A DNA stretch of 37,735 bases. Origin: a virus. The notes below the pieces were generated by a model, which saw only the letters and a list, made by a program, of their open reading frames with translations, was not told the origin of the DNA and did not search any database. Shown piece after piece: positions 1-37,735 of the stretch (positions are counted from its first letter, which is position 1; the number at the start of each line of letters is the position of its first letter). The position numbers were made by a program, and so were the translations under genes. Where the stretch lies: IMG/VR virus record IMGVR_UViG_3300009068_001395, positions 1-37,735 of that record. The stretch is one strand, 5' to 3'.

Positions 1-564
1 CAACGAAATAGGTGACTTTTCTTCTGTAATTTTCTGGATTTCGGTCTGCGCCCTAGTAATCTCATCAGACGCTCGTAGGCGCTCCTTCTGTTGGGCTTTG
101 CGGATTTGGTTCGACCTCTCAGCCCCCCTTTCGTCCGCCGAGCGTGCCATGACTTGGTCGACAGCCGCATCCAACTGGAGAACATTTTTGCGATTAGTTT
201 CGATGGTCTCTTTAAGCGTTTTGATCTTCTCATCATAAATAAATTCCTTTTCAACCAATGGTGTAATACCAGTAGAATGCTCAATGTGTGCTTTTGATAG
301 ATAACCAAAGATACCCATCGATGTAATTGCCATGAGTAATATAACTGCAATCAAAAAATATACTTTCAATGCAGAGAATGTTTCTTTCCAGTTATTGTAT
401 AACCAAGATACTGTTACCAATTTTGCTGCTTCAAGTACCGAACCCATAATGATAATAGGCCAATATGAACCTGGAAATATCTGTGCAAGACCAATGACGG
501 AATAATATGCTGCAATACCAGACAGAGCAATTGCAGTAATAAATGGTAGAATGGCGTTTATCAT
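1..564 (-). CDS. Membrane protein with coiled-coil tail (C-terminus outside window)
   Basis: The reading frame starts at the ATG at 562-564, which overlaps the stop of the upstream oxygenase gene (ATGA), and runs off the left edge after 188 codons. The first ~90 residues are hydrophobic and look like three membrane segments at about 4-28, 33-55 and 66-90. The middle segment contains the stretch GSVLEAAKLVT. From about residue 105 the chain becomes charged and heptad-like (KTLKETIETNRKN, then EKSP near the edge), as expected for a coiled coil. I recognise the general type (membrane plus coil proteins of unknown function in aquatic T4-like phages) but no function. The translational overlap suggests it belongs to the same transcript as gp43 and the oxygenase. 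The start is well supported; the product is unknown. Confidence 0.75.
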   Translation of the reverse strand, partial: MINAILPFITAIALSGIAAYYSVIGLAQIFPGSYWPIIIMGSVLEAAKLVTVSWLYNNWKETFSALKVYFLIAVILLMAITSMGIFGYLSKAHIEHSTGITPLVEKEFIYDEKIKTLKETIETNRKNVLQLDAAVDQVMARSADERGAERSNQIRKAQQKERLRASDEITRAQTEIQKITEEKSPISL

Positions 565-1106
565 GGATTTCGTTTATTATGTGGTACATCAAACACTAAT
601 GTAATACGTACCTCATCTCCTATGTTTTTAGCGGAATGTTCAAGTTTATTGTTGAACCAAAACAATGTGCCAGGTTCAACAATAAAACTCTCATCTCCTA
701 CAGTATACATGTATCGACCCTGTATTGACAAGTGATATCTGTCTTTAGTGAGGTAATAAGTACCAAAGTCAATATGTTTACCAACTTCACCATCAACAGG
801 TAATGAAAGAAACGCACACCGTTTGAAATCTTTGAAGTTGCGTTTCATAAAAGCAATTGCTTCGGTGTGGCGATAATATGCTGGTGCTGGTGTACAACCT
901 TCAGAATCAAATACATAATCGTCAGGTTTATCGATTGTACCAATTACCAGTTGAAGCACACCACTTTGACTTATATAAACATCAGGATCAAGAACTGTGG
1001 CGTTTTCAAGTCCCTTCTGATAATTCCAATCGGATGCATGTTCTTCCAACTGTTTCTTTATCTTAGAAACGTTAATGCCAGTTTTAATTATACGAATGTT
1101 TTTCAT
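561..1106 (-). CDS. 2OG-Fe(II) oxygenase, aspartyl/asparaginyl beta-hydroxylase-like
   Basis: This 181-aa protein has the pattern of a double-stranded beta-helix 2-oxoglutarate/Fe(II) oxygenase. The metal ligands would be His111 and Asp113 (HIDFG) and His157 (in KLEHSAKN), with Arg167 placed to bind 2-oxoglutarate. The GTLFWFNN strand before the distal histidine matches the Asp/Asn hydroxylase branch. The family hydroxylates protein side chains or small molecules; the substrate here is unknown. The gene overlaps the gp43 stop by 4 bp and the next gene by 4 bp (ATGA at both ends), so it is translationally coupled to the DNA polymerase. Family assignment is fairly secure; the phage role is open. 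Confidence 0.75.
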   Translation of the reverse strand: MKNIRIIKTGINVSKIKKQLEEHASDWNYQKGLENATVLDPDVYISQSGVLQLVIGTIDKPDDYVFDSEGCTPAPAYYRHTEAIAFMKRNFKDFKRCAFLSLPVDGEVGKHIDFGTYYLTKDRYHLSIQGRYMYTVGDESFIVEPGTLFWFNNKLEHSAKNIGDEVRITLVFDVPHNKRNP

Positions 1107-3634
1107 CCAAAAAAACTTTCTAGTGTAGATTGTTTCTCAGTTTCCCATCCAATAGAAACAAGAATGATTTTAATTGGATCAAGAAATGTTTTTTCAAACT
1201 GCAAGTCATAATCAATATAATTTTGCAGACCCAACTCTTTTGGCAATCTTGATGGATAAGATACCACTGAGTCTTTAAAAGGGTTCGGTGTTTTCAGATA
1301 AGTGAATTTAATCTTTTCACCTTCTTGAATCAATTGATACTTGGTCGTCAGACCATGTTGTTTTAGAAAATGATTATATAGTATCGCACCCTTCACATGA
1401 ATCGGTGTGCCTTTTTTATATAGTGTAGCAGAATCAGAATATTCTTTCAAACCATTCATACCTCGAGGAAAAGATATCTCTTCAGCAGGCAATAAATTGA
1501 ATTCTTCTTTGAATTCAGCAATAAACTTCTGCACCGTTAATTCATCTGTGGTAACAATCAATTTAATAAGTTGCTTCATCTTCTCACGCACAGCCGCAGG
1601 TGTGGAAGATTTTACCATCTCTAGACCCATCACCTTTAGATGAGGTTCATTATATTGAACACCTTCATTATTATATACATTGAGAATGTAACGTTTCTTG
1701 GCAGTCCAGATACCTTTATCTGAAAGACCTTCACGTTTCATAATCATCTTTTGGTCAAACGCATGTACATATTCAGCAAGTTCTTTATAACTCTCATCAA
1801 TAAACGGTTGAATTTTATCTTCACAGACTTTATCCATGAAGGAGATAATTGCTGAAGTTTCCTTTCCTTTTTTGTAGACGCTATTAACCAACGGGCCAAG
1901 GTTGAGATAAATCGAATCTGTGTCAGAGGCGATAACATAGTCTTTCTCAGTTTTTAATATATTGTTTAGATATTGGTTTAGTTTGTTTTCAATCCAACGA
2001 ATTGATAATTGACCAGCGGTAGTAACAGCAAGTGCCAAACGTAAATCATAGAATCTAAAATACTGTGAACCCATGGCACCATAAGCGGAGTTCAAAGTAA
2101 CTTTCTTTGCCAACTGTAGATTGTTGTATCGTGCAATCAGTTTTTCAATTTCAAACTTTTTTGTCGGATCACTTTCATTCTCATAATCTTGCTGCGACTT
2201 CAGCATCAACTTTTTAAACTTCTTTCGATCCTCATACATTTCTACCATCATCTGTGGCAGAAAACCTTGTTCAGTTGTATGAAAGAACTGGCCATTTGGA
2301 GTAATCGTAACATCTTTTAAGTTACTGGTATCCAATCGCTTGTTCAATAACTTTTCCACATTTGCTTGTGAAGATAGTGAACTCATTTCATCATTATAAT
2401 CTTCAGTCTCAATCAAAGTTTCTGGTGAAATATTATATTGAATGATCAAATGTGGATACAGAGAATTCAAGTCAAACGATGCAACCCAATCATGCATACC
2501 AATCTGTGGATCTTTAACATATGCACCCTCGAATGCTTCACTTTTCTTCTGTGCAATACGAGGTGGTATAATAATCTTTTTCTCCAAAAGGTGATTATAG
2601 ATTAGTGCATCCCACATGCGAGTTTGAGCAAACACATCTTCAAAGTTGGTCTTGGTATCATATGCAAGAGTAATCGCCAATTCAATCAACTTCAGTTTAT
2701 CTTCAAGTTTAACAATCAGTTCGGCATCTTTGATGTTATACTCAATAAACTTTTGATAATTAAGTTTGTATAACTGGTGAAGATTATCATATTCATCATA
2801 CGACAGTTTAGTTTCACCAAGTTCTACGTTGGCAATAGAATCTAGTTTATATGATTCTTGTGAATTACCACCAGGTGCATACCAACGATAGAGTTCAATA
2901 TAGTCAAGTGCTGAGATACCGACAATCTCATGAATCATCTGCTCCTTACCTTTGAATGTAGCATTTCGTGTAAAGGTTTGTCCCCACGGAGATAATTTCT
3001 TTACGCTATCCTCGCCAAGTAAACGTGAAAACCTATTGATAAGATAAGGTATATCAAAAAACTTGATATTCCAACCAGAGATGATATCAGGATAGTTATC
3101 TGACCAATCAACAAGGAACTTTTTACAAAGATCGATTTCATCACGGCACTCCACATAATTAACAGATTCATTTTGATTATCAAACTTACCACAACCATAC
3201 ACCGTAGTACCACCATTTAATTGGCGAACGGCAATAGCAGTGATTGGTTCAGTTGCTTTGTATGGATCAGGAAATCCATTCTCTGAACCAACTTCAATAT
3301 CGATTATAGCAATTGATAGATGAGAAATATCCCAATCAACGATGCCTCTATGATTGTCGGCGATAAATGCATATTCATAACGTGTATTGCCAAAGATTTT
3401 AAAATTTGAAACATCTCCATATCTCTTTACAAAATCACGTGCCTCACGAACATTCTCAAACTTCATTGGCTCAAGAGGTTCATTGAATAGCGTTTTATAC
3501 TCGGAAGGTTTTTTAGCAGGCAAAAACAACGTCGGAGAGTAAGATATTTTTTCTTTTACTCTCCGACCGTTACTTACACCACGGAACAAGACATGATTGC
3601 CTTGTACGACAACATTAGTATAATATTTTGACAT
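1103..3634 (-). CDS. 43: Family B DNA polymerase, gp43
   Basis: The 843-aa replicative polymerase compares with 898 aa in T4. The 3'-5' exonuclease motifs are intact: Exo I with Asp112 and Glu114 (DIEVGS, the same residue numbers as T4), Exo II near 188-196 (GWNIKFFDI) and Exo III near 299-305 (YNIKDAE). Polymerase motif A is at 388-394 (DLNSLYP), motif B around 510-521 (KKVTLNSAYGAMG) and motif C at 570-575 (SDTDSI). The extreme C-terminus, TLESFFG, is a clamp-binding (PIP-like) peptide; the same peptide recurs in the methyltransferase at 15522. It lies downstream of an Sm-like protein and is followed by an overlapping oxygenase gene. No strong Shine-Dalgarno sequence is visible before the ATG. 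No intein or insertion was seen. Confidence 0.98.
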   Translation of the reverse strand: MSKYYTNVVVQGNHVLFRGVSNGRRVKEKISYSPTLFLPAKKPSEYKTLFNEPLEPMKFENVREARDFVKRYGDVSNFKIFGNTRYEYAFIADNHRGIVDWDISHLSIAIIDIEVGSENGFPDPYKATEPITAIAVRQLNGGTTVYGCGKFDNQNESVNYVECRDEIDLCKKFLVDWSDNYPDIISGWNIKFFDIPYLINRFSRLLGEDSVKKLSPWGQTFTRNATFKGKEQMIHEIVGISALDYIELYRWYAPGGNSQESYKLDSIANVELGETKLSYDEYDNLHQLYKLNYQKFIEYNIKDAELIVKLEDKLKLIELAITLAYDTKTNFEDVFAQTRMWDALIYNHLLEKKIIIPPRIAQKKSEAFEGAYVKDPQIGMHDWVASFDLNSLYPHLIIQYNISPETLIETEDYNDEMSSLSSQANVEKLLNKRLDTSNLKDVTITPNGQFFHTTEQGFLPQMMVEMYEDRKKFKKLMLKSQQDYENESDPTKKFEIEKLIARYNNLQLAKKVTLNSAYGAMGSQYFRFYDLRLALAVTTAGQLSIRWIENKLNQYLNNILKTEKDYVIASDTDSIYLNLGPLVNSVYKKGKETSAIISFMDKVCEDKIQPFIDESYKELAEYVHAFDQKMIMKREGLSDKGIWTAKKRYILNVYNNEGVQYNEPHLKVMGLEMVKSSTPAAVREKMKQLIKLIVTTDELTVQKFIAEFKEEFNLLPAEEISFPRGMNGLKEYSDSATLYKKGTPIHVKGAILYNHFLKQHGLTTKYQLIQEGEKIKFTYLKTPNPFKDSVVSYPSRLPKELGLQNYIDYDLQFEKTFLDPIKIILVSIGWETEKQSTLESFFG

Positions 3635-3646
3635 TCATAGTTTTCG

Positions 3647-3958
3647 TTATAGTCTTAAACCAGCAGGTGCAATTTCAATACCACTGCCGAACATTTTATT
3701 GTATTGATTTAGTATATCAATAACTGGTGTGGTTACGCAAATTACATCTTCTTTTTTAATTACAATACCAGTTACAAACTCTTCAGCAAATGCAAGATAA
3801 GGTGCAAACCCAATACCACCTTGGTCTTTATTACTTTGTGGTGGAACAGAAATTATCTGAACTGGATTTTTTATATTTAGATTAAAATCGTCAGTATATT
3901 CCAGTGAACAGAGAATTGTTTGTTGTGTTTTAAACGTTACGCATTTTATTTGACTCAT
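3647..3958 (-). CDS. Sm-like (LSm-fold) phage protein
   Basis: This 103-aa protein belongs, by pattern, to the small Sm-fold proteins found next to replication genes in T4-like aquatic phages. One such protein of putative cyanophage origin has a published crystal structure. Visible features are an N-terminal strand pattern (KCVTFKTQQTILCSL), a central PVQIISVPP strand, a hydrophobic FAPYLAFAEEF segment, and a closing strand DVICVTTPV followed by a short helix (NQYNKMFG). A more distant relative is encoded at 29076-29498. Sm proteins usually form rings that bind RNA; that role is inferred here, not shown. It overlaps the preceding gene by 4 bp and precedes gp43 by 12 bp, so it is in the polymerase operon. 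Confidence 0.65.
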   Translation of the reverse strand: MSQIKCVTFKTQQTILCSLEYTDDFNLNIKNPVQIISVPPQSNKDQGGIGFAPYLAFAEEFVTGIVIKKEDVICVTTPVIDILNQYNKMFGSGIEIAPAGLRL

Positions 3959-4185
3959 ATGGACACTTTCATAGAAGATTCGAGGACATCAATAGTCACC
4001 CATTTTTTAGGAAATAACATCTCACGACCACGGAAGTCGTTAATGTCATATGTGGGATCATCAACAAGGCCAACTAATTCAACCTTGCTATCGAACTCAC
4101 GTAAAAACAAATCATACTTATATGCTTTAGGATATTTTGAATTTGTTTCAACGATTTGCTTTGCTACTTTTGTGGTACTAATCAT
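3955..4185 (-). CDS. Hypothetical protein, first gene of the gp43 operon
   Basis: This 76-aa protein is not recognised. It is rich in charged residues, has no membrane segment or signal peptide, and includes REFDSKVELVGLVDDP and a C-terminal KKWVTIDVLE stretch that looks beta-rich. The start is supported by a GGAG Shine-Dalgarno sequence 7 bases upstream. A sigma70-like promoter (4215-4243) lies directly upstream, so this is probably the first gene of a transcript that continues into the Sm-like protein and gp43. Its stop overlaps the next start (ATGA). Confidence 0.75.
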   Translation of the reverse strand: MISTTKVAKQIVETNSKYPKAYKYDLFLREFDSKVELVGLVDDPTYDINDFRGREMLFPKKWVTIDVLESSMKVSI

Positions 4186-4214
4186 GTAAACTCCGTAAAA
4201 TTAAGACTATAAAC

Positions 4215-4243
4215 AGTATATCAAGACCATCATTCTTTGTCAA
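4215..4243 (-). promoter_or_regulatory. Sigma70-like early promoter for the gp43 operon
   Basis: On the minus strand, TTGACA (4238-4243) is followed by exactly 17 bases and TATACT (4215-4220). The expected start point lies about 25 bases before the ATG at 4185. The -35 box overlaps the 3' end of the dCMP deaminase gene. It belongs to a set of five similar sites in the window, all with CTTGACA or TTGACA and a 17-bp spacer. Confidence 0.75.
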
Positions 4244-4730
4244 GTTTATATACATCTATACCGCATTTTTTTAGAAATTCTTCACCGCCATTAGAACGTG
4301 GATACGCATTACGATAATATACTTCTTTGATTCCTGCTTGATGTATGAGTTTAGCACAATCTAAGCAAGGTTCGTGAGTAACAAACAGTGATGCGCCTTC
4401 GGAAGAATTGGTAGAACGAGCAATCTTTGCAAGAGCATTGGTTTCTGCATGAAGCACTTCACGCCTGGTTCTTTTTCTTGTCCAACCGTGAGCAGTTTCG
4501 GTAAAACCGTGCTCAATCAACCATTCTGGAGTGGCATGACATTCGTCTTTCAAGATATATTCAGTATCTTCACAGTTATTGCTCCAACCGCTTGGCATAC
4601 CGTTATAGCCAATACCTATGATGGTGTTGTCTTTTACGACTACGCAACCAACATGAAGTCTAGTTGCTGATGATAATTCAGCATAAACCTCTGCCGCTTG
4701 CATATGTGCTTTAATAAATTTAGTTTTCAT
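4230..4730 (-). CDS. cd: Deoxycytidylate (dCMP) deaminase
   Basis: This 166-aa zinc deaminase converts dCMP to dUMP for phage dTMP supply. The catalytic zinc site is complete: His94 and Glu96 in LHAETNA, and Cys122 and Cys125 in HEPCLDCAKL. The IGIGYNGMPSGWSNNCED region and the long insertion carrying additional Cys/His residues (around 53-81) match phage and eukaryotic dCMP deaminases, which carry an extra structural zinc. Length is close to T4 Cd (193 aa) but shorter. No Shine-Dalgarno sequence is obvious before the ATG, which follows the stop of a coding-like remnant (4732-4809) by one base. Confidence 0.93.
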   Translation of the reverse strand: MKTKFIKAHMQAAEVYAELSSATRLHVGCVVVKDNTIIGIGYNGMPSGWSNNCEDTEYILKDECHATPEWLIEHGFTETAHGWTRKRTRREVLHAETNALAKIARSTNSSEGASLFVTHEPCLDCAKLIHQAGIKEVYYRNAYPRSNGGEEFLKKCGIDVYKLDKE

Positions 4731-4731
4731 A

Positions 4732-4809
4732 TTATAAGTAAGTGCTCACTTCACGTATAGCATTTTGACGATTTTCTTCGGCGACTATTTCGAAATTGAA
4801 GGTGAAATT
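4732..4809 (-). pseudogene. Coding-like 25-codon remnant without a start codon
   Basis: Directly after the stop of the DUF4422 gene, the same frame stays open for 25 codons to a TAA one base before the dCMP deaminase ATG. The translation (containing FEIVAEENRQNAIREV and ending STYL) looks like a strand plus an amphipathic helix rather than random sequence. No ATG, GTG or TTG exists in this frame after the upstream stop. It may be the C-terminal end of a gene whose beginning was replaced, or a small protein with an unusual start. This is an interpretation; coding potential was judged by eye. Confidence 0.35.
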
Positions 4810-5628
4810 TTAATCTACCAGTACCAATGGCACGTATGCAGGATTCAAACCATTTGCATACACAAAAAATGGGAAGAATCTTTCACCTAAGAAATTAGGA
4901 TAACGCCAAGGAAATGGTTCAGATGTTGTTGGTTCTATTGGATACGTTTTATCGGTATGAGTCCAAATGTATTCCAACAATTCAAAAAATTCACTTACGT
5001 ATTTCTTGAACATCTGTTTACGCATAATATAAGATGTTTCAAAGTTTATCGTGTTACCTTTGAACCAATCAATTTTATTACGATAGTCTGGAAACAGTTC
5101 CATGATTCCTTGAATAAACAAGTTCCAATACTCATAGGGTTGAGATTCAAGATATTGTGATTCAATGTCTTTACCTGATAAAGTGATTGGAAGATTTGTA
5201 ATTAAATCATGTTTCTCAAGCAGTTTTAATGCAGTATCTTTCATTGCTTCTGAGGACAAATAATCCGCAGTTTTTTGATTTGCTTCCATAACAACTTTAG
5301 GTGCTGTTTGTGGCATAGTATCATCAAGTAATAGGTACCGACGATAACTTCCTGCTCCTATATAATCTGCTTTACCATACTTCCACAGATAATATTCAGT
5401 TGCAAGAACACCCATTGCTCTTAGAAACTCAGTCTCGCTAACCCGTGAATAATGATGTGCATACTCATGAATACTCAGTTGTCTTGTGGTATTGATATAC
5501 TCATCATCAGTAGGAGGATGCCAACCATAAGGTGCTTTCTCACCAGCATAGGTTGCTTTTATCCAACTCGATTTGAAGTTGAAAGGAAATGGTTTATGAA
5601 AGTGTAATCCCATTAAAATATCATTCAC
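4810..5628 (-). CDS. DUF4422-type putative glycosyltransferase
   Basis: I place the start at the GTG at 5626-5628, giving 272 aa, because GGAG lies 7 bases upstream and the codon overlaps the stop of the preceding small gene. The longer frame would run through that gene. The segment YLWKYGKADYIGAGSYRRYL (about residues 80-99 from the GTG) matches the signature of DUF4422 proteins, where a tryptophan/lysine-rich helix precedes 'YIG..HYRRY'. The family is found in capsule and LPS glycosyltransferase genes. No clear DxD metal motif was seen. The substrate is unknown: host-like surface glycan, virion protein or DNA are all possible. The region after the stop contains a coding-like remnant. Confidence 0.6.
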   Translation of the reverse strand: MNDILMGLHFHKPFPFNFKSSWIKATYAGEKAPYGWHPPTDDEYINTTRQLSIHEYAHHYSRVSETEFLRAMGVLATEYYLWKYGKADYIGAGSYRRYLLLDDTMPQTAPKVVMEANQKTADYLSSEAMKDTALKLLEKHDLITNLPITLSGKDIESQYLESQPYEYWNLFIQGIMELFPDYRNKIDWFKGNTINFETSYIMRKQMFKKYVSEFFELLEYIWTHTDKTYPIEPTTSEPFPWRYPNFLGERFFPFFVYANGLNPAYVPLVLVD

Positions 5629-5779
5629 TTGGTGTCTCCTTCTTCTTTTTGAATTCGATCTTTGGTGCAATGATTGCTGATATCATGGCATCACGATAGA
5701 TTTTTTTGTGTTCAGGTTCCATATTGGCCAGCATGACCTTCAATGGTTTATTCATTTTAAAATTAGAATTAGGTTTCAT
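5621..5779 (-). CDS. Small protein, 52 aa, translationally coupled
   Basis: This short gene begins at an ATG (5777-5779) that overlaps the stop of the upstream oxygenase gene (TAATG) and ends with a TGA that overlaps the GTG start of the DUF4422 gene. The protein starts MKPNSNFKMNKPLKV and ends with a run of lysines (EFKKKKETPSE). An internal ATG at residue 9 is an alternative start. It is soluble and lysine-rich, with a probable helix at about 20-38 (EPEHKKIYRDAMISAI). No family is recognised. Tight packing at both ends is the main evidence that it is real. Confidence 0.6.
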   Translation of the reverse strand: MKPNSNFKMNKPLKVMLANMEPEHKKIYRDAMISAIIAPKIEFKKKKETPSE

Positions 5780-6342
5780 TACCATGCCCAAGAAACATAT
5801 GAGTACCTAGTGCCTTCAGTCACCAGTTTGACCTCATGTGGATATAAAAAGTTTGAAGGAAATATCATAATCTCACCTGCTTTTAGTTCAACAACTTTAT
5901 CTTTCCAGAATACGAGTTCACCACCTTTATAATCATTATTCAAACAACCAAGAATGCTTAATGTAGGAACACCTTTACGGGCACCATCAAACATGGAATG
6001 AATGTGGTCGCAATGAAGTGCCATCTGTGTATCGGTGCGATAGCGATTGAAACGAACTTCTGAATATCCATTCCAACTTCTGAACCATGGACAATCAACA
6101 TCTGAAATATATTTTTTTAGTGTATCCCAAATCTTTTGCATAATCAAATCTTTTGTTTCAATTTTGGAATATGCTATCGAAAGTTCATGTTCATATGAGT
6201 GGTAACTATTGCTTTGAACATTATAAAATTGATGCGTCTGGAATTCTTTATCTTTTTCTTCCAGAGCATTGACTGATTTGATACATTCTTCTTCAGAAAG
6301 TACCTGATAAACTTTTAGATATGATTCTATATTTCTATCCAT
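5779..6342 (-). CDS. 2OG-Fe(II) oxygenase, prolyl-4-hydroxylase-like
   Basis: This 187-aa oxygenase starts at the ATG at 6340-6342, which has an AGG upstream. A longer frame starts inside a hairpin and is unlikely. Iron ligands are His110 and Asp112 (HCD) and His169 (PHEV), with Arg179 for 2-oxoglutarate; the strand GGELVFW and the GEIMIFPSNFLYPHEV block are classic for the P4Hc (PHD) family. The ending RYSYVSWAW is also typical. Such enzymes are common in T4-like phages of aquatic hosts; targets are usually unproven. It is unrelated in detail to the Asp/Asn-type oxygenase at 561-1106. It is the first of a chain of overlapping genes that ends at the dCMP deaminase. Confidence 0.85.
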   Translation of the reverse strand: MDRNIESYLKVYQVLSEEECIKSVNALEEKDKEFQTHQFYNVQSNSYHSYEHELSIAYSKIETKDLIMQKIWDTLKKYISDVDCPWFRSWNGYSEVRFNRYRTDTQMALHCDHIHSMFDGARKGVPTLSILGCLNNDYKGGELVFWKDKVVELKAGEIMIFPSNFLYPHEVKLVTEGTRYSYVSWAW

Positions 6343-6359
6343 AATATACCTTTTAATAA

Positions 6360-6378
6360 GTGGGGCATTACGCCCCAC
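6360..6378 (-). terminator. Intergenic hairpin after hsp20
   Basis: A perfect 7-bp stem (GTGGGGC / GCCCCAC) with a 5-base loop lies between the heat-shock gene and the oxygenase gene. On the minus strand it is followed by TTATT rather than a long T run. It could be a weak terminator, an mRNA end-protecting structure or a processing site. Confidence 0.45.
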
Positions 6379-6381
6379 CGT

Positions 6382-6903
6382 TTATGATGCTAGATTATCC
6401 GCCCAAGTTGAACGTATATTTTCTGCTTGAGCACGATCCATGTGTTGCTGCTCTTGTAAGAGTTGTGGTTTAAACTCTTTCAAGTCATTACCAATTTCAA
6501 TCTTACGTGGCTTCTTGTGTTCGGGAATTACATTCTCAAGACCCACACGTAGGATACCATCTTTGATTTCAGCACCCTTAACTTCAATGGTGTCTGCAAT
6601 CGTAATTACTTTGGTGAAAGAACGGGTACCGATACCATGATGTAGATATGTCGAATTGTCTTTATCTTTCTTCTCACCTCTGATAGTCAAGTTACCCTCT
6701 TGAACTTGAACATCAATTTCATCTTTAGTAAAACCTGCAACGGCAAGTTCTACAACATACTTATTGTCATCTGCTTTGATGATGTTGTGTGGTGGGAAAG
6801 TTGATGGTTTGATTTCACTATCAAGAATTTTCTCAACATCACGAATAAAATTTTCAAAACCAAGTGTTTGATGGAACAAAGGTCCAAATGAAATACGTGT
6901 CAT
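6382..6903 (-). CDS. hsp20: Small heat-shock protein, Hsp20/IbpA family
   Basis: This 173-aa protein has an alpha-crystallin domain at about 38-138: NKYVVELAVAGFTKDEIDV, then GNLTIRGEKK, and the closing GILRVGLENVIPEHKKPRKI. The hydrophobic N-terminus contains FHQTLGFENF, and the C-terminal tail is long and glutamine-rich. Hsp20 proteins hold unfolding proteins in solution without ATP; related genes are a recurrent feature of cyanophage and other aquatic T4-like genomes, probably helping virion protein folding. The start has AGGAG just upstream (TAGGAGAAATGT). A UUCG-type hairpin precedes it and a GC-rich hairpin follows it, so it may be transcribed or stabilised as its own unit. Confidence 0.95.
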   Translation of the reverse strand: MTRISFGPLFHQTLGFENFIRDVEKILDSEIKPSTFPPHNIIKADDNKYVVELAVAGFTKDEIDVQVQEGNLTIRGEKKDKDNSTYLHHGIGTRSFTKVITIADTIEVKGAEIKDGILRVGLENVIPEHKKPRKIEIGNDLKEFKPQLLQEQQHMDRAQAENIRSTWADNLAS

Positions 6904-6932
6904 ACATTTCTCCTATTAAGCAAGTTAAAATA

Positions 6933-6953
6933 CGTGACCCCGAAGGCATCACG
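6933..6953 (-). terminator. UUCG-tetraloop hairpin, probable terminator
   Basis: On the minus strand a 5-bp outer stem (CGTGA/TCACG) and an inner CC/GG pair enclose a TTCG tetraloop, followed by TATTTT. C(UUCG)G loops are typical of T4 terminators. A small internal loop weakens it. It sits just downstream of the 60-aa protein gene. Confidence 0.55.
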
Positions 6954-6955
6954 AC

Positions 6956-7138
6956 TTACTTGCCAATCTCAAACGCTGTGCGATTGACAAGATAAGTTCT
7001 TTGAGGATTTGATTGAGTAAAGACCCGAACGAATTCATTGGCGCCCTCTCTAATCACATCATCGTAATCTCTAGTAAATACTTCTTCTTTGGTATACTTA
7101 TTCACAAGTTTGACCAAATTGTTTTTCACTTTGTTCAT
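6956..7138 (-). CDS. Hypothetical protein, 60 aa
   Basis: This short, basic, soluble protein (MNKVKNNLVKLVNKYTKEEV...) ends TAFEIGK. The ATG at 7136-7138 is preferred over the ATG six bases upstream, because the GGTG that could serve as ribosome site is well spaced only for the second. No domain is recognised. It sits directly after regA (14 bp gap) and is followed by a UUCG hairpin, so it is the last gene of the replication operon as read here. Confidence 0.6.
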   Translation of the reverse strand: MNKVKNNLVKLVNKYTKEEVFTRDYDDVIREGANEFVRVFTQSNPQRTYLVNRTAFEIGK

Positions 7139-7152
7139 GATCATTCACCATA

Positions 7153-7557
7153 TTAGTAATCAGTTTTCTTTTTACCTATATTATACTTAGCAATCAATTC
7201 CCATTCATCTTTTTCCTTGAAAGCAATAATCTTAATCTGATGAATTGGTGCCATATTATGTTCTACTATATCATAGTCCACAATCTTTAGCAACCCCCAT
7301 TCTTCTAATAAATTGGCAATTGCGTTCCGTCTTTGTATATCATTTTCAGTAATTGTAGATAACTTACCATCTAAAGCAAAGAGTTCTTTAAAGTGTACAA
7401 TATAATACTTGCCCTGCTTATGTAGAATGTGGCAAGATTGATAAAGTACCTTTTCTTTCCGTGAGGACACACCAATACGGGTTAGTGTCTCACGCACCTT
7501 CAAGAAGTCATCCTGTTCTACTAGGGCAACCTCGACAAATTTAGATATATCAACCAT
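7153..7557 (-). CDS. regA: RegA translational repressor
   Basis: This 134-aa protein closely follows T4 RegA (122 aa): the blocks DDFLKVRETLTRIGV, EKVLYQSCHILHK and KYYIVHFKELFALDG line up with the T4 protein, as do the LLEEWGLL and EWELIAKYNIG blocks. RegA binds the start regions of early phage mRNAs and blocks ribosomes. It begins one base after the gp62 stop. Its own ribosome site, AGGAAAATGAAATG, resembles A-rich T4 RegA targets, which is consistent with autogenous control (inference). The order 45-44-62-regA is conserved with T4. Confidence 0.95.
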   Translation of the reverse strand: MVDISKFVEVALVEQDDFLKVRETLTRIGVSSRKEKVLYQSCHILHKQGKYYIVHFKELFALDGKLSTITENDIQRRNAIANLLEEWGLLKIVDYDIVEHNMAPIHQIKIIAFKEKDEWELIAKYNIGKKKTDY

Positions 7558-7558
7558 T

Positions 7559-7945
7559 TCATTTTCCTAACCCACCTATAAAGGTTTCTTTTTTTAGTTG
7601 TTGGATTTGTTCTTTGGTTAGTAGACGCATGGCATCACGTGCCTTGCCGTCGGAAAGTCCGTAGACTAATTTGATACATGCTATATCATCATCTTTTTCC
7701 GACTTTGCCCACTTCGCAAACGGCCTTTTCATAGACCTAACAGTATTTAGTAAAAAGTCACTCTGCATCTTTTTGTCTAAATGGTGGCGTTGATTCATCT
7801 CATTTGCTAATAGAACACAGTCCTTGTGTTGAGACAAAGACCTATTGGTCAGGAATGGTACATATGCCTTCTCTGTCAATTCGTCCACGATAAGTTGTTT
7901 CTTACCTTGAAGGATCTGGTTAACGTAGTCGAATGGTTTACTCAT
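7559..7945 (-). CDS. 62: Clamp-loader small subunit, gp62
   Basis: This 128-aa protein has the position and length of the compact gp62 of cyanophage-type T4-like phages (T4 has 187 aa). It contains DELTEKAYVPFLTNRSLSQH and a central SDFLLNTVRSMKRPFAKWAK, and ends in TFIGGLGK. With gp44 it forms the 4:1 loader that opens the gp45 clamp. The ATG overlaps the stop of the GIY-YIG-like gene (ATGA), and regA begins one base after its stop. In T4 the gene directly follows gp44; here a 210-aa gene intervenes. Identification rests on position plus weak sequence resemblance. Confidence 0.85.
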   Translation of the reverse strand: MSKPFDYVNQILQGKKQLIVDELTEKAYVPFLTNRSLSQHKDCVLLANEMNQRHHLDKKMQSDFLLNTVRSMKRPFAKWAKSEKDDDIACIKLVYGLSDGKARDAMRLLTKEQIQQLKKETFIGGLGK

Positions 7946-8574
7946 AATGGTAAAAACTTATTTAAATTTCCAGCCTTATAGGAGTTTAATGCTTTACTGG
8001 AAATGGATCCTTGTACCATTCGTTTATCAGTCTTATTTGCAAGATTACATAAAACTTCTTTATCCCATTTCATAATATAAGAATGTATAACCGTATCTTC
8101 AACCATAAGAAGCCATGATTTGACCGCTCTGCTTGGAAGATTTTTTGGCGGCACTAAAATATTTACAAATGGTTGATAATTTGGTCTCAGTGAAGGAGTA
8201 AAAGTTTCATGGAACAGAGTATAAGTATTTGATTGTCCAGGATATTGTTTTTGCCATTCTCTAAAATGAGATTTCATTCTCGTCTTAACTGTTGAATAAA
8301 GTGTGCTAGATTTTGGTGCCATGTATGTGCCCATATCTTTTCTAACTTTTTGATCATAGACCAAATGATCACCTTCTTTATTTCCAGTTTGTCCTACATA
8401 AAATGTTTCTTCTAATTCATGAGGAAAAATGTTTGAGTCTGGGCAAGTTTCAAGAAATGAAAAACTATATACGGCAGCATAAAGATTATTTGCAAATCCA
8501 TATATTTGTTCTTTTGAGAACCATCCTAAATTTTGAGCACCATGTGCTTGATAAATGTTCAAGTCAATATTCAT
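7942..8574 (-). CDS. GIY-YIG-like nuclease inserted between gp44 and gp62
   Basis: This 210-aa protein fits the GIY-YIG nuclease layout. A first strand ALYxVYSF-like (Ala34-Val35-Tyr36) and a second strand TFYVGQTG (Tyr59-Val60-Gly61) correspond to the GIY and YIG motifs. Arg99 and His103 follow in VKTRMKSHF, Glu159 lies in a helix (WLLMVEDTVIHSY) and Asn177 near the end. The first tyrosine motif is VYS rather than GIY, and the loop between motifs is long, so the match is partial. The gene overlaps gp44 by one base and gp62 by four, so it has been fitted into the coupled operon. It may be a homing endonuclease or a domesticated nuclease acting with the replisome. A non-nuclease relative is possible. 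Confidence 0.55.
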   Translation of the reverse strand: MNIDLNIYQAHGAQNLGWFSKEQIYGFANNLYAAVYSFSFLETCPDSNIFPHELEETFYVGQTGNKEGDHLVYDQKVRKDMGTYMAPKSSTLYSTVKTRMKSHFREWQKQYPGQSNTYTLFHETFTPSLRPNYQPFVNILVPPKNLPSRAVKSWLLMVEDTVIHSYIMKWDKEVLCNLANKTDKRMVQGSISSKALNSYKAGNLNKFLPL

Positions 8575-9506
8575 TATTTAAACTCCCCATCTGCCATAAT
8601 TTGAGTCAAACATGCAACCAGATTAATCTCTTGATCAGCAACAAACGCCTGCTTATATTGATAGTCTGCCAGAATTATAACGATCTGTGGTATACTAGAT
8701 GGTATCATTATGTCGTACAGATTATCATACAACTTACGAAAGAATGTGGTCGAATCTATATCTGTTGTTGCTGCCCACTTACGCACCGATGCAAAATCTT
8801 TTTCTTTCATATACTTGATAATCTGTGAAAGAGATATGTCACCAATCTGTGCAAGAATTCCAACATCAATCTTGCCAAGTTGTGAGTAGCGTTGAAGTTC
8901 ATTGATAATACGCCGAAAATCTGGAAAGTGTTTCTTAACAAGTTCAGCAATTACTTTATCATCATACTCCACCTTCTCCGTCTCTAGTATGGTTTGAATG
9001 CGTTTGAAGAATGCTCCTGCCATCTTCTGCTTCTCACCATTTTTCAAACCAAATTCAATAACTGCACACCGTGAGTGAAGTGGATCAATGATACGGTTCT
9101 TAAAGTTACAAGTGAATATGAATGAACAATTACTTGCGAACTCTTCAATCGCATTACGAAGTGCTGGTTGTGTTGAGTTTGGATTTAGATAATCTGCCTC
9201 ATCAATGATGATAACTTTACGACCACCACCAAACGACATTGATGATGCAAAGTTTTTTATTTTACCACGGAATATATCAATGCCAGATTCATCAGAACCA
9301 TTGATTACCATGTAATCGGCACCGATCTCGTTGCACATTGCTTTCGCTATTGTTGTCTTGCCTACTCCCGCTCCACCAGCCAGTAGAAGATTTGGTATCT
9401 GCTTTTGATTGACGTATTCCTGAAACGGAACCTTCAATCGTTCTGGCAAGATACAATTCTCTACTGTTTGGGGGCGATATCTTTCTGTCCACAGAAGATG
9501 TTCCAT
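8574..9506 (-). CDS. 44: Clamp-loader large subunit, gp44 (AAA+)
   Basis: This 310-aa AAA+ ATPase compares with 319 aa in T4. Walker A is GGAGVGKTT (44-52), Walker B is IIIDEAD (ending at 105), sensor 1 is FTCN, and the arginine-finger SRC motif lies in DPLHSRC. The N-terminal LWTERYRPQTVENCILPE is typical of clamp loaders. It loads the gp45 ring onto primed DNA with gp62. A putative ribosome site (AAAGG) precedes the ATG. The stop overlaps the next gene by one base. Confidence 0.97.
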   Translation of the reverse strand: MEHLLWTERYRPQTVENCILPERLKVPFQEYVNQKQIPNLLLAGGAGVGKTTIAKAMCNEIGADYMVINGSDESGIDIFRGKIKNFASSMSFGGGRKVIIIDEADYLNPNSTQPALRNAIEEFASNCSFIFTCNFKNRIIDPLHSRCAVIEFGLKNGEKQKMAGAFFKRIQTILETEKVEYDDKVIAELVKKHFPDFRRIINELQRYSQLGKIDVGILAQIGDISLSQIIKYMKEKDFASVRKWAATTDIDSTTFFRKLYDNLYDIMIPSSIPQIVIILADYQYKQAFVADQEINLVACLTQIMADGEFK

Positions 9507-9540
9507 GAAAACCTTTCACATAAATCATAATAAAATAAAA

Positions 9541-9756
9541 TCAGTCTTTTTGGTTCAGTGTATTAACTACTTCAAGGTACGATTCTTTAACATGCCAATC
9601 GGTACCATTGACACCAAAAATAACTGTACGCATCTGTAGTTTAGCATTTTCATCAGGACTAATCAACTCAAATACTGATGCTACAATATCTGAATTGATA
9701 GCAATCGATTCACCATCAAATGCTGACGATGCATTTGTAAACATTTTCATTGCCAT
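9541..9756 (-). CDS. Small protein between gp45 and gp44, FlbD-like pattern
   Basis: This 71-aa protein has the strand-strand-helix pattern of the FlbD/small phage family: INSDIVASVFEL, then RTVIFGVNGTDWHVKES, then a short helix YLEVVNTLNQ. Similarity is at the level of pattern only. It lies 2 bp after the gp45 stop, with AAAGG 8 bases before the ATG, and 34 bp before gp44. Being inside the clamp/clamp-loader operon suggests a replication or clamp-related role, but no function is known to me. Confidence 0.65.
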   Translation of the reverse strand: MAMKMFTNASSAFDGESIAINSDIVASVFELISPDENAKLQMRTVIFGVNGTDWHVKESYLEVVNTLNQKD

Positions 9757-9758
9757 AA

Positions 9759-10439
9759 TTAAGCCTTTGTAAAAGTAGAACCAGTTTCAGTTGCAATCCA
9801 ATACTGAATGTTCAATGTTTTGTTTTTAAAATGTGAGATACCTTTAGATGATATCTGAACATCATAACCACCAGCCAACATTTTAAAGTTTTCGGTCTTG
9901 AAGAACATGCGATACTTATCACCATTACCTTTAGCAATCTCAAGTGAATCAGTATGTGCTGAACTATTTGCTAAGTCTGTCGTTGTGACAAAGACTGCAT
10001 CACCGTCAGATTCAACAACAATATTTGGTGAAGAAAGAACATTTGCTGCCCTTAATACCCAATCAAAATCCTCTGCGGATAATTCAAATGAGATTTCAGC
10101 CTCAGGCATTGCCAGTGTTTTATCTGGTGCAGCAACGATCAAACCAGCGGCACAGAACCGATACTTAATTTTACTGCGACCTTTTAGACCTGAGATAAGA
10201 ACATTCTCATTATCAAAATCAAGTGTGGCATCTTCTTTGTGAAGAGATAAAACGGAAAGAAATTCGTTTAGATTATATACACCAAAATCTGCTGGAATTT
10301 CTTCATTGATGGTTGCTTCAGCAAGAACATTCTTACCACCAGAGACAGTTTTAATTGTCTTACCTTTTTTAAACATGATGCTCTGATTGATTGAAGCAAA
10401 GTTTTTCAGTACATTTAGTGTGTCGTTAGACAGTTTCAT
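9759..10439 (-). CDS. 45: Sliding clamp, gp45
   Basis: This 226-aa protein is nearly the same length as T4 gp45 (228 aa) and begins with MKLSNDTLNVLKNFASINQS, the characteristic start of the family. It trimerises into the ring that gives gp43 processivity and that, in T4, activates late transcription through gp55 and gp33. Two PCNA-like halves are visible: GVYNLNEFLSVLSLH in the first and the FELSAEDFDWVLRAANVL helix in the second. The ATG has GGAG 7 bases upstream. It follows the glycosyltransferase gene after 40 bases of AT-rich spacer and is the first core gene of the 45-44-62-regA block. Confidence 0.96.
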   Translation of the reverse strand: MKLSNDTLNVLKNFASINQSIMFKKGKTIKTVSGGKNVLAEATINEEIPADFGVYNLNEFLSVLSLHKEDATLDFDNENVLISGLKGRSKIKYRFCAAGLIVAAPDKTLAMPEAEISFELSAEDFDWVLRAANVLSSPNIVVESDGDAVFVTTTDLANSSAHTDSLEIAKGNGDKYRMFFKTENFKMLAGGYDVQISSKGISHFKNKTLNIQYWIATETGSTFTKA

Positions 10440-10479
10440 AAATTACTCCATAATTAAAATTGTTTTTCACGTACATTTA

Positions 10480-11295
10480 TTATAGTCTACCAGTATACTG
10501 TGCAACTGCTGGCATGTTACCAGTGAATGCATAGGTACCGATGTGTTGTGTTTTCATCCATGGACATAGGAAGATTTGACCACCCATCTTACGCCACATC
10601 TGACAGAACATATAATCTTCTGATAGGTAACGTTCAGAACCACCACCAACGATAGAGTCAACAGAGTCGATTACTGTATCAAAGTATGCATGAATATAAC
10701 GTGAGCCATCAAAGTGTGCTTGACCAACATGATCAGGTTTGTATTTGATAGTTGGATACTGTGCTGCCATCTTATCGAATACTTCACGTTTGATCATCAT
10801 ATGACCAGTACCAATTTCCATAACTTCTAATGGTTCAGAAACTTGGAATTGTTGTGTGCCTTTAACAACGTTGAACACATACTCACCAACCAGATTCTCA
10901 AGTTCTTTGGGATTCAGGTCTGGATTCTTACGTGCAGTCTCGGCGATGTTATTCCAGTTGATAGATTTCTTAGGGTATGGACCACCAATAACATCTTTAT
11001 CAAGTGCCATCAGTGCTACAATATCGTTCGGATCAAAATGAATGTCCGAATCGATAAACAACATGTGTGTGAAGTCTGTGCGAAGAAACTCATCGACCAG
11101 ATAGTTTCGTGCTCTGGTAATAAGTGATTCGTTAAAAAGAAAAGAGAATTTTACTTCTATACCGTAACGCATCATTACGGTTTGTAGATCAAGGCAAGAT
11201 TTTACATACAGTCCATGTGACATGCCACCATACATCGGTGTCGCAACAAACAGTTTGTTCTTTCTTAATTCTTCAATGTTTACTTGTATTTGCAT
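10480..11295 (-). CDS. Putative GT-A glycosyltransferase
   Basis: This 271-aa protein looks like a GT-A glycosyltransferase of the kind common in aquatic T4-like phages. The N-terminal KLFVATPMYGGMSH starts the nucleotide-binding half, RARN is at 61-64, and the DSD triad at 82-84 follows the strand FTHMLFI, as expected for metal/nucleotide-sugar binding. SEDYMFC near 225 resembles the acidic catalytic segment, and a QHIG motif lies close to the C-terminus. The acceptor is unknown: glycosylation of DNA, virion proteins or host components are all possible. It sits between an HTH gene with terminator and gp45, so it may share an early transcript with the clamp. Confidence 0.75.
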   Translation of the reverse strand: MQIQVNIEELRKNKLFVATPMYGGMSHGLYVKSCLDLQTVMMRYGIEVKFSFLFNESLITRARNYLVDEFLRTDFTHMLFIDSDIHFDPNDIVALMALDKDVIGGPYPKKSINWNNIAETARKNPDLNPKELENLVGEYVFNVVKGTQQFQVSEPLEVMEIGTGHMMIKREVFDKMAAQYPTIKYKPDHVGQAHFDGSRYIHAYFDTVIDSVDSIVGGGSERYLSEDYMFCQMWRKMGGQIFLCPWMKTQHIGTYAFTGNMPAVAQYTGRL

Positions 11296-11306
11296 AATTT
11301 ATCCAT

Positions 11307-11345
11307 AAAAAAGAGTAGAGACACACAATATATATGTCTCCACTC
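11307..11345 (-). terminator. Rho-independent terminator after the HTH gene
   Basis: On the minus strand an 11-bp stem (GAGTGGAGACA / TGTCTCTACTC, one G-U pair) encloses an 11-base loop and is followed by TTTTTT. It separates the HTH gene from the glycosyltransferase gene. Confidence 0.8.
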
Positions 11346-11364
11346 CACGAAGTTTCAAACTATT

Positions 11365-11619
11365 TTAGGCAAATGCTTGTGCGCCCATCAACGAATAGGC
11401 TGCTGCTACCATTGCACGACTAGGTGTACCCAAGCGGTAGATTGTATGACCATTCTTGGTTTTGTTTTTGTAGATGCTATAGCCTTCTGCACGAAGTTCG
11501 GCAATACGTGCTGGTAAATTTGCTACACCAAAGCGGGTACGTGCCTGACTTTCAGTGATATCTTTACCTGATTTGAAAAACTCAACCAGTTTTTCATTTT
11601 GGGATTTAGTTACTGTCAT
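11365..11619 (-). CDS. Small HTH DNA-binding protein
   Basis: This 84-aa protein contains a winged-helix-like HTH at about 20-60: KDITESQARTRFGVANLPAR, then IAELRAEGYSIY, then a wing KNGHTIYRLG. This pattern occurs in small phage HTH proteins of unknown target. The remaining C-terminus is alanine-rich. It has its own sigma70-like promoter overlaid by a perfect 8-bp dyad, and its own terminator, so it is a monocistronic unit. That arrangement suggests an early regulator that represses itself (inference). GGAG precedes the ATG. Confidence 0.8.
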   Translation of the reverse strand: MTVTKSQNEKLVEFFKSGKDITESQARTRFGVANLPARIAELRAEGYSIYKNKTKNGHTIYRLGTPSRAMVAAAYSLMGAQAFA

Positions 11620-11683
11620 AAAATAACTCCATAATTAGTATCACACAATAATCGAGAGGTGATACATCTCTCTTCAGAATACA

Positions 11684-11712
11684 ATTATGACACAGGCTTG
11701 CACCTGTGTCAA
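11684..11712 (-). promoter_or_regulatory. Sigma70-like promoter for the HTH gene
   Basis: On the minus strand TTGACA (11707-11712), a 17-base spacer and CATAAT (11684-11689) stand about 65 bases before the HTH start. A perfect dyad fills the spacer. An additional imperfect dyad (11654-11672) lies in the likely leader. Confidence 0.75.
11689..11710. promoter_or_regulatory. Putative operator dyad in the HTH promoter
   Basis: Perfect inverted repeat GACACAGG-N6-CCTGTGTC. It covers the whole spacer between the -35 and -10 boxes and part of each box, so a bound dimer would block RNA polymerase. No T run follows it, which argues against a terminator. Confidence 0.6.
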
Positions 11713-11734
11713 TGGTTTGAGTGGTAAATGTGAA

Positions 11735-12928
11735 TTAGAAAGGAACTTCTACCGATGGATCTGGTGTTGGTTCTTCTGCTTGACTGATTGTTTCTGGCGT
11801 TGCACCAGCATCGATTTTTGTGTACAGATCAAGGAAGGTAACTTTCGTATCAGTATCAAAACGATTTAAGCAGAACTGAATCGCTTTCAGTTTGTTACCG
11901 AAGATACCGTAGGTCTTTACGATATGTACCAGACGGCGAGTGGAGATAACCTCATCACAACCACCCTCATCAAAGGTACTACGGATTACTGTAGCCCATG
12001 ATACCAATTTATCGGCAAAATCTTTATCTTCTTTACCGACAGATTCTAATTCTTTGGCAACAATCTTTTTCTCAACTGCTGCTGGTGCCCATTCTTGTTC
12101 AAACGTATTTGGAAAACGTTCAAGGAAGGCTTCGTTCAATACGTTGGTAAACATATAGCGACCATCTTCTGAACCTTTACCTTTAGTATTCGCCGTAGCA
12201 AACACGGTAAAGCCTTCAGCGGGTGTAATTAACTCATTCTTTTTCTTTAGTAAGAATGGTTTGCCTTCGAATACACGTTGGAGGCATGACAGGTTATTTG
12301 AACCGTAGTCAATCTCATCAATACATAACACCGCACCTTGACGGGCTGCTAGAGTAACTGGACCGTCACGCCATTCCATCTGACCGTTGATCAGAACATA
12401 GTTACCAAGCAGATCACCCTCATCGGTATCTGGTGTCATTGATACGCAAACGAATTTACGTTTTGCTTTGGCACAAGCCTGTTCAATGGACATTGTCTTA
12501 CCATTGCCAGATGGACCAGTAACAAAGACAGGAAAGAACTGATTAGATTGTATGATTGACAATACATCATCAAAGTTGCCAAATGGTACATAGTTGCTGT
12601 ACTTAACAGGCACCAAATCTTCCATCTCAAGTTCTGTTACAACATTAGCAATACGATTGCCAGGTTTGACTTGAGGTGCTACCATTGGCAATATCTGAGC
12701 CGCCATTTGGACGGTTGGTGCGGGCGCTGGAGCAACTTTTCCAGAGGCGTTGGGTACACGATACTGACCGCGGCCAATTCGATTGGTTTCATCTTTGTAG
12801 TACCATTGTGGATCAGGAATGCCCAGAGCCTCAGCCATGGTACGCATATCTTCTTTGGTTAGAAAAGGCAGACCTGATGCTGCTGCCGTATCGAGAAACA
12901 ACTGGCGCTTGGCCGGGATGCTTGACAT
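11735..12928 (-). CDS. cobS: CobS-like MoxR-type AAA+ ATPase
   Basis: The ATG at 12926-12928, with AGGAG upstream, gives 397 aa; a longer frame would use a TTG that lies before that ribosome site. The AAA+ core has Walker A GPSGNGKTM (about 135-143), Walker B AVLCIDEID, and the sensor segment FTVFATANT, all typical of CobS/MoxR ATPases. The N-terminal ~60 residues (FLTKEDMRTMAEALGIPDPQ) form the CobS-type small domain, followed by a Pro/Ala linker. CobS with CobT inserts cobalt during aerobic B12 synthesis, and cobS is frequent in aquatic T4-like phages. Its partner here is the VWA protein just upstream. A MoxR-like protein-remodelling role independent of B12 is an equal possibility. Confidence 0.85.
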   Translation of the reverse strand: MSSIPAKRQLFLDTAAASGLPFLTKEDMRTMAEALGIPDPQWYYKDETNRIGRGQYRVPNASGKVAPAPAPTVQMAAQILPMVAPQVKPGNRIANVVTELEMEDLVPVKYSNYVPFGNFDDVLSIIQSNQFFPVFVTGPSGNGKTMSIEQACAKAKRKFVCVSMTPDTDEGDLLGNYVLINGQMEWRDGPVTLAARQGAVLCIDEIDYGSNNLSCLQRVFEGKPFLLKKKNELITPAEGFTVFATANTKGKGSEDGRYMFTNVLNEAFLERFPNTFEQEWAPAAVEKKIVAKELESVGKEDKDFADKLVSWATVIRSTFDEGGCDEVISTRRLVHIVKTYGIFGNKLKAIQFCLNRFDTDTKVTFLDLYTKIDAGATPETISQAEEPTPDPSVEVPF

Positions 12929-12959
12929 AATATAAACTCCTATCAACTATTGAAACTTC

Positions 12960-12988
12960 ATTATAAATGGTATCCGACCATTTGTCAA
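12960..12988 (-). promoter_or_regulatory. Consensus sigma70 promoter for cobS
   Basis: On the minus strand TTGACA (12983-12988), a 17-base spacer and TATAAT (12960-12965), a complete match to the E. coli consensus. The start point would be about 25 bases before the cobS ATG. Confidence 0.85.
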
Positions 12989-13000
12989 GTGGTCAGATAC
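12970..13000. promoter_or_regulatory. Putative operator dyad in the cobS promoter
   Basis: Two 11-base arms (12970-12980 and 12990-13000) match in 10 of 11 positions as an inverted repeat, with 9 bases between. On the minus strand the arms read GTATCTGACCA and TGGTCGGATAC. They bracket the -35 box, so a bound protein would occlude it. The arm sequence differs from the dyad at 11689. Confidence 0.55.
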
Positions 13001-13003
13001 TTA

Positions 13004-15265
13004 TCAAACTGCTATCTGTGTTATGAATCTTGAAACTAACACACGGTTGATCTGGCGGGTCTTATTGAACTTCAAAAATGCTTTGGTAAGTGTTGCCGTT
13101 GTTGCCTTACCGCTTACTTCGAATGTTTCATCCTCAACTGACAGATCAGAACCAGCAGGCAAAATATAGAAAGAATCGTAACCTGTATTTTTTGATTCAA
13201 GGTACTTTTCTTTCTTTAATCGCTTCACATACTTTGCAAGAATTTCATTTGCTTCATGATATTTGTGACGGACTGCATTCAAATCATCAGCAAACATACG
13301 GCGCTTCAATGCTGCCTTTGCACTAGAGACTGGTGTCAGATAGAAACCAACAATTTTAGTGCCAGTTGTTTTCTGCAACCACTCGCATATACCTTCACGA
13401 ACATCATCCTCACTAATTCTCAGATTCACTTGCACTTTGTTTTTCTTATCTACTAGAAAAACATTTTGATTGTTAGAATCAAAATACTTTGCTTTCTCAG
13501 CATTCTGTGCATTATACCAGCATACAGTATCGGCATCACCGTCATGAACGATTGTGGTATTCACAATGTCAAGATTATTAATACGGCGAAACTCTTTGAT
13601 GATTGGTTGCAATGCAATCAATGCCTCGGACATTGGTGTATTCGATAATGAATCACACTGTGGACGCATGAATCTACCACGTGAACCGTGACGGTGTGAC
13701 CATCCATCCATCAAACAAAGAATATTCTTTACTGATTTTGAAAACTCTGAGTTGCTCATTTTAGAATTAATCATCTCACGGAGATAAACTTCTGAGCACC
13801 GCAACTCTTTTTCATTCTCACTAAAGCAACCATTATTGAAACTATCATCTCTCTCATTTGGAAAATCCATGTCACGTATCATACGTGCATTACCAAAACC
13901 GTATGCTGTAAAAGGAATGTTTACTTTACGGCAGAACAATGCAAGGATAAGAATCTGTTCATATGATGCCGACAGATTATTTGCCATCGAACCAGACTTA
14001 TCTAATAACAATACCATACCGTGTGATTTGCCTTTTGGTACTCGCATAATCTTTTTGAAAATGTTATCGTCAATCTGGTACTTGTAAACTTTGTTTACGT
14101 CAATGTCACCAGTCTCGGATACTTTTGCTTTGGCAAACTTGGACGCTGCTTTACGCATTTCAAATTCTTTTGCCAACAATGAAATATAACGTTCATTCTT
14201 TTTACGGAACTCGGTGTACAATTCATTTGCACCACTATTGTATGCTACAGTGCCTGCTTGAGCGGTAAATGCTTCGGTCAACAATTCTTGGACACGTTTA
14301 GCAGGTGTTACAATTCTTTTCAGATTAGGTGTTGGTATATCAATATACACATACTCACGTGCCTTGGCAGCAATCAATGATGATTCATTCTTACGGAAGT
14401 TGTCATCAGTCTCACAAGTTGGTTCAAAGTCCTCATCAGTACCGGCAGATTCTTTGCGGCGATTGATGACATCGGTTAATTCATCATCTTCATCATCGCC
14501 ATCTTCATCATCTTCACCTTCATCACCGCCGCCGTTGCTTTCGGCCTCTTCACCATCTTCATCAAGTTTGGCTTTAGACTTACCATCTTCTTCACCTTCA
14601 CCATCAGTCTCGGTGTCGCCATTGCCGCTACCTGTTTCAGTATCATCACCGTCACCAGATTCGCCAGCACGATAATCATACTCTTCAGGCAATTCGTTTT
14701 GTTGCTGCTCTTCTTTAGAGTAATTCCAAACTTCATTGGTAACACGGAGAACATCATCCCATGTTTCACATTCTTTAACGTTTTCAATCATCACTAATTC
14801 TTCATCAGTGAATCGAATGTCCATTGTATAACCAGACTTGGAAAAAATATTCAGTCTGTCAATGAATGACATTGTATCAACATTACGACCAGACAGACCG
14901 AAAAAATCACGCTTCATTAATTCATCATAACCTTTGATGAATGATGACCGTAGACCTGGATAACGGCGCTTCTGGCGTTTCTCAATACGTGCATCCTCAA
15001 CTACGTTTAAGAACCCTTTATAGTTCTTACCCATAGAGTGGACTGCATCATGCCAACCGTCAGATGGTGTGTCTAAGGCGTGACCAACCTCATGACCCAT
15101 CAGTAGGTCGTACAGGTCGCCTGACATATCTTCCCATATAGGGCAGTATAGTACACGATTTTTTGGATCGAATGCTGCTGTAGAAATTTTCTGGTGTTGG
15201 ATCGTAAGATTCTCAGTAGCCAGCAGTTTGGCTAGACCAGATTTTTGATTTTGAATGTTGCTCAT
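13004..15265 (-). CDS. cobT: CobT-like protein: HExxH metal site plus VWA domain
   Basis: The ATG at 15263-15265 gives 753 aa; upstream in-frame TTG codons are less likely because the GGA ribosome site follows them. Numbering below is from that TTG, five residues longer. The N-terminal part carries a zinc-protease-like HEVGH (63-67) and a downstream VVEDARIE (93-100) that could give a third ligand. Residues ~205-290 are an extremely acidic Asp/Glu/Gly linker. A VWA domain starts near 420 with the MIDAS sequence DKSGS (427-431), followed by a threonine motif (NTPMSEAL). CobT proteins share the acidic linker and the C-terminal VWA domain and act with CobS. It stops 75 bp before the cobS ATG, with a separate promoter between them. 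Confidence 0.8.
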   Translation of the reverse strand: MSNIQNQKSGLAKLLATENLTIQHQKISTAAFDPKNRVLYCPIWEDMSGDLYDLLMGHEVGHALDTPSDGWHDAVHSMGKNYKGFLNVVEDARIEKRQKRRYPGLRSSFIKGYDELMKRDFFGLSGRNVDTMSFIDRLNIFSKSGYTMDIRFTDEELVMIENVKECETWDDVLRVTNEVWNYSKEEQQQNELPEEYDYRAGESGDGDDTETGSGNGDTETDGEGEEDGKSKAKLDEDGEEAESNGGGDEGEDDEDGDDEDDELTDVINRRKESAGTDEDFEPTCETDDNFRKNESSLIAAKAREYVYIDIPTPNLKRIVTPAKRVQELLTEAFTAQAGTVAYNSGANELYTEFRKKNERYISLLAKEFEMRKAASKFAKAKVSETGDIDVNKVYKYQIDDNIFKKIMRVPKGKSHGMVLLLDKSGSMANNLSASYEQILILALFCRKVNIPFTAYGFGNARMIRDMDFPNERDDSFNNGCFSENEKELRCSEVYLREMINSKMSNSEFSKSVKNILCLMDGWSHRHGSRGRFMRPQCDSLSNTPMSEALIALQPIIKEFRRINNLDIVNTTIVHDGDADTVCWYNAQNAEKAKYFDSNNQNVFLVDKKNKVQVNLRISEDDVREGICEWLQKTTGTKIVGFYLTPVSSAKAALKRRMFADDLNAVRHKYHEANEILAKYVKRLKKEKYLESKNTGYDSFYILPAGSDLSVEDETFEVSGKATTATLTKAFLKFNKTRQINRVLVSRFITQIAV

Positions 15266-15280
15266 TTGATATCCAATCAA

Positions 15281-15457
15281 CTATTGAACTAATATTGTAT
15301 CAGAGACCACGACATTTGTCAAGTGGGTTATGAGGTGTGATGGCAACACTTCTGCCAGTATATCTATACCGTAGGTGGATATTGCATTCTTGATATCAAG
15401 AATAGCAAATTCGTAATCCATTTCATTTCTGTCAACTAACTCTTGTAACTTTGACAT
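15281..15457 (-). CDS. Small protein, 58 aa, upstream of cobT
   Basis: This gene begins at an ATG with AGGAG placed 6 bases upstream and encodes MSKLQELVDRNEMDYEFAIL... ending SDTILVQ. It looks helical and soluble and no family is recognised. It has its own sigma70-like promoter, and its 3' end overlaps the cobT promoter, so the two are read from nested starts. The stop lies 15 bases before the cobT ATG. The good ribosome site and the promoter spacing are the main evidence. Confidence 0.7.
   Translation of the reverse strand: MSKLQELVDRNEMDYEFAILDIKNAISTYGIDILAEVLPSHLITHLTNVVVSDTILVQ
15294..15322 (-). promoter_or_regulatory. Sigma70-like promoter for cobT
   Basis: On the minus strand TTGACA (15317-15322), a 17-base spacer and TACAAT (15294-15299), inside the 3' end of the 58-aa gene. 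The spacer contains GTGGTCTCTGATAC, similar to one arm of the cobS dyad with two extra bases. Confidence 0.75.
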
Positions 15458-15484
15458 TTTTTCTCCTAATCAATCAATATACGT

Positions 15485-15513
15485 ATTGTCTCATAGGTAC
15501 CGCAGATTGTCAA
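15485..15513 (-). promoter_or_regulatory. Sigma70-like promoter for the 58-aa gene
   Basis: On the minus strand TTGACA (15508-15513), a 17-base spacer and GACAAT (15485-15490), about 28 bases before the ATG at 15457. The -35 is preceded by AC, as in three of the other sites. Confidence 0.65.
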
Positions 15514-15521
15514 GTGTTGTT

Positions 15522-16349
15522 TTAAAAGAAACTTTCTAGTGTGTTACCAACTCTTTTCCAATATGTCGGTCTATTATTCCAGCAATTCGTTTCCACTTTC
15601 TCATAGCCATACTGGCGCATCTTATCATTAAACATAGTGCTCATTATCTTACCAGGATAGATTTTATCTTGGTAAACATAATTATTAAAGTGTCCTATTG
15701 CTCTTGAATTAAAAGTATTTGCAATGATAAAGTATTTAGGTTCACAGTTTTGAATCACATCCACCAAATGATCAATAGGATTATAGAAGTGCTCAAAGTA
15801 TTCTGAGGCAAAAACTAAATCTGTTTTCATCTTGTGGTCGGAAATAATTTTAAAGTTATGTTCTTGACCTAACTCAGTTGCCATTTTATACTGAGCACTC
15901 TCTTCTATATTAGTACCATATACATTAGCATTTGGAAATATATCTTTTAGTCCAGCAGTGGTATATCCAAATCCACAACCTAAATCTAATACTGTGTTCA
16001 CATCAACCATGTCCTGCACAATGCTTTTATTAGACATGGACGTGGTTGATTGAATATCTTTTAAATATCTTCTTGAATATTTAGACCAACACATCCATAC
16101 TTCACAGAAATAATATGGACTTGAATAAACAGAATAGTCTGGTACATTTGTGGTTAATGATTCATACCATCTATCTTCCAAGAGTTTCATCTCATACATA
16201 TCTTGGACATCTACGTCAATACCATCATGCGCTTTCATACATGTGAGGGTAGTTCTATATGCCACATCTTGATTAATATCGGCATGCTTGGCACAATTTG
16301 CCAAGTATTTTTTAAGTGCTTCTTTCGTGCCCTCTTCTAAAACATTCAT
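15522..16349 (-). CDS. SAM methyltransferase with clamp-binding C-terminus
   Basis: This 275-aa class I methyltransferase has the SAM-binding motif I VLDLGCGFGYTTAGL (120-134) after a ~115-residue N-terminal helical extension (EVWMCWSKYSRRYL). Motif II would be ANVYGTNIEESAQ, and the motif IV position reads DLVFASEYFEHF. There is no DPPY/NPPY or PC motif, so it is not an ordinary N6A, N4C or C5 DNA methylase. The last six residues, TLESFF, are identical to those at the end of the phage DNA polymerase, which points to sliding-clamp binding. The start overlaps the stop of the TAGT-like glycosyltransferase gene (ATGA). My inference is a base- or sugar-modifying enzyme acting on replicating DNA. 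Confidence 0.8.
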   Translation of the reverse strand: MNVLEEGTKEALKKYLANCAKHADINQDVAYRTTLTCMKAHDGIDVDVQDMYEMKLLEDRWYESLTTNVPDYSVYSSPYYFCEVWMCWSKYSRRYLKDIQSTTSMSNKSIVQDMVDVNTVLDLGCGFGYTTAGLKDIFPNANVYGTNIEESAQYKMATELGQEHNFKIISDHKMKTDLVFASEYFEHFYNPIDHLVDVIQNCEPKYFIIANTFNSRAIGHFNNYVYQDKIYPGKIMSTMFNDKMRQYGYEKVETNCWNNRPTYWKRVGNTLESFF

Positions 16350-17242
16350 GATTTAAAGTCTGTGGCAAATCTCATGCCATAATTGTTGTTACCTTCAGGT
16401 ATCTTAACATCAGGTTTCAAACGAAGTTCATTCTTCTTGAATGATGAATAGTCAACATAGTGATGCCAACGTTTGTATCTCCATACCATTCTTGCCACAT
16501 CTGGATGTAGATCGACCAACATCTGTGATTTGTTTCTGGTGCCCTCAGAGTTTACATTCTCAATCCATTTACCTTCATCAGCACCTTCTTTGTGATAGAA
16601 TTCCTCAGTGTTACCACCCTTAACCGTTTGTGTTGCCGCTTTGCCCTGCAAGAATGCATTGAACTGTATGGTGCAATCACCATCTTTCAATACTTGGAGA
16701 CAGATATCAGTATCTTCATTATACCTACCACGCCACCTATGCTTACACTTATTATCTATCAACAATGTAGAATAGATACGAGTGTTCTTCACATATGGTG
16801 GATATTTACTATTCGGCGCAATAAAAAATCTATACTGAAAGCCAGCGATTGGTACGTTCTCATAACGATCAACAAAATCTTCTGCTGCACGAAAGATGGC
16901 ACCAGACTCCACACGAACACGTTTATTTTTCTGAAGGCGATAGAAGTCTGCAATATTATCATCAAGTACCCAATGTTTCTCAGCACCAATAGATATAGAA
17001 TGATCCCAACACCAATTTCTTGCACGACCAGGACCATCGCCATGATTAGAAAACGGTGCAATCAACAAAGTCACATAAGGCCGAATATTAAATTTGTCTA
17101 ATGCTTTCTCATATAACTCTTCATCTTGTGGTTCGATAGCAATGTAATGAGGCACTTTCATTCTTGCCAACGACCGAGAGGTTAGCATCGACTCTGAACG
17201 ACCTTTAGATATAATATAAACTGGATGCTTAGGATTGGTCAT
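16346..17242 (-). CDS. TAGT-like putative DNA-base glycosyltransferase
   Basis: This 298-aa protein resembles the TET/JBP-associated glycosyltransferase (TAGT, GREB1-related) family predicted to glycosylate hydroxymethylated pyrimidines in DNA. The N-terminus carries PVYIISKGR (8-15 region), a nucleotide-binding GPGRARNWCWDH (70-81), the metal triad position DDN (94-96) and a distal acidic EDTD (176-179) after RWRGRYN. Phage and kinetoplastid relatives act with TET/JBP or other hydroxymethyl-base enzymes, but no TET/JBP gene was seen in this window. It is coupled by overlaps to a 121-aa protein gene before it and a methyltransferase after it. A protein or glycan acceptor remains possible. Confidence 0.65.
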   Translation of the reverse strand: MTNPKHPVYIISKGRSESMLTSRSLARMKVPHYIAIEPQDEELYEKALDKFNIRPYVTLLIAPFSNHGDGPGRARNWCWDHSISIGAEKHWVLDDNIADFYRLQKNKRVRVESGAIFRAAEDFVDRYENVPIAGFQYRFFIAPNSKYPPYVKNTRIYSTLLIDNKCKHRWRGRYNEDTDICLQVLKDGDCTIQFNAFLQGKAATQTVKGGNTEEFYHKEGADEGKWIENVNSEGTRNKSQMLVDLHPDVARMVWRYKRWHHYVDYSSFKKNELRLKPDVKIPEGNNNYGMRFATDFKS

Positions 17243-17594
17243 CTTCTACCCACCTCATCAAAGAATTTGCTTCACGATCCAATGCAGGATGCCAGATTGA
17301 TTTAGTTTTCTCTGTTAGATTTTGGTCAATAATTTTAGCGAACTCTTCATAGTCCTCTTTGGTACGAAAACTTATAATCAATTTTTTAAATGGAGGGTTA
17401 TCTTCATTCTCAAACTCAGGCATACCTTTCCAATGTTTTGTCCACTCAGCATTGTTGGTATCTACACCATCCTCATCCGATTCATCGTTTTCACCAAAAA
17501 ATCTATTCAGTGTTGGAGGTTGTGGTAAATCTACTTTGACACCAATAAGACTCTCATATGTGGTGGTTTCTTGAACATCAGTTTGCTTTATCAT
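17229..17594 (-). CDS. Hypothetical protein with C-terminal TKSIW motif, DNA-modification neighbour
   Basis: This 121-aa protein has a loosely structured acidic N-terminus (PTLNRFFGENDESDEDG) and a compact C-terminal domain beginning KKLIISFRTKEDYEEFAKII, followed by TEKTKSIWHPALD and a final LMRWVED. Similar small domains with 'TKSIW.P' recur in phages next to DNA-modification and ParB-like genes; I know no demonstrated function. It overlaps the deformylase gene by 17 bases and the TAGT-like gene by 14, so the three are tightly coupled. The internal LNRFF resembles a clamp-binding peptide, but this is a weak match. Confidence 0.7.
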   Translation of the reverse strand: MIKQTDVQETTTYESLIGVKVDLPQPPTLNRFFGENDESDEDGVDTNNAEWTKHWKGMPEFENEDNPPFKKLIISFRTKEDYEEFAKIIDQNLTEKTKSIWHPALDREANSLMRWVEDDQS

Positions 17595-18162
17595 TTTTCG
17601 CTTTCCTTACAATCGTCTTAATAGTTTTACTTTGTTTCTTACGTGCCATTTGTAGTGCTACTGGTTTAGCATGACTGGTAAACTTAATTCCATTTAGATG
17701 TTCCAGTTCATGTAAGAAGCATTGAGCACTTACACCTTCAAGTCTACCTTCTTTTACAATGCCATGCTCATCCATATATTCTACATCAATCCACTCTGGT
17801 CTGTCAACATTAAAAAACAATCCAGGAAAAGAAAGGCATCCTTCTTTGTTTTTGGCAATTGTTTCTGATTGCCGAATGACTTTTGGATTTAAACATACCA
17901 TTTGAAACTCATCTGTGCCTATAACAAACATTCTTTCCGATACGCCACATTGATTGGCAGATAGTCCAACACCACCATATAACTTCATGGTCATCTTCAA
18001 TCGTTTTGCCAATGTCACTAATGCTGGTGCAGGAAATCCATCTTTATATTCTGGAATTACCGTAAGCAACATGGGATAATTTTCACCAAACAATGGTAAT
18101 GGATCAAGTCTCTCTGTTGTTTGTATACCTGCTGTGGTATCAATCGTTAATATCTCGCTCAT
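17578..18162 (-). CDS. def: Peptide deformylase
   Basis: The ATG at 18160-18162 overlaps the stop of the upstream small gene (ATGA) and gives 194 aa; an in-frame ATG five codons earlier is less likely. All three deformylase motifs are present: GVGLSANQCG (family GxGLAAxQxG), EGCLS with the metal-binding cysteine (Cys109), and HELEH (His151 and His155; family HExDH). It removes the formyl group from nascent protein N-termini. Phage deformylases are known in cyanophages and other aquatic phages, where they are thought to sustain synthesis of virion or photosystem proteins. Lys/Arg-rich residues fill the C-terminal 30 positions. Confidence 0.95.
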   Translation of the reverse strand: MSEILTIDTTAGIQTTERLDPLPLFGENYPMLLTVIPEYKDGFPAPALVTLAKRLKMTMKLYGGVGLSANQCGVSERMFVIGTDEFQMVCLNPKVIRQSETIAKNKEGCLSFPGLFFNVDRPEWIDVEYMDEHGIVKEGRLEGVSAQCFLHELEHLNGIKFTSHAKPVALQMARKKQSKTIKTIVRKAKNDKAN

Positions 18163-18335
18163 TTTTCTAGTACCCATTCTTCAGCAAAGTTTTCTGCTGC
18201 ATGTAAAGTTAGAAAGTCTGAGGTATATCTTGCACCAAAACTGTCCGTGCAGGTTACAATATAATTTTTTGTCTCTTCGTCCAAAGATACGACCGCTTTA
18301 CGATCTCTATCCATGTGACCACTTATCTCTATCAT
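18159..18335 (-). CDS. Small protein, 58 aa, between gp46 and deformylase
   Basis: The ATG overlaps the gp46 stop (ATGA) and the TGA overlaps the deformylase ATG in the same way, so the gene is fully coupled. The protein (MIEISGHMDRDRKAVVSLDE..., ending EEWVLEK) reads as a beta hairpin followed by a helix (TLHAAENFAEEWVLE). It is acidic, with no known domain. Its overlap at both ends and its even amino-acid composition make it convincing as a gene. Confidence 0.75.
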   Translation of the reverse strand: MIEISGHMDRDRKAVVSLDEETKNYIVTCTDSFGARYTSDFLTLHAAENFAEEWVLEK

Positions 18336-20038
18336 TTTACTATCCTCGAAAAGTTTTTCACTTTTTCAAATTTAATTGTGTTAATAAACTTATCTTGAAG
18401 TATATCACCTTTGTGACTAATTACAAACAGATTCACACCTTCAAGACCATGTAGAATCTTCATTAGTTCTTCCGTGCCTGTGGTGTCTAAACTTGAATCA
18501 AACACTTCATCAAGTATCAGCAGATTGGTGTTGGAAGAGTTCTTTAGTTTTGCTACTGCTCTCCATGTCAACATCAATGCCATATCGATACGTTGCTTCT
18601 CACCCTCTGAGAAATTATGGTAACTAAAGTCATCACGATGGCGTGACTTGATTGTCTCTTTGAACGACTCATCAAGATTAAAGTTTACAAAAAAGTCTAA
18701 TGAAGCAAGATACTTATTGACCAACTTGTTTATGATTGGTAAGTATTGTTTGATGATCTTGGTCTTGATACCAGAATCACGAAGCAAAGATGCCGCAGTA
18801 TCATGGTAAGATTTCTCTTCAATCAAATCTCTCAATTCATTTTCTGCCGTAGTTATCTGATCATTCAATACTACCAATTCGTTGGCGTCAACATTTTCTT
18901 CCGTTGTATTTAGGTCAGCAATCTGCTTTTCTAATTTTGCAATTGCTGCTTCTAGCCCTGCTTTACCAGTTTGTTTTGTAGCAAGTTCGATTCGTACAGC
19001 ATGAAGTTTCTGCTCATCGGAACGCAAAGATGCCAGCAAAGTTTCATGCTCTGCTATCTTTGCTTGAAGGTCTGTTAGACCTGTGGTAAGTTCCTGTTCT
19101 TTTGATAATAGATTGCCCAAGTGCCCTTCTTTAAACTCCAAGGTAATGGCCTGCCTACACGTTGGGCAATCAGCATTGTGTTCATAGAAACTTCTATCTG
19201 TTCCCACTTCGGATATCTTGCTTTCAATTTTCGATTCAACTTTTTTAAACGCAGTAATCTTTTTTTCATTTTCAGGAATTTTCGAGCAGACTTCGGTATA
19301 TGTTTGTTTCTGTCGCTCCAGATCGTCAATCTCTCTATGTAGGGTGCGTATGGTTTCTCCGCAACTTTGTATCTCACTAGCATATTCGTTTACCTTTACT
19401 TCTTTATCTTCATTGAGTTTATCTTGATGCTCTTTCTTCAGAGTATACCGTTGCTTGAGTAATTCTATATCACTCTTTTTAACAATCATGCTTTCTTTGT
19501 TGACACTCAATCTCTCTCTTACCAATCCATTCATGGTAGAAAAGATTTGAATGTCTAATAAATCTTCAATGATGGCACGACGGTCAGATGCCGACAACTG
19601 CATAAACGGAGTAAAAGATGCTGAACCAAGAATGACAATCTGCGTAAATGATTTATAATTTAGTTTGACAACAAATCTTTCTAGATAATCTTGATAGTCA
19701 CGGACGGATGCATCTTGATTAATTAAAACACCGTCTTGATATATCTCAAAGATATTTGGTTTGATACCACGAATAATCTTGTACTGTTTATTACCAATAT
19801 CAAACTCAACCTCAACCACACAATCTTTACCGTTGATTGAGTTCAGGAGATTAGGTTTGTTTACATTACGAAATGGTTTGCCAAACAGGGCAAAGCATAA
19901 CGCATCAAGCATGGTGGACTTACCAGAACCATTAGTACCAACAACTAGAGTGTTGGTATTACTGTTTAGTTTTAGTTCCGTAAAATAATTACCAGTTGAA
20001 AGAAGATTCTTCCAACGAAGTGTTTTGAATATTATCAT
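18332..20038 (-). CDS. 46: Recombination exonuclease ATPase subunit, gp46 (SbcC/Rad50-like)
   Basis: This 568-aa SMC-type ATPase (T4 gp46 is 560 aa) has Walker A GTNGSGKST (34-42), two coiled-coil arms around a zinc hook CPTCRQ (Cys291, Cys294), the ABC signature FSEGEKQRIDMAL and Walker B LLILDEVFDSSLD. With gp47 it resects DNA ends for recombination-dependent replication. Its start overlaps the gp47 stop by 4 bp, as in many relatives. The order 55-47-46 on one strand resembles other T4-like genomes. Confidence 0.97.
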   Translation of the reverse strand: MIIFKTLRWKNLLSTGNYFTELKLNSNTNTLVVGTNGSGKSTMLDALCFALFGKPFRNVNKPNLLNSINGKDCVVEVEFDIGNKQYKIIRGIKPNIFEIYQDGVLINQDASVRDYQDYLERFVVKLNYKSFTQIVILGSASFTPFMQLSASDRRAIIEDLLDIQIFSTMNGLVRERLSVNKESMIVKKSDIELLKQRYTLKKEHQDKLNEDKEVKVNEYASEIQSCGETIRTLHREIDDLERQKQTYTEVCSKIPENEKKITAFKKVESKIESKISEVGTDRSFYEHNADCPTCRQAITLEFKEGHLGNLLSKEQELTTGLTDLQAKIAEHETLLASLRSDEQKLHAVRIELATKQTGKAGLEAAIAKLEKQIADLNTTEENVDANELVVLNDQITTAENELRDLIEEKSYHDTAASLLRDSGIKTKIIKQYLPIINKLVNKYLASLDFFVNFNLDESFKETIKSRHRDDFSYHNFSEGEKQRIDMALMLTWRAVAKLKNSSNTNLLILDEVFDSSLDTTGTEELMKILHGLEGVNLFVISHKGDILQDKFINTIKFEKVKNFSRIVK

Positions 20039-21105
20039 TCAGTTTCAGTATTAAGTGCTTCAACATAAAGTTCACGCATTAGTCCTTTGAGTTTATCACT
20101 TTCTACATTCAATGTCAAGTTATCTATGTATTTGGAAAGAATTGTCATGGTATCTTCCGCTTGGTCAATCAAGTCTTGATCGGCATCAATTGCTAATTCA
20201 GTAAAATTTTCAACAATGGAAATGTCGGCAACACCTGCCTTGTATAATTGATCTATCACTATATCAAAAAGAAATGGATTTGTTTTGTTTACCACTACCA
20301 CTTTAACATAAGAACCTTCATAGATTGAATAGTCGAACGTTCGGTATTGTTCTGCCATATTTTCTAAGGCATCATCATAGTTTATCTTATAGAACATACG
20401 GTATGGATTTTGAATGAATTCCATTTCACGGGTATGAGTATCAAAGATATGAAAACCTCTTGGGTCTTTGTAGTCTGACCAAGTTATTTCACCTGGAGTA
20501 CCAACGTAGTGGATGTGACCATCATTAGACTTATGATGAAAATGTCCAGAAAGAACCACATCATACTTGGATAATTTATCTTTCTCTATACCTGTGTGAC
20601 AGAATACACCACGTTCCATTTCAAAACCACGAAGTTCAAAATGACCTAAACAGATTTGTGATTTGGTTTGTTTGATTTGCTCAAAGATATCATCTTCATT
20701 ATCATCACATAACCAAGGCACAATATCAATATCGATACCGTCAAAGTTAAGTGTAGTAAAAGAATCACATACAGTAATGTTGTCATACTCGTTTAAGAGT
20801 AATTGTGATGAGTTAACCTGTAAGGTGTTTTTGAATGCGACATCATGGTTGCCCAACAATGTAATGAACCGTATACCATTGTCTTGTAATTTCTTGAAGA
20901 AATATTCACGGCAGAGGTAAAGTGAGTTAAAGTTAATAAACTTCCGACGGTCGAATAGATCACCAAGTTGTATAACGGTAGTAACATTGTGATCCTTTAG
21001 ATATGGAAAGAACGTGTTCGTGTAGAACTTCTCCATGTATTTATGAAACTCTAAAGAGTCACCACGCATTCCGTGATGCGTATCACCTAATATGCAAATT
21101 TTCAT
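20035..21105 (-). CDS. 47: Recombination nuclease subunit, gp47 (SbcD/Mre11-like)
   Basis: This 356-aa calcineurin-like phosphoesterase (T4 gp47 339 aa) has the metal-binding motifs in order: GDTHHG (7-12), GDLFDRR, LLGNHDV and LSGHFHHKS. It pairs with gp46 for DNA end processing. It starts 4 bases after the gp55 stop, and no strong Shine-Dalgarno sequence is visible, suggesting coupled translation. The stop overlaps the gp46 start (ATGA). Confidence 0.97.
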   Translation of the reverse strand: MKICILGDTHHGMRGDSLEFHKYMEKFYTNTFFPYLKDHNVTTVIQLGDLFDRRKFINFNSLYLCREYFFKKLQDNGIRFITLLGNHDVAFKNTLQVNSSQLLLNEYDNITVCDSFTTLNFDGIDIDIVPWLCDDNEDDIFEQIKQTKSQICLGHFELRGFEMERGVFCHTGIEKDKLSKYDVVLSGHFHHKSNDGHIHYVGTPGEITWSDYKDPRGFHIFDTHTREMEFIQNPYRMFYKINYDDALENMAEQYRTFDYSIYEGSYVKVVVVNKTNPFLFDIVIDQLYKAGVADISIVENFTELAIDADQDLIDQAEDTMTILSKYIDNLTLNVESDKLKGLMRELYVEALNTETE

Positions 21106-21109
21106 ATTA

Positions 21110-21646
21110 CTATTCTACATCATTTTGTAGAAAAGATTCAAGTCCTTCTGCTTTCTTTTCCTTTTTCTTCTTCTTATTTTCCTCAAAATTAAAGATGAAT
21201 TCGGAAATGTTATCGTACAATTCAAACTGTTTCATATTACCATTTTCATCTTCAAACATTTCACCTTCATCCAATAATCCAAATTGTTGAGTTGCCTTAT
21301 ACTTTACATATAGTTGTTTCTTTTCCTTCATAATTCGACGGAGAAAAGCATAGTAAATTATCTGAGTGAAGTATGCAAATGGATTCTTTGATTTGGCAGG
21401 ATCAAAATTGCGAAAGTATTGAATGCAGTTCTCAACACCATCACATATCATTTCGTCTCGGTAAGTGTATGAAATGAAGTTTGGTTTGCGAGACAGATGT
21501 TCAGCAATCTTTAGAAAGCATTCACCAATATAGTTAGGTATCTTAGGTTCTGGTCCATCTGTTTCTTTTGCGTTCGCACAGTCCTCATGATACTTAATGA
21601 GTGCTGCCAGAAAGTCTGCGTTGTTCACATAATGATTTGTAGCCAT
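21110..21646 (-). CDS. 55: Late-gene sigma factor, gp55
   Basis: This 178-aa protein compares with 185 aa in T4. The central part carries the region 2-like sequence: ENCIQYFRNFDPAKSKNPFA then YFTQIIYYAFLRRI, which recognises late promoters of the TATAAATA type. A lysine-rich segment (about 158-165) precedes GLESFLQ (168-174), the equivalent of the T4 gp55 clamp-binding tail. Binding to gp45 couples late transcription to replication in T4. TATAAATA-type boxes occur at 31958, 34477 and 37077 (variant CATAAATA). The gene lies at the edge of the sugar cassette; a coding-like remnant separates them. Confidence 0.93.
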   Translation of the reverse strand: MATNHYVNNADFLAALIKYHEDCANAKETDGPEPKIPNYIGECFLKIAEHLSRKPNFISYTYRDEMICDGVENCIQYFRNFDPAKSKNPFAYFTQIIYYAFLRRIMKEKKQLYVKYKATQQFGLLDEGEMFEDENGNMKQFELYDNISEFIFNFEENKKKKKEKKAEGLESFLQNDVE

Positions 21647-21654
21647 AATATTAT

Positions 21655-21723
21655 TTACCTTTTTAATTGCTTGACATCTTTGAGGCCAGGGTGTAAAATG
21701 CTCTTGTAGTGATTGAAATCTAA
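21655..21723 (-). pseudogene. Coding-like 22-codon remnant after the epimerase gene
   Basis: The frame of the epimerase continues after its TAA for 22 codons to another TAA, 6 bases before the gp55 start. The translation HYKSILHPGLKDVKQLKR at the end looks like a natural protein C-terminus. There is no ATG, GTG or TTG start in the segment. I interpret it as the tail of an older gene upstream of gp55 whose front was replaced by the sugar cassette. Judged by eye only. Confidence 0.35.
21671..21699 (+). promoter_or_regulatory. Possible plus-strand sigma70-like promoter (antisense)
   Basis: On the plus strand TTGACA (21671-21676), 17 bases and TAAAAT (21694-21699) match the sigma70 consensus in 11 of 12 positions. 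It points into the sugar cassette, antisense to all genes. It overlaps the coding-like remnant, so chance is a real alternative. Confidence 0.35.
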
Positions 21724-22659
21724 TTATACATTACCATAGATGTTGTTCTTAATCATTCTATAACCCGTCAGCAACTCCATAATTCCACTATCTAAATCAT
21801 ACATTGGTTCAAATCCAGTTGCTTCTAACTTAGCATTAGAAACGATGTAGTTTCTTTGATCTGGATCTTTCTTAATCTCCCCTTCAACAATCGAGAAACC
21901 AGGAACATGCTTCTTGATTATCTCACACAATTCTAACTTAGACACATTCGCAGATGAGAGGCCTACATTATATATCTGACCCTTCATTGTATCAAAATTA
22001 TAGATGGCATGAATGAATGCATCACACACATCACGGACATGGATATAATTACGTTTGAAATGTCCCTCAAATATAACAACATAACCATCATTGACTGCAC
22101 GATAGGTCAAATCATTTACTAACAAATCAGTACGCATACGTGGTGACATACCAAACACAGTTGCCAAACGATAACTGATTGAGTTCTCACGTTGCATAAA
22201 CATTTGTTCCACTACCACTTTATCTATGGCATACTTAGATATAGGACTGAGTGGTGACTCTTCAGTGCATAAATTATTCTCATCACCTGAACCATATGCT
22301 GAGTTGGTTGTAGGCATAATGATTCGTTGCTCTTTGGATATTTTATCCAGCATCATAAAGATTGCTTCTTTATTGGTAGTATCAGCACCAACCACATCTT
22401 TGTTACATAGAGGCGCACCAACTAATGCTGCCAATGGAATAATTATATCAGCATCTTTCAGCAATGGTTGGATGTGAGCAAGATTTCTAATGTCGCCATT
22501 GACCACATTGAATCGTGGGTTATGGCACAAATGATTTAAACTTGCCTGCTTGTACATAAAGTTATCAAGTACAGTTACCTTGAATCCTAAGTCTAAAAGA
22601 AATTCTGATAGGATAGAACCAATGTATCCTGCACCACCTGTCACTAAAACATTATTCAT
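21724..22659 (-). CDS. NAD-dependent sugar epimerase/reductase (extended SDR)
   Basis: This 311-aa extended short-chain dehydrogenase has the NAD(P)-binding glycine motif TGGAGYIGS (7-15) and the catalytic Tyr143-xxx-Lys147 (YAIDK), with serine/threonine 118-120 before it. The family includes UDP-glucose 4-epimerases, NDP-sugar dehydratases and reductases. In this cassette it could epimerise or reduce the keto-sugar made by its neighbours (a YerF-like step would be a reduction). It follows the dehydratase gene after one base, with AGGG upstream of the ATG. Confidence 0.88.
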   Translation of the reverse strand: MNNVLVTGGAGYIGSILSEFLLDLGFKVTVLDNFMYKQASLNHLCHNPRFNVVNGDIRNLAHIQPLLKDADIIIPLAALVGAPLCNKDVVGADTTNKEAIFMMLDKISKEQRIIMPTTNSAYGSGDENNLCTEESPLSPISKYAIDKVVVEQMFMQRENSISYRLATVFGMSPRMRTDLLVNDLTYRAVNDGYVVIFEGHFKRNYIHVRDVCDAFIHAIYNFDTMKGQIYNVGLSSANVSKLELCEIIKKHVPGFSIVEGEIKKDPDQRNYIVSNAKLEATGFEPMYDLDSGIMELLTGYRMIKNNIYGNV

Positions 22660-22660
22660 A

Positions 22661-23836
22661 TTATACCCTATTCAATACGTCAGTTATTTCTTTGATTGCA
22701 TTCTTTGATAACGATGGGTAATTACCTATATAAAAACTATAAAAATGCATATGATCTGTGTTAGGATAGTTCTTGTAATGATCTTCAGCAACAATACCTT
22801 TTAGATATGGTTGACGCAGTTGATTACCACCACCAGCAGAACCACGACGGAACTCAATTTCATTATCACGCATTTTACCCATCAATCTTTGTACAAACTC
22901 TTTATTTGCATACTCGGGTTGTAGTACAATGTTAAATGCATAGTTACTGCAACCTGTCAAACGAAAATCGACTTTATACTTTTTACTATCCAACTTGGAC
23001 AGAAACTCTAAGAGATTCTCATTTCTCATTATAACATTATTGTTTAGGTATTTCAACTGGTTTTGTCCAAGTATGCCACCAATTTCTGTATTGCGAACAT
23101 TGTAAGCAGCAAAGGCAAAGATGAATTCTGGATTCAATTCTGGATATACCTTCTGGTAATTCTTAATCATTGGTTCTGAACCACATTCACGTACCATACC
23201 ATGTGACCGAAGCATACGAAGGGTGTGATAAACATTCTCATCATTAGTGCATACCATACCACCTTCAATGGTAGACATGTGGTGAGCAAAGTAGAAAGAG
23301 AAGTTGGACATCCATCCGTAACTACCTAAAAGTTTATTATGATGGGTAGCACCATGTGATTCACACACATCTTCAATCAATGGAATGTTTCTGTTGAGTA
23401 ATTCAGTAACAAGTTTATCTGAGAGACAATCAAAACCTTGTGCGTAGGTAATAAACACAGCACGTGTCTTGTTGGTAATAGCATTGATGATACCATCGGT
23501 GTTCATACCAAGAGTATCTAAATCAATGTCAACAAATACAGGAGTAAAACCACATTGAATGATAGAGGCAATATCAGATACCCATGTGAATGGTGGTACA
23601 ATAACTTCACCACCTTCTGGATGTTTGATCTTGAGCATTGCCATTGACAGCAGATTGGCAGAAGCACCTGAGTTTACAAACACAGAATACTTTACACCTA
23701 ACCATTTAGACCATGCTTCTTCAAAAGCACGACACTCTGGACCATTAGTTAGTTTAGGGTTATCTTTTTTTAGATGTTCGATTACCAAATCTAAATCTTC
23801 TCTGGAAATATTATCACTCATCAATGGATACTTCAT
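22661..23836 (-). CDS. PLP-dependent sugar 3-dehydratase (DegT/ColD-like, His for Lys)
   Basis: This 391-aa protein has the DegT/DnrJ/EryC1 fold, with NSGASAN (55-61) and PLP-contact Asp157 in EDVCESHGA. Where the family carries the PLP-binding lysine, the sequence reads FAHHMSTIEGG, with His185-His186. That replacement defines the ColD and RfbH (E1) dehydratases, which remove the 3-hydroxyl from NDP-4-keto-6-deoxyhexoses. No N-terminal iron-sulfur cysteine cluster is seen, so it is nearer ColD (about 388 aa) than RfbH. It is therefore predicted to make a 3-deoxy-4-keto sugar rather than an aminosugar. AGGAG precedes the ATG. Confidence 0.85.
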   Translation of the reverse strand: MKYPLMSDNISREDLDLVIEHLKKDNPKLTNGPECRAFEEAWSKWLGVKYSVFVNSGASANLLSMAMLKIKHPEGGEVIVPPFTWVSDIASIIQCGFTPVFVDIDLDTLGMNTDGIINAITNKTRAVFITYAQGFDCLSDKLVTELLNRNIPLIEDVCESHGATHHNKLLGSYGWMSNFSFYFAHHMSTIEGGMVCTNDENVYHTLRMLRSHGMVRECGSEPMIKNYQKVYPELNPEFIFAFAAYNVRNTEIGGILGQNQLKYLNNNVIMRNENLLEFLSKLDSKKYKVDFRLTGCSNYAFNIVLQPEYANKEFVQRLMGKMRDNEIEFRRGSAGGGNQLRQPYLKGIVAEDHYKNYPNTDHMHFYSFYIGNYPSLSKNAIKEITDVLNRV

Positions 23837-23851
23837 AACAAACTCCTATAA

Positions 23852-24697
23852 TTATAAATTAAATTTTGCAGGTATATCTTTTTTAAACTTTCCGTTCTGT
23901 ATGTATGTCCACCAGAAACCATCATCTCTATTGACACCTTCTAACCATCGTCCTGGTCTAGCATCTAAATTAAACTCTTCATAGATTGCCAACAATACAC
24001 CAGGATGAAAATCATTAATCATTTTAATCTTATGAGTTAGTCCTATAAGATTTTTAGGTGTACTGAATCTATCAAAATAATCTGAACCTAAAAGTGCAGA
24101 TTCAATATCTGGAAACAAACGAAGAAATTCAAAATTCTCACCTCTATAAAAATCTACATCTTTATGTGTTCTGGCAATATTTAACATTTCTTCTGTAGGA
24201 TTATTTTCATAATCATCACCACAAATTATGCCACAACTTTGTTTTACAATTCGTTTTGCCTGTACAATATCAGATTTGATGTCGGCATAATAATGAGAAC
24301 CATCAATGTAAATAAAATCAAAAGTATTATCTGCAAAATCTTGTAGAACTTTTTTAGAGTCACCACGAATTAAAGTTATATCTAAGTTTCTTTTTTGCTC
24401 ATACTCTTTAACCACTTTGATGGTATTAATATAAGCATCATGAGTCATGTCATCAAATTTTTTATAATCAAAATCTGGATTCTCTAAATCTTTTTCAGAA
24501 CAATATGCTTTCCAAGAATCGATTAACGTGACAGAGGAATCTGGATGTATTTCATCTAACCATATTCTAGTTGAACCTTCACCATACCAAGTTCCAATCT
24601 CTAAAATCTTTAATGGTTTTTTGCTGTGGGTTTTGATTAGATTCCGCATAGGTACTACTCTATGTGGTGCTGCTTGATTTACTGGTGGTTCAATCAT
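23852..24697 (-). CDS. SAM-dependent methyltransferase, cassette member
   Basis: This 281-aa class I methyltransferase has motif I LEIGTWYGEGS (32-42) and FDFIYIDGSHYYADIKSDI, typical of the Methyltransf_24 family found in glycan and natural-product clusters. An N-terminal VNQAAPHR segment is family-variable. It probably O- or C-methylates a sugar or nucleotide sugar made by the cassette. It starts 2 bases after the GHMP kinase stop, with GAGGT before the ATG. It is not closely similar to the methyltransferase at 15522 and lacks the TLESFF tail. Confidence 0.85.
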   Translation of the reverse strand: MIEPPVNQAAPHRVVPMRNLIKTHSKKPLKILEIGTWYGEGSTRIWLDEIHPDSSVTLIDSWKAYCSEKDLENPDFDYKKFDDMTHDAYINTIKVVKEYEQKRNLDITLIRGDSKKVLQDFADNTFDFIYIDGSHYYADIKSDIVQAKRIVKQSCGIICGDDYENNPTEEMLNIARTHKDVDFYRGENFEFLRLFPDIESALLGSDYFDRFSTPKNLIGLTHKIKMINDFHPGVLLAIYEEFNLDARPGRWLEGVNRDDGFWWTYIQNGKFKKDIPAKFNL

Positions 24698-24699
24698 AC

Positions 24700-25689
24700 T
24701 TACCTCATAATAATTTTAGAACCTTCAAAATCAAACTTGAACGGTATCCATATATTGATTTGCTTCAGTCTATCTTTAATCTTTTGATGTGTATCTGGTG
24801 GCGCAAGAAACATAAAGAATCCACCACCACCTGCACCCATCAACTTGCCGCCATATGCTCCTGCTTCTATTGCAGCATCGTATATACTATTTATGTCGCT
24901 GCTGGCCACGCTATCTGTGAGTGTTCGTTTATAGTTCCACTGTTCTTGCAACAGCAGACCTATATCTTTGATTGAAGAATTGGATTCATGTTCAAATATT
25001 CTAAGTGCTTCGTAGGTAAGTTTCTGCATTGCTTCAAGTGTTTGGACAGACTTACCTTCTTTGATAGATTCAACTTGTTTCTTTGCATGAACTTCTGATA
25101 GTCTACTGATACCAGAAAACCCTAGCATGATATGAGATTCTAAATCTTTAACATAACTATCATGTAATTTTAAATCACGAACTTTGATATTGGCACCAGA
25201 TAGTTCAATGACTTTGATGCCACCATATGCTGCCATAATTTGATCTTGGACACCCACAGACTCACCAATAATATTTTGTTCAACATTGATTGCTTCGTTT
25301 GCAAGTTCAAATGCAGTTTTCCTTATACCATTATATGCATATAAAGCATTTAATAATCCAACAGTAAATGAAGAAGATGATCCAATGCCACTGCGAGCAG
25401 GAAGATCACCATCATAAGCAATAGATATACCATCGTCCATCCTTAAATATTGTAGACAAGCACGTACCGATGGATGATTGATTTCTTCCACCGAATTTGT
25501 GTTTTCTATTTTATTATATGTGATTCTATGTTTATATTCAAAAAATGGTGGCATAGATTTTACAGAAACGTAAGAATGGTTTCCCATTGCAGCAGAAATT
25601 ATTTTAGTTTCTCTACTTTGAAACCATGCTGGATAATCTGCACCACCACCAAATAAAGATAATCTATACGGTGTTTTTGATATGAACAT
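24700..25689 (-). CDS. GHMP sugar kinase (HddA-like)
   Basis: The ATG at 25687-25689, one base after the upstream stop, gives 329 aa. The N-terminal KTPYRLSLFGGGADYP is characteristic of D-glycero-D-manno-heptose 7-phosphate kinases (HddA) and related fucose kinases. The GHMP ATP-binding motif is PARSGIGSSSS and the C-terminal motif 3 is LMGAGGGGFF. It phosphorylates a sugar or sugar phosphate at the anomeric carbon, activating it for nucleotide transfer. In this cassette it would supply an activated sugar. No nucleotidyltransferase is seen in the window, so the pathway depends on host enzymes or genes elsewhere. Confidence 0.88.
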   Translation of the reverse strand: MFISKTPYRLSLFGGGADYPAWFQSRETKIISAAMGNHSYVSVKSMPPFFEYKHRITYNKIENTNSVEEINHPSVRACLQYLRMDDGISIAYDGDLPARSGIGSSSSFTVGLLNALYAYNGIRKTAFELANEAINVEQNIIGESVGVQDQIMAAYGGIKVIELSGANIKVRDLKLHDSYVKDLESHIMLGFSGISRLSEVHAKKQVESIKEGKSVQTLEAMQKLTYEALRIFEHESNSSIKDIGLLLQEQWNYKRTLTDSVASSDINSIYDAAIEAGAYGGKLMGAGGGGFFMFLAPPDTHQKIKDRLKQINIWIPFKFDFEGSKIIMR

Positions 25690-25690
25690 C

Positions 25691-27544
25691 TTATTCCGAT
25701 GTTGGAACTGGATTAACAATGTCAGGCATTGCTGGTGTCATCCATCCTTCAATCGGTTCAATGTACATATTCTTTTTAAATTCTTCTCTATCGATATAAG
25801 GGTACATATCTTCAATAGGTGTACTCCATCCAAAGATACGAGGTTCATAGGTATGATACTCATTAATGTCCACATCACACACTACAGGTTCATCTGCGGA
25901 TAGGAGTTCAAAAATTGCATCATCAATCTTTGCTGGATCTTTGAGAGCAATAGTTCGTATACCATATGCCTGAGTTACTTTAATAAAGTCTGGTGGTGCA
26001 TAACCTTTTGGACCACATGCTTCTGCACGACCTTGATAGTTTGTTTCTTGGTATGCTTTAGTAATACCATAGATGTGATTGTTTAAAATAATAGTTTTGA
26101 TCTTGCAACCATAATTTTTAATTGTTTGTAATTCTTGTGGGTTCATATTGAAACCACCATCACCAATGATGCATACGATTGTTTTTTCTGGTGCTGCAAA
26201 CCATGCACCAATTGCGGCAGCAAATGAGAAACCCATTGGAGAATTGCCGTTGTTGGTAATAAAGTGTTGACCTAGTTTAGTTTCAAATGCATGTGATGCA
26301 ATAACAATATTACCACCACAGTCTGCCAACAGAACATCATTTGATTTCATTACCTCTGACAGTCTACGAACGAATCGATATGGATGAATTTCATTCTTAG
26401 ATGTACCAAAGTGTGGTTTTACTGGATCATATTTGTGACGCCATCCTTTTGCTTGATCTAACCATGGTTCATGTTGACGTTTGTATTCAGTCTCTTCCAA
26501 AACTTCTTTGAGTACCTCTAAAAATATTTTAGCATCACAATTTATATTAACATCAAATGGAACTTGTTGCAGTTTGCGTTGAAGTTGTGCTTCATCAACA
26601 TCTACCATTATCTTTTTTGCTCCACGTGCAAACGTATGGATATTACCACCAGTAATACGACCTGATATACGTGAACCAACTGACAATAGTAGATCGCTAT
26701 TCTGGATAGCAAAGTTACGACCAGCACCACCATATGTACCAATACGACCACAGTATGTTTCTAAATCACTTGTAACTGAATCAAGTGCATTCCATGTTGG
26801 AAATGTAGGAATGCCAAGCATCTTAGATACTTCTTGCATTACATCAATTGCACCAGCAATCTTTACACCACCACCAATCATTAAAACTGGACGCTGTGCT
26901 TTTTTAATGTCGATTACAATATCAACTATCTGTTGCTTAACTCTTTGCTTTAAATAAAAAATATCAGGTAGACCAACATCTCTTACAAGATTAGGATTAA
27001 ATCCAAGTTGCTTATCTGGATCGATCATTACTTTTTGAATGTTTAAAGGAATATCTAATAGAACAGGACCCGGACGACCAGACTTGGCAAGATGAATTGC
27101 TTTGTCTACCTCATACCGAATGCTCTCTGGGTCCATAATCATCTTAGCATATTTGGTAATTGGTTTTACAATAGAAACAATATCAGTTTCTTGAAAACCA
27201 ATTTGGCGCAACGACTCATCAGGGCGCAAAAACTTTGAATTGATTTGTCCAGTAATAAAGATGGCAGGAACTGAATCATAGAAGCAGTTACCAATAGGAG
27301 TAACAAAGTTCATACCACCTGGACCACTGGTTGCAATCGCTGCACCAATTTTACCAGATACTTTGGCATAACCTTCAGCAGCAAAACCACCTGCCTGTTC
27401 ATGCATTACGGCAACGTATTCTGTTTTATCTGTACGTGTAAATGCATCAATAAGATCACCGTTAGCAGCACCATAGACAACAAAGATTTTATCAATGCCC
27501 TCGTCTGCTAAACGGTTAATAACATAGTCTGCAAGTTTAATCAT
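25691..27544 (-). CDS. Thiamine-diphosphate carboligase (acetolactate synthase/YerE-like)
   Basis: The ATG at 27542-27544, after AGGAG, gives 617 aa. All ThDP-enzyme parts are present: catalytic Glu49 (HEQAGGFAAEGYAK), GPGGMNFVTPI in the N-terminal domain, a central nucleotide-binding-like domain (RPVLMIGGGVKI) and the ThDP motif GDGGFNMN followed by LNN. It resembles acetolactate synthase large subunits. Next to a ColD-like dehydratase the closest biochemical model is YerE, which adds a two-carbon unit from pyruvate to C4 of a 3,6-dideoxy-4-keto sugar in yersiniose synthesis. A true acetolactate synthase or another carboligase is possible. The start overlaps no gene but follows the radical SAM stop by 2 bases. 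Confidence 0.88.
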   Translation of the reverse strand: MIKLADYVINRLADEGIDKIFVVYGAANGDLIDAFTRTDKTEYVAVMHEQAGGFAAEGYAKVSGKIGAAIATSGPGGMNFVTPIGNCFYDSVPAIFITGQINSKFLRPDESLRQIGFQETDIVSIVKPITKYAKMIMDPESIRYEVDKAIHLAKSGRPGPVLLDIPLNIQKVMIDPDKQLGFNPNLVRDVGLPDIFYLKQRVKQQIVDIVIDIKKAQRPVLMIGGGVKIAGAIDVMQEVSKMLGIPTFPTWNALDSVTSDLETYCGRIGTYGGAGRNFAIQNSDLLLSVGSRISGRITGGNIHTFARGAKKIMVDVDEAQLQRKLQQVPFDVNINCDAKIFLEVLKEVLEETEYKRQHEPWLDQAKGWRHKYDPVKPHFGTSKNEIHPYRFVRRLSEVMKSNDVLLADCGGNIVIASHAFETKLGQHFITNNGNSPMGFSFAAAIGAWFAAPEKTIVCIIGDGGFNMNPQELQTIKNYGCKIKTIILNNHIYGITKAYQETNYQGRAEACGPKGYAPPDFIKVTQAYGIRTIALKDPAKIDDAIFELLSADEPVVCDVDINEYHTYEPRIFGWSTPIEDMYPYIDREEFKKNMYIEPIEGWMTPAMPDIVNPVPTSE

Positions 27545-27546
27545 AA

Positions 27547-29061
27547 TCAATCTCCTAATAACTTTCTTTTTAATTTAATCTCACGGGTTGCATTCAATTC
27601 TTGGAGTGCTTTGTCGCCAAACTTGTCTTTCATTAACTTCTGATAACTTCCGCTTGCATGATACTTGTCCCAAGACATATCACGAAACGCAAGTATCTCT
27701 GCTGCGGTCAAGTATTTATTCGCCAGATTTAACGTATCATAGGAATGCTGACTGTAACCAGAGTATGTATTTGGCAGTTCAATGTTGAGAACCTTTGCTT
27801 GATTGTGCAATGGACTACCAGGATATGCCATAGCAGAATACATATTGGTCATCTCAGTTGGATTGTCCAATGCAAATTGTAATGTTGCTTCCATTGATCG
27901 TTGAGTATCATAAGGCAATCCAAAAATATAGTTACCAGCAATATTAATACCTGCGCCACGAATCATCTGGAACAAATCTAAAATTTTTACATCTTGAAAA
28001 CCATCTTTGTGAATCTCTTTACGCAATTCATTATCTGGATTTTCAATACCAAGACCTAACCACTTAACACCTGCACGATAAAGTTTATCTAAGTATTTTG
28101 GTTTACATGTATCGACACGGGAATATGCCCAGATATTAAAATCATAACCACGTTCAATAATCAAGTCACATATTGCTTCAAAATGCCTAGGGTTTAAAAC
28201 AAATAACTCATCCGCAATCTTAACATTCTTCACACCCTGTGCGGCAATGTGATCAAATTGCTTGATGATAAATTCTGGTGACCACCAACGGAACAGATTA
28301 CTATCTTCCGAAGAAATGTTTGGTCCTTGCTTAGTACGATTAATAATATTGATCATGCAAAACGAACAGCGATATGGACAACCTAAACTGGTATATAATG
28401 CAGCAAATGGTTGCTTCTCTGTGTTGTTTGACCATGAGTGCCAACCTGCTGTGCGGTACTTATCGAGTGATGGTAACAAGTCCCATGCCATACCAGGCAA
28501 ATCAATCTCAAGTCTCTCACGCGGAACAATCTCTGAAGATTCATTGTAAGAAATTTGATTATCTGATGTTCTGAATACAATACCTTTTACATTTCGTAAT
28601 CCAACATCATCAAATTTCTGAATTGAAAGAAGGTCATTAATAGCATACACACCTTCGTTTTGGCAGACCGCATCAATGTACGGTTCTTTTCTGAGAGTCT
28701 CTTCTGGTAAAGCAGCAACATGACCACCTACAAATAATATAAATGTGTTTGGTGATAAGTCGTGGAATTCTTTTGCGGTTGCAGTTGCACCTTCCATGTT
28801 CTGTGAAGATGCAGATGGTTGCTGACCATACACCACAAAGCAAACAATTCTTGCTTTGTATTCGGTAATTCGTTTTGCTGCTGAAGCATAATCTAATTGC
28901 TCTGCTTCAGCATCAAGTATTTCAGGTTTAAATCCTTTAGCACGAACACTATTGGCAAGCATAGCGGCCCAAATAGGAGGTTCAACTGCTGCATTGTTTG
29001 TTGCTAGTCCCTGATAAATCTTTTGTGATGCATTCGGGTGTACAAATAATATATCTACCAT
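27547..29061 (-). CDS. B12-binding-domain radical SAM enzyme
   Basis: This 504-aa class B-type radical SAM protein has an N-terminal cobalamin-binding-like Rossmann domain (about 1-150, MVDILFVHPNAS, then VVYGQQPSASS and FILFVGGHVAALPEE) and the cluster motif CPYRCSFC (Cys228, Cys232, Cys235). Later blocks such as GVKWLGLGIENPD, GAGINIAGNYIFGLP and MAYPGSPLH match the P-methylase/BchE-like group. Members catalyse methylations or rearrangements that often need cobalamin. It opens the sugar cassette in transcription order. The substrate is unknown; C-methylation of a sugar is an inference from context. Confidence 0.9.
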   Translation of the reverse strand: MVDILFVHPNASQKIYQGLATNNAAVEPPIWAAMLANSVRAKGFKPEILDAEAEQLDYASAAKRITEYKARIVCFVVYGQQPSASSQNMEGATATAKEFHDLSPNTFILFVGGHVAALPEETLRKEPYIDAVCQNEGVYAINDLLSIQKFDDVGLRNVKGIVFRTSDNQISYNESSEIVPRERLEIDLPGMAWDLLPSLDKYRTAGWHSWSNNTEKQPFAALYTSLGCPYRCSFCMINIINRTKQGPNISSEDSNLFRWWSPEFIIKQFDHIAAQGVKNVKIADELFVLNPRHFEAICDLIIERGYDFNIWAYSRVDTCKPKYLDKLYRAGVKWLGLGIENPDNELRKEIHKDGFQDVKILDLFQMIRGAGINIAGNYIFGLPYDTQRSMEATLQFALDNPTEMTNMYSAMAYPGSPLHNQAKVLNIELPNTYSGYSQHSYDTLNLANKYLTAAEILAFRDMSWDKYHASGSYQKLMKDKFGDKALQELNATREIKLKRKLLGD

Positions 29062-29075
29062 AATAAAATAACCTT

Positions 29076-29498
29076 TTAATGTAATGTTCTATTCTTCACT
29101 TCTTCCACGAATTGAATTAAGTCTTCCATACTATACTCTTCTTCGCCTTCAGTATCTTCTTCACCTGCTTGGTCTTTCAAAAGACCTGCAATCATATCTT
29201 CAGACTTTTCCATTTCAAGTAAAGTTTTAATCACAAGATTTTCATAATATTCTATCATCGATTCTTTTGGATCAATAATAGTAACTATGTCCGAGTTATA
29301 TATCAGAGCATTATTATCTTTGATTAGTTCTACTGGTAACCATGGCATCATCATCATTACAGTTTGACCTGTAGGCATACGGCGAAAGATTAACCGCATT
29401 GGATCTTCTAGAAGAACTGTTTCCTCTTGTTCTTCACCTACCATAGATGCCATAATATCTTCACCAGTCTGCATTCTTATAATTTTTACTTTATGCAT
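29076..29498 (-). CDS. Second Sm-like protein, acidic C-terminus
   Basis: This 140-aa protein begins with the same fold pattern as the protein at 3647: KVKIIRMQTGEDIMASM, then VLLEDPMRLIFRRM, MMMMPWLPVELI and IVTIIDPKESMIEYYENLV. That is the LSm-type beta barrel plus helix, as in the Sm-like proteins of cyanophage origin. Residues 110-130 are acidic (EEDTEGEEEYSMEDL). The ATG overlaps the UvsW stop by 8 bases. Ring formation and RNA binding are inferences from the family. It is not related closely enough for certainty. Confidence 0.65.
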   Translation of the reverse strand: MHKVKIIRMQTGEDIMASMVGEEQEETVLLEDPMRLIFRRMPTGQTVMMMMPWLPVELIKDNNALIYNSDIVTIIDPKESMIEYYENLVIKTLLEMEKSEDMIAGLLKDQAGEEDTEGEEEYSMEDLIQFVEEVKNRTLH

Positions 29499-30954
29499 TC
29501 TTGACCTCTATATTGTAGAACTTGTATTTGAATTTCTCTTCATCATATATCTTTACTCTTTCGCCAAAATGCTTTAAGGTAAAGTTCACATGCTTACCTA
29601 CACGGAAATCATCTACGATATCATATAGAACTGCTTCAGTTTTGTTCTCACCTATTCTAAGACCACGACCTATTGACTGTAAATTCCTTACTCTTGATTT
29701 GCTTGGAGAAGCAAATACGACATTATGCAAATGGCGTATATTGATGCCGGTACTAAAAGTGCCGTAAGAGGCAACGATGATTGCATCATTTTGTGTCTCT
29801 GTAATCTCACGAACTTGCTCACGGACTTCAACGTCTGTTCCGCCATACACAAAGAAAACGTGGCGATCACCAGCCTTCTCTTTAATAATTTTATGCAGTT
29901 CTTTACCATGTCTCTCAACTAATTGAAACAATACAAGTGAGTTGCCTTCTAATGACACCACCAAGTTACGAATAAATTCATTTCGATACTGACTCTTTAC
30001 TATATATTCTATCTCATTTTGATAGTCCCAACCACGTGATGCTTTACAGACCTCTTCTGGATACTTGAGTATCAATGCTTTGATCTTGAAGTCTGCTAAC
30101 TGTTTCTTCTCAATCAGTTCAGCAGTGGTAGTCGATTGAAACACTGGTCCAAATAGACCTTCTAGCACCAATCTATGTGTATTCGTACCATCAATCGTAC
30201 CTGTACAACCAATTCTATATTTTGCTTTTGTCAGACCAGTCATGATGGTTGTCAATGACTTTGCTTTGAACTGATGTGCTTCATCACCAAGAACAAAATC
30301 AAACTGCTCAAAGTATTCTGGTGGATTCTTGTAGATAGATTGCCATGTTGTGATGGTTAAAAACTTCTCAGTTGTTTTTTCTTTACCAGAATATTGCCTA
30401 TGACAATATTTTTCTGAATTATATCCATAATCTTCAAAGTCTTTGTACATTTGTTCCACTAATGATGTGGTAGGAACAATCAACAAACCTTTTTTATGAT
30501 TGCGTTGTATATACCGAAGTATAATATATTGTATTAAAGATTTACCTGATGCTGTAGGTGAAAGCAATAACATCCGTTTGTCTCTAATAGCATGAACAAA
30601 TGCCTTCAATTGATAGTCTCGAACCTCATGTGGCAAATTTAGTGTGGCAATGAATTCTTTTGCTTCTATTACTGAGAAATCTGTAGTAGAATTGATTGAT
30701 GAATCGATCTCTAACTTATAATCTCTTTCAGCACAAAACTTTTCAATGTATGGAACAAGGCCATGATATATTGTTGTTGACCGAAGATCAGCAAGTCTTA
30801 TCTTGCCATCCCAAAGTCGATTCTTGTATGCTGGCATAAACTGATAACCAGGAACATAGAATGTAAAATAATCGGCAAGTTCTTGTGCTATGCCTTTGTC
30901 ACAAGCGAATCGAATGAATGCTTCATTCTGCTTATATAAAACGAGATCAGACAC
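29491..30954 (-). CDS. uvsW: DNA/RNA helicase UvsW
   Basis: This SF2 helicase aligns with T4 UvsW through the N-terminal ADYFTFYVPGYQFMPAYKNR and LWDGKIRL blocks, Walker A SPTASGKSLIQ, DEAH (VLGDEAHQF), motif SYGTFSTGIN and motif VI QSIGRGLRIG. It unwinds branched DNA and R-loops, stopping origin-dependent replication late in infection. I place the start at the GTG at 30952-30954, which overlaps the UvsY stop by 8 bases; an upstream TTG would give a longer N-terminus inside uvsY. The placement of uvsW right after uvsY matches T4-like aquatic phages. Confidence 0.93.
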   Translation of the reverse strand: MSDLVLYKQNEAFIRFACDKGIAQELADYFTFYVPGYQFMPAYKNRLWDGKIRLADLRSTTIYHGLVPYIEKFCAERDYKLEIDSSINSTTDFSVIEAKEFIATLNLPHEVRDYQLKAFVHAIRDKRMLLLSPTASGKSLIQYIILRYIQRNHKKGLLIVPTTSLVEQMYKDFEDYGYNSEKYCHRQYSGKEKTTEKFLTITTWQSIYKNPPEYFEQFDFVLGDEAHQFKAKSLTTIMTGLTKAKYRIGCTGTIDGTNTHRLVLEGLFGPVFQSTTTAELIEKKQLADFKIKALILKYPEEVCKASRGWDYQNEIEYIVKSQYRNEFIRNLVVSLEGNSLVLFQLVERHGKELHKIIKEKAGDRHVFFVYGGTDVEVREQVREITETQNDAIIVASYGTFSTGINIRHLHNVVFASPSKSRVRNLQSIGRGLRIGENKTEAVLYDIVDDFRVGKHVNFTLKHFGERVKIYDEEKFKYKFYNIEVKNA

Positions 30955-31381
30955 CTTGTATAAACTTTTCCCAGTCAATGAACGATCTCAACTCCCATGT
31001 GCGATTGTTCAGTTCTTTTAATATGGCATTACAAACATCAACAACTTCTTCATGCATCATCTTAGATGCTAGGTACTTATTGATATCCTCATCTGCATCT
31101 AAGTATGTAGTGATGTCGGATTTGAGGGCGTATCGAAATGGTTCCCAACCATGTTTCTTCAAGTCATCATCATCTAATTTACCAGTATAATATTCCCACT
31201 TGAGTTTCTTCATTCGGTTATATTTAAACTCAGCATCTTTAACCAGTAGACGATGCTGCGAAAGTATGTTAAGATACTTACTGTGAAGTTTGGGAATATC
31301 TATCAGTGCTTTACCTGGTTCAGTGCGATCTATGTTGGAATCGTCTGCCCACATCCTCAATACATCATCAAGTTTACTCAT
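30947..31381 (-). CDS. uvsY: Recombination mediator UvsY
   Basis: This 144-aa helical protein (T4 UvsY 137 aa) has the family pattern of a long charged helix (KLHSKYLNILSQHRLLVKD) followed by LKWEYYTGKLDDDD, where T4 has a LDYYSG motif, and a C-terminal helix NAILKELNNRTWELRSFI. UvsY loads UvsX recombinase on gp32-coated ssDNA. The start has an unusually strong ribosome site (AAGGAGG) 8-14 bases upstream, embedded in a small CTCC/GGAG hairpin that could mask part of it. The gene directly precedes uvsW. Confidence 0.9.
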   Translation of the reverse strand: MSKLDDVLRMWADDSNIDRTEPGKALIDIPKLHSKYLNILSQHRLLVKDAEFKYNRMKKLKWEYYTGKLDDDDLKKHGWEPFRYALKSDITTYLDADEDINKYLASKMMHEEVVDVCNAILKELNNRTWELRSFIDWEKFIQGV

Positions 31382-31412
31382 AATTTATCTCCTCCTTAGG
31401 AGTATATCACAT

Positions 31413-31952
31413 CTATATCAGTTTTTCAACATTATAATAGGTAAATCTGAACGTGGCATCAGAGGTAATAATAGTCTCTGGAGTATCGGTAGATGACAGC
31501 ATAAATCCACCGATAGAGATTGGAAACAAATTGTAAAAGTTAAATTTGAAATACGGTTTGTTTGAAGCGGAAAGAATAGTTACCGAACCATCTGCATATT
31601 GAGGTGTTTTAGAATCAGCAGTTGTGGTAAATTTATTTTGTTGACTAAGGTTTACATATTCTTCAAATGCTGTTGGAAATGTCATACCTCTTAACCAATC
31701 ATGCACTTCTAACCAACCTGTCATCTCTGCATCAACCAAAAAAGTAATGTTTAAAGTATCATAGATTGCTTTCTCACCTGGTGCATACAATTCAACAAAA
31801 GGATTGTTGATTGGTATTTCAGATGTTGAAAGACCAGGCAGTGTAACTGTCTGGCAAAAGTATTGTAGATTAGGTGCCCTAGAAAAGTTCAACTGGAACT
31901 TATTTCCTTGGAGCATATTTGGATTGGATGGATTTCTATTAAGAACTGTCAT
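31413..31952 (-). CDS. Tail-tube-fold protein (gp19-like)
   Basis: The ATG at 31950-31952 gives 179 aa; the longer frame starts at a TTG inside the promoter box. The sequence NKFQLNFSRAPNLQYFCQTV followed by TLPGLSTSEIP is typical of the T4 gp19/tail-tube family, with YDTLNITFLVD as the central strand and a final FRFTYYNVEKLI. It most likely forms the inner tube of the tail or a related initiator protein. The position after gp23 is where aquatic T4-like phages carry a tail protein. Its start lies only 5 bases from a TATAAATA box, so its late transcript may be leaderless. Confidence 0.75.
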   Translation of the reverse strand: MTVLNRNPSNPNMLQGNKFQLNFSRAPNLQYFCQTVTLPGLSTSEIPINNPFVELYAPGEKAIYDTLNITFLVDAEMTGWLEVHDWLRGMTFPTAFEEYVNLSQQNKFTTTADSKTPQYADGSVTILSASNKPYFKFNFYNLFPISIGGFMLSSTDTPETIITSDATFRFTYYNVEKLI

Positions 31953-31957
31953 ACATC

Positions 31958-31965
31958 TATTTATA
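31958..31965 (-). promoter_or_regulatory. T4-type late promoter for the tail-tube protein
   Basis: TATAAATA on the minus strand, an exact T4 late consensus, directly after the gp23 terminator. With the usual box at -13 to -6, transcription would start at or within a base or two of the ATG. Confidence 0.75.
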
Positions 31966-31967
31966 AA

Positions 31968-31997
31968 CAAAAAAAAGAGGCACCGGTAGGTGCCTCT
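31968..31997 (-). terminator. Strong rho-independent terminator after gp23
   Basis: On the minus strand a 9-bp GC-rich stem (AGAGGCACC / GGTGCCTCT) with a 4-base loop is followed by eight T residues. It is the clearest terminator in the window and separates capsid from tail-tube transcription. Confidence 0.92.
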
Positions 31998-32027
31998 CTA
32001 AAGTCCACTCTTAACGGTGGTTTTTAA

Positions 32028-33371
32028 TTACATCAAGTTGGCGATACGGAACGCACGATAGTAGTTATTCGCACGAACAGTCATTGCGCCAAGACCTTGA
32101 CTTGTACCTTCGGCAAATGGGTTTGCAACCATGCCGTAACGAGTCTTGAAGCCGATCTTAGGTTGGAAAGTGCCAGTATCAACAGCACGAACCATTTGGA
32201 GCGGAACGTATGGGCAGTAGAAGATACCTGCGTCATAAGCATTCGAACCTTTGTAACCAACAACTGCGAACTCGGAAGTCGAAGCGGTTTGTGCATATGG
32301 ATCGATGTACACTTTGATGCGACCGAAGATTGTACCAGCAAATGTATTGCCAGTGTCATCAACTGTCAACGATACTTGACCTTGCAGTGCCGATTGATAA
32401 TCGAGCAGACCAGCCATTGCTAGGGCAGATGCAACATCTGACGAGCAGATCATTACATTACCTTTACCGCGACGGGTCAATTTAGCAATTTGATTTGCTT
32501 CACGTTCGATTTGGAATGCCAGACCTTTGATCTTTTCAACCATCCAACGACCGTTTGAGTCGGTATCAAGATTGAATGTACCAGCAGAGGTTGTGCCTGC
32601 TTGTGCGCCAGGTTTGGCAACCATGTAGACTGTACGAATAACTTCACGGTTAATCTCAGCAAGAATTTCAGCAGACAGAATGTTTGCTAATTCAGTTTCA
32701 GCGTCAAGACCATGAACTGCTTTCAAGTCTTGTGCCAATTCCATCGAGTATTCTGCTTTCAGAGCACGGGTCTTAGCAGTAACAGTAACTTTCTCAATCG
32801 AGAATGCCATTTCTTGGAATGTGTTACCAGCAGCACCGTCACCTAATGCTTCAGCAGAACCTGTAGTCATTGCTTGACCTGGAGCAGCATTACCTGTAAA
32901 CAGATAATCCATTGTGTTACCAGAAATGGTCATCGAACCAGCAGTGATAACACCGTTAGCACCAGTAAAGTTTGTGTTTGCTTCATTGTAGAATGCTTCG
33001 GTACCACTTTGACCAGCATACTTAGTACGCATTGCAAAGATCAAACCTGTAGGACCAGTCATTGGCTGAACGCCGCAGATGTCATAAGCAATCAGGTTAG
33101 GTAACGAACGGCGAACCAAACTGATTAGGATTGGATCGAAACCAGCAACAGGGCCAGCAGCAGCAGCACCGCCACCGAAACCGCCAGTACCAGTAAAGTT
33201 AGTTGGCGAACCTGTTTCATTCAGAATGCCTGCTTCTTTACGCATTTCTGTCAGTTGGTTTTCCAAGATAACTGCGGTAACTGCCTTACGATATGGATCT
33301 TTAATAGCAGGTAGGTCAGGGTGATTAATCACCGAGTCCCATTTTGCCTGATTCTCTTCGGATAAATACAT
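32028..33371 (-). CDS. 23: Major capsid protein, gp23
   Basis: This 447-aa HK97-fold capsid protein shows gp23 landmarks: an N-terminal segment (SVINHPDLPAIKDPYRKAVT) followed by the region around FDPILISLVRRSLPNLIAYD, then GVQPMTGPTGLIFAMRTKY. Later blocks include KTRALKAEYSMELAQDLKA, VHGLDAETELANILSAEI and YDAGIFYCPYVPLQMVRA near the C-terminus. In T4 the first 65 residues are cut by gp21; a comparable cleavage is likely here. AAGGAG precedes the ATG. Length is shorter than T4 (521 aa) and close to marine T4-like capsids. A strong terminator follows. Confidence 0.97.
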   Translation of the reverse strand: MYLSEENQAKWDSVINHPDLPAIKDPYRKAVTAVILENQLTEMRKEAGILNETGSPTNFTGTGGFGGGAAAAGPVAGFDPILISLVRRSLPNLIAYDICGVQPMTGPTGLIFAMRTKYAGQSGTEAFYNEANTNFTGANGVITAGSMTISGNTMDYLFTGNAAPGQAMTTGSAEALGDGAAGNTFQEMAFSIEKVTVTAKTRALKAEYSMELAQDLKAVHGLDAETELANILSAEILAEINREVIRTVYMVAKPGAQAGTTSAGTFNLDTDSNGRWMVEKIKGLAFQIEREANQIAKLTRRGKGNVMICSSDVASALAMAGLLDYQSALQGQVSLTVDDTGNTFAGTIFGRIKVYIDPYAQTASTSEFAVVGYKGSNAYDAGIFYCPYVPLQMVRAVDTGTFQPKIGFKTRYGMVANPFAEGTSQGLGAMTVRANNYYRAFRIANLM

Positions 33372-33389
33372 TTATATCTCCTTGTTTAT

Positions 33390-34454
33390 TTAAATTTTTG
33401 TTTTGGAAATCGCTTGTGATACTGCCGAGATAAATGGATCAAGGATCGCTTTCTTCTCTTCCGTATCTTCAAATTGCTCATGAAGATGTGACACTTTCGC
33501 TTTCTGGATACCAGATGGGAAATAGTTTTCACGCAATGTTTCAAGTTTCTCTACGAACTCTTCCTCTGTGGAGAAGTCCACACTCTCTGCGAGTGATTTG
33601 ATTTTTTCAACTTGAGTTGCGGTTAAACCTTCACACACTTCTACTGTCAATTGTTCTTTAATTGCTTCTGTCAAAGCCTTTTTATATACAATGTTTGTTT
33701 CGATTTCTTCATTGAGTTTAGTTTCGAGTTCTTCGACTTTAGCGGCCAACTCTTCTACCAAATCAACTGATTCTTCGGGAACATTGATATAGTTTTCTGC
33801 AAACAGATTACGGAGACCAGCGATAAAATCTTCTGTGATTTCAGAACGCAAACCGCTTTCAATAGCGATTTGATTTTCTTCCATCCACTGTTCTACAACG
33901 TAGTTTAGGTAGTCGTCTACCTTCTCTGTCAAATCGGCTTTAATTGTTTCAACTGCTTCTTCAAGCACTGAAGCATATTCGGCTTCGATTTCTTCTTGAA
34001 TCTGTGCGACACGGTCAAAGACACGTGCTTCGAAAATGGTTGCTGCTTTTGATTTGAAGTCTTCCGAAATAGTGGAATCATCACCAAATAAAGCATCAAC
34101 ATCTTCTTTCATTTTTTTCTTCATTGCTTTCATATGCACTTCAGCAATTACATCTTCATCTTGCTCTTCATCATACTCCTCATCTTCACGCATTGTTTTT
34201 GTGCCACCAGCAGGATGATTTTGAGTATCTGGCGATGCGGCAGAAGGCTTAGTTGTCGGAGCAGTTGCAGATTTGGCGCCTTTGGTTGCATCGATTTTAT
34301 TCGAATCACCATCTGGCTTAGAATCTGTATTTGTGGGACCACCTAAGTCTTGGACACCAGCATCTCCAGGTTTTTGCATTGGCATAGCAGATGCAGACTT
34401 CTTGCTTCCGGCAAGAATCTCTGCTGCTGCTTCCATGAGTTTATTTGTTGCCAT
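33390..34454 (-). CDS. 22: Prohead core scaffold, gp22
   Basis: This 354-aa protein is highly charged, with long predicted helices and coiled coils (for example LVEELAAKVEELETKLNEEI near 230-250), as in the gp22 scaffold. The N-terminal third is a low-complexity Ser/Pro/Thr/Lys region (ASAMPMQKPGDAGV). It sits between gp21 and gp23, which is the T4 order. In the prohead it would be degraded by gp21 as the capsid matures. A late-promoter box (34477-34484) stands about 23 bases upstream and AAGGAG precedes the ATG. Confidence 0.9.
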   Translation of the reverse strand: MATNKLMEAAAEILAGSKKSASAMPMQKPGDAGVQDLGGPTNTDSKPDGDSNKIDATKGAKSATAPTTKPSAASPDTQNHPAGGTKTMREDEEYDEEQDEDVIAEVHMKAMKKKMKEDVDALFGDDSTISEDFKSKAATIFEARVFDRVAQIQEEIEAEYASVLEEAVETIKADLTEKVDDYLNYVVEQWMEENQIAIESGLRSEITEDFIAGLRNLFAENYINVPEESVDLVEELAAKVEELETKLNEEIETNIVYKKALTEAIKEQLTVEVCEGLTATQVEKIKSLAESVDFSTEEEFVEKLETLRENYFPSGIQKAKVSHLHEQFEDTEEKKAILDPFISAVSQAISKTKI

Positions 34455-34476
34455 TGGATATCTCCTTATGATTTCT

Positions 34477-34484
34477 TATTTATA
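34477..34484 (-). promoter_or_regulatory. T4-type late promoter for gp22
   Basis: TATAAATA on the minus strand in the 34-base gap between gp21 and gp22. Spacing leaves room for a short leader and the AAGGAG ribosome site. It matches expectation for a gp55-dependent head gene. Confidence 0.75.
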
Positions 34485-34488
34485 AATT

Positions 34489-35139
34489 TTAAAGTTTTGA
34501 TAGGTAATTTTCAAATAGTTTCAAGGCAACCGACTCTACCTGATTGCGTGGTGCCTGACGAATCTGCCTCTTAGCATTGTCAAAATCTACTTCGACAAAT
34601 CGCCCCTCGACAAACAACCATTCTTTATTTTCCATAATTCCTTGAACGAAAGCACCTGGTGCAGATGGATCAGCAACAATATCTGCTGCTGTAGCAAGGC
34701 GCAAATCATCTTGTACTAGATTGTAACCCTCTTTGGTCATGACAACAGAACCCATAGCGCGGCTAGATACACCAAGATTAACCCCCGAATCGATAAAGTT
34801 CTTAACAATTTGACCATACGGCGTCTCCAATACAAGTGCTTTACCTTTAAAAGTATTACCATCTTCTACAAGACTTACAATTTTATGCGACACACGTTCC
34901 AGATTCAATGAAGGGGTATCTGGATGTCCTAGTTCACCAAGCGCACGATTGGTATCAATGTAATCTTTGGTATAACGTGCAACCTCATTACGTAATGTAT
35001 CCATCTTGTACATGCGATTGTTACGATTGACTTCATCGCCAACCAGAAAACGACCTTCGATGTACATATTCTTTTTGCCACTCTCTGTGGTCTCTGTGAG
35101 GTACTTTACGTCCTCAATATGTTCTTTAATTAGTTTCAT
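34489..35139 (-). CDS. 21: Prohead maturation protease, gp21
   Basis: This 216-aa protein has the serine-protease core of the T4 gp21/herpesvirus assemblin type: catalytic His72 in GELGHPD and Ser125 or Ser126 in LGVSSRAMG. Other family blocks are MYIEGRFLVGDEVNRNNRMY and TAADIVADPSAPGAFV. It cleaves the scaffold and the capsid N-terminus inside the prohead. Length is near T4 gp21 (212 aa). It follows a small structural gene after 3 bases. Confidence 0.95.
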   Translation of the reverse strand: MKLIKEHIEDVKYLTETTESGKKNMYIEGRFLVGDEVNRNNRMYKMDTLRNEVARYTKDYIDTNRALGELGHPDTPSLNLERVSHKIVSLVEDGNTFKGKALVLETPYGQIVKNFIDSGVNLGVSSRAMGSVVMTKEGYNLVQDDLRLATAADIVADPSAPGAFVQGIMENKEWLFVEGRFVEVDFDNAKRQIRQAPRNQVESVALKLFENYLSKL

Positions 35140-35142
35140 AGA

Positions 35143-35496
35143 TTAACCTGTGTATGGATCAACGTTATAGGTTGCTTCTTTACTTATTTCCATAAACAAA
35201 GTTCCACCTGTTGTAATGGTAACGTTAGCATTTGCTGTACGATTGGTAGTAATTGCATAACCATAATCATCAAGGCGCATTTCACTTGAATTGTGAAGTG
35301 AAGCAATGTTAGCACTGCTTCGACTAATTTGAATAGATCCATTTGTAGACCAATTCAATCTTTTAATGTCAAAAGCGGTAACCGTTTCAGTTGTTGTGTT
35401 CGCTCTCAAGTCCGTAAGATTAATATAATAAGTTCCAGTACCTTCAACTCTAATAATTGAGGTACCTCTTAATGTATTGTTGTATTCAATTGGCAT
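35143..35496 (-). CDS. Beta-rich probable virion protein
   Basis: This 117-aa protein is Thr/Asn/Ser-rich with repeated short beta segments (TGTYYINLTDLRANTTTETV, ANVTITTGGTLFMEIS). This composition is typical of decoration, head or tail structural proteins. No catalytic motif or membrane segment is seen. It lies inside the prohead block one base after the basic protein gene and 3 bases before gp21. A head-decoration role is an inference from composition and position. Confidence 0.65.
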   Translation of the reverse strand: MPIEYNNTLRGTSIIRVEGTGTYYINLTDLRANTTTETVTAFDIKRLNWSTNGSIQISRSSANIASLHNSSEMRLDDYGYAITTNRTANANVTITTGGTLFMEISKEATYNVDPYTG

Positions 35497-35497
35497 T

Positions 35498-35953
35498 TTA
35501 CTTTAGTCCCATAGATGTTCTTCGGCGCATTGACATTTTTCTCTTCATCAATGTGCGTCTAAGTTTTGATCTTCTTGTTGTTTTCCACGAACGTTTTAGT
35601 TTCCGCGCTTTTGCTATTCTTACTGTTGCAGGTATCTTACGTACTGTATTACCTGACAATCTATAACCTTTAATGCCCGACTTGCGAACATTTCGTTGTA
35701 CTACGATTCTACCTTTTTTATTACGGCGAATGCGCCTGCGAATCTTAGTAATTCTACCCATCTTTTGAATGTTTGGATTACGCTTCTTAGTTGCTTCATC
35801 CAATTCTTCCCATTCAACTTCTTCAAATATTTCATCAACGACAAATGGTTTTGCTTCCTCAAGTTTCTGAGCAACAATTTCATCTAAACGTGCAAAGATG
35901 GCCTCACGGGCCTCATCTAGTTTAGATTGAATAATGTGATCTACAAAACTCAT
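35498..35953 (-). CDS. Bipartite acidic/basic prohead protein
   Basis: This 151-aa protein has two contrasting halves. Residues 1-55 are acidic and helical (REAIFARLDEIVAQKLEEAK), resembling the amino end of T4 prohead-core proteins such as gp67. From about 65 to the end the chain is extremely basic (KIRRRIRRNKKGR; RRSKLRRTLMKRKMSMRRR). A DNA-binding internal head peptide released by gp21 is a reasonable inference. The gene overlaps the upstream gene by 32 bases, an unusually long overlap, with the ATG fixed by MSFVDHIIQSK. Related bipartite proteins are present in other aquatic T4-like phages. Confidence 0.75.
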   Translation of the reverse strand: MSFVDHIIQSKLDEAREAIFARLDEIVAQKLEEAKPFVVDEIFEEVEWEELDEATKKRNPNIQKMGRITKIRRRIRRNKKGRIVVQRNVRKSGIKGYRLSGNTVRKIPATVRIAKARKLKRSWKTTRRSKLRRTLMKRKMSMRRRTSMGLK

Positions 35954-36599
35954 ATGCCTTGTCGAAACTTTCTTCTGAACTTGTTAGTAAGTCCACAAAT
36001 CTTTGTTTGTTATCTTCTTCTAATCCATCATAAGCATAAACTATACGATTGGCCATCAAAACATCAAGTTCTACTTGACTACCATCTTGCAATTCTAATG
36101 TTGTCTCTTCAGTGAGATTACTCATTGCTCTCAACTCATCAATAAAACTTTCTGCTTGTACGCCAGATACATCTGCTTCAGGTGTACCAAATGGCACACT
36201 AAAGTACCGCTTCATCTTATCACTATAGTATAAAGCAATTCGTGTACCGTCTGGATACAATCTCACTGCTTTACGTTTAATTACCATAATGATTGGTGGC
36301 ATTGGAACTAAAGGTACACTTGTTACTTCTTCCAAATCTTCACGCACTGCTTGTTTTGCTTTAGAATAAATCTGTTTGTTATTAGAAATTAAATCTACCA
36401 TACGGTTAAACAAGTTCTGCATTATAGCACGATCAGCAGGACTAAAATTAGGTTTCTCTTCACCCATCTTATCCAGTATCTTGTGGATACGTTGCATCTG
36501 TGCTTTATTGGCCAAACCTGCACGAACGAGAGCATCAAACTTTGAATAGTCTTTCTTCTCTTCTTCCGTAATAAGTTTAAAGTCTAATAACGATTTCAT
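35922..36599 (-). CDS. Conserved head-locus protein of unknown function
   Basis: This 225-aa soluble protein begins MKSLLDFKLITEEEKKDYSK and has a helical first half (DRAIMQNLFNRMVDLISNNK) and a beta-rich second half (PPIIMVIKRKAVRLYPDGTR then IALYYSDKMKRYFSVPFG). It matches, by position and style, the conserved protein between portal and prohead-core genes of aquatic T4-like phages. No catalytic motif is visible. It lies 2 bases after the acidic core-like protein gene and its 3' end overlaps the next gene. Function is unknown to me. Confidence 0.75.
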   Translation of the reverse strand: MKSLLDFKLITEEEKKDYSKFDALVRAGLANKAQMQRIHKILDKMGEEKPNFSPADRAIMQNLFNRMVDLISNNKQIYSKAKQAVREDLEEVTSVPLVPMPPIIMVIKRKAVRLYPDGTRIALYYSDKMKRYFSVPFGTPEADVSGVQAESFIDELRAMSNLTEETTLELQDGSQVELDVLMANRIVYAYDGLEEDNKQRFVDLLTSSEESFDKAYEFCRSHYSI

Positions 36600-36601
36600 T
36601 A

Positions 36602-37054
36602 TTATTTTTTCATCTGAGACATATTTTTTGTGATGCTCTTTTTTAAACTTTTAGTGTCAGATTTTGTTAATGGAGTACCGCTTCTTATTCCACGACCTCT
36701 ATTTTTCAACATATCTTCTTTACCAGTATCGGCTGTGTTTTCAATGCCACCATGTGCGCCATCTTTACGATAACCTGTATTGTGAGCAATACTGGATGTT
36801 CTCCATTTTGCTCTCTCATCAAGGTGTTCACCATCTTGCTCTACGCCTTCTGCGTAAGCACCTTCTTCATCTTCTTCGTGATCTGTATCTTCTTCAGGCC
36901 CTTGCTCTTGCCCGCCATAAAGAGTTGCAGCGATTTCTTGCTTGTAACCCTGGAGCGCATCGAACGCTTTTGCTGACAATACATTTTCTAATCCTTCTTT
37001 AGCAACAAGATTTTCTCCTGATGCAATATTGTTGATGATTTCTTGAATGTTCAT
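36602..37054 (-). CDS. Probable prohead core protein
   Basis: This 150-aa protein has an N-terminal helical segment (ENVLSAKAFDALQGYKQEIA) of the type found in gp67/gp68-like prohead core proteins. An acidic middle (EEDTDHEEDEEGAYAEG) and a basic glycine/lysine-rich tail (LKKSITKNMSQMKK) follow. It sits between gp20 and gp21 as core-protein genes do in T4. TAGGAG precedes the ATG and a late-promoter-like CATAAATA box lies 23 bases upstream. Confidence 0.7.
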   Translation of the reverse strand: MNIQEIINNIASGENLVAKEGLENVLSAKAFDALQGYKQEIAATLYGGQEQGPEEDTDHEEDEEGAYAEGVEQDGEHLDERAKWRTSSIAHNTGYRKDGAHGGIENTADTGKEDMLKNRGRGIRSGTPLTKSDTKSLKKSITKNMSQMKK

Positions 37055-37062
37055 TTGAACTC

Positions 37063-37735
37063 CTATTTGCGTTTAGTATTTATGCTGACCACAGACTTGT
37101 CTACCTCTTTGTCAAGACCAGGTGTCAATGACTCTTCTTCTTCGGTATTCTCTGTGGTGTTATCTTCTGGTGGGAACTCATTAGGATCCGCACCACCTTG
37201 TGGAGCATTCATTACTGGACCTTGCATATCATCCGATAATGAATCTTTTTCTTCTGCAAGTTGTTCATCCAGTTCATCAATCTCTTCGTCCGTCATCATC
37301 AAAATTTTATTCTTGACGTAATGATTAGAGAAGTACCTACCAATATACGGATCAACCAACTGCAACATCTGTAAACGATTCTGCAACAACTCTGAGGCAC
37401 GCATCTCAGTAAAGTTGTTGTCTTTCTGGAAGTCATAGTAGATATCTTCTTTGAAATCTTCCCACTCTTCCAATGTACAAATACCTTTGAGTACCAATTG
37501 AGTACGCAAAGCATGGTCAAATAACTGTGTAAACTTATTACGAAGTCTGGTAACAAACTTGGCAAACTTTAATTCGTCACGGGTAACTTCTTGTGAACGA
37601 CCCATACCAGCAAACCCACCACCGTTTTCTTCGAGGCGTGAGTATGGTACATTCAAACACTGTAACAGTTTCTTCTGGAAGTATTTAACATCTTCCAATT
37701 CACCTAAGTTTTGACCTGCTGGTAATGTGGTAATC
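37063..37735 (-). CDS. 20: Portal protein gp20, C-terminal part (5' end outside window)
   Basis: The frame is open at the right edge and encodes about 223 residues of the C-terminal part. The start of the visible part, LPAGQNLGELEDVKYFQKKL, and GGGFAGMGRSQEVTRDELKF, then FAKFVTRLRNKFTQLF, are characteristic of the T4 portal family. The segment MTDEEIDELDEQLAEEK begins an acidic C-terminal tail. The portal is the dodecameric ring through which DNA is packaged. The stop is 8 bases before the next gene start. Confidence 0.92.
   Translation of the reverse strand, partial: ITTLPAGQNLGELEDVKYFQKKLLQCLNVPYSRLEENGGGFAGMGRSQEVTRDELKFAKFVTRLRNKFTQLFDHALRTQLVLKGICTLEEWEDFKEDIYYDFQKDNNFTEMRASELLQNRLQMLQLVDPYIGRYFSNHYVKNKILMMTDEEIDELDEQLAEEKDSLSDDMQGPVMNAPQGGADPNEFPPEDNTTENTEEEESLTPGLDKEVDKSVVSINTKRK
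37077..37084 (-). promoter_or_regulatory. Late-promoter-like box before the prohead core gene
   Basis: CATAAATA on the minus strand, one base different from the T4 late consensus, inside the 3' end of gp20 and 23 bases before the next ATG. Same spacing as the box upstream of gp22. Two further CATAAATA copies inside coding regions show that chance matches occur. Confidence 0.5.

Follow-up and report, generated by a model that had tools for sequence, protein, structure and literature searches.

We conclude that three overlapping genes in a fragment of an aquatic T4-like phage probably encode, at a probability of roughly 0.6, a split two-subunit DNA glycosyltransferase together with a dedicated tailoring methyltransferase, with DNA being the substrate that we infer. 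The window, meaning the whole stretch of 37,735 nucleotides that was analyzed, was assigned by its gene content to a 37.7-kb piece of a T4-like phage genome. It carries genes for DNA polymerase, the clamp and clamp loader, gp46/47, a late sigma factor, UvsW, UvsY, the major head protein and the portal, with every major gene encoded on the minus strand. On that strand, a 121-aa TKSIW-domain protein (17229-17594), which represents a partner domain of TAGT, is followed by a 298-aa TAGT glycosyltransferase (16346-17242) and a 275-aa class I SAM methyltransferase (15522-16349), the latter a predicted sugar-tailoring enzyme. The initial annotation described three coupled genes with overlaps of 4 and 14 bases, and the open reading frames are indeed there: the 121-aa and 298-aa genes share 14 bases, and the 298-aa and 275-aa genes share 4. 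Because the reading frames are long, their order is kept and identities of 45-96% extend across many contigs, this arrangement is not due to chance.

Immediately upstream, and overlapping the 121-aa gene by 17 bases, is a gene for a 199-aa peptide deformylase (17578-18177, minus strand; PF01327, 2.3e-34), which is likely part of the same transcription unit as the three genes. It is kept upstream in most T4-like relatives and is not a recurrent gene in the flanks of cassettes that are not T4-like, and we place it outside the module. Directly downstream of the methyltransferase is a CbbQ/NorQ-type AAA ATPase of 403 aa and a 758-aa protein of a 'peptidase' PHROG (11735-15280, minus strand), a pair that also adjoins the module in many T4-like relatives. 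Elsewhere on the minus strand, a cluster of six genes (21724-29061) separates the late sigma factor region from that of UvsW and encodes an NAD epimerase, a DegT aminotransferase, a Methyltransf_24 protein, a GHMP kinase, a TPP enzyme and a B12-binding radical SAM protein. Together they resemble a biosynthetic route to an unusual amino or branched sugar. We considered this cluster as part of the module and dropped it as unsupported, the aminotransferase not having been found in 12 larger relatives in a search that had no positive control. A further minus-strand gene near the DNA polymerase (4810-5670) has a DUF4422 domain (5e-18), which we take to be a glycosyltransferase-like domain, and it would then be a second such gene in the window.

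By its family profile, the 298-aa protein is a GT-A glycosyltransferase of the TAGT family (PF20691). It matched the Pfam model with E=1e-44 and 153.4 bits, against a cut-off of 27.5, with residues 7-210 spanning the whole model, and it matched PHROG 842, 'beta-glucosyl-HMC-alpha-glucosyltransferase', at 3e-47. The metal-site motif DDN occupies residues 94-96, and in an alignment of 48 sequences D94 and N96 were invariant and D95 was conserved in at least 90%. An AlphaFold model (pLDDT 84.7) has a GT-A fold that matched solved GT-A structures at a Z of about 14-15 and viral TAGT models in BFVD at TM scores of 0.62-0.83. The best viral neighbors were TAGTs, and the viral neighbors included a T-even-type beta-glucosyl-HMC-alpha-glucosyltransferase from Klebsiella phage PKO111. 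The initial annotation had called this protein TAGT-like and proposed an HMM comparison, and both the profile and the viral structure models bear it out. Searching the solved PDB chains with the glycosyltransferase profile returned no TAGT; since no TAGT structure has been solved, the good solved-structure matches are all to generic GT-A enzymes, with COLGALT1, SpsA, GalNAc-T and PcManGT near-tied in the top ranks. We did not read these four as pointing to a protein or polysaccharide substrate, given their generic fold and near-tied scores.

The glycosyltransferase is unusually conserved. Among relatives selected with the methyltransferase, identity was about 81% for the glycosyltransferase, about 60% for the methyltransferase, about 59% for gp46 and about 45% for the small protein. 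The TAGT of phage T6, the member of the family known from experiment to act on DNA, scored 37 bits against PF20691 and 23 bits against a diverse TAGT profile built here, and no pairwise alignment between it and the window enzyme was obtained, so the kinship of the two rests on family profiles.

The 121-aa protein matched nothing in Pfam or PHROG, and we found that it represents a recognizable domain with the core W..HW.GMP.F...I.F....F..L..Q.LT.KTKSIW.P, whose profile scored 156 bits on the window protein. A homolog of the small protein was found just upstream of the glycosyltransferase in 76 of 80 relatives, and three of the four exceptions have the glycosyltransferase within 330 bases of a contig end. 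Of 50,697 phage records screened with the core consensus, 22 contained the domain; they are the same 22 that carry a close TAGT, and the domain always directly precedes the TAGT. The two domains form one protein, with TKSIW at the N-terminus, in all seven phages whose reading frames were read (phiAS5, Aeh1, PTm1, POP12, Kuja, 65 and 1.076.O), the hosts of these fusions being isolated phages of Aeromonas, Vibrio, Tenacibaculum and Pectobacterium.

Linkage totals drawn from loci that were fetched with the module's own proteins are biased, and the bias-free measure of linkage comes from searches with a single component: the methyltransferase alone, TKSIW in bacterial contigs and ParB-TKSIW in viral contigs. 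Scanning contigs of bacterial MAGs for TKSIW gave four loci, each with an adjoining TAGT. In three of these, TKSIW forms the C-terminus of a ParB-like protein and the flanks contain phage packaging or structural genes; PF02195 (ParB-like) matched two of the three ParB-TKSIW proteins, one of them above the cut-off. A ParB-TKSIW query alone, lacking TAGT, was then searched against viral contigs, and TAGT was present in all 73 loci analyzed. Terminases are found in the flanks of the ParB-TKSIW-TAGT cassettes, and phage relatives of the ParB-like protein occur under DNA-methylase annotations or beside a PAPS reductase and a methyltransferase. Our literature search, whose scope did not extend to Iyer et al. 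2013, found no account of ParB together with a DNA glycosyltransferase. Based on the fusions, the 22 of 22 phage records and the 73 of 73 ParB-TKSIW loci, TKSIW is a dedicated and obligate partner domain of this TAGT class. The window carries a split form of the TKSIW/TAGT pair that lacks ParB: the 50-aa N-terminus of its small protein is acidic with no match to ParB, a domain that the clade of the window lacks. The earlier description of this protein as one of a kind found near phage DNA-modification genes stands insofar as it lies beside TAGT, and is corrected to a TAGT-specific partner that elsewhere is fused to TAGT or to a ParB-like protein.

We found that the methyltransferase family belongs to the TKSIW-TAGT module. 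The 275-aa protein (METHYLTRANSFERASE) has no relatives among the phage records. Searched alone against viral contigs it returned 20 relatives, each directly downstream of TKSIW-TAGT. With a profile of the family, we also located it in unrelated phages where ParB-TKSIW and TAGT lie on either side of it (loci L143, L177 and L190), and as part of a 585-aa fusion with TAGT that is preceded by ParB-TKSIW (L181, L216-L218). The gene orders TKSIW-TAGT-MT, TKSIW-MT-TAGT and TAGT-TKSIW-MT are all found. Across all loci gathered, which carry the bias described above, 48 of 48 methyltransferase matches were no more than 1.5 kb from a TAGT. On a TAGT tree with 98 rows, 14 bearing the methyltransferase and 84 without it, its presence changes 12 times, and at least 10 of these changes are forced by the starred branches. 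This is a quick tree on which gain and loss are inseparable, and it shows that the methyltransferase was gained or lost beside TAGT at least about ten times.

The initial annotation noted a class I methyltransferase without a standard DNA-methylase motif, and this assessment is confirmed. Only generic class I models in Pfam matched, the best being Methyltransf_23 at 2.5e-7, with no match to a DNA-methylase family. The conserved motif is FASEYFEHF, invariant in the family alignment, and there is no DPPY/NPPY/SPP or PC motif. A structure model (pLDDT 90) had its nearest solved folds among small-molecule and natural-product O-methyltransferases, with near-ties that include the sugar methyltransferases CalS10, KedS8 and TylM1.

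Other genes take up the same neighborhood in other phages. These include a GT-B-like glycosyltransferase (L030), an FkbM methyltransferase (L045) and a second TAGT (L067), with TAGTs in tandem at some loci, as well as a radical SAM-SPASM enzyme, sulfotransferases and an NDP-sugar epimerase, the last at seven loci. Genes for an HNH endonuclease (L038) and, at L059, for a dCMP deaminase are also present in this neighborhood. Most of these genes fit what would be expected of enzymes that elaborate an attached sugar. Phage sulfotransferases lie between ParB-TKSIW and TAGT at L199:1200-1907, L207:2155-2781 and L210:1902-2561 (PF13469 is shown for L199 and L207), a placement suggesting that the sugar attached to this acceptor is sulfated. 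A protein of 351-355 aa, possibly a further glycosyltransferase, is inserted between TKSIW and TAGT at L048:8949-10004, L062:8937-10004 and L071:1003-2067, with no confident family match and one weak match to RXYLT1_C.

The cassette is portable: it occurs in many phages that are unrelated to one another, where its parts may be separate, joined into fusions or arranged in another order. On seven contigs (L020, L040, L048, L049, L054, L062 and L066), TKSIW and TAGT are at about 80% identity outside the T4-like neighborhood of gp46/47 and deformylase, because of which the pair seems to move between phage lineages. A ParB (ynaK)-TAGT pair is also found between trkG and a terminase in Rac-like prophages of E. 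coli (L133:3968-5684), where the TAGT scored 120.6 bits and is annotated as 'hypothetical protein'. The whole locus or part of it is present in 1572 of 5426 complete E. coli genomes, 885 of which have at least 80% of it. In K-12, Rac retains ynaK only up to residue 86; ydaY of K-12 was considered as a remnant of TAGT and rejected, being unrelated to TAGT, with ynaK truncated in that strain.

We then consider how the acceptor would be prepared. PF00303 (thymidylate synthase/hydroxymethylase) had no match in the window, in any of 29 T4-like relatives (19 and 10 records, contigs that may be fragments and that include two of 152 and 162 kb), or in 35 ParB-TKSIW-TAGT contigs, which may likewise be fragments; the same search detected gp42 of both T4 and T6. 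The 152- and 162-kb contigs encode ThyX. PF12851 (TET/JBP) had no match in the window, in 19 T4-like relatives or in 35 other TAGT contigs, in a search without a working positive control, and neither alpha-GT nor beta-GT was matched among the genes scanned in the 37.7-kb fragment. A 2OG-Fe(II) oxygenase distinct from TET/JBP is encoded at 5779-6378 on the minus strand (PF13640, PHROG 61) and is a conceivable hydroxylase candidate. Phages Aeh1 and 65 have neither gp42 nor gp56, and T4 relatives without the gene 42 network are probably without major dCMP modification, since Type II enzymes cut some of them (Petrov 2010, PMC2993671). Because of the 0 of 29 T4-like relatives and the lack of gp42 and gp56 in Aeh1 and 65, a T-even-type precursor is unlikely. 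Thus, of what the initial annotation said about the acceptor, the lack of a hydroxymethylase in the window stands and that of TET/JBP stands as none seen in that uncontrolled search, and the proposal that a hydroxymethyl base comes from elsewhere in the genome is weakened. The route seems to do without every known enzyme that prepares DNA for such sugars. A post-replicative, partial or site-specific mark that uses new acceptor chemistry is the simplest reconciliation with Petrov 2010 (PMC2993671) and PMC8056088.

In the mechanism that we propose, the TKSIW subunit, linked to ParB in other phages, would tether the glycosyltransferase to DNA, either directly or through a partner bound there. Once the phage DNA has been replicated, TAGT would use a nucleotide-sugar as donor and glycosylate bases at some positions, as opposed to full replacement of the base, and the methyltransferase would methylate a hydroxyl or amine of the installed sugar. 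In other phages its place in the neighborhood is taken by a different methyltransferase, an additional glycosyltransferase or a sulfotransferase. The decorated base could protect the phage genome against restriction enzymes, and changes in the tailoring step could allow evasion of modification-dependent nucleases and DNA glycosylases. A methylated base-linked sugar, which the initial annotation had raised, is the best reading because the methyltransferase lacks a DNA-methylase signature, resembles sugar methyltransferases in fold and is tied to TAGT; that the sugar is on DNA is the presumptive part of that idea. We also put forward, as a possible and more tentative generalization, that phages have a widespread form of DNA glycosylation needing neither hydroxymethylase nor TET/JBP, in which a TKSIW/ParB-guided TAGT uses novel acceptor chemistry at sites possibly chosen by ParB, and interchangeable enzymes methylate, sulfate or extend the sugar to give hypermodified bases not described before.

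Other explanations were weighed against a DNA glycosyltransferase with its own tailoring enzyme. The module could decorate something other than DNA, such as RNA, a protein of the virion or a glycan on the host surface, with the methyltransferase, sulfotransferase and second glycosyltransferase elaborating a glycan. Partners of these kinds, FkbM included, are typical of glycan elaboration generally, the solved-structure neighbors of the window enzyme are protein and polysaccharide glycosyltransferases, and a base hydroxylase was not found with PF00303 in the T4-like relatives and ParB-TKSIW-TAGT contigs. However, a ParB-like domain is fused to the partner domain of TAGT, the nearest viral structural matches are TAGTs and not other GT-A enzymes, and a T-even TAGT works on DNA (PMC13216743, PMC13390438). 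We consider a target other than DNA unlikely.

It is also conceivable that TKSIW and TAGT form one system into which the methyltransferase, perhaps one that acts on RNA or protein, was inserted as unrelated cargo. The 84 of 98 tree rows without it would agree with this, as would the HNH and dCMP deaminase genes in the neighborhood of some phages, yet 48 of 48 matches beside TAGT, 20 of 20 in the search with the methyltransferase alone, the TAGT-MT fusion, the permuted orders and the at least about ten gains or losses argue against it, and we find it quite improbable. We give slightly less credence still to a T-even-like pathway, where the rest of the genome would encode a dCMP/dUMP hydroxymethylase and TAGT would glycosylate a hydroxymethyl-pyrimidine made at the nucleotide level. 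The T6 TAGT gene adjoins that of gp42, PTm1 has an extra thymidylate-synthase-family gene and the window is a fragment of only 37.7 kb. Against this stand the 29 T4-like relatives without PF00303 in a search that detects T4 and T6 gp42, ThyX on the 152- and 162-kb contigs, and the lack of gp42 and gp56 in Aeh1 and 65 (PMC2993671). The split glycosyltransferase with a dedicated methyltransferase, acting on DNA, is the reading that we favor. Its weak point is the acceptor, for which no preparing enzyme was found in the contigs searched; also counting against it are the failure of the window enzyme and T6 TAGT to align pairwise, the probable lack of major dCMP modification in T4 relatives without the gene 42 network, the missing ParB domain in this clade and the protein and polysaccharide enzymes among the best solved-structure neighbors.

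Among the pathways of phage DNA glycosylation, the best understood are the hmC route of T-even phages and arabinosylation of the RB69 type, and each begins with an enzyme of the thymidylate-synthase family. If our reading is correct, there is another route to sugar-bearing DNA that is abundant in aquatic phages and has a cousin in E. coli prophages, and a common class of TAGT works with its own targeting partner and with sugar-tailoring enzymes that can be exchanged. It would help to explain 'solitary TAGTs', provide DNA-labeling enzymes and reveal what has to be recognized by type IV restriction enzymes and by defenses based on DNA glycosylases. The interpretation in the initial annotation holds in outline. 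The partner domain, the TAGT-MT fusion and the interchangeable tailoring enzymes are new relative to the initial annotation; sugar on DNA is the central claim that we infer. Isolated relatives with TKSIW-TAGT allow direct testing of whether DNA carries the sugar.

The RB69-type arabinosylation clusters resemble the window in that they belong to T4-like phages and combine glycosyltransferases with sugar-modifying genes. Their sugar is on C5 of cytosine and they use a 5-hydroxy-dCMP synthase of the thymidylate-synthase family (PMC13390438), whereas none was found for the window module. TAGTs of the T2/T6 type (PF20691, PHROG 842) share with the window enzyme the Pfam family, the GT-A fold, the DD metal motif and a T4-like background. 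The T6 TAGT puts a second glucose on alpha-glucosyl-hmC (PMC13216743, PMC13390438). It differs in scoring 37 bits as opposed to 153 and in adjoining gp42, whereas a hydroxymethylase was not found for the window module. Neither a TKSIW partner, nor ParB, nor a methyltransferase of the window family was seen beside the T6 gene. Solitary TAGTs, reported in 288 of 753 genomes bearing glycosyltransferases and proposed as novel transferases in the available part of PMC13216743, are like the window TAGT in having no alpha-GT or beta-GT alongside (for the window, among the genes scanned); that part of the account does not describe a TKSIW/ParB partner or tailoring enzymes. The TAGT of Aeh1 (Aeh1p093) differs from the window in that TKSIW and TAGT are a single 399-aa protein, and no methyltransferase of the window family was found among the phage records. 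It is 53% identical to the window enzyme and has the same TKSIW domain in a T4-like phage without gp42/gp56, and PMC8056088, citing Iyer et al. 2013, lists an Aeh1 glycosyltransferase as presumably DNA-modifying, with the base unknown.

Follow-up and report, generated by a model that had tools for sequence, protein, structure and literature searches.

A putative sliding-clamp peptide on a methyltransferase and on an unrelated glycosyltransferase encoded beside TAGT in T4-like phages

A window of 37,735 bases from an uncultivated T4-like phage, whose DNA polymerase has its closest relatives among marine cyanophages such as S-SSM4 (52%), encodes a class I SAM methyltransferase of the Methyltransf_23/12 type (MT; 275 aa, 15522..16349, minus strand; assigned by Pfam, structure model and fold). 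Its last six residues, TLESFF (residues 270-275, 15525..15542, minus strand), form a clamp-type peptide, the proposed hook, which by motif comparison very probably binds the sliding clamp gp45. The hook motif is kept in many T4-like MT homologues in spite of about 50% divergence of the core, and it recurs on GTX, a glycosyltransferase that is unrelated in fold to MT and fills its slot beside the TET-associated glycosyltransferase TAGT in related phages. The comparison suggests that MT, its relatives and GTX modify phage DNA from a position on the clamp. Action of MT on DNA is considered likely. The joint statement, namely a hook on gp45 together with a role of MT in TAGT-dependent DNA hypermodification, is somewhat favoured, confidence in it being lowered by one MT clade without the tail (clade B) and by the missing base.

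C-terminal peptides in the window and in T4

The identical ends of the polymerase and the methyltransferase, on which the original prediction was built, were confirmed from the open reading frames (ORFs). The DNA polymerase gp43 (1103..3634, minus strand; ORF and Pfam) ends ...QSTLESFFG, its C-terminal clamp peptide TLESFFG being located at 1106..1126 (minus strand), and MT ends ...GNTLESFF. The late sigma factor gp55 (21110..21646, minus strand) owes its name in the earlier annotation to adjacency to gp47 and to its tail, and the Pfam search with this ORF returned zero matches. It does carry LESFL (21128..21142, minus strand) near its C-terminus (...GLESFLQNDVE), although the peptide is followed by five residues and does not stand seven from the end as had been stated. 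The gp43 and gp55 peptides were assigned from the ORF ends and from conservation of the motif in the corresponding proteins of relatives. The proposed partner, gp45, is encoded at 9759..10439 (minus strand; PF09116, 2.5e-11; PF02916, 3.4e-07).

TLESFF was the sole 6-mer common to any tails (last 12 residues) of the 49 called ORFs in the window. After shuffling of the window tails, some common 6-mer was obtained in 0.245% of the runs and some common 5-mer in 5.8%. The motif [LI]xxF[FL] was present in the last 12 residues of 4/49 ORFs, compared to 0.19 expected from internal 12-mers. The gp43 and MT gene ends have 14 nt in common (ACACTAGAAAGTTT), so that local copying is possible in this one genome; in the loci L005 and L006, LESFL is encoded with different surrounding codons. 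The in-window evidence for a clamp hook is modest by itself, and its strength comes from comparison.

Clamp peptides are known on the polymerase, the ligase, the late sigma factor and the co-activator of T4. The T4 tails are SLDFLFG in gp43, SLDFLYEAND(E) in gp55 and TLDFLL in gp33. With these the tails described here share a hydrophobic-acidic core at the extreme C-terminus, L-[DE]-x-[FL]-[FLY], as well as a flexible end and a phage that encodes gp45. They differ from the three T4 peptides in having F at the fourth motif position and in their carriers, a methyltransferase and a glycosyltransferase that are encoded in a presumed DNA-modification operon. LESF[FL], which had been put forward as a consensus, was too narrow in view of the relatives and of SLDFLF in T4. 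It was replaced by the working motif [LI]-x-x-F-[FLM], in which the second residue is mostly D or E. A 2025 report places SLDFLF of T4 gp43 in a hydrophobic pocket of gp45 and describes the association with gp45 as abolished when the six C-terminal residues of gp43 are removed (PMC12746103), and the clamp motifs of gp43, gp55 and gp33 are called interchangeable in a review (PMC2988020).

The search for further tails that had been recommended, run on the window ORFs as [LI]xxF[FL], added one ORF, O210 (7942..8574, minus strand), which lies between gp44 and gp62 and ends NLNKFLPL (7945..7968, minus strand; ORF end and homologues). By its tail and its homologues it is a candidate second clamp client: five homologues at 26-34% identity all keep L and F of L-x-x-F, and the gene is found directly after TAGT in L128 and L140. 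Pfam gave nothing convincing for O210, and Foldseek returned zero matches at E <= 0.001 using a mediocre model (pLDDT 65); inspection by eye alone suggested that YVGQTGN may be a GIY-YIG-like stretch. As a separate observation, a T5orf172/GIY-YIG-type protein of a T4-like fragment (L204:2980-3561) ends QLDQLFS, a possible clamp peptide.

The tail across the methyltransferase family

MT homologues were collected in four scans of viral contigs and a TAGT scan, one of the scans being limited to the best 80 of 257. The resulting 161 MT rows reduced to 80 distinct complete proteins. A length filter kept 77 of them, which were grouped into 54 clusters at 90% identity. The regular expression [LIVM]xxF[FLIM] was fixed before the wide survey of the family, and it matched the MT C-terminus in 9/17 T4-like clusters as against 1/37 other clusters. 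When LxxF directly before the stop was also allowed, the counts were 14/17 and 1/37, respectively; this rule is post hoc, having been widened after the SLYRF ends of MT2 had been seen. The MT2 lineage, a diverged form of MT, comprises five clusters with the conserved end SSLYRF, and its gene is located upstream of TAGT. The single match outside the T4-like clusters (L065) comes from a fragment of 4.5 kb, and its sister is the T4-like L204. A Fisher test on these cluster counts ignores relatedness and was not used as evidence of independence. In a quick tree of 61 chosen representatives the two main T4-like MT groups stood apart within the wider family, and a tree-based pair test of tail against T4-like origin comprised only 4 independent pairs, a number at which significance is unreachable.

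In T4-like MTs a variable linker connects the core end WNNRPxYWKK with a hook variant, examples being LESFF, LESFL, LEKFF, LDPFF, LDQFF, LSMFFNDL, IEKFL, IEKFF, LAKFLMD and LMSFIE. MTs outside T4-like loci mostly stop within a few residues of WNNRPxYWKK, and a few have unrelated longer ends. By this distribution the tail is an add-on, and nearly all homologues from outside T4-like loci lack it. The clamp itself was found in 10/21 searched contigs, all of them T4-like, and in 0/11 others, most of which are fragments. The MT encoded at L069:5971-6819 ends KPLNSLFS, which is like the LxxLF of T4, on a contig without a recognised gp45. This case counts against the clamp reading; a different clamp may serve in this phage. 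In a search of 50,697 phage records MT and MT2 were without a match at the limits used, so that no cultured phage with this module can be cited, and the search of isolate phage records with the clade C MT gave two weak Listeria matches at 28% identity.

The same motif was counted in other families of the T4-like phages. It was present in the last ten residues of gp43 in 18/18 clusters of T4-like relatives and within the last 30 residues of gp55 in 24/26 clusters of T4-like loci, and it was found 0 times in twelve control families of T4-like origin, namely gp45, gp44, gp62, regA, gp46, gp47, uvsW, TAGT (0/26 clusters), orf121, pdf, anp1 and AAA. The regular expression by itself is not specific, as it also matched 22/26 clusters of the vWA family via VSRFI. 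Since this stretch belongs to a conserved, non-acidic end and no clamp role is obvious, vWA was set aside as a probable false positive. The AAA+ (CbbQ/MoxR-like) protein of the window (11735-12946, minus strand) ends ...SVEVPF, and most relatives keep EEVPF, EVPF or DEEIPF, a C-terminus that we take to be reminiscent of the acidic C-tip of SSB.

Tail-less MTs also occur within T4-like phages. The clade B MTs (10 distinct proteins in one cluster) end DSCFLTT or a variant thereof, and the MTs of L050 and of the L060/L079 cluster are likewise without the tail. The polymerases of clade B still end SLADFF, SLDDFF or SLSNFF, and the phages of tail-less MTs keep LxxFF on gp43 wherever gp43 is readable. 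A frameshifted or hidden tail was searched for in five clade B members, and no LxxFF was present in any frame past the core. TTGACA and TATACT-like stretches were seen by eye in the clade B MT end region and may be the promoter of the next gene. The proposal that MT rides the clamp is backed by the retention of the motif in most T4-like MT lineages and by its presence on GTX, but not by clade B, where exactly the combination occurs that had been named as speaking against it, a lost MT tail beside a kept polymerase tail. Due to this clade the hook is not obligatory, and clade B, set against the wider pattern, is read here as the loss of a dispensable hook. Such a reading fits what is reported for the T4 alpha-glucosyltransferase (alpha-GT), whose share of glucosylation is said to be determined mainly by something other than binding to gp45 (PMC13216743).

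According to the same source, which cites Sommer 2004, pull-downs recovered gp45 with T4 alpha-GT but not with beta-GT. T4 alpha-GT resembles MT and GTX in being a phage DNA-modification enzyme tied to the same kind of clamp, but it has an unrelated GT-B fold and its C-terminus, EQFDIITK, is without a clamp peptide, so that the tail is not the way used by T4.

The TAGT operon and GTX

The methyltransferase gene belongs to a trio located between gp46 and gp45. TAGT (PF20691, 1e-44; phrog_842; 298 aa, 16346..17242, minus strand) overlaps the MT start with its stop by 4 bp and overlaps with its own start the third module member, orf121 (17229..17594, minus strand), a KHWKGMPEF-type small protein recognised from its ORF and neighbourhood. 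TAGT was found at a distance of at most 1.5 kb from MT for 64/77 distinct MTs (33/34 T4-like, 31/43 in other loci), and it may be upstream or downstream; since the order varies, the linkage looks functional rather than a frozen gene order. The TAGT loci examined were the best 80 of 477. Small orf121-like ORFs were recognised by eye beside MT/TAGT in some non-T4-like loci (L069, L071 and L081). Moreover, ParB-N-type proteins are encoded next to TAGT and MT in non-T4-like phages (L056:6811-7431, L073:4265-4924), and ParB-type neighbours are reported for other phage DNA-modification genes (PMC12783734). In L204 (1132-2619) the match to TAGT, at 72% identity, is part of an ORF of 495 aa that comes straight after gp43 and may represent TAGT fused to another domain.

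The T6-type TAGT (PF20691) adds a second glucose to glucosylated hydroxymethylcytosine. Its Pfam family is common to the neighbour of MT and to GTX; the present systems differ in that GTX bears the hook and TAGT does not, and in that no member of the hydroxymethylase family was found in the searched relatives. The thymidylate-synthase/dCMP hydroxymethylase family PF00303 was found in 0/21 searched contigs, mostly fragments, and TET/JBP (PF12851, above cut-off) and the C5 DNA methylase family PF00145 were each found in 0/16 searched contigs, again mostly fragments. A survey from 2026 reports TAGT without alpha- or beta-GT in 288/753 phage genomes (PMC13216743).

When every protein encoded in 169 T4-like loci was scanned for the motif, GTX was returned besides gp43, gp55 and MT. 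GTX is a second TAGT-family glycosyltransferase (PF20691, 7.6e-10), and its gene is located directly upstream of TAGT in phages whose loci yielded no MT. The alignment scan covered the best 80 of 116 relatives, of which 78 with a complete C-terminal end gave 42 clusters. The regular expression fixed earlier matched the last ten residues in 32/42 of these clusters, compared to an internal rate of 0.0009. The hook consensus is [ST]-L-E-x-F-[FLM], with SSLESFF, NTLEDFMS and SLENFLY as examples, and several of the non-carriers are near misses (NLEDLF, SIEKYFEE and SLENHFK). Where the TAGT was at least 65% identical to that of the window the hook was present in 29/32 clusters, and at lower identity in 0/5. 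Isolate phage records gave one weak partial match to GTX only. Judged by these alignments, GTX carries the hook even more consistently than MT. Because GTX has the same slot and the same hook, the hook appears to accompany the partner of TAGT rather than methylation itself.

Substrate of the methyltransferase and a possible role of the clamp

In Pfam, MT matched PF13489 (2.5e-07, 31 bits against a cut-off of 27) and also PF08242 above its cut-off. The SAM motif DxGCG is present, as expected of a Methyltransf_23-like class I enzyme, and the invariant block across the family is FASEYFEH. The AlphaFold2 model has a mean pLDDT of 95, its last strand is at 262-266, and residues 272-275 are the only segment with pLDDT <50, so that in the model the tail is a flexible end outside the fold and the only disordered part. 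The best fold matches are small-molecule O-methyltransferases (tyrosine O-methyltransferase with Z 14.0, 210 residues aligned, rmsd 3.8), and the top Foldseek matches are mostly metabolite C/O/N-methyltransferases. Fold, motifs and Pfam speak against a conventional DNA-base methyltransferase of the N6-A/N4-C or C5 type. The Pfam matches were to general Methyltransf families, with none to a DNA methylase family, and no DNA-base methyltransferase was among the 50 structure matches listed, which is an absence from a list and not a test. The O-methyltransferase-like fold and the lack of the catalytic motif [DNS]PP[YFW] in the sequence, as read directly, are the reasons for which MT was not filed as a DNA-base enzyme.

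The kinship to small-molecule O/C/N-methyltransferases also fits another reading, which we consider unlikely, namely that the tail binds gp45 but the substrate of MT is a nucleotide sugar or small molecule at the replisome, so that the hook only localises the enzyme near TAGT. Such a substrate would suit a weak NCBIfam match to pseudaminic-acid methylase, under the cut-off of that model, and a sugar-nucleotide-type gene cluster about 5 kb from MT in the window. The cluster (21724-29061, minus strand), situated between gp55 and UvsW, comprises an epimerase, a DegT aminotransferase, a Methyltransf_24 protein, an HddA-like heptose-phosphate kinase, an acetolactate-synthase-like TPP enzyme and a B12 radical SAM protein. 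For a soluble substrate, however, a hook would be of little use, and the same hook is borne by the TAGT-linked GTX. Moreover, clade B keeps MT yet has no room for the sugar cluster, its uvsW being close to gp55.

It is highly improbable that the tail is a mere hydrophobic C-terminus without a partner and that the TLESFF identity arose by coincidence or through local copying of 14 nt. The nucleotides shared by the gp43 and MT gene ends, the common 5-mers, which are not rare among shuffled tails, and the loss of the tail in clade B would be compatible with chance, but diverged MTs retain the motif despite differences in their codons and linkers, its frequency in the GTX clusters exceeds the internal rate by far, and the twelve control families gave 0. 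If the tail were a helix of the folded C-terminus, or a contact within a dimer, in place of a clamp peptide, this would agree with the one-turn helix drawn at 271-274 in the model. Such a reading can be dismissed almost entirely, since pLDDT is <50 there, the structures aligned to MT mostly stop near residue 266-270, two unrelated folds have the same motif, and most homologues outside T4-like phages are complete without the tail.

In the preferred reading, in which the hook binds gp45 and MT takes part in hypermodification, the LESFF tail of MT would be a gp45-binding peptide of the gp43/gp55/gp33 type, as its motif indicates. TAGT would first transfer a sugar to a modified base, as its family implies. 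MT would then O-methylate a hydroxyl of the substituent added by TAGT or another part of the base, a step that its fold and the linkage point to, and in the GTX phages GTX would add a second sugar instead. The partner enzyme would be tethered to gp45 by its C-terminus and would work chiefly just behind the fork; because clamps stay on the DNA there, the enzyme would be brought by its hook to duplex that has just been replicated. A parallel is DNMT1, which PCNA, a sliding clamp, is reported to hold on new DNA (PMC9690074); it differs in being a C5 methyltransferase of eukaryotes that binds PCNA through a motif of its own, and in using another clamp and another peptide. A tentative extension, about which our doubts outweigh our confidence, is that marine T4-like phages possess a clamp-borne hypermodification system composed of TAGT and an interchangeable partner (MT, MT2 or GTX), in which two unrelated folds have gained the same hook and the genome is glycosylated and capped, i.e. 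methylated or double-glycosylated, directly behind the fork. The result would be a novel base, for example an O-methylated glycosyl base, that is formed without any known hydroxymethyl route.

A search of the open-licence literature turned up no account of a clamp peptide on a methyltransferase of a phage or on a partner of TAGT. The peptides of T4 polymerase, ligase and late transcription and one gp45-touching glucosyltransferase are known; what appears to be new is a family of putative DNA-modification enzymes with a probable clamp peptide. The main interest lies in a single hook shared by two unrelated folds of one operon. Short peptides would allow a direct test of the exchange in which GTX replaces MT in its operon slot while the hook is kept. 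If the proposal is true, C-terminal [ST]LExF[FLM] in T4-like phages would be a signature for finding unknown DNA-modifying enzymes, and a new modified base would be probable in uncultivated aquatic phages. It would also explain how the whole genome is modified fast enough, before defence nucleases meet bare DNA.
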